Of a DNA stretch of 64,000 nt, positions 1 to 64,000 are shown piece by piece. The notes under the pieces were generated by a model. It was given only the letters and a program-made list of their open reading frames with translations. It did no database searches and had not been told where the DNA came from. The position numbers and the translations under genes are program-made. Every line of letters starts with the position of its first letter. Position 1 is the stretch's first letter. Origin of the DNA: Dysidea avara (taxonomy: Eukaryota; Porifera; Demospongiae; Dictyoceratida; Dysideidae); contig NC_089282.1 of the NCBI RefSeq assembly GCF_963678975.1, forward strand, positions 1,302,001 through 1,366,000, read 5' to 3'.

Positions 1-56
1 ACCCTACAAACACAGTACATACATGCATACAATGTTATTAATGTTCAATCCAATAC

Positions 57-3000
57 CTTTTCCTAGTTCATTTGTGTTGGGAGTACCACAGTACAATCTG
101 TTGAAAGGAAGCCATCTTGTATTAGTTGGTTGGTAACCAATGACTCACCTACTGCACATCTCGTATTCTTTCTTCCGTGACAGTTGGTAGCCAGGTGTTG
201 TCCGACTGATGCACACAAGTGATCGTAACATCAACCCCAGCCGAGGGTAGAAGGTATGGGACATTCTCACAGTGGCCTCCACATTACTGGAAACAGCACA
301 CACACACTACAGTAATCACTGTCAGGAATAACAGTTGGTATTGGCCACAGGCATTACTCCATACAAAACTTATGGTCTCCTGAACATGTGTGTAGTGTTG
401 CATCGACATGCATTTTTTCACATATATTGATACCAATTATTTGCCTGTTGCCCTGTTCCTGTAACTGATATGCCGATTAGGGCTGAGCGATACTGCCATT
501 TTAGTATCACGATCGATACTAAAGCCACTATTCACGATACTGAATAGTTCACGATACTTACAAATAAGTCAATCATAGCTGGTGCTACATAGCATATTGC
601 TCAGCATTCCTGCAGGAAGTCCTTATAGGTGATAGCAAACTAGTCACTATCATCCTTGTTTACAGTAACAGTTATTTTAACACATGCTTTGAGGTTGTTA
701 TGGTGTTCACACCTCTCTGCAGGGGAAACCAGATGGGTGGACTTTATCATTTCCAAGGATTCTTAGCATAACAAATGGATTTTTAATGACAGTAATGTAC
801 AGGCATGGTATCACGATAGTTAATAACAAAAATATCGCGATATCGATACTTTCAAAATATCGCGATATATCGCTAAAACGGTAGTATCGCTCAGCCCTAA
901 TGCCGATATTAACTGATATTCTTGAATTATTCAGAGCTCATGTGTGTAAATTGTATTTGTAACAATAAAATGTAATCAATGTAATCAAGAGTATACAATA
1001 GAAACCAAGAGTGTCGAATGGTGTATTAGCCCGTGATTAATGATTGTGTAAAATAACACGGATATTTCAGCAATTGTTCATTTACGCGAAATGATGATTT
1101 AAAATGCATACGTGGGTCTCTGTTCGCCAGTTTTCTGTGTTATTCAACCAAGTATTATTCAACAGTTATTGTACAAGGAAAGTGTAGTAAAGACCCAAGA
1201 TAACTCCAGCTCACTAAGACAACGGTTGAACAAACTAGTGCGTTGCCATGCCTGCAGGATCTGCTTGGCAGTGCCAGAACTTTAACTTTGGCCATTTCCC
1301 TTTAACGCTATCATGTTTTCACTTGGTTTAGTGGCCGAATTGGGATAAATACAGCAATTAACCCTTAATGGCAATATAAACGAACAATTACTGAAGTATC
1401 CGTGATACTTCACGCAATCATTAATCATGGGGTAATACACCTGTTCGATACTCTTGGTGTAATTAATTGAGTGGGAGGTCGATTTTTACTTACTTTGCTA
1501 AAAATTTTGCTACTAAAAAGGAAGCCAAGTAGTAGTAGTAGTAAACAGCTAAGCCACCTCATCAAACAGTGTTTTAGTAGGATTCCAGACCCTTTGCGAA
1601 GAGTGATCAACTAATTGCGTGGGCGGGCGATAAATATGCACAGCTTGTTATATAGCCTTGCAGCCATACTAAACCTAAACAGTCATAAAACAGTTATAGC
1701 AAATAAATATTTTACCACTTACTGCTGCATTTACTGCTTTCTTCATTTTTAACCGTTCATTGCCGTAATTAATGAATGATAGTGGATTTCGGTTAATCAG
1801 CAAATTATTTCTGTTTCGTAACTGATACCAACAATATTGGCTGTTACCAATAATTCAACAGATTATTGGTGTAATACTGCATGTGTGGTCACTTTTCTAA
1901 ACCTAATTTCAGCAAATTTACAGTACAAGCCTTTGACCTATTGCTTGATTCTCATTTCTAAAGTACCATAAACTCTAGCAAGATTCTGCCTAAGAATGGA
2001 TTAAGTGAGTAACAACTTTGATCTACTTTAGCACAAAGAACACAGTCCAAACAGATATTTTTATACACAGTAAGACACACATACAGGCTTTTATCCATGG
2101 TAGGATAGCAATTCAAGTAAGAAATGGCTTCATTGTCATGTAAATACTAGTGAACCCTTATTGATTGAAGAATACAAGTGGCTGATGGATGACTCAGTGG
2201 TCTGACTAAGTAATCCGGCAGACAGCAGGGTGAAGTTTGCAAAATGGTCTATAGTTTTATTTTAATGCAGTTTTGGATTGTCCTGTATACCTAAAACAAT
2301 ATTCCACCTGCTGGACAGGTGTCAGCCTTGGGAATTTTGCCATAGCAACCAAAGTTTAATTAGCTGTATAGCAACCATACAAATTTCATAAAATAGCTTC
2401 TGTGCGTTTCAGTTTTACCCAAAATTGTTTGATAACCTGACCATTTAACAAATCTGAGGTATTACAATTAATGTCAGAAAAAAACTGTATAATTAAACAG
2501 TCCCATAAACTCATTATGCATACCATAGTTACGTATTTCTCAATAACTATCGTAGGGCCTGCGGGCACAAACTACACCCTGTCACACAACAGGACGTATC
2601 TCAGTATTGGAGTAAAATATTTGCATTCTGCTCCTCGTATTATAAAGCCAATCAATTGCTTAATACCTGCTTAAATTGTCAAAGCTACAGCACAAAGTTA
2701 TGGGCGATTAAATTTTGAAAGTAGACAAATTTTATATGCTCACATTCCCTGGCCCAGTCACATTTGCTCTCTTACCTTTCTTTAGTTTGCTTATTTAAAA
2801 AATGTTTGTGTCAGCTTAAACTATCATAAACCATGATAGTGGGTTCATGATAGGGATCGCCCATGTTTTTTGCAAAAATCCTAATAGAACGCACACCTAA
2901 AAACCACCTTGAAAAGCATACTTCAACTCAAAACAGCCCTCCAACTAAAGTTCATGAAGCGCAAACAATTTATCAGGTGCAGTATTACAAAATGTTCAAA

Positions 3001-5968
3001 ATCTAACCATAACATTGGTGCTAAAGATAGAATTTGAGTTTTATACATAAAGAAGTTAATGTACATGTATGTAGATCATCAAATGCAAGCTCAATAACTA
3101 GTACTTGCTATACACTTGCAGAGTATGTCACAAAGCACTCACTATACAGTGAATAGCATATGTATGTTATTCATCTATGCTTATTAACTGCCTGGTGTTT
3201 AGATTCTTCACACCTGTTCCACTATCATCTAGCTAACTTAGCTTGTTTTCAAGAAATAATGAAATTAGTTATGCCTTATTTGGGACATCATATTATGTGG
3301 TTATCCATGCAGTACAGTAGCTGCCTCTTGTACCCCTTATATACCCTGAAATGTGGACACTGTTATTTGTCTAAGGTCCCGTTTGTATTAAACACACATC
3401 CAATTAAGCCTCTGAGATCAGAACAACTTTCCAATACAACAGTACAGTGGGGTCTCAGGATACTATTCTGAGGTTTCAGAATAGTTTTGTGAGAGCCTCT
3501 AGCTATATTTTATATAACTAGAGGCTCTCACAATACTATTCTGAAGCCTCTGAGATCAGGACAACTTTCCAATAAGAACAGTATAGTGGAGTCTTAAGGT
3601 GTCCAGAATAGTGTTGTGAGAGCCTCTAGCTTATTTTATATACGTAGGATACACACACACACACACACACGCACGCACGCACACACACACACACACACGC
3701 ACACACACACACACACACACAAGACTGTGTGCTACCTCTTAATCAATATTTTTTATGTACAGTAAATAGATCATGACATGTCCTTTGTACTGAAGTTATG
3801 TCTGTTCTCAATCACTTCTGCTCAATCACTTCTGCTCAGTCACTTCTGTCTATACCTTTTGTTATTTTCACTGAAATGGCCATCAAATCAAATTCTTTAA
3901 GGTGTGCTATTCTCCTACACTTGCATGCTGCTCCTCTTGCATGAGAATTTGGTAACCTTACAATTTGGCATGCAAGAGAGAAATTTCAATGATATAAAAG
4001 TGCTCAATGTACCAGCCATTTTGTGACCAAATTTGTAAGAAAGGTCTTCCACACCAAATTTTACCACTTTAATGATTCATAACTTAATTTAGATTTGAAA
4101 TAAGTTATTGATTGAAATTTTGTCGACTGTGAGCCATAACATAGCGCATTGGATGAAGAAAAATTTCAGAAACAAAGTTATTCATACAATCGCATGTGGA
4201 AGACACAAATCCAGCCTTGAAGAGCATCCATCACATTATATTGCATAAACAAAATTGGACTTAAAAAGTCTTTCCTGCTGCCACCTATTTGTTCCACTAA
4301 TGATTTCCTCTATTGACATCTATCAACAGCATATATTGGGGTCAGCAACAGCCTGCCATATGTGTGTGTGTGGCACACAGTATATTCAGCATGCAGCACA
4401 AATTCGGTTTTACAAATAATTCATAATAGTGCATGCTGAATGTGCACATGTACATTGCATATACGTCAGCCGGTGTTTTATGAAATACAGTGGTAGACGG
4501 GGACAGTGCTCGGTTACAACAAATCCATAACAGTCAAGCTGTGCAAAAGGTGTAGTGGTACTACAACTGTGCTGAAATTTTAATCAATGGAACAATTTCT
4601 TGGTGATTTATTTCACAGTTTGGCTATTTTGGCATGGATCCTATCATTTACTACTTTACATGTGCTAGCTCTATTCAAGGGCAGAAAGTCAAGCTGATGT
4701 TGAAAACAGAACTAGACGATTTACTTATATCTAAAACCATTTAGTTAATGAGATTACATTAATATAACTTGTATAATAGTAATAGTGAACTTGTTCATTC
4801 CAGTCACCTCTGCCAGGCTTGCCTTATTAAGGAGGTGGTTGCATTAAACACGTTAATGTCACTGTGTACACAAATGACAATTAGGAGACTGTTACAATGG
4901 TCAGGTGACCTTATTATGCAGTGATCCAGTTAGTTAGACAGGTTTCATTGTATAGTTTAATATTAGAAGTATTGTGTAATCACAAATGCAGTATAATACC
5001 TACAGTAAAGCAAACAGGCATAACACGGAATGTGATCAAAGGAATCAAATGAAATTTGGTGTATGACTTTGACTCATGATGCACTGTCTTTATTATTAAG
5101 AAATTTGGTTAATGTTTCAATTTTGATAAATTAGCATGGAATGACCAAAATACTAGAATTTCCTGAGTTAATATCCCAATTTGCCCAATGCTAGCAGGTG
5201 GTTTTGAGTAGTCCATAGTATGGAGAAATATTTTGTGGCATAAAATAAACTATAGACCATATTGCAAGGTTCAGCCAAAACAGCCCCTTCTTCTGCCGGA
5301 CTAGTTGCAGCTAGTGGATAGTAGTCCCAGCACAGCAAGTGTTAAGTGACCAGACCACTATCTTGCCTTTTGTGATATCGCTGGCTGGAAGACAGGATCA
5401 CTGTAGACAAAGTTGTGAATTTCCAACATTTAAATGGATTTTATTCATTGGTTAGCTGTACGTTGGCATGGCAAAATATATAGTTTACTGCAAAATTTCC
5501 AAGCAGCATTTTTTTCTGGCAAAAACAGCAAGAAGCTATGGTAACTGTTCAACCACAAATGTAACTCTGTCAATGGAACTTCACCACACCCTATCTCGCC
5601 AGCCAATGACATCACAGATAAGAAAGGAGGTGAGATAGCAGTCTGGCCAGTGGCCACACGAGTATCTGGATACATCAGACTATTCATAATCCTAAACATG
5701 ACTGTTTGGTGTGCATACAGTATGTACACAGGTATACACACATACCTTGTATCCAAGCTGATTGACCACACTTCGAGAATCAGTGACTCACCCTACATAC
5801 AAAGGAACACACCTATACTATACTATGTCCAACCAATGAGGTAATTTTGTACCACAAATTCTTCAAGTGTGGGTATACACATCTGGTATCCATGACATCA
5901 CAAAAGACTTTATACTATGACATCATTATTACTACAATGACTGTGACACCACTGTGGAATTACTTTAT

Positions 5969-6028
<60 letters not shown>

Positions 6029-6081
6029 GCACGCACGCACACTACACACTCACACACACACGCACGCACGCACACTACACA

Positions 6082-6118
<37 letters not shown>

Positions 6119-8804
6119 TCACTACACACACACACATTCACTACACACACACGCACGCACGCACACACACACACTACACACAACACACACCTCAGTGGTT
6201 TTCAGTGATATTTCAATACACACAGGCACATCAAGAGTGGGTAGCCTTCCTTCTAGTTTCCTCTTCACCTCCTCTGATGTCTCTCTGTCCTCCATGAGTG
6301 ACAGGTTGAACTGCAAAATGACAACATCATCAACCTGCTAGAAACTTTGCTATGTTTTATAACTGATAAACCTCACTTAGTGACCACCTCATTGTCAATT
6401 AGGTACATAGTTAAGATGAACTTCATACCTTATTAATAAGACCGCCTCATTATAGTGACCATGTCAAGTAGGTCCCAACTATAGCTATCAATGAAGTTTC
6501 ATTTTAATGACAAACAGCCACCTTTACTTAGACAGGGTGAAAAACAATCATGCCTCTACTCATCTGGTACAGACTGACAGACAGACTTAACAAACAAAAA
6601 CACAGAGAAGGATGTAACAGAAAGAAGACAGAGACATTCAGTGAATTGCGACAGGACAACCAAACAATTAATTGCAAGGAGAATATGCAGCCAAAAGATC
6701 CCTTGTCCAGAATTCAGGGATGTCCTCTGAGAGGGGTTCCACTGTTCATGAACAGCTAAATGATGTAATCATTTCTGCTAAGTGTTGAAGCAAAATATCT
6801 GATATCCCCTAAGAAGCATTGACTACAATGAATGTCCATTTACAATAGGACAAAATGCAGTATTGAACAATATTGTACTTTGCATGGAAGGATCAAAGCG
6901 ATGCCGCGTATTATATTGTCCATGATGAGTCATACAGAACAGTTATGCAGCTAGTTGGGCAAATACAGTACAGTTATGTGGAGAATATATTTAAGGAATG
7001 TTATGAAAACAACTGATGTGTGTGACACCGTAAATTGCTAAAACCAGCCTACCACTTCATTTTACGGCTAGAAATAGATTGCATAAACACTTACTGATCG
7101 TCTGATCACGAAGCTATTTAAACATGGCCACTAAGACAGCATGATTTATAACGTGCGTGACATTATAAACCACTAAAATTATCCTATTAGTTCGTTCTAT
7201 GACTAGAACTAGATTATATAAACACTTACTGATATCCTGATCACTAAAAATCGCAGTGATTTGAGTACTAGAGAAAATAGCTCCGAGCCAGATGACCAGG
7301 AAGTAGCTACATACACCGCTTAAAGCACCTCCTTGCTTGTGTGCATGAAAATACAGCACTGGGGGGTGTCTCGGGGCAAATACAGCACTCGGTTTCATCT
7401 CGTGCTGTATTAACCCCTCGACTCACCCCCTCGTGCTGTATTTTCTGTACACATGTACGGCAGTGCTTTAACTATAACTTAGTATCACAGTATATCATGA
7501 AGTAATATATTATCAGTTGAGAAAACATGGAAATATTGCATTATAGCATTTGAATGCTACATTACTAATATTAGAGTGTTTGACTGTTGTATTAGAGCGT
7601 TTTGATCACTATGGTTGCGGCCTCATTGTCCAATAGCATCACAGTCATAGGAACAGTGTCTTTAGGGGATAATAAAAGCAGTCACTGTGTTAAACAATTG
7701 TGACAATATCGATATTGTGCCACTGAAATTTGGACAATAGAATATCACGTTACTGCTCAACCACATGAACAACAAATATGACAGCTAGTCACTTAACAAT
7801 TGGATACTTTATAAGGTAGAAGGCACAGAGGCAGAAAGCCCTCCATGCATATTGGCATGGTATGCTGATGTCACCTTATAATAACAGCTGGAGAGGCTTC
7901 CTGTATGGTGACATATGTTTACAAAGCTCCTTGTTCATGTCTGGCGCATTTGCTATGAGCCTACTCCTGAAATGCCATAGTACTCTAATAGAGCAGTCAC
8001 TTGTTCAGCTATTTCAAATTTTCAATTTAAGTTTCTCGCCTAATTTACTACTGTACCTTTTAATGGCATGAAGTACTGCTGAGTGAGCTAGCTATGTGTT
8101 GCTCCTTCCATTATCATATGCCACAACCTAAATAAATGTATATGGGTGGCACAGTGGTAACAATCCTTGTAATCTATACGGCTTCTCATATGCCACTAAT
8201 CACAAAACCTTGTCATTATGTTACCTTTGCTTTACAGGTATTGCTAAGCCCCTAGCTATGCGGAGATTTGACAATTTGCAAGAGCAATAGCCCCATAACT
8301 GGGGTGTAGCCAGTTGTCTAATCCCCTACTGATCACAATTTAGTAGTGATTCACCTCACGTTATGGGCTGTGGCCTGCACGCAAGTCTGTACTCTTTTAT
8401 CAATTTAAAGCAAAGAATCAAAACTCAAAACGCCCACTACTGGGGGAAAATTTGTTCATAAATCCCCCTAAGATCCCCCTACTTGGGGGAACTGTAGGTG
8501 CATATATGAAGCAGAACACCTTTCTTCAGTAACTCTTGACAGTACACACAAAAGTTACTGTACATGCTCAATGACAGCAACTACTCACCCAGTCTGCTCC
8601 ATTAGGAATTGAATTACTCTTTAACTTATCTCCACATCTCGACTGTAGGATAATTTGACCAGCCTAAAGAGAGTATTAAAAATGGCGCAACTGATATACT
8701 CAATGACACCTTGAAACACGTGACCCACACGAACAGCGTACACTTACTTTTATTGTTAAAAATTTAAGGTACTTATCGAAATCTTTCTTGTCTTTAGAGA
8801 CCAT
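57..8804 (-). CDS. ATG13: ATG13 autophagy initiation factor, N-terminal HORMA part (3' end off window)
   Basis: Exons on the minus strand: 8804-8748, 8663-8589, 6310-6191, 5792-5746, 286-149 and 97-57; phases join without stop and give about 160 residues. The start reads MVSKDKKDFDKYLKFLTIK, then AGQIILQSRCGDK and GADW, then FNLSLMEDRETSEEVKRKLE, CIEISLKTTE, ESLILEVWSI, FYPRLGLMLRSLVCISRTTP and GYQLSRKKEYE. These follow vertebrate ATG13 in order (KDLDKFIKFFALK, SPTGSDWFNL, CVEISLKTSEGD, AYRLSRK). In the family this HORMA domain binds ATG101 and brings the ULK1-FIP200 complex together at autophagosome initiation in the cytosol. The disordered C-terminal half, which carries ULK1 and LC3 contacts, lies beyond the left edge. 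Exon 4 is only 47 nt and was found by phase matching. The gene is head-to-head with the SV2-like transporter. Confidence 0.88.
478..899. mobile_element. hAT-type MITE with 8-bp target duplication
   Basis: A 422-bp element begins TAGGGCTGAGCGATACTG and ends with its near-exact reverse complement (GTATCGCTCAGCCCTA). It is flanked on both sides by the identical octamer ATGCCGAT (470-477 and 900-907). An 8-bp duplication with TAGGG-type ends is typical of hAT elements. The inside is rich in CGATA repeats (ATATCGCGATATCG), has no ORF, and sits in ATG13 intron 4. It is therefore a non-autonomous copy. Confidence 0.85.
3475..3545. repeat. Imperfect palindrome, 28-bp arms
   Basis: Arms at 3475-3502 and 3518-3545 (core TTGTGAGAGCCTCTAG) pair with one mismatch around a 15-nt AT loop. 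A related single arm recurs near 3605-3645, preceded by a second copy of the flanking text (CCTCTGAGATCAG...AACTTTCCAATA). The array is in ATG13 intron 4 and could be a foldback element; no target duplication is clear. Confidence 0.6.
3651..3720. repeat. AC/GCAC microsatellite
   Basis: About 70 bp of (AC)n interrupted by GCACGCAC blocks. Confidence 0.9.
5971..6190. repeat. Compound AC microsatellite abutting ATG13 exon 3 donor
   Basis: About 220 bp of (AC)n broken by GCACGC and CACTACAC units. On the minus strand this is (GT)n starting at the first base of ATG13 intron 3, so the 5' splice site GTGTGTG is the edge of the repeat. ORFs seen through it are repeat artefacts. Confidence 0.9.
6311..8588 (-). 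other. ATG13 intron 2 (2.3 kb)
   Basis: No coding signal was found. It contains a diverged direct duplication (about 7020-7115 against 7166-7262, sharing ATAAACACTTACTGAT), a nested palindrome at 7348-7445, fragments of the dispersed AACCTC/CACCTCATTATAGTG repeat (6365-6490), and CTATTAGAG-like motifs near 7570-7605. Confidence 0.6.
7348..7445. repeat. Nested inverted repeat
   Basis: AAAATACAGCAC at the left pairs with GTGCTGTATTTT at the right. Inside it, CGGGGCAAATACAGCAC pairs imperfectly with GTGCTGTATTAACCCC around a short TTTCAT loop. This gives a palindrome of roughly 98 bp made of two repeats of the same arm. Confidence 0.65.
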
Positions 8805-9013
8805 TTTGGCTGGCCATTACGGTGATAAACAACTCATTTTGTAAGGGAATTTCCCATATTTCCCATAATTCAGAATGTATTTAGTAGTAATTTGAAATCT
8901 GTTTTGCGCGTGACCGGCTGGGCGGCACGAGATCAAACACCTTAGTTACCTTTCATGTCGTGCGAGAAGAAGTCATAGGATAATACACACCCACTAGGTG
9001 TGTATTATCCAGA
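8805..9013. promoter_or_regulatory. Shared promoter region ATG13 / SV2-like
   Basis: Only 209 bp separate the two divergent start codons. There is no clear TATA box. A strong stem-loop lies at 8978-9010, close to the transporter start. That both genes use this stretch as promoter is inferred from position only. Confidence 0.6.
8978..9010 (+). promoter_or_regulatory. Perfect 14-bp stem-loop 3 nt upstream of the transporter ATG
   Basis: GGATAATACACACC (8978-8991) and GGTGTGTATTATCC (8997-9010) are perfect reverse complements around a 5-nt loop. The hairpin ends three bases before the ATG at 9014. If it is inside the 5' UTR, it could block scanning or bind a regulator. Alternatively it is a palindromic binding site in DNA. 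Confidence 0.7.
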
Positions 9014-11254
9014 ATGGAGAAGCGAATGACAGGAATCGAAGAAAGTACCGATCTTCGGGACAGGAGTGACTCAGATTCTTCCTTAAGTGGCGAAACGGAG
9101 TCTAAAAGTGATTTGAATAAACTGTCAAGTACTCTCGACTCGATAGGGTATGGGTTCTTCCACATTATTTTAACACTGGTGTCCGGATGGGCCTTAGCAT
9201 CAGACTCAGTAGAAATTTTGTGTATATCATTTATCAGTCCTGCCGCAGAACACGATCTTTATTTATCAAAGAAGAAGGAAGGTTGGCTCGATGCCAGCAT
9301 CTTCATAGGAATGATGATTGGAGGGTACTTCTGGGGAGGATGGGCGGATGCAGTTGGAAGGCGTACTTGTCTTCTCAACTCGTTAATGCTCAATGGTTGT
9401 GCAGGTCTTGTATCCGCCTTCATGCCAAGCTATGGATGGTTCCTGACCTTCAGGATATTTAGTGGAATTGGGTATGTAAATATGTCATCATTGCCTACTG
9501 CATTCCTCATGTGTGCTATCACAAACAGGGTTGGAGGTTCCATTCCAGTAATTTTTTCATACTTTTCTGAGTTTTTCTCAAACAAGAAACGAGGTCCCTT
9601 CATCGTAATTCTCTCAATGTTTTGGACTGTTGGACAAGTATACACTGCGTTGCTAGCCTGGCTGGTGATACCAAGGGGCTGCATTGAGTTCCGTCTGTTT
9701 GGGTTGGATTTCCACAACTGGCGGGTGTTTGCGATGCTCTGTACTATTCCAAGTCTGTCGTCCGCCTTGTTTCTGTTCTTGCTACCAGAAAGCCCATCAT
9801 TTCTGCTGCTCGTGAGTCATGCATAGTTTAGTAAATGTCAAATATGTTGTATACATTTATTATGAACCTTTTTGTGTGCCCTGCATTATCTACTTAATAG
9901 AAACACAAATTAACGAACAGTGATCTTGGCCCTAACATGTCTGGTTTCATACATTTTAGCTGCTGAAAAGGGGAGTCAATTTTGTTGGTTCACTAAGAGA
10001 GGTTCCACTGTTCTATACACACATTTTGTATACACAACCACTGGCAAAGAATTTTATTCTGTTTCAATTTTGACTGGCATGGGGCTTACAACTAATCATT
10101 GTCTATTTGTATAATAGCAAATCAAGTATCGGTTTCAGAAATCTTTTGGTTCTTTTTACTTTATAAAGCACAGTGAAAGCTCCAAATGGACACCTTGGGG
10201 TCGACCAATAGGCAACCTCATGCCAGACAATATTGGGGATTATGATAGTATGGTAGTTTCCTAAACAACTGGGTATTAATTGTGTCCCTGCGTTTATTAC
10301 ATGAACAAATTAAGTACTTGAGTTTCTTTTCTTTTCTCAAAATCATTCTTAAAAATGTGAGAACAGGATGTTGTGTAATACAATGTGATGGCCAGATGTG
10401 TGGTAATTATGCCGAGGTGAAAAAGTGATTTTTGTTTTGGTGCTGAGTATGCAAAATATTCTAATTAGTTCTGGTGACATTCTGGTAGTGGTAACCAGAT
10501 TCTTTCATGGAGCATAGCATAAATGGCAGACCTTTAGCAAATCTATTAGTATTTTAGGTCAATATTGGCTGCATGGCTTGATGTCAAAACACGTTTACCT
10601 GATTGTAGTGCGTGAAAAGCAATCTGATTGGTTCTGCCAATCTTTCATCCTGTATAGTCTGTAACAGTGACCAAATGTCTTTTCATTTTTCCTTCGTAAT
10701 CTAGACCATCTTCTTTCCTCAAAGTGATTAGAACTTTAGCAGCTCACTATAAAATTAGACACCATTTCCTTTAGTGGAAGGTGGTGAGCTAAATACAGAA
10801 CACAAAACAGAACTAGGAAATATCAAGTGGAACGAAACAAGCTGTACTAACCACTAAAAACAAATTATTTTCTTTGTCAAACTCTACTAAAAGTTCTGTG
10901 GGTTTGTTGCTTAGTAGTTTCTACTTCCTTGTTCTGGTATTGTTCTGCCAGAGAACGTCTCCAGTTAAGCCTATTTTAATTCTCAAAATTAAGGACGCAA
11001 TGAGAAATGCCTCAGGTCTGGCTACATAATTTTTACTTCTGACAGACAACAACCTCTTTGTTGGTAATTAGCCAAAACTTCTTAGTCTATTTATAGAGAA
11101 GTGTTCAGTTTGTACACTTCCCTTACTTTGTGTGTGTGTGTGTTTTATTATGTTAGATGAAGAAGCAGAAGAGACTATCCAAGGCATTGTCTACTGTTTC
11201 AAGAATCAACTCTCTCTGTTATGGCAGGGTGTGTGTGTTTGTGTGTGTGCGTGG

Positions 11255-11300
<46 letters not shown>

Positions 11301-14300
11301 ACCAGTCAATCATAACGGATATGAAGTGGCTATTAATGCCAACCAGTTGGTGTTAATGTCACCCACAACCTATTGACACAGACCTGAACAAAGCACACCA
11401 GTTGTATGAAGGTAAGTTTTTGGTGAGTTCAAGGGTTGAAAGACGCTTTTACTGTCCTTCCAACCCTATGCCTCTCAAACTCACCAAAAACTTACCTTCA
11501 TACAGACAGCAAAGGACATCATTGTGCTTAACAGACAAACCGCAGTTAGCATTAATAGTTGGGTTCAACTTTGTCTCCACACTAGGTTCCTACTAATATA
11601 TACTGTATAGAGGGAAACTTTGGTGAATAGCAAGCTAAATTGCATTTGGCAAATTTAATCTTAATATAAAGTAGGGCTGGGACGAAGCTTCGAATGCTTC
11701 GTGGGTTCGAAGGTTAAGTAAACTTTGGATTGTAAAAGTATCCTTCGAAGCTTCGTAATGCACTCATGGTCTACGAAAGAATTACAAATAAAACGTGATT
11801 ATCTTTATTGCAGCTGCTTATTCGTCTTGCGTAATCAATGTTCGTCTCTTCGTGATCGATCTTTGTGTGCCACGCCCACTTTTATACCATCGCAGTTCAG
11901 CTTGCTACCATCCTTAAAACACCTTATAAAGTGATAGATAATACATGGAAAGCGTACTTTTAGCCATTTCTTGGTGTTTACCTGTGCATGATTGCAGTAT
12001 AGCGGACACACCCATTTGCAATCAATCGTTCGCGTCATTCAGTACTGCTGCTATGCACAAATGCTTACAAACTTATTAAATAAGTTTAGAAAGATAAAAC
12101 CTAAGAAGGATGTGCATAAATACAAGAAAACCTACAACTTGAAAGCTAACACCGAAGCTTCGAATGTTCGAACGTTTTATTAGCAAATATTCGAAGGTAA
12201 ATTTCAATATTCGTCCCAGCCCTAATATAAAGATCAGGCACTAGGAGTAATTGGCGGATTAAACTGCGAATTTGTAACATATTGCCAAATTTGCCAAAGT
12301 ATTCCCCCACTAAAGTTTCCCTCTATATGATATAAGGTGAGGGAGGGAGCTAGTAGTGGTAACTCCACATTAGGAACCTTGGCTAGAGAATCTGTAGGTA
12401 TGGAGCTGGGGATCCACTTTTTTCCCCTTCGCATTGATTTAAGCTGTTTGGTCCATTGATGTCAGTAGCCCTAGCTTAAAAGAAGCTTTACAAGCTAGTA
12501 AGGATCAGTACAATAAATTGTCCTAATATAAAGCAAAGACGAGGGGATCGTCATCATGCAAATGTGATGCCTACTTTAGCCAATATCAATAAATCAACAT
12601 GCTTGTACACAGGAGTACATTGAATCCTATGGACAAGTGAACATGCAACTCTGTACACTACAGTACATGGTAGTCATGTTCAAATTTCACTGTTTAAAGG
12701 GTTACAAGGTCACAAGCGGTGACTCCCCTTGTTTGCAATACTGCATAAAAGCATGTAGAAATTGAGTAACATCAGCTGTTTAGCTCATTCCCAGTTTGTA
12801 CATAAATTCAAATTTAGTTGTATCGTTAATATTGAGCTCCAATTGTGTTTGTAGCGTAAACCAGCTGGCAGTTTCATCGAGATAGATATCTCCAAAGAAG
12901 AAGAACACCTTTCCTTTAGCAAGCGGGGTGGTACCCTGGATTCAACTGTGAAGGGAGCTTTACGTGATGCTGGCATGAAAGTTGTCTATGTAAGTTGAGA
13001 GACGGTGTGGATAATTTCACAGATATTTTTTTGTGGTTTTTATCCTGGATCGATAATTCTGTATGTGTGTGATAACTAGAATGATGCACAAAAGCCCACT
13101 TGGTTGCTTGTACATTTATCATCCACAAAATTTGGAAGCAGGAGGTCAATGGTAACAGCAAGCTACAAACATATGTTTTATTATAAAGTTTATATGCACT
13201 TGACTAGTAGTTGAATAGTGTTAGGTGTGTGGGGTTAAAGTGATGTGATGGGAAACAATTGATCAAAATTATCTGCCATAGAAAGTTCGACATGACCTAT
13301 CACTGGTGGGATTATTCAATGGTTGTAAATTGTGAAACTGAAAGGAATTGAAAATTGTTTGAAACTCTTGTGTTACTGTGATGTCATAACCACACCTGTC
13401 TCAGATGTCTCATTGGGACTGGGCAATTATTTTATTGATGTCAATCAATTTATCATATAGGAAGTCTTGTCCCCTTAATGTCTATTTTTTCTCATGGTGA
13501 CATACTTGACTAGCATGATGAGAAAATTAATATGGGCACTTGAGGACACCTACATAATCCAGACACTTAGTTAAAGTCCCAAGGTATCCCTTAGTACATA
13601 AACCAACCTGGAAAATCAGGACACCTTGATAATCAAGACATTATTATTCCAAGGTTTCCATATCAGGATCAGGTTCCACTTGTAAATACTCTGTCCTTGT
13701 GGTAATCACTGCTGGTGTTGTTACAGATATTCAATACTACAAAGAAGTTGTTCTCGAAGGAGTTTATCAGACGTACGGTAGTATTGGTGATCATCATGTT
13801 TACGTTATCATATGGGTGAGCCACTCCCCCTTCTGTCTGCAAACACTGTACACATCTCACTACCCATAATGTGTACACAATTAGCTAACACAGCATCAGT
13901 CATAATCCTAAGACATGTTGTGATACAGCCTGGTGTTGATGTCGGAAACACTCTTAACACATTAACTAGAAGTATGTATGGATATAATGTAGCACTTGCT
14001 TCTTAGCTAGGAATGTCATGTGTTGCGGTGTATCCGTACACAGCATGTACAGGTTGCACATTATTATAATAACTGGTGTCAAATGTTTGAGATCATGTGA
14101 TGGATGTTGATGTGTGATCATTTATCACTTACAACTACCATTCCGTCATTTGTGGGGTTTGTTTGAATCCTAGGGCTGATTTAACTTGGTAGTTTCCAAA
14201 AAAAAACCCAGGTAAATGTCTTTGTTCTATGTTGAGTGCATTGTGAGAGTGCAGACCCCACACTGTCTGGCAAGTAATGTTTGTTTGGTGTTTTATGTAA

Positions 14301-17300
14301 TTGTGTTGTGTTTACATCAGAGGAAATCGATCATGCACCATCACCCCATCATGTGTTGGCTTTTGTGTGTATAGGGATGTAAGAACATGACTCAAATCCT
14401 TTTTGTCCATTCACAAAAAGTATGGATAAACTATGTGTTGTGTTGGGGTGGCTGAAAGAAGGTTTGGGACACACTTGACATACTAATTCGCGCATTTGAA
14501 TATTTGGTATTGATACAGCTGTATGGCATTAAACAATATTTCTAGGTCATATATTGTGGTCCTAATAGTGGCCATATTAATGAAGTTATTTACTGTAATA
14601 CACATATCATAATAGGTATTACGGGCTGCAGTTGTGGTTCCCAGAATACTTCAAACATGTCATTGATGAGAATAAACCTAAAAATTCCACTGATGATGAT
14701 GACTACAATAACTGTACCAACACCGACGTAAAACCATATAAGGATAGTTTGTATGAAGCAACTGCCAGTGTACCAGGCAACTTCCTAGGAGTTGTTGTGA
14801 TCAACATTATTGGAGGGAAACTGCTGTTGAGTAAGATGATGTCACTGAATATCTTTGTGATATCAAATGTTAATTAAAAAATCTCAAAAATTGTTTTAAT
14901 TTTTTTTGTTGCCGTCATGACCTGTTAGCAGTCACACTAATATTACCATTAAACTTCTTTAAAACTCTCCATTATGGTTACAAAACAAAACTGTAACCAA
15001 GACAGTCCCAACAATTCTGGTTCATACATTTCTACCTCTGAAAGAGGACCCTCTTTATTGTAGTAAGAATGAGCCAAGATTTCTGCTAGACAGTATTTTC
15101 ATAGTCCATATATTTGTATCCAAGGTGCAAGTTTTGACTTTTTCACATAAATATAAGAAAACGTGGATATTAAAAGTGTGTGTAAGTTTGTATGAAATGG
15201 TTATGGTTGACACATCTGGTAGAACACGATGGAGCCTTTAATCTGTTGTTAGTCCATCTTGTGTAAGGGCTACAAATTACAAATTATAATGTGGTGTTTT
15301 GTCTTTCCACTAGCAGCCAGGTGTAAGCTTTCACTTCAAACTTTGTCCTACAGTTTTCCCACCAAATTTGTTAACACGTTAATAATGAAAAGGCTTCTTT
15401 GGTAGATGATTATTATTGTGTGAATGACAGTGATTGCTTGGGGATAATTTTAGCTACCTATCAACTTGCCATAAATGAGGTCCATTTGTTTGATGTATAG
15501 ACAATGTGATGTGAAAATGAATGATGAAATAGCATGGTCATTGAGTAGTTAAAGTACCCTGTACTGATTATCTCATGGTTTAAACAATAATGATATTTAT
15601 ATGAAGCCATGTAAAATAGGAAATTAATTTCCTCCTGGTTGTGATGTCATAACTGTTCATCACCACACCTCCTGTAAAATGGTGACACCTTATTTGGGCA
15701 TGTCTCATACTACCTGATACAATTACCCATTATGGTTTGATAGCATCTGGTGGAGAATGGTATCCATCCACAAATGGGAGATGTGACAAATTTGGTGATC
15801 AAAGCATGAACATATGTTGTCATAAAAGGATTTCATGAAAGCCTTTTTAAAATGTATTCATCAATTAGGTTGTATCATCTGCCATACTTCACTCCGTTTA
15901 TGTTCAAGTGGTCACTTAAGAAGGTGGTCACTTATTGAGAATGTTATCCTCTTATAGCTGGCAGTATGCTAACGTCTGGGATCAGTGTATTCTTCATATG
16001 GTGGGTGAAGGCTACTGAAGATGTTGTGATCATTCTCAGCTGCGTATTCAACGGTGTCTCCATTGCTGGATGGAATGCTCTGAACGTACTCAACGCTTCA
16101 TCCTTCCCTACCGAACTAAGGTTTGTCACTATGTATGGCCTAAATTTCAACTGAGCAAACATATATGTAGCACTAAACATTTTACAACTATATATTTTAA
16201 ATTGTGAAATCATTGAAAGTATGTAAATCGGATGGGGCTGCAGGTTCAAGGCTACCCAGGTCCAGTTCATGGATTTTCTCTTTTCTCCAACTTATCAAGC
16301 ATACTTAATATAACAGCTTTAAACAGGCTGTAGGACCAGGTGTCTACAGACCTTTAGCACTTGTGCTGTAAAGCCTTAATAAATAAAATATAAGGTTTAA
16401 CCTTTGAAGAATTTACAGTAACTACAGTTATGTTCTACACAAAATTGTTTTACATATCTTATGGGTAGTGACATCGTCACTTCCATCACTGCTTAAAGTT
16501 CTTATCATGGCTTCCGTATTAGTAGCAAATAGACAGAAATTAGTGCAGACAATAAATTTGTAATGATGTTCTGTATTCCAGTATCTTTACATGTATTTAG
16601 CCTAAGGTTTTCATATTTCGAGGTGTTGAAGTAATCAGCAAACGAAATTCCATAAATTCATACTGCCAATAATGCTGTAAATGTGTCATTCCCCCCTTGA
16701 GCAGTTACTGATTAGAGTATCGTACTGTATGTAGACACTTTGACAGAAGGACAAATCGACTGTGAATAAGTATCATAGATCTGTGATTGTCAAATCTGAC
16801 TAAGTAAGCACAACAGTTCTGACATCACAGTTGATGATGTCAGAGGCTATATCCCACTTGTTACCTCAATCATGTGTAAACTGTTTTGAGTGAATTAAAA
16901 TGTTTTAAATTATCACTCAGTTTGTGTGTAGAGTGATCTATTAGTTGACATACTTGTTTGTGTGTGTCTCTTAATGGTGTGTGTCTCTTAATGGTGTGTG
17001 TAGTGTTGTGTGAGTGTCTGTGCATGCATGTGTGACCAAAATATTCCACCAATGGTGAGTAGCTTCATTGTTGTTTACATGAAGACTTATATAGTCCGTT
17101 TACTTTCTATGTTTAAAGATTAGGCTAGCAGAAATTTCTTGTGTTTGCTAACAAGCTTTGTGACTTGCAATCTTTTGGTATTATTGATGATCAAAACACC
17201 TTCATCTTTATACTGAATACCTGTGAAAATTGCCAGAATTTTGTCATACAAGTGTATAATTGCTGCTTTTCAATTGCAGCACAAAATTCTCCTGGTTTAT

Positions 17301-18134
17301 GTTATCTATTGTCCTCAGTAATTTGCACATGTGTTACTAATCATTGTTTAATTATTGCAAATAAGTTGATCAACAAAACTTGATCACGAATAGCATCTAT
17401 TGTCAAGTAGGGCTAATGATTATAGAGTTTCAGTGTTCTAATACTGTCTAGTATCAACAATTGAACAGTCACTCAACAGTCACACATGAGTGACATGTTG
17501 AAGTAGTAACAAACATTAAGGGAATGTTCCAACAAGTAAAGAACATTAAATGCCACAAGTCTAGCTGTATATAACCTCATTTCTTTGTTGACAGTTACAT
17601 TATGTTTGTGGCTGACAACAAAATTAAATTAGGCCATGTAAACTTATCCCCACCTGTGTTTCTATACTGAATGAAGCTGTTTAGCAATCTTTAAAATTAC
17701 TGACCAAAACAGTTGCTTGTGAGCTAGCTACTGTATAGTGGGATTTTTTGGAAAAAAGTTTTTGCAATTTTCGTGAGAAGCTTGATAAAAATGGTGTTGT
17801 TTTATAAATGCAAATATAACAGGATATAATACTGCTGTGCTATCCATCCTTTAGGTCCACAGCTATGGGGTTTCAAGCTGCAGTTGGACGTATCGCTGCA
17901 ATCGGTGGCATTGTCACATTTGGATCGTTCTACAACTCATCACCTACACTGCCAATTCTAATAGTAGCCGTGTGCTTGTTCACGGGAGGGATCTGCACCA
18001 TGGCACTACCAGCAGTTAGCAAGGCAGACAAACACAACTTTATTGTGAGAGGCACGAACAGATTATGTTCTTGTGTTATAGTAAATGTGTTTGGAATTAA
18101 CAAACCATATCGTTCCAGTTATACTAAATTATAA
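9014..18134 (+). CDS. SV2: SV2-family major facilitator transporter
   Basis: Exons: 9014-9471, 9529-9811, 11157-11228, 12855-12989, 13727-13815, 14616-14830, 15958-16120 and 17855-18134, giving 564 aa. The N-terminus is acidic and Ser-rich. Membrane segments follow with the MFS motif GGYFWGGWADAVGRR, then GGSIPVIFSYFSEF and a PESP motif ending the first half. The second half has YYGLQLWFPEY, a short extramembrane loop with candidate glycosylation sites (NST, NCT), GWNALNVLNASSFPTELR and TAMGFQAAVGRIAAIGG. These match SV2 proteins of synaptic vesicles (GGSIPIVFSYFSEF, AWNALDV, YPTNQRATAFG). The loop is far shorter than the SV2 luminal domain, so an SVOP-like role in secretory vesicle membranes is possible. 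A 57-nt intron at 9472-9528 is in frame and stop-free. Its substrate is unknown. Confidence 0.85.
9812..11156 (+). other. SV2-like intron 2
   Basis: No gene seen. It contains a fragment of the AGAGAGGTTCCACTG repeat near 9990-10010. The 3' end carries a short GT run just before exon 3. Confidence 0.55.
11229..11300 (+). repeat. GT microsatellite at a 5' splice site
   Basis: (GT)n with a few interruptions starts at the first intron base after SV2-like exon 3 (AGG|GTGTGT). Confidence 0.85.
11405..11502. repeat. 98-bp foldback with perfect 25-bp arms
   Basis: TATGAAGGTAAGTTTTTGG at the left is mirrored by CCAAAAACTTACCTTCATA at the right, arms about 11405-11429 and 11478-11502. Each arm contains a consensus 5' splice site (AAG|GTAAGT), so one lies on each strand. 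It is inside an SV2-like intron. No clear target duplication beyond the terminal TA. Confidence 0.75.
11672..12224. mobile_element. hAT-type MITE in an SV2-like intron
   Basis: A 553-bp element begins TAGGGCTGGGACGAA and ends TTCGTCCCAGCCCTA. It is flanked by identical octamers ATATAAAG (11664-11671 and 12225-12232). Subterminal TTCGAA/GAAGCTTCG motifs are repeated inside. There is no transposase. Its ends share TAGGGCTG with the MITE at 478-899, but the interior is different. Confidence 0.88.
12990..13726 (+). other. SV2-like intron 4
   Basis: It holds one copy of the dispersed TCCAGACACTTAGTTAA repeat (13540-13645). Otherwise nothing seen. Confidence 0.5.
13816..14615 (+). other. SV2-like intron 5
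   Basis: AT-rich, no repeats or ORFs that I can support. Confidence 0.5.
14831..15957 (+). other. SV2-like intron 6
   Basis: No gene or recognisable element. Confidence 0.5.
16121..17854 (+). other. SV2-like intron 7 (1.7 kb)
   Basis: No gene seen. There is a small tandem repeat of GTGTCTCTTAATGGTGTGT at about 16960-17005. Confidence 0.5.
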
Positions 18135-18214
18135 CTCTGTACCAATGTACCCCTTCCATTTGCACATATGAATTCTGCACTAGATATATTTTTACATTTG
18201 TATATAATATGTTT

Positions 18215-21200
18215 TCATTGTATAAAAAAGAGATCTTTTAGAATTTCACTGTCAGTTTGGCCAATGAGAAGGCGTTTTCCAACTGGCTGAGTGGCTGTGG
18301 TAACATTTGAATGTCTTGTTCTATGTGGAGTGGTGGGCATTATATAGGACACATCATCAAAATAGTTACTGTGGTGCCAGCTACTGGGAGCTAACGTGCT
18401 GTTGAGGGTAGCCGCTAAATCTTCCAACTGGAGCTCATCATCCCTGGTGAAAGAATTATACATGCTGTACTAAAACAGAACACTTGTCTTTTTGTAGTAG
18501 TGTACACACATCTAGCCATAGACCCCTTAGTACACAATTTACACCCCAAAAATTAGTACACTTAATTCAACATGGTCCCAAGGTGTTCTGATGTACATAT
18601 CCAAACAACCAAATTCCACTGGCTACACTATACACATTACAAAACTGAAAGTCACAATGGTTTAGTAGTTGTACGTTTACACCTAGACAACATTCCTGGT
18701 TACAAGGTTATGTGTACAACAAGTCATTGAGTTAACATGTCATCAATCAGCAATGTACCCATATGAGCTGACAAATTAAGTCACTTAACATGTTATTAAC
18801 CTACAAGCCAAACATGTGACTACTACCTTATTAGGAGACCCTAGAGTGTCTGAACTTTCAACTTGGTGGATTTGTTTTGGCAAACTTCAGTTATCTACCA
18901 AATAAGCTATAAGGCACTTGGAATGACACAAACATCACATCTAAGACTGTCCTAAAAACCATATGGAGGATAATGGTGGAACCATACAATATGGATACCT
19001 TTGGGACCAACTTGAATGTCCTCGTTATCAAGGTGTCCTGATTATCCAGGTCAGTTTATGTACTAAGGGATACTTTGGGACCTTAACTAGGTGTCTGGAT
19101 TATGTAGGCGTCCTCAAGTGTCCACACTAACAGTAATACTGACACCTTGGGACCAACCAGTAGTGTCCTGATTTTCCAACACTAACGGATACTTTGGGAT
19201 CGTAACTAAGTGTCTGGATTATGTCAAGTTATGGTTACTAACCTGTAAGAGTCATCTTCAGTCAGATGAGTGACATCATTGTATAGTGTGTAGTTGTGTT
19301 GAGGAGGTGTGGCCATGTGATTTGCATGTGATGATGAGGGAGGAGTTATGAGGGTGCTCTGAAGGTGATCATTTTCTTGAGTATTAGCTGACTGTTCCTG
19401 TGTAATAGTCACTACTGGTTTATTAGTCACACTGTGTGTGTTGACTACTGCTGGGTTATTAGTCACACCACGCATATTCACTACTACTGGATTATTAACC
19501 ACATCTTGAACAGTAGCCATACTCACTACTGGATTGTTAGTCACATCCTGAGAATAAGTCACATGTTGTGAGTAGCTCCCTGGCGGCATCACAGTAAGGG
19601 AAGCCTCTCTACTAACATTCTTTAATAACAATGATTGCGATAATGTCTCTATTGTGTTAATAGTGTCTTTAGCATTCAGTAGTGCTGTAGCCATCAATTG
19701 TTCCATCTTGCTATATTCCTGAGAGCTAACAGCTAATGAGGTGACACTTTGTTGTGATGGTTGTACTGGTATAGTAGTTACTGGAGTAGTATGGTAAAAT
19801 TCTGTCTGTACGCCAGTATGCACCACCGTCTGTGTGGCCGTATCAATACAACTGCTGCTGCTGTATGCAAGATGTGGGTGAGGCTGGGTACTAGCCAATG
19901 GGGAGGCTTTACTGTTGGCTGCTGGGCGTGGCTGCGATACAGCAGTGCTAGCTGGCGGTTGAGGTGCAGTAGTAATATCACTGAGATGTAACGGTGAGGT
20001 AATTGATGATAATGATGATACAGTTGATGACGATGATTGACGTGTTATTACATCATCACCCAACGGGTAGTTTAGTCCATGATCCATATTAATAAATTTA
20101 GTAGGTGGGGCTGGGTGACCATGTGACCACTGGAGGTGTGGTGCAACAGGAGCAGAGCGATAAACAGGAATGTCCTGTCCAGTCTGTACAGCAAGGAGAT
20201 AATAAATTGATAAACACTGGGCTATTGCACAACAGAGAACTTTGATGGAAGAAATAGTTGATGAATGCTCACTTTATCAGCTCGACAAAAATCACAAACT
20301 CATGGATTTAAACATGTACTTTTGTTAAGTGCCCATTTCATTGACGAGCTTATGCAAATGTCAATCTTTGCTTCTGTCAAAGTTCTCTGTTGCAACAATG
20401 ATAACCAGGTATCAGTAGAGAGCACAAATAAAGTAAGAGTTACTGGTCACCTGTGGGCCACGACCTTATTAAACAGGTAGCTACATTAGGTACATCATTT
20501 TGTACACATTTGGGGATTTTCATGGATTCACTGAAATGAAAACCACTTTATTACAACAATTTTATTATCTCGAAAGTAATTACAGTTTTGCAATATACCA
20601 GGAACCCATAAGTGCTGTAGTAATAGCCAAAAATAGCATTGAAAGGAAAGGTTGATACCAGAGAAGGTTGATACCAGAGAAGGTTGATCATGCATCACCA
20701 TTCATCTTGTGATCTCAAAACTACTCAACACTAAAATGCTAAAGGATGTCATCTCATATTAACTAGTTTACTTCACTAGTGTATAAATCTATGCCACAAC
20801 TACACTTCTCAACCGTACCATTTGATCAACTTTAGCAGATGATAGGCAAGGTCATTATTTTTATCAAGATTAGTTTATGATATTCTTAATGATTGTGTTA
20901 TAATTATCACAGTCATAATGGACAACAATAACTCACCTTGTTGTTATGAGATCTGATGGCTTGTAATTTGAGTTCTGATTCTTGTAAGCTTCTTTCAAGT
21001 CATGTTCATCACCAGTTAAGTAATAAACAGACACTAACACATGCATAGAAACTTTGACCATGGGAAAATGTGGCAAAGTCACAACACAAAACTACATGTT
21101 TAACACCAAAACAAAATTAGCCATTTTTCTATGTAATTACATAACTCTGCCAAATATTTCCACTGTCAAACTCCTCCTCTTTATAAGTTTCAAGGATACT

Positions 21201-21646
21201 TCTTCGCTCTTCTAGTAGACTTTGTTGTTCTAGCTGAAGATGAGCCAACTTTCCATCAAATTCACTTCTCTCTTTCTTCAGTAGAAGTTCAATTGCATCC
21301 TTCTCAGCTCCAGTCTTAGCCAGATCTTCAATCAACAACCTTACTTTGTGTTTATCTTCAGCACATAGTGTCTTTAATGTTGAACGTCCTGTACATCATA
21401 GTATGATCATTTGTGTGAGGTACATAGCTAGCTACTGACTTGATGTCTTCTTCTTATGACGTTCTGCTGTCTGTATGTTGGTACCTACTGAAGGTGGTTT
21501 GGTGGGGACGTCTGATTGAAGTAGATATCCAAATCAATTTGGAGGGCATTATTTAGAAAAGATCTCTTACCATTTGCCGATACATTTATCTTAACAGCTG
21601 GCGAGCTATCCACACTCCAATAGACTTCTTTACGCTTGGAACTCAT
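18215..21646 (-). CDS. KIAA1328: Hinderin (KIAA1328)-like coiled-coil protein
   Basis: Exons: 21646-21571, 21511-21440, 21388-21172, 20991-20937, 20183-19243 and 18443-18215, giving 529 aa. The N-terminus MSSKRKEVYWSVDSS leads into a conserved block, LKTLCAEDKHKVRLLIEDLA, then a charged coiled coil rich in Glu, Lys and Leu. This block resembles the LCPEDKRRIANLIKELA segment I remember from human hinderin, a protein reported to bind SMC3. The large fifth exon is Ser/Thr/Val-rich and low complexity, with repeated TNNPVV-type units. The C-terminus has RLLIGQTDSEILKDLFFIQ. Human hinderin is of similar length. Identity rests on one domain. The exon 3/4 junction was chosen by phase (donor GTTTGA is weak). 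It is head-to-head with CARNMT1. Confidence 0.68.
18985..19235. repeat. Dispersed repeat family A, two overlapping copies
   Basis: Contains GTCTGGATTATGT, TTTGGGACCTTAACTA and AAGGTGTCCTGATTATC in minus orientation, twice, inside the last hinderin intron. Confidence 0.75.
20184..20936 (-). other. Hinderin-like intron 4
   Basis: No gene. A short tandem AGAGAAGGTTGATACC occurs near 20655-20685. Confidence 0.5.
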
Positions 21647-21775
21647 CCGCGTCGTGATGTTCGCGAGCTAGCGTGAGTGACGTACACCATAGCAACCGTT
21701 GCTATCCTTTATTACGGAATGCGAACGTTCTATTAGAGCAATACACGAAAACGGAGAGCATACGGAAAGTATACG
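21647..21775. promoter_or_regulatory. Shared promoter region hinderin / CARNMT1
   Basis: 129 bp lie between divergent start codons. There is no TATA box. It contains GAACGTTCTATTAGAG (21723-21738), a 16-mer that recurs exactly upstream of FBXO9 (49732-49747). Confidence 0.6.
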
Positions 21776-24700
21776 ATGGCAGGTAGTGATCCAACTGGAG
21801 AATGGACAAGAGACTTTACAGAAGAAGAGATTGCTCAAGAAAAGGCGCACGTTCAAAGAGTCATAAACGCCTTTCTCTCGTACAGGTACCAGTCCCAGTT
21901 GCAGCTGGTGTGATTTTAATGCATCTCGGACAGGGCGCACGCTTTGCAACGTGTCTCACGTGCTTTAGACAACTACCACAAGTTGCCCAGTCGTCACCAG
22001 AAGATGTTAACTGGACATGCACAACACCTAGCAACTGTTAGAGCCACTGTAGAAACTAACCACCTGTTTGTAAAGACCATAGTGGACAAAGCAGCAGGCA
22101 TGTTTGAAGATGATCCCAGCATTACAATACCTGACCCAGTTAAGTCATGGACCATATCTTGTACTAGCATCACATTTGACCACTGTTTGCCTCTTCACCG
22201 AGATATGTGGTGGTAGTGTGTGATACATCACAAACAGTGTTCATGTGTGTAGTCGTGATAGAGTGAAATTTTAATTTTGTACACAAAACTTAAAATTTAC
22301 TAGAACACGTGGGTGGTTGATAATATTCAGTTTAAGCTATGTGCTGTTATATAACGTAAGTACCCAGTTAGTTGAATCACACTACTTTTGTATTTCTGAA
22401 TATGTGCAATCAGTAAACGTGTTGTATCACAACTATAAGGAAGACCTTATCTCTCACTGACCAATTACATCACAAAAAAATGGCATCCTAGCCAAGTGTG
22501 CCTCATAAGGTTAGGAATCAGCTGTCTGTTTTGTTATAAAGAATTTCTACTTTTAGAAATGAAGTTGTGTAAATCATATTCATGTAGACTAGTTAGTAAA
22601 CATTGCTCTTAATTTAGTGGTATTTTTCCTATTGTCTTGTTGAGTTCTTGGAGTTCTTTACTTCCACTGAATTCCAAGAACCACAATATATAAAGAATTT
22701 ATTGAAACCATCCTAGTTTGTGTAGACCAATTACCAGTTGGCCACCTAAGAAATTTGATACATTAAATGGTAACATCAATAGACTTAGTCTCAGCCTCTT
22801 CATTGTAACTGGCTGATCTATAGGATATGTGTGGCTTAGTTTGTGGTAGTCTAAATAATGTCACTCTTTCTCAACATTTGTTTGTTGTCACTGTTTTGGC
22901 TGCACCCTACATTGTAATATGATTGGTCATTTCTTTCTCAACGCTTGACCAAGATGTTAGGTGGCTTCCAGCAGCAACTGGCATCTGGTTTTGACATGGA
23001 GAAAGTGAAGACAACCATAAAGCAGTTCTACCGGGATTGGAGTTCTGAAGTAGGTTACCATGACAACTAGTGTAATGGTTATGTTGTCATTACTGACACA
23101 CAGGGTCAAGCAGAAAGGGATACTTGTTACAAGCCAATCATTGATGAAATCAAAGAAAGATTTCCACCAGATAAATGGTATGTGTCATACCTTTAATACT
23201 TAACTGGTCCACAAATCCTGTATTTATGAAATAACCTGTGTGTTTAGTTGTTATGGTGTAAGGAAATGAGTTACTTAATGTCCTGTAGTGTCCCTTCAGA
23301 AGTCAATGTGTTAGTACCTGGAGCCGGATTGGGTAGACTAGCATGGGAAATAGCACAACTTGGTGAGTATGTGTGTAGTGAAGCTTCTCTCAACTAAACC
23401 AGCTTCATTACATGGACAGAAATTTTGGTCCCACTAGCACTGTCCCAGGTCTGGCTATAATAGAACCTTTATTGCAGAAAAAAATAATCAGTGTTACTGT
23501 CCACTGCATTTTCTTTTAATAAGAGTACTGTATGTATCTCCCCTCAGGGTACTGTTGTCAAGGCAACGAGTTCAGTATGTATATGCTGTTCAGCTCCCAC
23601 TACATCTTGAATGAGTTAGTGAGTGTGTGTGTGTTGGTATCTGTTGTGTCAATATTCAGCTAACAATTTTATTTTGGTTGTCATGTTTTGCTACAATTGT
23701 ATATGTGATTAGATAGTGACTGTTTGGTGTCATGATCATGTTGTACAGGACGTGTAGTGTATAATAAAACATTTCAGTATAATATCACTAGTATAAGGAA
23801 TTGTGTTTAATGGTGTGTGCCATTAGATTGTGTCCCTTTTGTGTAACAGTATTTCTGTCTATCGGATACAATGTAATATATACTAACAGGTTTGCTTACT
23901 AATAATACGGGATATTGTTATAGGATAGTAGTCCCATAAAGGAAGCAGTAATCTTTGATGCAGTAATAAACAACGTTAATATTTCCTTCCCGTGTGTATA
24001 TTACTCTCAGGGTCAAGGAGGCTAACATGATCACTATACATCCTTGGCTACTACACTTTAACAACAGCATGTCATATCATCACCAACTGTGTGGAGTTAA
24101 GATTCCTGATGTAGTGCCAACAGATCTTCCTAGTTACGGATTATTCTCGATGGCTGCTGGTGACTTTCTTGAAGTCTACACAAGACCAGGTATGTCTTTG
24201 TCATCATGTCATGCATTACAATTCACATAGCCACAACTACTATTGTTTGGTTACCTGCTTACCCAACACTGCCTACGATCTTTTACACTCTATCACTGTT
24301 TCTAATTGGTTCATTTGATTGTGCTAAACAGCAGTGACCTAATTAAGTCATTGTTTACCTCCCTAATTGTAATGCTTGTTACACCATTCCCAGGTCTGCT
24401 TGGCCAGATTATGTAATTATTTATAAGTGGTGAAACTAAAACAATAAAATTGTTTGTGTGGTGTGTTGTGTGTGTGCACATATGTTGTGCTTTTATATTT
24501 TCAAAAATAAAACGTACTAAAATATCTCAGCTTATGAAGAGAAAAGGCTATTACTTGTAGCAAAGGTGGGTTTGTCTCAAGTGTGATACCACTTTTGACG
24601 ATTGTTGTATATAATGTCACAAAGCTGTTTTGGATGAGTGTCGTGTGTTATTACAGATGAATGGGACTGTGTTGCCACTTGTTACTTTATGGACACTGCC

Positions 24701-25392
24701 CACAATATCGTTGCATACTTGGAAAACATTTTCTACATCCTCAAGCCTGGAGGATATTGGATTAACTTTGGTGAGTGGAATTTCCTGTCTGTAGTATTTC
24801 ACAGGAAAATAACAATTGGAACAATGACCACTTTAAAAGAATATTACATCTCTTCCTGGAGTATTGGGCATCCCTATGTAAGCTGTGGTTAGATGTGGTG
24901 GGATAACTTTATTACTGGGCTGTGGCTGCTAGCTGTGATTATCTGGTCATTCTAATGTTGTTAAATATAATGAAAGTGTTTCACAATGCAATCCAGTGTG
25001 TTGGCTTCAGCTGCTAATATTACACAGAACCATGAAGCCATCCTGTAATGGGTACCCACAAAGTCACACTCACACTCTTTTGTTCTTAAGTGAAATGTAA
25101 TGTTTTCAATCAGGTCCTTTACTGTACCACTTTGCTGATATGCCGAATGAGTTATCTATTGAACTATGTTATGATGAGGTACACAGGATTGCTCGAGATG
25201 AGATTGGATTTCAATTTTTGGTCAGCAAGAAAAGATAGTGTTACCCGATAACTTGTTGTTGACTAACAGGAGGAGCATACCGGAATGAAGTCATCCTATA
25301 TCTCTGATCCAAACTCCATGATGCAAATGACATACAATTGTGTGTTTAGTGTTGCCACAAAACCACCCACCACAGTTCACACAACAAAATAA
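21776..25392 (+). CDS. CARNMT1: Carnosine N-methyltransferase
   Basis: Ten exons: 21776-21885, 21934-22138, 22954-23049, 23104-23177, 23289-23362, 23548-23614, 24011-24189, 24657-24770, 25114-25220 and 25270-25392, giving 382 aa against about 409 in human. The family uses S-adenosylmethionine to methylate carnosine to anserine. The SAM-binding loop reads [20 protein letters not shown], followed by [19 protein letters not shown]. Further family blocks are [59 protein letters not shown] and NELSIEL. The N-terminal part ([20 protein letters not shown]) is helical as in the family. The first intron is only 48 bp. The 3' end almost touches HINFP. Confidence 0.93.
22139..22953 (+). other. CARNMT1 intron 2
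   Basis: No additional exon or repeat recognised. Confidence 0.5.
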
Positions 25393-25403
25393 TAATGAAT
25401 TAC

Positions 25404-27506
25404 TTAATTCTCATCTGCAGAAATGTTATCAGGTGTCCCTTGTTGTTGTAACCCATCCTCTTCCATCGTGCTAACATCAACAAGTCGTACTGTCTGCAAT
25501 CTCTTAACTCCATCAAGACTGGTGATATACCTGTAACACACATAACAACTAGTTAGCAGTGACACAAGATAGTTTCAGTTGTAACCTACACCCACACAAA
25601 CACCTGCCACACTGTGGTAATGACTTCCATCATTGTATACATACACATGCAGAGATAAGCCGAGCCAGTTTGTCTGCCCTTATATGGCTGTGCTAGACTG
25701 TTGATATTATTCATGATGTGTGTTGTAAGGATCAAATTGTAACTAATCACTGGTCTCTCTCACCTGAACCGATAATGCCCAGGCGGGTACTTGAAGCCAT
25801 GTTGATTGATCAAGTGTTTAGTCAGAGATTGTCCTCGACTGTACTGAGCATTACACACATGACAGCCATACATGTTGCCTGTGTCACTGTGCATGGCCTG
25901 CTGGTGACGTTGCAGACAACCAAGACTATTGGTGACATAACTACAGCCATTAGCTCCACAGACCAGTAGAGACGTCCCATGTATATCCATGTGTTTGCGT
26001 AGGTTATTGGATGACTTGAATGATTTGTGGCAGATCTTGCAAACATGCTCACACAGATCACCATGTCTCCATTTCAAATGTTGCATCAACCTTCCTTGTG
26101 AGTTTACTGTGAGGTCACACTTTGGACACTTTATAATGTTGATGTGATTCCTGACATGTTCCTTAAGAAGTCTTTCATTCATAAAACCTTTTCCACAATA
26201 ACTGCAAGTGTATTTGTTAACCTCCACCTGTCTCTCAAGATGGTCCTTGAACCGTGACCGGCAAGAGAAGAGTCCTCCGCATGCCGGACATGCCACAGTC
26301 TTCTCCTGGGTGTGTGTCTGCATGTGTTCTGCTAGCTTGTACTTGCTCTTACCAGTAAATGAGCAATCTACAGATGTAGATCATTGTTTTAGTAAACACA
26401 TAAGACACACTTCCCAAGTAATTATAGTGTTGTTCCAGCAACACTAAAATTAGAACAGACACTAAATGAAATGTAGCCTAAAGTAATGGCAGTGAAATCT
26501 CAACATTGTCAGCAGACATTTTGTAATACTAGTATTGTAATTGTATGGTATTACATAATAATGAAGGCCTTAGTTGGCACAACTAACTATGAAATGATCT
26601 AGCCATACACACAACATAGGCCACCAAACATGGACAACAACCTTCCCACACAGTATCTCACTACTAGATGTGCCATATAAATGTCTTCATTACTACATAA
26701 TGAACAAATTGTATGACATGAGTGAGACAACCATTAGAAACATGTGACAATGTACCATCAAAGATTTCTACAATGTAAAAGTGAAACCTTTACAGGCTGG
26801 CTATACACTTCACATTCTAACATCTTATTAACATATTCACCTTGGCTACAAAACAGTATAAATAGTTATGCCAAAATACCAATGGCCCATGATGGAGCTT
26901 CTTGGTAAATAGTTCAATTCAGTTCAGACAGAACAAACCCTTACTCAATGTCAATGACAATACTTGGTATATACAACTTTGTAAGAGTTTCAGGTCTATA
27001 TGTAGTATAGTAATATCAGTAGGAATGGTGTACATTCAGTAATTATTTCATAATTCAAACTCACCTGACCACTGACATTTCATTTCAGTTGAACAGTGTG
27101 ATGCAACATGGTCATAAAAGTCACTGACACAGTCAAACTTATCTCCACATTTTCCGCCAGACCACAGACACTCCAACTCCTTATCAAAACTTGGTAGAAT
27201 GTTGGACATACTAGGGTCTAGTCCACAGTCAGGAAGTTGACGTCTCTTTTGCCACTCACTGCCGACATATTTCAGGTACGTGTGGAAGGGATGAAATAAG
27301 CTGTGACGATGAAATTCTGATAAATTTTGTGTGCTCCACCCACAATCCCGCCATGAGCACTGATAGGTAGCATTAGGGGCACGACATAGAAGTAGATGTT
27401 CGCGCATGTGTAGGGTTGCTTCATTGACTGTGCCAAATTCAGAGCCGCATATTGCTGGGGCGCCCCATTCACATACGATGTTTTCTTTCAAAGCTTTCTT
27501 TGACAT
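25404..27506 (-). CDS. HINFP: HINFP-like histone H4 transcription factor (C2H2 zinc fingers)
   Basis: Exons: 27506-27065, 26367-25764 and 25530-25404, giving 390 aa. The order of fingers follows vertebrate HINFP. N-terminal CEWG, CSWRDCGWS and CLWSGGKCGDKF fingers have long spacings. Then come CQWSDCSFTGKSKYKLAEH, ACPACGGLFSCRSRFKDH, CSYCGKGFMNERLLKEH, KCPKCDLTVNSQGRLMQH, CKICHKSFKSSNNLRKHMD and CHVCNAQYSRGQSLTKH. The characteristic HGFKYPPGHYRFRY segment closes the array (human HQFKWPSGHPRFRY). In mammals HINFP binds the site II element of histone H4 promoters at G1/S. The C-terminal tail is much shorter than the human one. The stop codon is 11 bp from that of CARNMT1 on the other strand, so the 3' UTRs must overlap. 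Confidence 0.9.
26368..27064 (-). other. HINFP intron 1
   Basis: AT-rich, nothing else seen. Confidence 0.5.
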
Positions 27507-27723
27507 CTTCCCTGTAACATTACTTGTAGCGATTCGTACAAATGAAAAAGGTACTAACTTTAAGACTCTTCTATCTACGCTTTTTTCAATTGCAATTCGC
27601 GCGCTCGGTAATTTCTAATTAGAGAACACCTGGCGCCTAAAAACGCTTACGTCACTGCAACTTCTAATCAACCCCCTAATTCTTGTCACCTTCACGTTGC
27701 GATATCCAGGTGTGCGATACAAC
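27507..27723. promoter_or_regulatory. Shared promoter region HINFP / MIEN1-SelW
   Basis: 217 bp lie between divergent starts. The stretch is locally more GC-rich than its surroundings (GCGCGCTCGG, TGGCGCC). No TATA box. Confidence 0.55.
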
Positions 27724-28426
27724 ATGTCTGTGGACGTTCAGATCAACTACTGGTTAGTTTGTAATGTTAGTAAATTGACTGACCTGATTTTAGTCAGATG
27801 ATTTTTGGAGAATAATTCGAGAAATAATTGCTGTGGTTAGAAACCCTACATTTCAGCGCTATTAATTTTCAGCTTGGGTGCTATGCAATGGTGGTTGGTT
27901 CTGGTCACAATTAGACTTTTTTGTTGATAAGTGTGAATAATGTAGGTGGGTGCTGTGGTGATAAGCCTAGTGTCATGGCTAAGATTCCAGATGTTAATAG
28001 TGTGTTAATATTCCATGAGTAAACATATCTCTTATGGTGTAATCCAGTGGTGGATGAGGCTACTCTTCTCGGTACAACTACCTGGCTGATCAGATACGTT
28101 CTGAAGTGCCAACTGCTAAAGTAAATGGAGCCATAGCCAAGTCTGGTAAGTTGAGTTTTTTAACATCAACAAGATAATTGCCTTCACCTTCACGGTTTAT
28201 TATACAGGTGACTTTGAGGTGTTTGTCAACGAGACTCTGATTTTCTCTAAGCAATCTACAGGAGATTTCCCAAATGTGACTTCTGTAAGTAATGTTGTAA
28301 TAAAAGATACTAGCACAAATATATTTCTATTACCAGGTTGTGAAAATGGTACGCAGTGTTGCTAAGGGAGAACAACCTCAAATGGTCACCAAAACGTCAT
28401 CTGCAGGAGGCTGCAATCTATTGTGA
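27724..28426 (+). CDS. MIEN1: Selenocysteine-containing MIEN1 / selenoprotein W-family protein
   Basis: Exons: 27724-27752, 28048-28145, 28208-28284 and 28337-28426, giving 97 aa with an in-frame TGA at 28055-28057 read as selenocysteine (residue 13). The redox motif is C-G-G-U right after the first beta strand (VQINYCGG-U-GYSSRYNYL), as in SelW (CxxU) and where MIEN1 has CEPC. The remainder, GDFEVFVNETLIFSKQSTGD, FPNVTSVVKMV and KGEQPQMV, follows MIEN1. The last residues GGCNLL form a CaaX box ending in Leu, like MIEN1 CVIL, which predicts geranylgeranylation and membrane attachment. The true stop is also TGA, so Sec decoding depends on the SECIS in the 3' UTR. Standard gene finders would stop at residue 12. 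Confidence 0.92.
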
Positions 28427-28447
28427 CACTTGTTGTTTGTAACTAGG

Positions 28448-28512
28448 CTATTATTTCATGAAGACTCTGGCAGAAACATGTAATGTGTTGCCAGTGTTGG
28501 AAATACAATTAT
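28448..28512 (+). promoter_or_regulatory. SECIS element, type II
   Basis: In the 3' UTR, 32 nt after the stop, ATGA (28458-28461) opens the non-Watson-Crick quartet with GGAA at 28499-28502. The helix pairs GACTCTGGCA with TGCCAGTGTT (one U-U mismatch). An AAA follows in an internal loop, then a mini-stem ACAT-GTA-ATGT. This is the layout of a form 2 SECIS. It was read by eye and not folded by software. Confidence 0.82.
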
Positions 28513-28821
28513 AAAATGCCTTGTTTGAACAAATTAATAAGGTTTCCAAACCACCTGATAGTGAAAATGTATAAGTGTTGGAGTTACTATGGTGTTTACA
28601 CGTTGTTGTGGTCATCGCTATCCAATTACCAGCTGTGCGTCATTTTTTGTTGCTTACCAAACACAGGATATTGTATTTGCATATATTTGAGAGCGCGCTT
28701 GTGGCCAAGCACATTTGTGAATCAGGCACTAATCGTCTCGCTGTGTATAAAACAAGATAGTCGCTAACCACTGTATATATTTTTAATCCTCTGCTGGAAA
28801 TCTACTAGCCAGTTTTTTAAA

Positions 28822-31682
28822 ATGTCGGTGATGGTGGAAAATAGGGTAAGTGTGTGTGGGTTGCCTCTTGTGGCTGGGAGAGAACTTAAACTGGTTTTCT
28901 TACAGATTAGTAACGGGTTCGCTGTTGTTGATGGAGCGAAATTTCGCCATCGCCAATCTGAAACAGACTCTGGCATTGGTACGCCCGAAGAAGGTACTTG
29001 CTTGCAATTGATTTGTGTTTCAAATCGTTGACGTTTTGTGTTCGTTGTTTTTACAGATGTGCAGTGTACCCAGTCACCTTGGACCTATGGCTACCCCATG
29101 AATTCGCCACTGGTAAAAACTGCCAAAGCGGACGGGACACAATCTGCGTTTGTATTTGAGATGCCTCTAAGCAAAGAACGCGACAGTTTTCTACCGTCAC
29201 CAACCTCAGCACTAGCGCGAATGATGGTGAGTTTTGGTGTTAATTGATTACTAGGACCTTAAGGGATAGCGTGACGAGTGGTGACAATATTATCGCTTCG
29301 ATGTGTTCCCTAGGGTGGATTGTCTGTCAATTCTAGTCAAATTTCAGAGACGGCTGTTAGTAATTCTGATGGAGAGCAAGACGAAAACTGTAGCACTTCA
29401 GATAGCGATTCATCTCACCCTGAATGGGAGAAGCAGTGGTCAACGCGCGTCCACCCTCGTACTGGGTTTAGACTGACTAAACAAGCTTCTGCCCCGGACC
29501 TTGACCTGGCTAACACACTATACAATAACACTGCTCCGATAAGAAAGACATCTAGTTATCCTCCTGCTGGGTTCAGGAATCGTTCCATGTCCACGAGTCA
29601 AGGTCCAATATTTGAAGTACCTTTTCACACACATCAACAACAACAGCCACCACTACCAGAACGATCGCTGTCGCTTAGCTCAAGTTTGGATAATGGACTA
29701 CCAAGTTTTCCTAACTACAACACACCTCAATCTCGATACTCACCAACCCAACAAATCAGTGAGTACACACACAATATTATTGTATGTGTGTGTGTGTAGA
29801 CATTGTTTGCTGACTGGCATGTTGATGTAAATGATGTAACCAGTATCACTGGGTGTTTTGTTGTCAATCAAAACTAACAGGAAATATAGTTTGAAGTGGC
29901 TGGGGCATATGATCAGCACTAGTAGCCATTGTTTACACTTTGTTGCTGTGGTCTTATCCCTTATTGTTGCTTTGTTGTCACAGTTTGGTTAACAACCAGT
30001 TTTCACTTTACAATTTACTATTTTACAGCATCTGCTGACTTCATTTGTACATGGAGTGGCCAGTTACCACCAAGGCAGCACAGAAACCCTACTTACTCTA
30101 CAAGGATTTTTGTTGGAGGTGTACCATGGGACATTACTGAGGCTGGATTGATGCAGGCATTTAGACCATTTGGTAGCCTCAATATTGAGTGGCCTGGCAA
30201 GGAAGGCAAACACTGTCGTCACCCACCTAAAGGTATGTGATTGATGGAGTTATGCTTAAACGTATTAATATTAATAAGTACATCATTTCACAGTTACCTA
30301 GAATAGCATAACTGATGTCTTATTTTGACTGACTAGTCATTCACTCTATTTATATTAATGGCTTCAGTTGGGCATGAGCTGTGCTAGTGTTAATGTACAA
30401 GTGTTTATGTGGTGTATGCTTTTATCTTGTAGGGTATGTGTATATCACATTTGAGTCAGAACGCTCTATCAAAGCCTTGCTCATGTCATGCACTCATGAC
30501 CCCAGTAATGGTGGACAGTGGTACTACCAAGTGTCCAGTAGAAGAATGAGGAACAAGGAGGTATGTTTTCAAATGTGATGTCTCCATGGTGATATGTTTG
30601 TAGTCACCAAAGTCTTGTGGTTCATTAGTAAAGTATTTTATTTGTGGCTTTTAAACCCGATTCAATCTGTTCTATTGCTAAACCTGGTTATAGTATTGAG
30701 GCACCCACACTAAAGCTTATTCATGTAGTGAAGTCACCCCCCACTGTACAGCAGCTGCTGATACCTTTAATAGCAAATATTTTCATCTGTGCTGCTGGCA
30801 TTGTTACGAGTTCCCACATAACCATATTGTGGCCATTCTTCAAAGGTATCTGGTTTTGACTGTCACTTTGTTCTTTAGGTGCAAATCATTCCTTGGGCAC
30901 TCTGTGATGGAAACTCTATTAGATGCCCATCACCCAAGCTTGACCCAAGCAGAACAGTGTTCGTTGGTGGTCTACATGGTCTCATAAATGCTGATGCTCT
31001 GGCACATATCATGGACGATCTGTTTGGGGGAGTAGTCTATGCAGGCATAGACACTGATAAATACAAATACCCAATTGGTAAGTTATGTTGTATATTGTGT
31101 TGAGGTGTGTTAATACTTTGTATTGTAATGCTTTAATGGACACTTTAAACCATTTTGGGTTATTAGAGAAGCCCTTAAGTGTAACTGGCTTCATTACTTG
31201 TAAACATTCTGATAGGTTTCTAAGAAGTTCGTTATGAATTTAGTTAGCTGGCTTGTATCATGTTCTGATTATCCCTTATGCCACATGTGGTGAATATGAT
31301 AGATTATCATTGAGTTACTGTTTGTTTATTGTTTCACAGGGTCAGGCAGAGTCACGTTTGGCAACCAAAAGTCATTTATGAAGGCAGTGCAAGCTGGATT
31401 TATTGAGATAAAGACCTCCAAATTCACTAAGAAGGTAAAAACTTAATTCAATATGTAAGGAAGCAATGAATTACACCTGTTTATTTGTAGGTTCAAGTTG
31501 ACCCATACTTGGAGGACTCGCTCTGTAGTATTTGTAACAGAATTGTGGGACCATATTTCTGTCGTGACCTGCACTGCTTCAAGTACTACTGTCGCTCCTG
31601 TTGGCAATGGCAGCATGCTGTGGATGCCTTCACCCACCATCGGCCACTTACTCGTACCACAAAGTCCAGCCGTCCCCTCTAA
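28822..31682 (+). CDS. CPEB1: Cytoplasmic polyadenylation element-binding protein
   Basis: Nine exons: 28822-28845, 28906-28993, 29057-29226, 29314-29758, 30029-30232, 30433-30560, 30879-31077, 31338-31434 and 31491-31682, about 514 aa. My base count inside exon 8 is two short of its coordinates, so that exon needs checking. The N-terminal half is low complexity (Ser, Pro, Gln) with [14 protein letters not shown]1 starts [23 protein letters not shown]2 starts [20 protein letters not shown] and includes [20 protein letters not shown]. The C-terminal zinc-binding domain reads [17 protein letters not shown], then [14 protein letters not shown]. All are diagnostic for CPEB1 rather than CPEB2-4 (human [31 protein letters not shown]). 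CPEB1 binds UUUUAU in 3' UTRs and controls poly(A) length and translation of maternal or localised mRNAs. It lies 395 bp behind the selenoprotein gene and probably has its own promoter. Confidence 0.95.
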
Positions 31683-32619
31683 ATGACTTTCCCCCACCCC
31701 TCCTCTCTGTACGTAATGGAACATCCCTGATTTATAAACCTTTCCCCATTATCGCTTAGCAAAAGGCAGCAAGATTTTTAAAGTAACAGCAGTTTCATCT
31801 TAAATACTTTTTCAGCACAGTTGTAGATTAACTATCAGGTTTAACAGATGTAATCTTTTTTAACAGAAAGAGTTAACTTAAAGTTCTTATTGTAAAGTGA
31901 CCCTTTTTTTTCATTTGCTGCTATTTTTTCTTGTAACATAGGTTTACATTTATCATTTAACTTGCTGTATGATTTTATTTTGAAATACACTACACAGAGG
32001 TCTATTCTGTTTTTAATAGTTCCACAATTTTATTTCACAGAGACTTAGTTATAGCAATATCAGCACTATTATTTTCATTGTTGTATTATTATTAGCAATT
32101 GTAGATATATAAAGATCTCTGCTGATTTTGTAACTTTTAAAATGCATTTTATAATAAAACAAATGAAACATCACTTGATGGATAATATTCAGAGAATTTG
32201 TTGTGATGTTCACTTTATCATGACTGGGTAGACTGTTAAAACCTGAAAACCACATAGTTGTAATGACAAAGAAAAGAACAGGATGACTGAGATGATGTTA
32301 TTTCCTCTTTAGATAAGTTGCCCATACATCTCCCACATGACCAAGCCTTTACACTTTATGTCATCCAGAACTGAATAAGCATGCACTGGTCATGTCTCAG
32401 TGATGTAGTTAGTATACATAGCAACCTAATAAGGTGTCTATAGGATGACATGATAATTGCACATACAGACATGGCTAAACATTTCATGCAAGATTTCTTC
32501 ACATCAAATCAGCTGAACAATTTGTTTACAATGGTACAAGTCAAAACTGTTACAAACATAATATTAATGGTGCTAGTCTTTTTTTTTTTCTTTTCTTTTT
32601 TTATTCTTGACCAGTGTTT
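31683..32619 (+). promoter_or_regulatory. CPEB1 3' UTR with CPE motifs and poly(A) signal; NDUFB3 3' flank
   Basis: TTTTAT occurs at 31973-31978, 32028-32033 and 32147-32152, and TTTTTAAT at 32010-32017. The last TTTTAT directly abuts AATAAA (32153-32158), the best poly(A) signal for CPEB1. On the minus strand, AATAAA near 32599-32604 lies about 16-20 bp after the NDUFB3 stop. Confidence 0.65.
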
Positions 32620-32853
32620 TCAATGGTGAGGATGTGTGCGTTTCCATTCATCTGCTTCTCGTCTCTCCTTCGGCTTCCAGTATAGTTCGTCTATTGTTGC
32701 TAACACCAAGAAGGCGGCAAGACCCCAACCAAACCCGTAAAATGATCTTCTCAAATGCGCCTTGTTAGAAAACTCCGGACTATTTCTCCATGCTTCTAAC
32801 CTCGCCCATGGGTCCTTCCTCTGCACCGCCGGAGCGTTTTTAAACAGCACCAT
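32620..32853 (-). CDS. NDUFB3: NADH dehydrogenase (complex I) beta subcomplex subunit 3
   Basis: A single-exon 77-aa protein from the first ATG. An upstream extension exists only with a non-ATG start. RKDPWARLEAWR matches the family signature RDPWGRNEAWR. After it comes one membrane segment, FYGFGWGLAAFLVLATIDELYW, and a short charged His-ending tail (THPHH; human ends KHH). NDUFB3 is an accessory single-span subunit of the distal membrane arm of mitochondrial complex I. The sponge-type protein lacks the His-rich N-terminal stretch of mammals. It is divergent from the convertase gene with 71 bp between the ATGs. Confidence 0.88.
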   Translation of the reverse strand: MVLFKNAPAVQRKDPWARLEAWRNSPEFSNKAHLRRSFYGFGWGLAAFLVLATIDELYWKPKERREADEWKRTHPHH

Positions 32854-32924
32854 TCCAAATAACACCCACCCCAACGTATTCTATATTTTTGGTGCAGCGA
32901 GCTGTAAATAGTTCTGTAGATGCG
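32854..32924. promoter_or_regulatory. Very short shared promoter region NDUFB3 / convertase
   Basis: Only 71 bp lie between start codons, with CTATATTTTT near the middle (32881-32890). Either the promoter is bidirectional or one of the genes has an unseen upstream exon. Confidence 0.5.
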
Positions 32925-48564
<15,640 letters not shown>

Positions 48565-50347
48565 CCCAACCTCTGCCTATTCCAAAACTTCTTTTTCAAT
48601 TTTTTTATTCATTTCATTCATTCTGTACTTCATGAATTAAAATTGTTATTCTACTATTTACTGTGATATGTGAAAACATCAAAAAAAAATTTTGTGGGAG
48701 TTTAGGTCTTGTCTGTTTTTTTTTTTTTGTTTTTTTTTGTTTTTTTTTTTTTGGGGGGGGGGGGGGAGTAATTAGATTAGGCGTACTGCTCACATGTACT
48801 GCTGCTTATATCCTTATGAGGTCACTACCAGTTACCCTGGACAATAGCCTCCAGTGTCTCTGGCTAAAGTGGATGACTTGATAGCAAAAATCTTAATTGA
48901 TCGTAGTACTCTTGTTGTGCTTCTTCAGACAGTCAGTTAATCCACTGAGTTGTGTGTCCTACCTGGCAATGTGATGTAAGGTTCAGTTTTATTGATAGCA
49001 ACAAAAGAGTTGAACACAACTAACCAATGACAAGCACAGATAACATCACATGGTAACTGAGAACTTATTTGTCCTGCCTTTAAGGACAAAAAAGCATTTC
49101 AGAATAACATTACAAATGTATAATACACAGCTTAGAGAAATTCTGTACATATTTCATTGGAGGGCACCTCCTGGCTTGAGTGCAGGTATATATCCAGTGT
49201 TTGAGAGAGACAGATACTGTACAAAGGTAAGAACATTTTATCTTCTCACTAAGGACCTGTGGAGAAAGGTAAGCCTGTTACAAGAGTGAGAAACATGTAA
49301 CTAAAATTGTGTGAATTGCAGAATAAAATCCCAAACCAGGTATTACCCTTCAGTCTTCACAAGTTCACACAGGTCCTTAGTGAAGACTGGTCTATTGAGA
49401 AGACTCGCCATATACCAGTTTTCGGCACAAAGTTCACATAGACATTATCCTTAACCAGTTTTGATAGAGTGCTGGTATATTGTGAGTGTTGTATGTATTA
49501 AGCCATTAAAGTAGCCGTACATGTTGTTGTATAACATTAGCAGTGTTGACCGTTTTACACAGTATAATACACCAACAGTTCAACTATAAACTTAATTGAG
49601 TGTTCTTTGACTATCATGTTGGACATGATATACTGGTGGTGTTCTACACTGTTTTCTGAATATCTCTATCTGATTCTTTGTTCAGTCTACAGACTCTACC
49701 TAATGTGCTAATACAACGAATTAGATGATCTGAACGTTCTATTAGAGTATATATGGTTCTGTTTTAGTAGAGGATGTTTCTCGCTCTAATGGTACATGCT
49801 GTCCGTCATATCTAGTACGTTACACACTCACTTATTACAGTATACTCTGTATTATAATGGATAATTGCTGTATTAAAGTCAATTCAAATTGCTGCAGCCA
49901 TGCTGCTGCTGCGTGCTGCTGCTGCGTGCTGCTGCGTGCTGCTGCGTGCTGCGTGCTGCTGCTGCGTGCTGCGTGCTGCTGCTGCGTGCTGCTGTTGCGT
50001 GCTGCGTGCTGCTGCGTGCTGCTGCTGCGTGCTGCTGCTGCGTGCTGCTGCTGCGTGCTGCTGCTGCGTGCTGCTGTTGCGTGCTGCGTGCTGCTGCTGC
50101 TGCGTGCTGCATCTGCGTGCTGCTGTTGCGTGCTGCGTGCTGCTGTTGCGTGCTGCGTGCTGCTGTTGCGTGCTGCGTGCTGCTGTTGCGTGCTGCTGTT
50201 GCGTGCTGCGTGCTGCTGTTGCGTGCTGCTGCTGCTGCTGCGTGCTGCTGCTGCTGCGTGCTTAGTACAACCATAGTACAACAATGTGTGACTTGAATGT
50301 TTTATTAGAGATTACGGTATTCGAAAATAATAGAATATACGATAAAT
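48565..50347 (+). other. Convertase / FBXO9 intergenic region
   Basis: After the convertase stop come a T-tract and a G-tract (48719-48768). A spaced inverted repeat follows (TCACTAAGGACCTGTG near 49246 and CACAGGTCCTTAGTGA near 49369). There is a GAACGTTCTATTAGAG motif (49732-49747) and a CTG/CGTG repeat (49903-50262). No gene seen. Confidence 0.6.
49903..50262. repeat. CTG-rich compound satellite upstream of FBXO9
   Basis: About 360 bp built from TGCTG, TGCGTGCTG and TGTTGCG blocks. Nearly all frames stay open (Cys/Leu/Ala or His/Ala/Ser/Gln runs), so the several overlapping ORFs are not genes. Confidence 0.92.
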
Positions 50348-53300
50348 ATGCATATGGAAAGTTCGGACGAAGATGAAGAAGAGGCAGCTCCCTATAGTTC
50401 TGTTAATATGCACGAGGTAGAAATATTGCTGTGTGGTGATGCATATCCCATGACTAATGTCGCGGTGTAGCCAGAAGAACTATCGCTGTTCAGACAACAA
50501 TGGCAACTGGAACTACAACTACAGTCGACGAATAAAGTTCAAAATGCCCTGTCCGTAGACGCTGAAACAAAAGTAGGTGTGAATTAATTTTCGAATATTT
50601 TTACGGAATTTATTTAAAGGCTAAGACTTTCTTCAGTCAAGGAATAGCTGCAGAACGACATGGCAACCACTATCAAGGTATTAAATGAATATCGACTTCT
50701 GTTACCTTTTATCACCATGAATACACTACACTTCACACACACAGCCATTTCATATTACCGTCAGGCTATACAGTTAGTACCAGACATTGAACACAAGATG
50801 TGCTATAATGATGCTACTACTAGTGGTACTGGTAAGTCACCTATGGATGTTGTCTGTAGGTATCTTGTGTGCTTTTAATAGAAACACATGAAGTTGGTAC
50901 TAGGTAAGTGTGTGTGTGTGTGCTTGCGTTGTTCGTGTGTGGGTGCTTGCGTTGTTCGTGTGTGCGTGCTTGCGTTGTTCGTGTGTGTGTGCTTGCGTTG
51001 TTCGTGTGTGCGGGCTTGCGTTGTTCGTGTGTGCGTGCTTGCGTTGTTTGTTTGTGCGTGCTTGCGTTGTTCGTGTGTGTGCATGCATGTGTGTGTGAGC
51101 GGTGTGCACTAGTTAATGCTCTTGTCATTTCCATAGTAACCTATCATCACAACTAGTGGAAAACTTCCAGCACTTGTCATTATTTGTGACCTGTTCACCT
51201 GATATTCCCACCACAGTTAGGAGGTTACCATAGTGACTTAGCTGCTTACATGATCTCCACATTACAGCAAGCCCACATCTCATGTCTACCACAAGAAATC
51301 ATGATCACCATCCTCCGCTGGACTGTCTCCTCTGACCTGCACCTGCAGTGTCTTGAACAGGTCTCCATGGTGAGTGTCATTATGGTGATGGTGGGTAACA
51401 TGGATACGCACACGTGTGCACGCATACCACACACCCTCGTGCATTCACATAATAAAAGCTAGCCTTTGGCTTCTATATGCACAACCATGTCTACCATATT
51501 GAGCCACCTGCGCAGTATATACTCAGGCATTATGAGTGCAGTCTTCCTGGGGTAAGTCTGGTACCCCACATGACATGTGTGATGCACTACAGAAACACAC
51601 ACTGCATGTAGCTATGTCTTAATATTGTTGTCACTTATCTTGTAGGTATGCAAAGGCTTTTATTTGTTGGCACGGCAACCTTCAATATGGCGGCTGGCAT
51701 GTACCAAGCTATGGGGCAGAGACTGTGTCCCATCATCTTATGGGGGATCATGGCGACACATGTTCATTACACGACCACACCCTCATTTTCATGGTTCGTA
51801 TTTGTGTACACTTCTTTGTAGAGGACACTTTGAGACCAACCATAATATGGACACTTGACACCCAGACACTTAGGTAAGGTCCAAAGTGTCCTTTAGTACA
51901 TACACTGACCTGGAAAATCAGAACACTATTGGTTGGTCCCAAGGTGTCCTGCTCCCACCATATTTGATGACTACTTAGTATCACACAAACTCTTATAGGG
52001 TTGTACATTAGTGAGTGTTCATACGTGAGACAAGGGGAGGCGTCTCTTGATAGGTTCTACCGACCTTTCCACACTGTTGTATATTATCGTTATCTTCGCT
52101 TCTTCTCTAATGGTAAGCATACACTTTCAGCAAACACCCTCCTAATGACTAGCACCCCAACAGGTCGAGTACTATATCTCACTAGCCCGGAGGACCCGGC
52201 TTCATGTGTGAGTAAGATTAAAGGTTATGGCGATCATCAATCATTGCTTGGTGGCCATTACACCATCTCAGATAATGATGAAGATAGAAGGGTCAGTGTA
52301 TATGTTGATAGTTTAATAGTTGAAGAATTGAAGCTTGAAATTTTCAAACTAAATAGTATTGACTTGCTAAAGGTGTCTTGGAAGGCACTTAATAACAATA
52401 CAGTATTTGATAGGACATGTAACAATGGTGGTCTACAGACCGCTCTAATGTAACATCATCTTGCAAGAGTGCAAACGATTAAAAAACTCACTAAATAAAG
52501 AGCGTGGCACCCGTGAGTATTCATACCATCTCTTTTGGGATGATACTCGTGAGCAAAACGAGTGCCATACCCTTTAATTAGCAAGTTTTTTAATCGTTTG
52601 CACTCTCGCGAGACATTACATTTGAGCAGTACCGTATGATATGGGGTATACACACATTATCAGACCTACTCTTCCAGAGCAGTCACTAAATATTTATGTA
52701 GGTTAAAAAATGTGGCAACTACAATTGTTTCATGGGAATAATCAACTATAGTACATTTCTGATATCCCTTGATAGTATATGGTCTCAGTGTATCACTGAT
52801 GACAATAGCTCAAATACAATACTTCAAAATTTGTTATACTTTTCTAATAACAAAACCTATAATTATGTGTAGGTCGTTCCCAAGTTTTTATTAAGGCTTT
52901 ACAGCACAAGTTGTTGTTAGACAATTTTTTTACATGTTCCCCACTCCTGCTTATCTGCAATGAAACAAGATATTATTAGCTCAACATCAACATGTTGTAG
53001 TCAGGTTATAATAATTATGTGGTCCTTCACAGTTGTCAGTTGTAGTACATGCCCACTGTCTTCAACATTCCCCATTGGCTGGGAGCAACCGGAGACATCA
53101 CCATAGAAACACCAGCAGCAAAATGGAGGTTACTCATGAACAAAATTTCCACATGGTAATAATACAAGTCACTAGTAATTTGCTAGTTTAACATGTTTAC
53201 AGGAGTTTGTGTTAAGGGGGCGTCGATTTAATCAGTTCACTTGGGTTGACCATTACTGCCACACCTTCAACAGGTAGGGGATCCCCTAAAGCTTGTTACA

Positions 53301-53428
53301 TTATGTTATTCCACAGGAGGTCTGGTGTTAGTAATGTGTCTCATTTTGAAATAGACCGGAAATATTGCCCATTCTGGTTCTCAAGGGTTCGTAGTTACAC
53401 CAACAATACAATTGGTATTTTATGTTAA
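50348..53428 (+). CDS. FBXO9: F-box only protein 9
   Basis: Eleven exons: 50348-50416, 50471-50572, 50620-50677, 50745-50831, 51221-51369, 51646-51793, 51999-52112, 52164-52291, 53033-53155, 53203-53273 and 53317-53428; 386 aa. The N-terminus is acidic (ESSDEDEEEAA). A TPR-like helical segment follows (GIAAERHGNHYQAISYYRQA, QLVPDIEHKM), then the F-box (ISCLPQEIMITILRWTVSSD, CLEQVSMVCKGFYLLARQP, IWRLACTKLWGRDC). Downstream blocks are YISECSYVRQGEASLDRFYR, YYRYLRFFSNGRVLYLTSPE, FVLRGRRFNQFTWVDHYCH and HFEIDRKYCPFWFSRVRSY; all line up with human FBXO9. FBXO9 is a substrate receptor of an SCF ubiquitin ligase and, in mammals, targets TEL2/TTI1. A poly(A) signal AATAAA lies at 53453-53458. The gene converges on MAGOH. 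Confidence 0.93.
50905..51085 (+). repeat. 23-bp minisatellite in FBXO9 intron 4
   Basis: Unit GTGTGTGCGTGCTTGCGTTGTTC, about eight copies with small changes. Multi-frame ORFs are artefacts. Confidence 0.88.
51838..51955. repeat. Dispersed repeat family A copy
   Basis: CCAGACACTTAGGTAAGGTCC, TAGTACATACACTGACCTGG and TTGGTCCCAAGGTGTCC, in FBXO9 intron 6. Confidence 0.75.
52451..52618. mobile_element. 168-bp foldback element in FBXO9 intron 8
   Basis: GAGTGCAAACGATTAAAAAACT in the left half is mirrored exactly by AGTTTTTTAATCGTTTGC near the right end. Similarity continues along both whole arms (GTGGCACCCGTGAGTAT against GATACTCGTGAGC...GTGCCA). The ends read TAACAT/ACATTA. There is no ORF. 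Confidence 0.75.
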
Positions 53429-53489
53429 CAAAAGACAGCAATATACATATATAATAAATGCGGAGGGTGTGTCATCAACAGGGTGTGCA

Positions 53490-56400
53490 TTAAATGGGCT
53501 TGATCTTGAAGTGAAGGCCGATGAGTGAGAAGACTAGACACTTCAAATCTTGTACTAAGTAGTAGAAACATCTTAAGCCTTCCTCATCCCTGTAACGAAT
53601 AATACATTGTAATAGTCACTTGTCCATGATTACATTTATATTAGTGTACACACATTTACAGTAGACTCTGAAACCTTCTATTAATCCTTATATTATTGGG
53701 GTACAGTTGATCCATAATTCATAATACACTGAGTAATACAAAGAGGCCAGGAAGATCTTTTAATCAGTAAGGGAAGAGGATGGTTGTCCAGCTACAATTA
53801 CCTACCTATCACACACAACCAGGAGTTCATAATATTTGTATGGGCTGTACAAAAGCACTGCTACAAGTTCACTTCTGCTGATGACAGAGAACTGTTTATA
53901 GGTGATGATTGGTGTTACTAAGGTAAAGTTTTTCTTCTAAGAGAAGCCTGAGGTGAGGTGTTACTTGTAGCAGTGCATTTGCTGAATTAGACACTCTCCC
54001 ATACAAATATTATGAATTCTTGCGTTTAAGTACACACATTTAGACAATAGAACTCTGAAATAAGGACAGCCTAGAGGAATAGATCCGAGGAGTTAGTAAA
54101 ACAAACTTAAATCTTGTAATTCAACAAATTATTTTAAGAATGTAACATGTCTGCATGCCACGTCATCAGAGGAGGTAGGAAGCATGCATGTTGAAAAGTG
54201 TACTGGACCTTCTTGGATGCTGAAATACCTCCCGATTGATGAAATACGACACAAGTACATGGCATTGGCACAATAAGCCCTGTTAAGCCTCACTAAATAG
54301 GTTAGTTTTTTAAACTTGGGCTATGTATAAATTGCGAGATCTTGCACCAGTACACGGATGCAGTAAACTCTTTGTTGATGAGCTAGGGAGAGGAGTCCCA
54401 CTTGAGAAAACAGTATGAATAAAAACACCCAAGAAGTCATCCTAAGCAGCGTACTTCACTATGACTGTAGTGGCGTGTGCCCTAGTCAGGGATCACACAA
54501 GACTAGATGAAGAAAGACAGCAACAATGGGCCACCACAAAGAAGGCTAGAAATCATGGCCACCATGCAATCAACACAATTTTTTTCGTAGCACTTACTAC
54601 CCTTCCAACCTCCTCTGCCATGTGATGGCAATGGATAAACAATAGCTGGATGAGCATTAAATAGGACACTAACCATTTTATAACATCTAAACCTTATCTA
54701 CCATCCTTGGTTTAATTCTTAAATCCATTGTAATCACAAACACAACTTGTGCACTCTACTATAGAATTTTCCCCAGCAAAAGGAAACAGTAAATTTAAAA
54801 CTGTTTATGTTGCTACCAACATCAAAGTGAATTGTTAATTATACACATTCACATCCAAACAGTTTGAGCGGTGCTGCTCTATCACTTTTTACAGAAGACC
54901 CTATAAGTGTATATGAAGGCCAACGAGTTTATATAGCTACATGCATAGAATAGAATCAGGTATTGAGTTTTGTAGCAATATCAATACCAAAATGTATTAA
55001 AAGAAGTTTAGCAAAGATAGATCATTCTAGGATGGTTAGTTGTGTGCGTCCTATTTAATGCTCACCAAGCTACTGTTTCCCACCATCGTGTGCCATACAG
55101 AGATGTTGCAAAGTTAGTGAAGTTTGCAAAAGACCAGGATCTTATAAGCAACATTTATGAGCTGGTTTTACTTATTCTATTGTTTAGCTATTCCCTTATT
55201 TTGTGTTGATGAACTCCATATATAGATGAGAACTAGAACACATTCAGCGAGTATCAACACCTCACTCAGTCTGTTCTTTAGCACAGGACAGACCAGAAGC
55301 ATTCTAGGCGCTACTTGAAAATATTACGTTAATTGCATAGTTTTGTCACGTGAACACCAAATAGTTGCAATACATACACCAGTAAATGGCAGGGATCACT
55401 AGGGATCATTAGCTCTTTCGATTGTGCTTCGTGTAAGGATTAAGATGATGTGCTTACTTTTGTAAAAGTGCTTTGTTTTGCCTAGCGATTCTTACACTAG
55501 TCAACTATGATGTTTCTTCTAATGATGCCACAGTTTGATACATTGTTCCCACATCATATTGAATGGGTTTTGTATAATTCATTTTAACGGTGCTTAATTT
55601 AATTAACCCATTCACGGCTGAATTTCCCAGCGGACTATATAGGTCTCGCCGAATTGTCCAGTATAACACTACCTGTACGCCAAACTACTTAGTAACCACC
55701 CCTCGAAATATTTGCTACAGAGTTACGAACTTGGTTATATTGTTTATGCTTACACAACACAAACCGCAAAGTAATTAACAACACAACAGAGACGAAAAAC
55801 GATATAAACAGTACATACAAACAGTCAGGTACAAACAAAGCATGTACAAATCACTATAACAGTCTATTAAACAGTTCTACATCATCTGCTTACTGAGCGA
55901 TGGTCTCGCTGGCTGGTTTTATCAAGATTTAGCTCAACAACCTCACTGCACATGCGTATATACACGATTGCACATCACGCCACATTCTTGAAAAACAATC
56001 GACTGTCTTCTTCAGCTACTGTAGCACATCAGAAACGATTCAGAGTATTCGAAAACACTAGTATCAACTTGAAGAAACACTTAACTCGACTTTGTTCACA
56101 AGAAAAGTTTTACCGGGGTTACATAACAAACCCGCAATAGTGAGCGAAAGATCAAGTTATCCCAGAAACGGGACCTCTATGGGCATGTGCGTTTCAGCAT
56201 AGTTGCATCGTGCTAACAAACGCACAATACCAGTGTAAGAGTTGTATTCAACAAGTGTCTTCCACCCCCTCCTTTAATTCTTTATAATACAAACAAAAGC
56301 TTCACATCATTCAACACCAATCAACAGCTCTCAACAGAAGTAACACAATGTGTATATAGTACAGTGAAACCTCACTTAGTGGCCACCTCATTATAGTGGC

Positions 56401-59400
56401 CAGGTCCAGCAGTCTTATTTTCATTATATTACATTTTCATTAATAGGCCCACCTCATTATTAAGGCCAGTGGCCACATACCACAGGACCAAACTAGTAAA
56501 CTAATACAATGTTCCCTAGGCAAAAAGGCCAGCAGTCAAGTATTGCTGCAAAACTTGCTGCTCTTAAGTGCATATTTAACTGCTGAAAGCTGTACCCATT
56601 ATTCTGGCAGTATACTTCATGTCTCTCTAACCATTATGTCTCAGGAATAATTGGTACAGTGTATGTTCCTACATTTCTCTGTGATAAACTCTACATAGTG
56701 TGTTTAGATCAATTGTTGATTTGTTGAAAACCTCAATAATAAGGTCACTTTGTTTTATGGCCGCATTAACGAGGTTTTCAGTAATAGGGCCACTTATCAT
56801 GGGTCCCATAGATGACCCTATTAACAAGGTTTCACTGAATATGGCTGGGAGCACTTGTATTGAAATTAGTGCTCAAACGATTAATCGGTTATTTGACTAC
56901 TTGGTCGGTATGACACTATTTGATTCATTAATACACTATTCAAATAATCATTAGCACTTTGTACACTGTATTCAGATGGAAACGCCAGCTTGAAACTTGA
57001 GATTGTGAATGAAGTGATGCGTCTGCTGTAAAAATTCTAGTTTAGAAAAGATAGAAATAGCTCTTAGGGTTTACCGTATAGTAAAAAAGTTTGACGGTAA
57101 AAAAGTTTGGCGAATGCCCGCAGTTTGAAAATTGACGAAAAAAACATTGACGATTGGGTGGCTTTTGTGAAATTACGTAATGGCGTACGACAAGGCACGT
57201 GGACTCTTGTAAACTGGTTTGGTCAAACCAGAACCACGTGCTAGTGAAAGCGTGTAGTTTGCTGTAGTCTCCTGCGATGCCAAGATCGTGGTTTCGTTTT
57301 TCAGTGGACTCTAGCAGCAGAGGTTATCATGAGTACCAAAGTATATGGCCGAATCCAACCGCATACGATGAACTTTTATGCGAACGAGAACCTGGAAATA
57401 GTCACGATACACATGCCGTTGCCATCAAGAAATATATTTCTGGAGTACTTTCGACTGTGGGACACGTTCCTAGGAAGATTTCTAAAGTGAGCTCAATCTT
57501 TATAAGGCGTGGTGGCACGATTCAGTGTAGGGTAAATGGGCACCGATGTTATTCAGCTGACCTTGAGCAAGGAGGATTAGAAATTCCTTGTATTTTAACC
57601 TACATTATAGATAACCAAAAGGAATGGGCAAAGACACAGGAAACCATCAATGTAAAGTTGGGCATAAAAACTGCAGATTGTGTGGATGATTTAGTTAATT
57701 TGGACTTTCTTGCTAATGCCAGTGCTGAGTCAACTGCACCGCCAGTTGCTATGGAATCTATAGATGGGTCTGTATCAATGGTGGATTTAACTGCTCAATG
57801 CAGCACTCAAGATCAGGTTGATCAGTCACCACCAAAAAAGAAGCCAAAAAACTTTTGTGAAGAAGACATAATAATGGGCCTAGAACTCTCTGATCTTGAG
57901 ATCAATCTTTCACAGGAGTTGCTAAAAGCTCAATATCCAAAAGTGAGTGCACTTCAGTCTACACTTTTTCAAGAAAGAAATCAGCTTTTTCCAAATGGTT
58001 TCCTCACTAACTGCATCCAAATTGTTCACTGTCAAGCAAGGCATCACTGGGTTACAGCTTCGACTATAAACTGCAAGTTAGGTGAAGTGAAGGTTTTTGA
58101 TACGTTGTTCAATCACTGTGATCAAGAAACAACTGGAATAATTCACAAACTCTTTGCTACAGCAAATTTTCCAAAGTTCACCATAACAATGGGACGTTGT
58201 CAAAAGCAGAAAGGAGGGATGGATTCTGGGCTGTTCTCTATTGCTAATGCTACAGCCTTGGCTTTTGGATTACACCCAAGCAAGCAAAAGTATAAACAGT
58301 CGGCAATGAGAATGCACCTAGTCCGCTGTTTTGCTGCAAAACAAATGACTCCATTTTCAGGGCATGCAATTAAATAATGTGGATATATACCCCACTACTT
58401 CTCATGCTTTGCTATAGTGTGTGTTATGATTCATTAAATAATTTATTGCATTAATAAATTTATCATTAAAATCAAATACTGGTTGAGTTAAAGTAGAATT
58501 CCAGCTTCCCTGAAGCCATTTATAATGATGTCAGGTTTGCTTTTAATGTAGTCATAGCAAGATTTCATCCACCCAGCTCCCAATGGCTTGACTGTGCTAA
58601 GTTTTAAATCAACAGGTTCGTGTTTCGACTCTCCTTGCAACTGTGTACATACTTTCTTGGCATACCAGGTCTGAAACTCGTTTCGTAAGTGAGATTTCAC
58701 TGATTCGTTCACACTCAAATCTAGTGGTTGCAACCTATCGGTGCAGTTTGCTGGAACCAATACAACATTAATGTTATTTTGATCGAGGAGAGTGAGGATT
58801 GCATGAGTACACTGGGCTTTGAAATTATCAAAGGTAAGCAATGCTGGATAATCACTAGCAAGCTTTAATTCTTCCCTCTTCTTATGGATGTATGGTAGAA
58901 TAATGTAGGTAATGTACTCTTTCATCGTGTCCTCATTTGACCAATGATTAGCAGAAAATGTTATGTGCCAATCCGACGGAAAGTCATAATGTGGAAGGCA
59001 ACGTGTTGTTTTCCCTTGATAAACTAATTGAGGTGGCAAAAACTCTCCACTCATGGAACCTGCAAAAACAGCAGTTAGCTGTCTTTTGTCGTCTTTGCCT
59101 ACCAATTCAACCCGTTTTGCCCCTTCTTCAGCCATCGTCCAATCTGAAACTGGAACATAATGTATTCCAGATTGATCATAAGCTCCTTAGGAATTTCATC
59201 CATTGATACCACTACCTCCATGTCTAAAACGTAGTCTCTCTTGATTTCTTCAAAGTCCTCAACAGAGATTTTAGCTTTTGTTGTAGCCTTCCTCCTCACA
59301 AACCCCATTCGCCGTAACAGATACTTTGCCCATCCTTCTGTCAAAGTGATTTGTTGTAATAAGTTGGCATCTTTGTGCATGAGTATACCCTCAGCACTAG

Positions 59401-62400
59401 CTATAACAACAGCAGTGTTGATAACAAGGCCCTTAGCTCTTAGAACCCCAACATACTCCCTGACCTGTTTATCGAGTTCTTCACCCAGCTTAAGTGGTCG
59501 TCCAGTCTTTTTCAGACAGAGTTCTCGTGATTCTTCCTGTTCAGAATCGTCATTCACAGTGCCAACAGATTCATTATTTGCCAAGTCTGCCTTATATTTA
59601 TTCTTCCACCTCCTAACAGTAGGTTCTTTCAAAGACGCAAATTGATCAGGGTATTTGCTGGCAAAATATCTCATCGAAGCGGTTGTTCCAAACTGTGCCG
59701 CTCGCTTTGCGATAGCAAATCTTTGGGCATCACTCACTTTTATGTAGTTACCCCTGCTGGAATCAGCATCACTGGAGGATTTCGTTGACGACAGAGGTTG
59801 TAGCTTAGACAATACCCTTTCATTGGCCGCTTCGATTGCTCCCGGTGGAACTTTGCTGCTTAACAGTCCATGTGGAGCAGGTAGAGCAATATCTTCTGTC
59901 TTCTCTTTTGGTAGCGGTTTGAAATATTGAAGGATAGACTTCATCACAATCCGTCAACGTGGCCACTCGATTGTGATCATGTGATAACTGAAAAGAAAAA
60001 AAAAATGGCGGTAAAAAACTTTGGCGAATCGAACCTTATTCGCCAAATTCGCCAAAGTTTTTTACTATACGGTACCTTGCTCCCTAACAAAAGGTTTCAG
60101 TACTTATTCAATAGAAGTATAAGTTCAAAGAATAATCAAATATTCAGTTGATTTGCTCACAACTATTCGAATAGTAAAAATTGTTATTCGTTTCAGCACT
60201 AATTGAAATGAGTACTGAAATACCACTTGAGTGACATAACAGTGTCTCACTAAATACTGTATAATGGGTTAATTTCAAAATGGAAATTTTCAAAGAGCAG
60301 TTGCTAAAGCAAATTTTGAATGTTTAATTTTCGAATGTTCTACTGTCATGCATCTAGTGCCACAAAAATAAATTTGCAAGTGCGTGCACTAAATTAAGTG
60401 AAGACGGTGTGGTACAATTCAAGTTATTGTATTTAAAAGAAATATGGACTGCTCCATTAGGGGAAAGTTGGTTTTCCCAATGGGAAATGAATAATCTTCA
60501 CAATCGATTTGCCGTGGGTGTGGCCACTGGTTGCAGCATTATTAAAGAAAGTGAAGTTGTTGGCCTGGTGAGCAGATACGGATAATAGATATACATTCTG
60601 TATTTCTTCTACCCGGGATGATAAAATGTGAAGTTTCTGTTAGTGGACAGAATTCATCCAACCTAGCACAAGGCAGCTTTATATTCAAAGAGCTAAATTT
60701 TCATAGAAGCTGTGTTCTTCGAATAATTCGAAAATTAAACTCCTTCAAAAATAACCCACTATACGGCAGGATAATTTTAATGGCTGCTGTAATGTCTAGA
60801 TGTTACAGTAGTGGTGTACACCCTATTGAGGATCATAGACATGAAAAAGAGGGTTAGAGATAAGAATCACAGCCACCATTCAATGCAGGCACTCCACCTA
60901 CACTTCCAATCTCCTCTGGGTAAACACTGTACTGCCAAATGGCATACTGGCAGTTAGCTCTTGTGGTCAATACCATATTTACTTGTTATGTAAGTGTAAA
61001 CTCAACACAGAAACACTTTAGTTTACTTATACACAAATTGGCACACTTCCCACTAACAGACAGTTACGGACTACTAGGGAATTCTGTTACACACATTACA
61101 CACACAACACTCAAGGAGACTTGTAGTCAAGTTAAATCACCTCAAAGAACCATAATATGAATGCTAAAGTGCCTGCCAAGGAATTGAAAAGAAGAAGCAG
61201 GTGCTGCTAGCCGGCTTTACAGAGAATGAGAAACCTGTGTGCTCCGTAAAGAATCTGTTTGCTCATATTTGAAACACTTCTTTATCACTCTTAGTATTTT
61301 AAAAACATTAACAGCATTTAGGCGGTGCCCAACCTCAATATCAAGAATAGTATTCTATAATCACAAACCAATAAATTACAACGCCCAAGTCCCTTCTTTC
61401 AGCCACCCAACACTTTGTGTAACAAAAAACAACAACAAATACTGCATATTTATTCTCACTTGTGATGTAATAAAAAGACTTTGCAACAAGTGACATGTTT
61501 AGTTGTGCAATAATTACATATAGCAAATATGTCACAGGGCTATGATGTCACAGGACTATGATGTCACAGGACTATGATGTCACAGGGCTATGATGTCACA
61601 GGACTATGATGTCACAGGGCTATGTCACATGACCAACCTCTTCTGTTTACCTAGCTAATAAACAAGTCCTTTCATGGCTGTAACTGGATTTTCCCAGCAC
61701 AACGGTATAAAACACACAGAGTGCAATTCCAACACACTGGCGCTTCTATTGTACATTTCATAGTACGATATGCTAATCCTGAAGCGGGCACGCCCACAGA
61801 GAGTCCCATTTCTGGGATAACCAGATAGTTCACGCACTATTGTGGGTTTATTACATGACCGGTAACTCAAAAATAGGGCTATTTTGTTTGTATTTGACTC
61901 TGAGTTGATAGTTATGTTTTGAACAATGATACATTGTTATAGATAGGCTACGACAACCGGCAAGACTGTTGCTGGTTTTTCAGACATGTGGCATGATTCC
62001 ATCATGTGCGTATATGCATGTGTGACACTGGATTTGTGATAAAACCAACCGTGAAGATGGCGATTCAGTAGGAGACAATATAAACCACATACATACAATG
62101 TAACACTTATTTGTAGATAGTTTAGTTGTGGCTGTCTGTTTGTCAAGGCTGTCTGTTTGTCAAGGCTGTCTGTTTGTCAAGGCTGTCTGTTTGTCAAGGC
62201 TGTCTGTTTGTCAAGGCTGTCTGTTTGTCAAGGCTGCCTGTTTGTCAAGGCTGTCTGTTTGTCAAGGCTGTCTGTTTGTCAAGGCTACTTTTAGCATATT
62301 TTGTAGTTTTGTTGTCTTATAATAATTACTTTGTGGTTTTATTTATGTAAACAAAAACAACCCACTCGAGATTGTTAGTCCACAGCATTTATATGGTAAC

Positions 62401-63918
62401 CAAGTGGTTTAGTGTACAGTGAGGCTTATATAGTATGATTCGGCAGGTCTTGTAAAGTGCACCAGGAAATTCAGCCATGAAAAGGATATATTAATTTGGT
62501 ACCATGTTTAATTTGTGTGATAAGAGTTATTAACTTAGTACTCATTTATCACTCACTTGGTTTGTTTGATCTCCACTAATGATCCTATCTTTGATGTTGT
62601 GAAGGAGATGTGTTGATCACCTAGTACTATCTCCAGCTCCTACAGTGTGTGCAGTATCATGATCCCCACCCACTAATTGATCATGTGACCTACCTGTCTG
62701 CCTACCCTGTCTGGCTGTGGCCATAACTTATCATCCTCCTGCATGATCTGTAGGAAAGAGTAGGGAATGATAATGGCTGTGTTAAATTTTGGGATGGCTG
62801 TACACCTCACTATAGAAAAAGTCTTGCAGGATACAATCACGTCATGTGCATAGACATTACAAATAGATTGAATATGGAGATACCCATGAATACATTGAAA
62901 ACACGCAACTAGATTTTCTCAAGCCTCAAACATTTGATTGTTACTTACGTACATAAGACTAGGGAACAAAACCCTCTATTGCACTACTAAAATAATACGT
63001 TCTTTTATCCATGATAAAGCAGTAAATGCTGCACTCTGTAGAAAGGTCCAAGACCAAATTTTGTGCAGTCATGTCCTAAAACACTCACAATCCTTCAAGA
63101 TCATTACTACTTAGGACACTGAAACTACCAACTACTTATTTTCTCATACACATGTCCAGAACGGATATTTGATTCTCAGAGTGACGTGCTGCGTTCGATC
63201 AAATTTAAGTTATGTGTTGTATTAGATCAAATTGCATTAAATATTCAGTGGAAGTGTACATACAGTGTTTAGTGTGTTGTATCTTCAAACTAAAACTGGA
63301 GACAAAATCCCAGACTAGGTAGTGATCTAATCCTCTAGCAACATGTAGTCACGTCAAAGAAGCCATAACTAGGACTCAGAATTGCTCATCCATTACACAA
63401 CTTCTCACACACCCCAAGGGCTGTTAATACTTAATACTATAGTTCAACTTGGTCTGACAAGGGGGCTGAACACCCATTTTGACACTCTTGATTATTATGA
63501 TTTAGCTCTAAGGTAGTTCTAGCAACACTATGTCATACCTCACTGTCCTCGATAATCCTCTTCAATTCCTCCATGACGATCTTGCTAACGTGGACCTGTT
63601 GTATCTAATTAGTGCCCACTGGTGACAGTTAACACAATACAAACCTCTTTCCTGATCATCGTGTCATTCTTGTAGTTTGAGTTGTTAGCATATCGGAGTT
63701 TGCCTGTAACAGTTACACCACAACTGTGACACCACGCACATAACATTTTCTGCTGTCTGGACAAATTATAAAAATTTCTCATGAACTACTAGTCTGTGTG
63801 TGTGTCACGGTTAATAACATCAATGCTCACCATCTGGTCTGTACTCGAATTCTAAAAATTCGTGACCAAATTTTCCCTTGTGTCCAACGTAATATCTGAG
63901 GTAAAAGTCTTGCGACAT
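53490..63918 (-). CDS. MAGOH: Mago nashi homologue, exon junction complex core
   Basis: Exons: 63918-63831, 63703-63645, 63595-63539, 62747-62694, 62639-62557 and 53589-53490, giving exactly 146 aa, the human length. The sequence is nearly that of vertebrate [107 protein letters not shown] and HFKIKPI. MAGOH forms a heterodimer with Y14 (RBM8A) and locks eIF4A3 on spliced mRNA; it acts in mRNA localisation and nonsense-mediated decay. The last intron is about 9 kb and contains an entire DNA transposon. The final 100-nt exon lies only 61 bp from the FBXO9 stop on the other strand. Confidence 0.96.
53590..57073 (-). other. MAGOH intron 5, part downstream of the transposon
   Basis: No gene. It contains an element-like copy of the CAGTGAAACCTC repeat (56362-56837); the remainder is AT-rich single-copy-looking sequence. 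Confidence 0.55.
56362..56837. repeat. CAGTGAAACCT-ended dispersed repeat
   Basis: Begins CAGTGAAACCTCACTTAGTG and ends AACAAGGTTTCACTG. It has internal CACCTCATTATAGTGGCCAG units in both orientations. No matching target duplication found. Partial relatives occur at 6365-6490 and 42405-42475. Confidence 0.65.
57277..58377 (+). CDS. Transposon-borne HIRAN-like / Ulp1-like (C48) fusion protein
   Basis: Intact intronless ORF of 366 aa. Residues about 15-110 resemble a HIRAN domain: [37 protein letters not shown] and [19 protein letters not shown] domains bind DNA ends in HLTF-type helicases. A linker with a basic PPKKKPK motif (possible nuclear signal) follows. The C-terminal third has the Ulp1/C48 protease layout: [20 protein letters not shown] (His), [11 protein letters not shown] (Asp), then [20 protein letters not shown], where the usual nucleophile position in D-C-G-L-F is Ser. 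Such Ulp-like domains normally cleave SUMO-type modifiers; with Ser here, activity is doubtful. It converges on the transposase. Function in transposition is unknown; domain calls are by eye. Confidence 0.8.
   Translation: MPRSWFRFSVDSSSRGYHEYQSIWPNPTAYDELLCEREPGNSHDTHAVAIKKYISGVLSTVGHVPRKISKVSSIFIRRGGTIQCRVNGHRCYSADLEQGGLEIPCILTYIIDNQKEWAKTQETINVKLGIKTADCVDDLVNLDFLANASAESTAPPVAMESIDGSVSMVDLTAQCSTQDQVDQSPPKKKPKNFCEEDIIMGLELSDLEINLSQELLKAQYPKVSALQSTLFQERNQLFPNGFLTNCIQIVHCQARHHWVTASTINCKLGEVKVFDTLFNHCDQETTGIIHKLFATANFPKFTITMGRCQKQKGGMDSGLFSIANATALAFGLHPSKQKYKQSAMRMHLVRCFAAKQMTPFSGHAIK
58442..58458. terminator. Back-to-back poly(A) signals between the two transposon genes
   Basis: TTTATT at 58442-58447 (AATAAA on minus, after the transposase) and AATAAA at 58453-58458 (after the plus-strand gene) lie in the 110-bp gap. 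Each transcript would be cut inside or near the other gene's end. Confidence 0.6.
58488..59944 (-). pseudogene. pogo/Tigger-type DDE transposase, reading frame disrupted
   Basis: The first part (59944 to about 59160) has a helix-turn-helix start ([30 protein letters not shown]) and a second DNA-binding region ([29 protein letters not shown]). The second part, in another frame (to 58488), has [75 protein letters not shown] and [17 protein letters not shown]. These are DDE_1 superfamily signatures, and all three acidic catalytic positions appear present. The frames switch near 59160-59175 at the first catalytic block, where residues expected between IPKEL and YDQSG are missing. No splice pair repairs this, so a small deletion is the simplest reading. 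This copy is probably not autonomous. Confidence 0.85.
61532..61625. repeat. 16-bp minisatellite
   Basis: About six units of CTATGATGTCACAGGA/G; each has a TGATGTCA core close to a CRE/AP-1 site. Confidence 0.85.
62126..62285. repeat. 17-bp minisatellite
   Basis: About nine units of CTGTCTGTTTGTCAAGG. The ORFs in two frames ([13 protein letters not shown] type) are artefacts because 17 is not a multiple of three. Confidence 0.9.
62748..63538 (-). other. MAGOH intron 3
   Basis: Nothing recognisable. Confidence 0.5.
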
Positions 63919-64000
63919 GATGCGCTATAGAAATAACGTAGTAAAAGAAAATAAAGGAGCAAAGTACAATCTTACTTCAGTCACTTGCGAGGTCACTTTC

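Follow-up and report, generated by a model that had tools for sequence, protein, structure and literature searches.

Tc1/mariner-pogo elements are textbook one-gene transposons. The pogo lineage (Fot1, TC2, Tigger and canonical pogo) shares a TA target, short inverted repeats and a DDE_1 transposase with the element described here. To our knowledge the transposase is the sole gene of the standard pogo plan, whereas the present element carries a constant, convergently oriented second gene. The pogo section of PMC7325037 mentions no accessory gene, and the word "protease" is absent from its main text; Tigger is treated there as a polyphyletic label. The same source covers the ciliate TBE/Tec elements, which are likewise related to Tc1/mariner and carry extra ORFs, among them one for a zinc-finger protein or for a site-specific recombinase; these are not pogo elements.

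Several mobile elements outside the pogo lineage carry an Ulp1-like domain. The Ulp1-bearing Mutator-like elements include Kaonashi; Mutator-like elements have a Mutator transposase and a longer target-site duplication, and we know of no HIRAN domain in those that bear Ulp1. These cut-and-paste DNA transposons are cited in the work on Ginger1, an animal DNA transposon whose Gypsy-integrase-like transposase carries an Ulp1 (or OTU) domain C-terminally, with no HIRAN named in the passages on it (PMC2836005). Some oomycete Cryptons (CryptonS) encode a C48 peptidase as an additional protein, but they move by a tyrosine recombinase, and the passages on them name no HIRAN (PMC3212892). The HIRAN module itself is held in common with HLTF/Rad5. 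In HLTF it is fused to a SWI/SNF motor and a RING domain (PMC4666394), and here to a cysteine-protease-like domain. The accessory protein of the present element is a separate gene product, and its DDE_1 transposase is neither integrase-like nor of the Mutator type, a plan distinct from those of Ginger1 and the Ulp1-bearing Mutator-like elements. We found no description of a pogo element with a HIRAN plus Ulp1-like gene in the open-licence literature.

A TA-flanked element with two convergent genes

The window analysed is a stretch of 64,000 nucleotides from the sponge Dysidea avara (contig NC_089282.1, positions 1,302,001 to 1,366,000, forward strand), and positions are counted from its first letter. 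We are highly confident that 57072-60074 is a TA-flanked, pogo-lineage cut-and-paste DNA transposon, and that it belongs to a branch with a HIRAN plus CE-clan cysteine-protease-like protein as constant second gene (Table 1).

Table 1. Features of the two-gene element in the window.
Feature	Position	Strand	Basis or remark
Whole element including TA duplication	57072-60074	none	element proper 57074-60072; full-length copies in differing flanks
Left terminal inverted repeat, inner half repeated directly inside	57074-57115	+	repeat comparison
Accessory gene, 366 aa: HIRAN, variable linker, Ulp1/C48-like protease domain	57277-58377	+	uninterrupted ORF, profile matches
HIRAN-like domain, about aa 1-110	57277-57606	+	profile matches, alignment
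Basic stretch SPPKKKPK, aa 184-191, possible nuclear localisation signal	57826-57849	+	motif scan; predicted function
C48-like domain, about aa 200-361	57874-58359	+	alignment of 14 accessory sequences, profile matches
Gap between stop codons of the convergent genes	58378-58487	.	110 bp
Transposase gene, DDE_1, D...D35D	58488-59944	-	frame broken near 59170, at first catalytic Asp
Right terminal and subterminal inverted repeat	60011-60072	-	repeat comparison across copies

The terminal inverted repeats of the window copy, flanking TA included, span 57072-57096 and 60050-60074. They are 25 nt long and 92% complementary, so a preliminary description of this DNA overstated the match in calling them exact; in several other copies the match extends to 42 nt, at 95%. 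Two occurrences of a 20-nt end pattern were found in the window, against a chance expectation of 0.00. Eleven full-length copies were found in the genome, namely the window copy and ten others at 98-99% identity. Their flanking DNA differs, and TA abuts both ends in 10 of the 11, the window copy among them, in keeping with the TA duplication first proposed. In L011 a single additional base separates TA from the element at one end only. The right end carries 15 extra nt in 8 of the 10 other copies that are absent from the window copy and two others. Shorter elements bearing the same ends are also present; their end pairs lie 615-685 bp apart, which leaves no room for either full gene. They thus resemble MITEs and are no argument against a two-gene element.

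The transposase of the window copy is split into two overlapping minus-strand frames (58488-59135 and 59099-59947), the first of which matches DDE_1 (PF03184) at 50.3 bits, above the cut-off of 22. The break, already recognised in the preliminary description along with the DDE_1 assignment, is one short frame-shifting deletion private to this copy, and 7 of 10 copies examined have an unbroken 488-aa frame. Among the catalytic residues, D260 and D376 are invariant in all 16 aligned rows and D412 in all 15 rows that reach that far. The 35 residues between D376 and D412 (DD35D) match the spacing in groups 33-40 of PMC7325037. The comparison with the pogo lineage is sub-threshold at the Tc5/CENP-B-like HTH, where the N-terminal match to HTH_Tnp_Tc5 (E 0.0012) reaches 19.2 bits in the window element and 16.4 bits in L002, under the cut-off of 22.2. 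A motif [IL]xxYFK is present in 6 of 7 transposase N-termini compared, and the leading Gln of a PIP-box is missing. The Drosophila pogo transposase binds PCNA. No paper on this binding was found in the open-licence literature, and we treat the putative PIP-box as a lead only.

The accessory gene and its domains

The domain assignment made for the convergent gene in the preliminary description is borne out across the family. Scanned singly, 7 of 13 members exceed the curated cut-off for HIRAN (PF08797) and 6 of 13 that for Peptidase_C48 (PF02902), leaving 6 and 7 members, respectively, under it. The window copy is below threshold for both (HIRAN, 21 bits against 24.7; C48, 13.6 bits against 20.7). 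At E 0.01 or better, HIRAN is matched in 13 and C48 in 11 of 14 accessory sequences.

These 14 sequences were aligned and cover 35-98% identity to the window protein. In the HIRAN-like domain N41 and D44 are invariant in all 14 and align with HLTF N91 and D94 (D94 by counting), while HLTF N90 is paired with Gly and Tyr93 with His. The best five matches of the N-terminal profile in the PDB are all HLTF HIRAN domains, at weak E values of 0.48-0.69. In the protease-like domain His257-Trp258, Asp275, Gln311, Asp316 and Gly318 are invariant, and 13 of the 14 sequences have Cys at residue 317; the window copy has Ser there, the one departure from the Ulp1 signature H-W...D...Q...D-C-G. The accessory profile matches Ulp1-like 6dg4 (E 0.0012), SENP1 (E 0.11) and RickCE (E 0.36) in the PDB. 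A single-sequence AlphaFold model of the protein was uninformative (mean pLDDT 30). In an identical scan, several relatives had no equivalent of the basic stretch at the aligned place.

The CE clan includes deubiquitinases and acetyltransferases. L052, a relative, gives an ElaD/SseL-like match at E 0.0015, under the cut-off of that model, and no C48 match at E 0.1. Given this match and the breadth of the clan, SUMO as the substrate is only a guess. The L052 match, together with C48 scores above the cut-off in just 6 of 13 members, could also mean that the protease-like domain is chiefly a binding or regulatory module or another CE-clan enzyme, for example a repressor or a stoichiometric partner of the transposase. 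We consider this distinctly unlikely, as 13 of the 14 sequences, over the whole identity range of the alignment, retain the catalytic Cys together with its context, a conservation that argues for selection on catalysis.

Linkage, selection and decay

Each of the 11 full-length copies bounded by these ends has both genes, confirming that the second gene belongs between the ends. A convergent accessory gene also accompanies every one of 88 scored transposase matches at 47-100% identity (two of these are halves of the window copy); 70 were linked by coordinates and the remaining 18, without exception, by their fetched flanks. Two sets of divergent relatives, 18 and 5 in number, show this convergent arrangement without exception, and the gap between the genes, measured between matches, is mostly similar in order to that of the window copy. 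A second transposase query, a distant one, gave 96 matches, some of them second pieces of one element; 92 were linked to an accessory gene and 4 were left without assigned linkage. Conversely, 42 accessory loci had no transposase among the matches listed; three of them (L035, L047 and L049) gain one in another search, and at least three more do likewise.

The preliminary description had itself named a contrary case, in which other copies lack the second gene and the accessory ORF is a separate nested element with its own termini. This reading, or the capture of a host gene by this one copy, is ruled out by the same convergent placement in all 11 copies and all 88 matches, and we assign it next to no probability.

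The two proteins, whose co-evolution the preliminary description had proposed to examine, diverge in step (Mantel r 0.963, p 0.0001, 16 elements). Accessory and transposase trees of 13 rows each contain no well-supported conflict, with several forks unresolved. For one subfamily pair, L034 and L038, the accessory gene has a dS of 1.08, a dN of 0.14 and a dN/dS of 0.13, and the transposase a dN/dS of 0.11. Judged from these substitutions, purifying selection acts on the accessory gene much as it does on the transposase.

The window copy is a decaying member of this multi-copy animal transposon. The predicted catalytic Cys of its accessory protein is Ser, and it is Cys in all 10 other full-length copies. 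Against six intact copies, its accessory gene shows 7-8 nonsynonymous and 1-2 synonymous differences on 864:234 sites, about the neutral ratio. Given a transposase frame disrupted at its first catalytic Asp, and the loss of the predicted Cys, both the transposase and protease functions of this copy have probably been lost, and further movement would rely on other copies. The accessory ORF, called intact in the preliminary description, is so as far as its open frame goes, but not at the predicted catalytic residue.

The same description took an intact accessory gene beside a broken transposase as a sign of selection or of recent mobilisation in trans, which we do not uphold. Across 12 family places the accessory match is stop-free in 8 and the transposase is full-length and stop-free in 7, and both frames are open in 6 of 10 full-length copies cut out of the genome. 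Domestication of the window copy's accessory gene, itself under selection while the transposase decays, would account for one frame being open and the other not. We regard it as highly improbable in view of this about equal survival of the two genes, the near-neutral changes and a Cys loss confined to the window copy. Selection acts on the family, and none is detectable on the window copy.

Outside the branch, the best 150 of 835 DDE_1 candidates in the genome include none within 4 kb of the recorded accessory or transposase positions of the two-gene branch. Among the matches listed, none of these 150 has C48 within 5 kb and 6 have HIRAN within 5 kb, where about 0.27 are expected. The DDE_1 loci with HIRAN alongside are C2:6701749, C8:18180903, C1:57810366, C14:1010762, C11:14796780 and C11:14971559. 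The C48 profile is insensitive here (14 of 76 matches listed adjoin the two-gene branch), and because of this and because only the matches listed were compared, a missing gene in other pogo families is weak evidence. Of 100 HIRAN matches listed, 51 lie near a listed transposase, an accessory gene or a strong DDE_1 match and 49 lie elsewhere. Searches with the accessory alignment gave 13 pattern matches in viral contigs and 43 in genome contigs, none confirmed; both collections are viral or prokaryotic and have no bearing on other animals.

Possible roles of the accessory protein

We tentatively favour, at a little less than even confidence, a HIRAN-guided protease that acts at the DNA ends or forks of transposition. 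The transposase would bind the terminal repeats and cut at TA. The HIRAN domain would then take the accessory protein to 3' ends or fork-like structures arising from excision or insertion, where the protease may strip a modifier such as SUMO or ubiquitin from its target, either the transposase or host proteins of replication and repair at the site. Removal of the modifier could free the post-cleavage complex or bias repair towards the element. The HIRAN domain of HLTF binds 3' ends and is needed for Cas9 eviction after cleavage (PMC11237066), and mutation of N90/N91 abolishes its DNA binding (PMC4666394). In the Ginger1 study, a possible action of Ulp1/OTU domains on repair in the course of transposition was proposed (PMC2836005). 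The weak similarity of the accessory HIRAN to HLTF, with its Gly and His replacements, and the sub-cut-off scores in part of the family speak against such a mechanism. Single-gene pogo elements transpose without any such accessory protein, and its role may thus be regulatory.

The Ulp1-like signature and long co-retention with the transposase would also suit an anti-silencing role, in which the accessory protein de-SUMOylates chromatin or piRNA-pathway silencers at the element and sustains its expression, with HIRAN merely targeting DNA. SUMO takes part in piRNA-guided silencing according to an abstract on Drosophila Panx. We hold this role to be somewhat unlikely, as HIRAN is described in HLTF as a reader of DNA ends and forks, not of chromatin or RNA.

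The HIRAN-guided protease can be framed more specifically as part of a two-protein machine common to the branch. After cutting, it would recognise the 3' ends within the complex of transposase and DNA, and would unlock this complex by removing SUMO, or a modifier like it, from the transposase or from clamp and repair proteins. We rate this fuller version as unlikely. If true, the accessory protein would be an exit factor encoded by the transposon, a counterpart of the host HLTF/SUMO-PCNA pathway.

That a large pogo branch retains a selected second gene suggests that some pogo elements need, or profit from, a helper of their own. Its domains suggest recognition of DNA ends and cleavage of SUMO or ubiquitin-like modifiers. 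The natural copies with both frames open permit a functional test without reconstruction. The helper's two domains make it a testable question why unrelated transposons (Mutator-like, Ginger, Crypton and now pogo) repeatedly acquire Ulp1-type proteases.

A pogo-lineage element with two convergent genes

The transposon in the window carries two genes, both conserved, together with ends and a target of pogo type. The accessory gene encodes a HIRAN and Ulp1/C48-like protein and converges on the DDE_1 transposase gene, with 110 bp between the transposase end and the accessory stop codon. In the window copy, DDE_1 scores 50.3 bits in Pfam (cut-off 22), and HTH_Tnp_Tc5 (19.2 bits, cut-off 22.2), HIRAN (21 bits, cut-off 24.7) and Peptidase_C48 (13.6 bits, cut-off 20.7) score below their thresholds.

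Just beyond the element on either side lies a further inverted repeat, which may belong to an older inverted-repeat element into which this one inserted. The window also holds a relic of the left end, whose partner end was not detected there, and two tandem arrays.

Coordinates of the window element, its derivatives and other loci (window positions unless a contig, C1, C2 and so on, of the host genome, G000, is named)
Feature	Position	Strand	Detail
Element including flanking TA	57072-60074		inverted repeats 25 nt, 92% match
Accessory gene	57277-58377	+	366 codons, stop-free
Transposase, two overlapping frames	58488-59135 and 59099-59947	-	
Outer inverted repeat	56859-56884 and 60184-60209		26 nt, 85%
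Left-end relic	39197-39281		85 bp, 77% identity
Tandem arrays	62130-62303 and 50889-51104		17-bp and 23-bp units
Interrupted copy (L012/L015)	G000:C4:32842317-32848438		split by ~3.1 kb insertion
Deletion derivative L016	C6:330717-331567		
Deletion derivative L017	C2:54668128-54668979		
Short end pairs, examples	C4:12704570-12705193, C4:13417540-13418160		
Transposase matches without established accessory link	C9:541077, C9:29145826, C1:34281934, C5:27606574		an accessory match 7 kb off at the C5 locus
HIRAN matches near other DDE_1	C2:6703039, C8:18179985, C1:57811639, C11:14970639, C11:14795857, C14:1008535		
Strong C48 match, example	C1:63779406-63779873		
Nuclear COX1 copy (L074)	G000:C8:25954946-25956247		one in-frame TAG

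A DNA-level search of the host genome (550.8 Mb, 108 contigs) found 11 full-length places, the window copy and ten others at 98-99% identity, as well as the additional interrupted copy. Ten of the 11 have TA immediately at each end, and the flanking sequence differs between copies. In L011, a full-length copy on C1, one additional base separates the element from the flanking TA at one end, near locus position 1475. This copy retains both genes, the transposase being fragmented, and was left out of the frame counts owing to its extra-base end. Among the 10 copies whose sequence was extracted cleanly, the accessory frame is unbroken in seven, the 488-aa transposase frame in seven and both in six. 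Over all 12 places (11 full-length plus the interrupted copy), the accessory match is stop-free in eight and the transposase is full-length and stop-free in seven.

Divergence between the window copy and the others is 0.9-1.4%. Its transposase is disrupted at the first catalytic Asp by a short private deletion. Its protease domain has Ser in place of a Cys that the 10 other full-length copies all retain, which is also a private change. Compared with six intact copies, its accessory gene has 7-8 nonsynonymous and 1-2 synonymous changes on 864:234 sites, in line with a copy that has drifted since it inserted.

Genome-wide, a 22-nt end pattern is present 730 times (357 + 373), against 1 + 0 in the reversed control. 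Pairs were counted by reading a list of 100 places, all on C1-C4 with zero mismatch: nine inward-facing pairs are 615-685 bp apart, one spans 1.24 kb, four span ~3.0 kb and one, the interrupted copy, spans 6.2 kb. The family thus also gives rise, through the pairs at 615-685 bp, to MITE-like elements that have no room for either gene. L016 and L017 are deletion derivatives in which the accessory front is fused directly to the accessory tail.

Linkage and joint divergence of the two genes

The accessory-protein search of the genome gave at least 138 matches, merged into at least 111 loci; these counts are lower bounds, since 112 of 1607 candidates were scored. All 18 of the loci L033-L050 (44-49% identity), fetched with flanks, are convergent to a related transposase, and so are all five of a set of more distantly related picks (33-40% identity for the accessory protein, 44-55% for the transposase). 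Inverted repeats were looked for in four of these five: L051, L052 and L054 have repeats of 42-49 nt starting at or within 2 bases of TACCGTA, and none were detected at L053.

The transposase search scored 88 matches of 1546 candidates at 47-100% identity, two being halves of the window copy. A convergent accessory match is listed within 2.5 kb of 70 of the 88, and the fetched flanks of the remaining 18 all contain the accessory gene (tblastn, 13 accessory queries, E < 1e-4). With the L053 transposase as query there were 96 matches, a number that includes second pieces of single elements. Of these, 82 are linked by an accessory or HIRAN match listed no more than 3.5 kb away or by the earlier flank test, nine further ones by inspection of an additional list (one at 3.4 kb) and one via a fetched flank, leaving four without an established link. 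Because the searches favour sequences similar to this branch (the family and its divergent two-gene relatives), the linkage counts apply to the branch rather than to the genome's pogo elements as a whole.

The two proteins have diverged together. Among 16 elements in which both genes have long frames, pairwise accessory and transposase protein distances are correlated (r 0.963, p 0.0001, 9,999 label permutations), and trees built from 13 of the 16 are concordant at well-supported forks (starred inner branches: 4/10 in the accessory tree, 6/10 in the transposase tree). Between L034 and L038, dS is 1.08 and dN 0.14 for the accessory gene (ratio 0.13), and 0.77 and 0.08 for the transposase (ratio 0.11). 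L033 against L038 gives 0.14 and 0.09, respectively; since L033 is closely related to L034, the two pairings count as a single comparison. Near-identical copies give ratios from 0 to 2.0 on change counts too small for use, among them L042/L044 and L042/L047, with an accessory ratio above 1 on 6 and 8 changes; pairs of greater distance are saturated.

Protein domains and other loci

In the 14-sequence accessory-protein alignment, invariant columns include His257-Trp258, Asp275, Gln311, Asp316 and Gly318, and Cys317 is present in 13 sequences. This is the layout of Ulp1-type proteases. The alignment profile matches Ulp1-like 6dg4 (E 0.0012), SENP1 (E 0.11) and RickCE (E 0.36) in the PDB. For the N-terminal part (13 sequences), the top five PDB matches are all HLTF HIRAN, weak at E 0.48-0.69. 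In this weak match, HLTF N91 and D94 (the latter by counting) align with N41 and D44, invariant in all 14 sequences, and HLTF N90 aligns with Gly. Scanned singly, 7 of 13 members pass the Pfam cut-off for HIRAN, 6 of 13 that for C48 and three (L036, L042, L054) both; at E 0.01, HIRAN is matched by 13 of 14 and C48 by 11 of 14.

The transposase N-termini of L002, L013, L051, L052, L054 and L055 start with [IL]xxYFK, resembling a PCNA-interacting motif minus its leading Gln; that of L053 does not. Transposase residues D260, D376 and D412 are invariant wherever present, the last two separated by 35 residues. This is the same DD35D spacing that the survey PMC7325037 assigns to pogo groups 33-40.

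Elsewhere in the genome, of the 150 strongest other DDE_1 transposases, six have a HIRAN match no more than 5 kb away, where ~0.27 would be expected. The orientation of these pairs is variously divergent, convergent or tandem, and pogo elements may have acquired HIRAN repeatedly. Some 18 strong C48 matches of nearly equal score (E ~1e-30, many contigs, open frames mostly 165 aa) are another multi-copy Ulp1-like family; none of them lies within 5 kb of a strong DDE_1 match among those listed. L074, a mitochondrial COX1 copy in the nuclear genome, is readable if TGA codes for Trp, and has AGA and AGG at positions of conserved Arg; this points tentatively to an animal outside Bilateria, for instance a sponge or cnidarian.

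Known systems and a possible role at transposition ends

An Ulp1-like domain is fused to the transposase in Ginger1 (PMC2836005), and such domains are described in Mutator-like elements and oomycete Cryptons (PMC2836005, PMC3212892). The large pogo survey PMC7325037 names no accessory protease in its abstract or its pogo section, and its main text uses the word 'protease' 0 times. No combination of HIRAN and Ulp1, or of HIRAN and a pogo transposase, was described among the titles and abstract openings listed for open-licence PMC papers (the first 20 of 43 and 15 of 119 in two of the listings); the family may be catalogued without comment in Repbase reports or subscription papers.

The main rival account of the accessory protein is an anti-silencing role. 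We infer instead a HIRAN-guided protease acting at transposition ends. The HIRAN domain of HLTF is described as binding 3' ends and as required for Cas9 removal after cleavage (PMC11237066), and N90/N91 mutation as abolishing its DNA binding (PMC4666394). Since a transposase leaves free 3' ends within a tight complex, a protease guided by HIRAN would sit at the right place. Positioned there, it could take SUMO, ubiquitin or a related modifier off the transposase, the clamp or repair factors, and this removal would allow the complex to be resolved or would bias repair.
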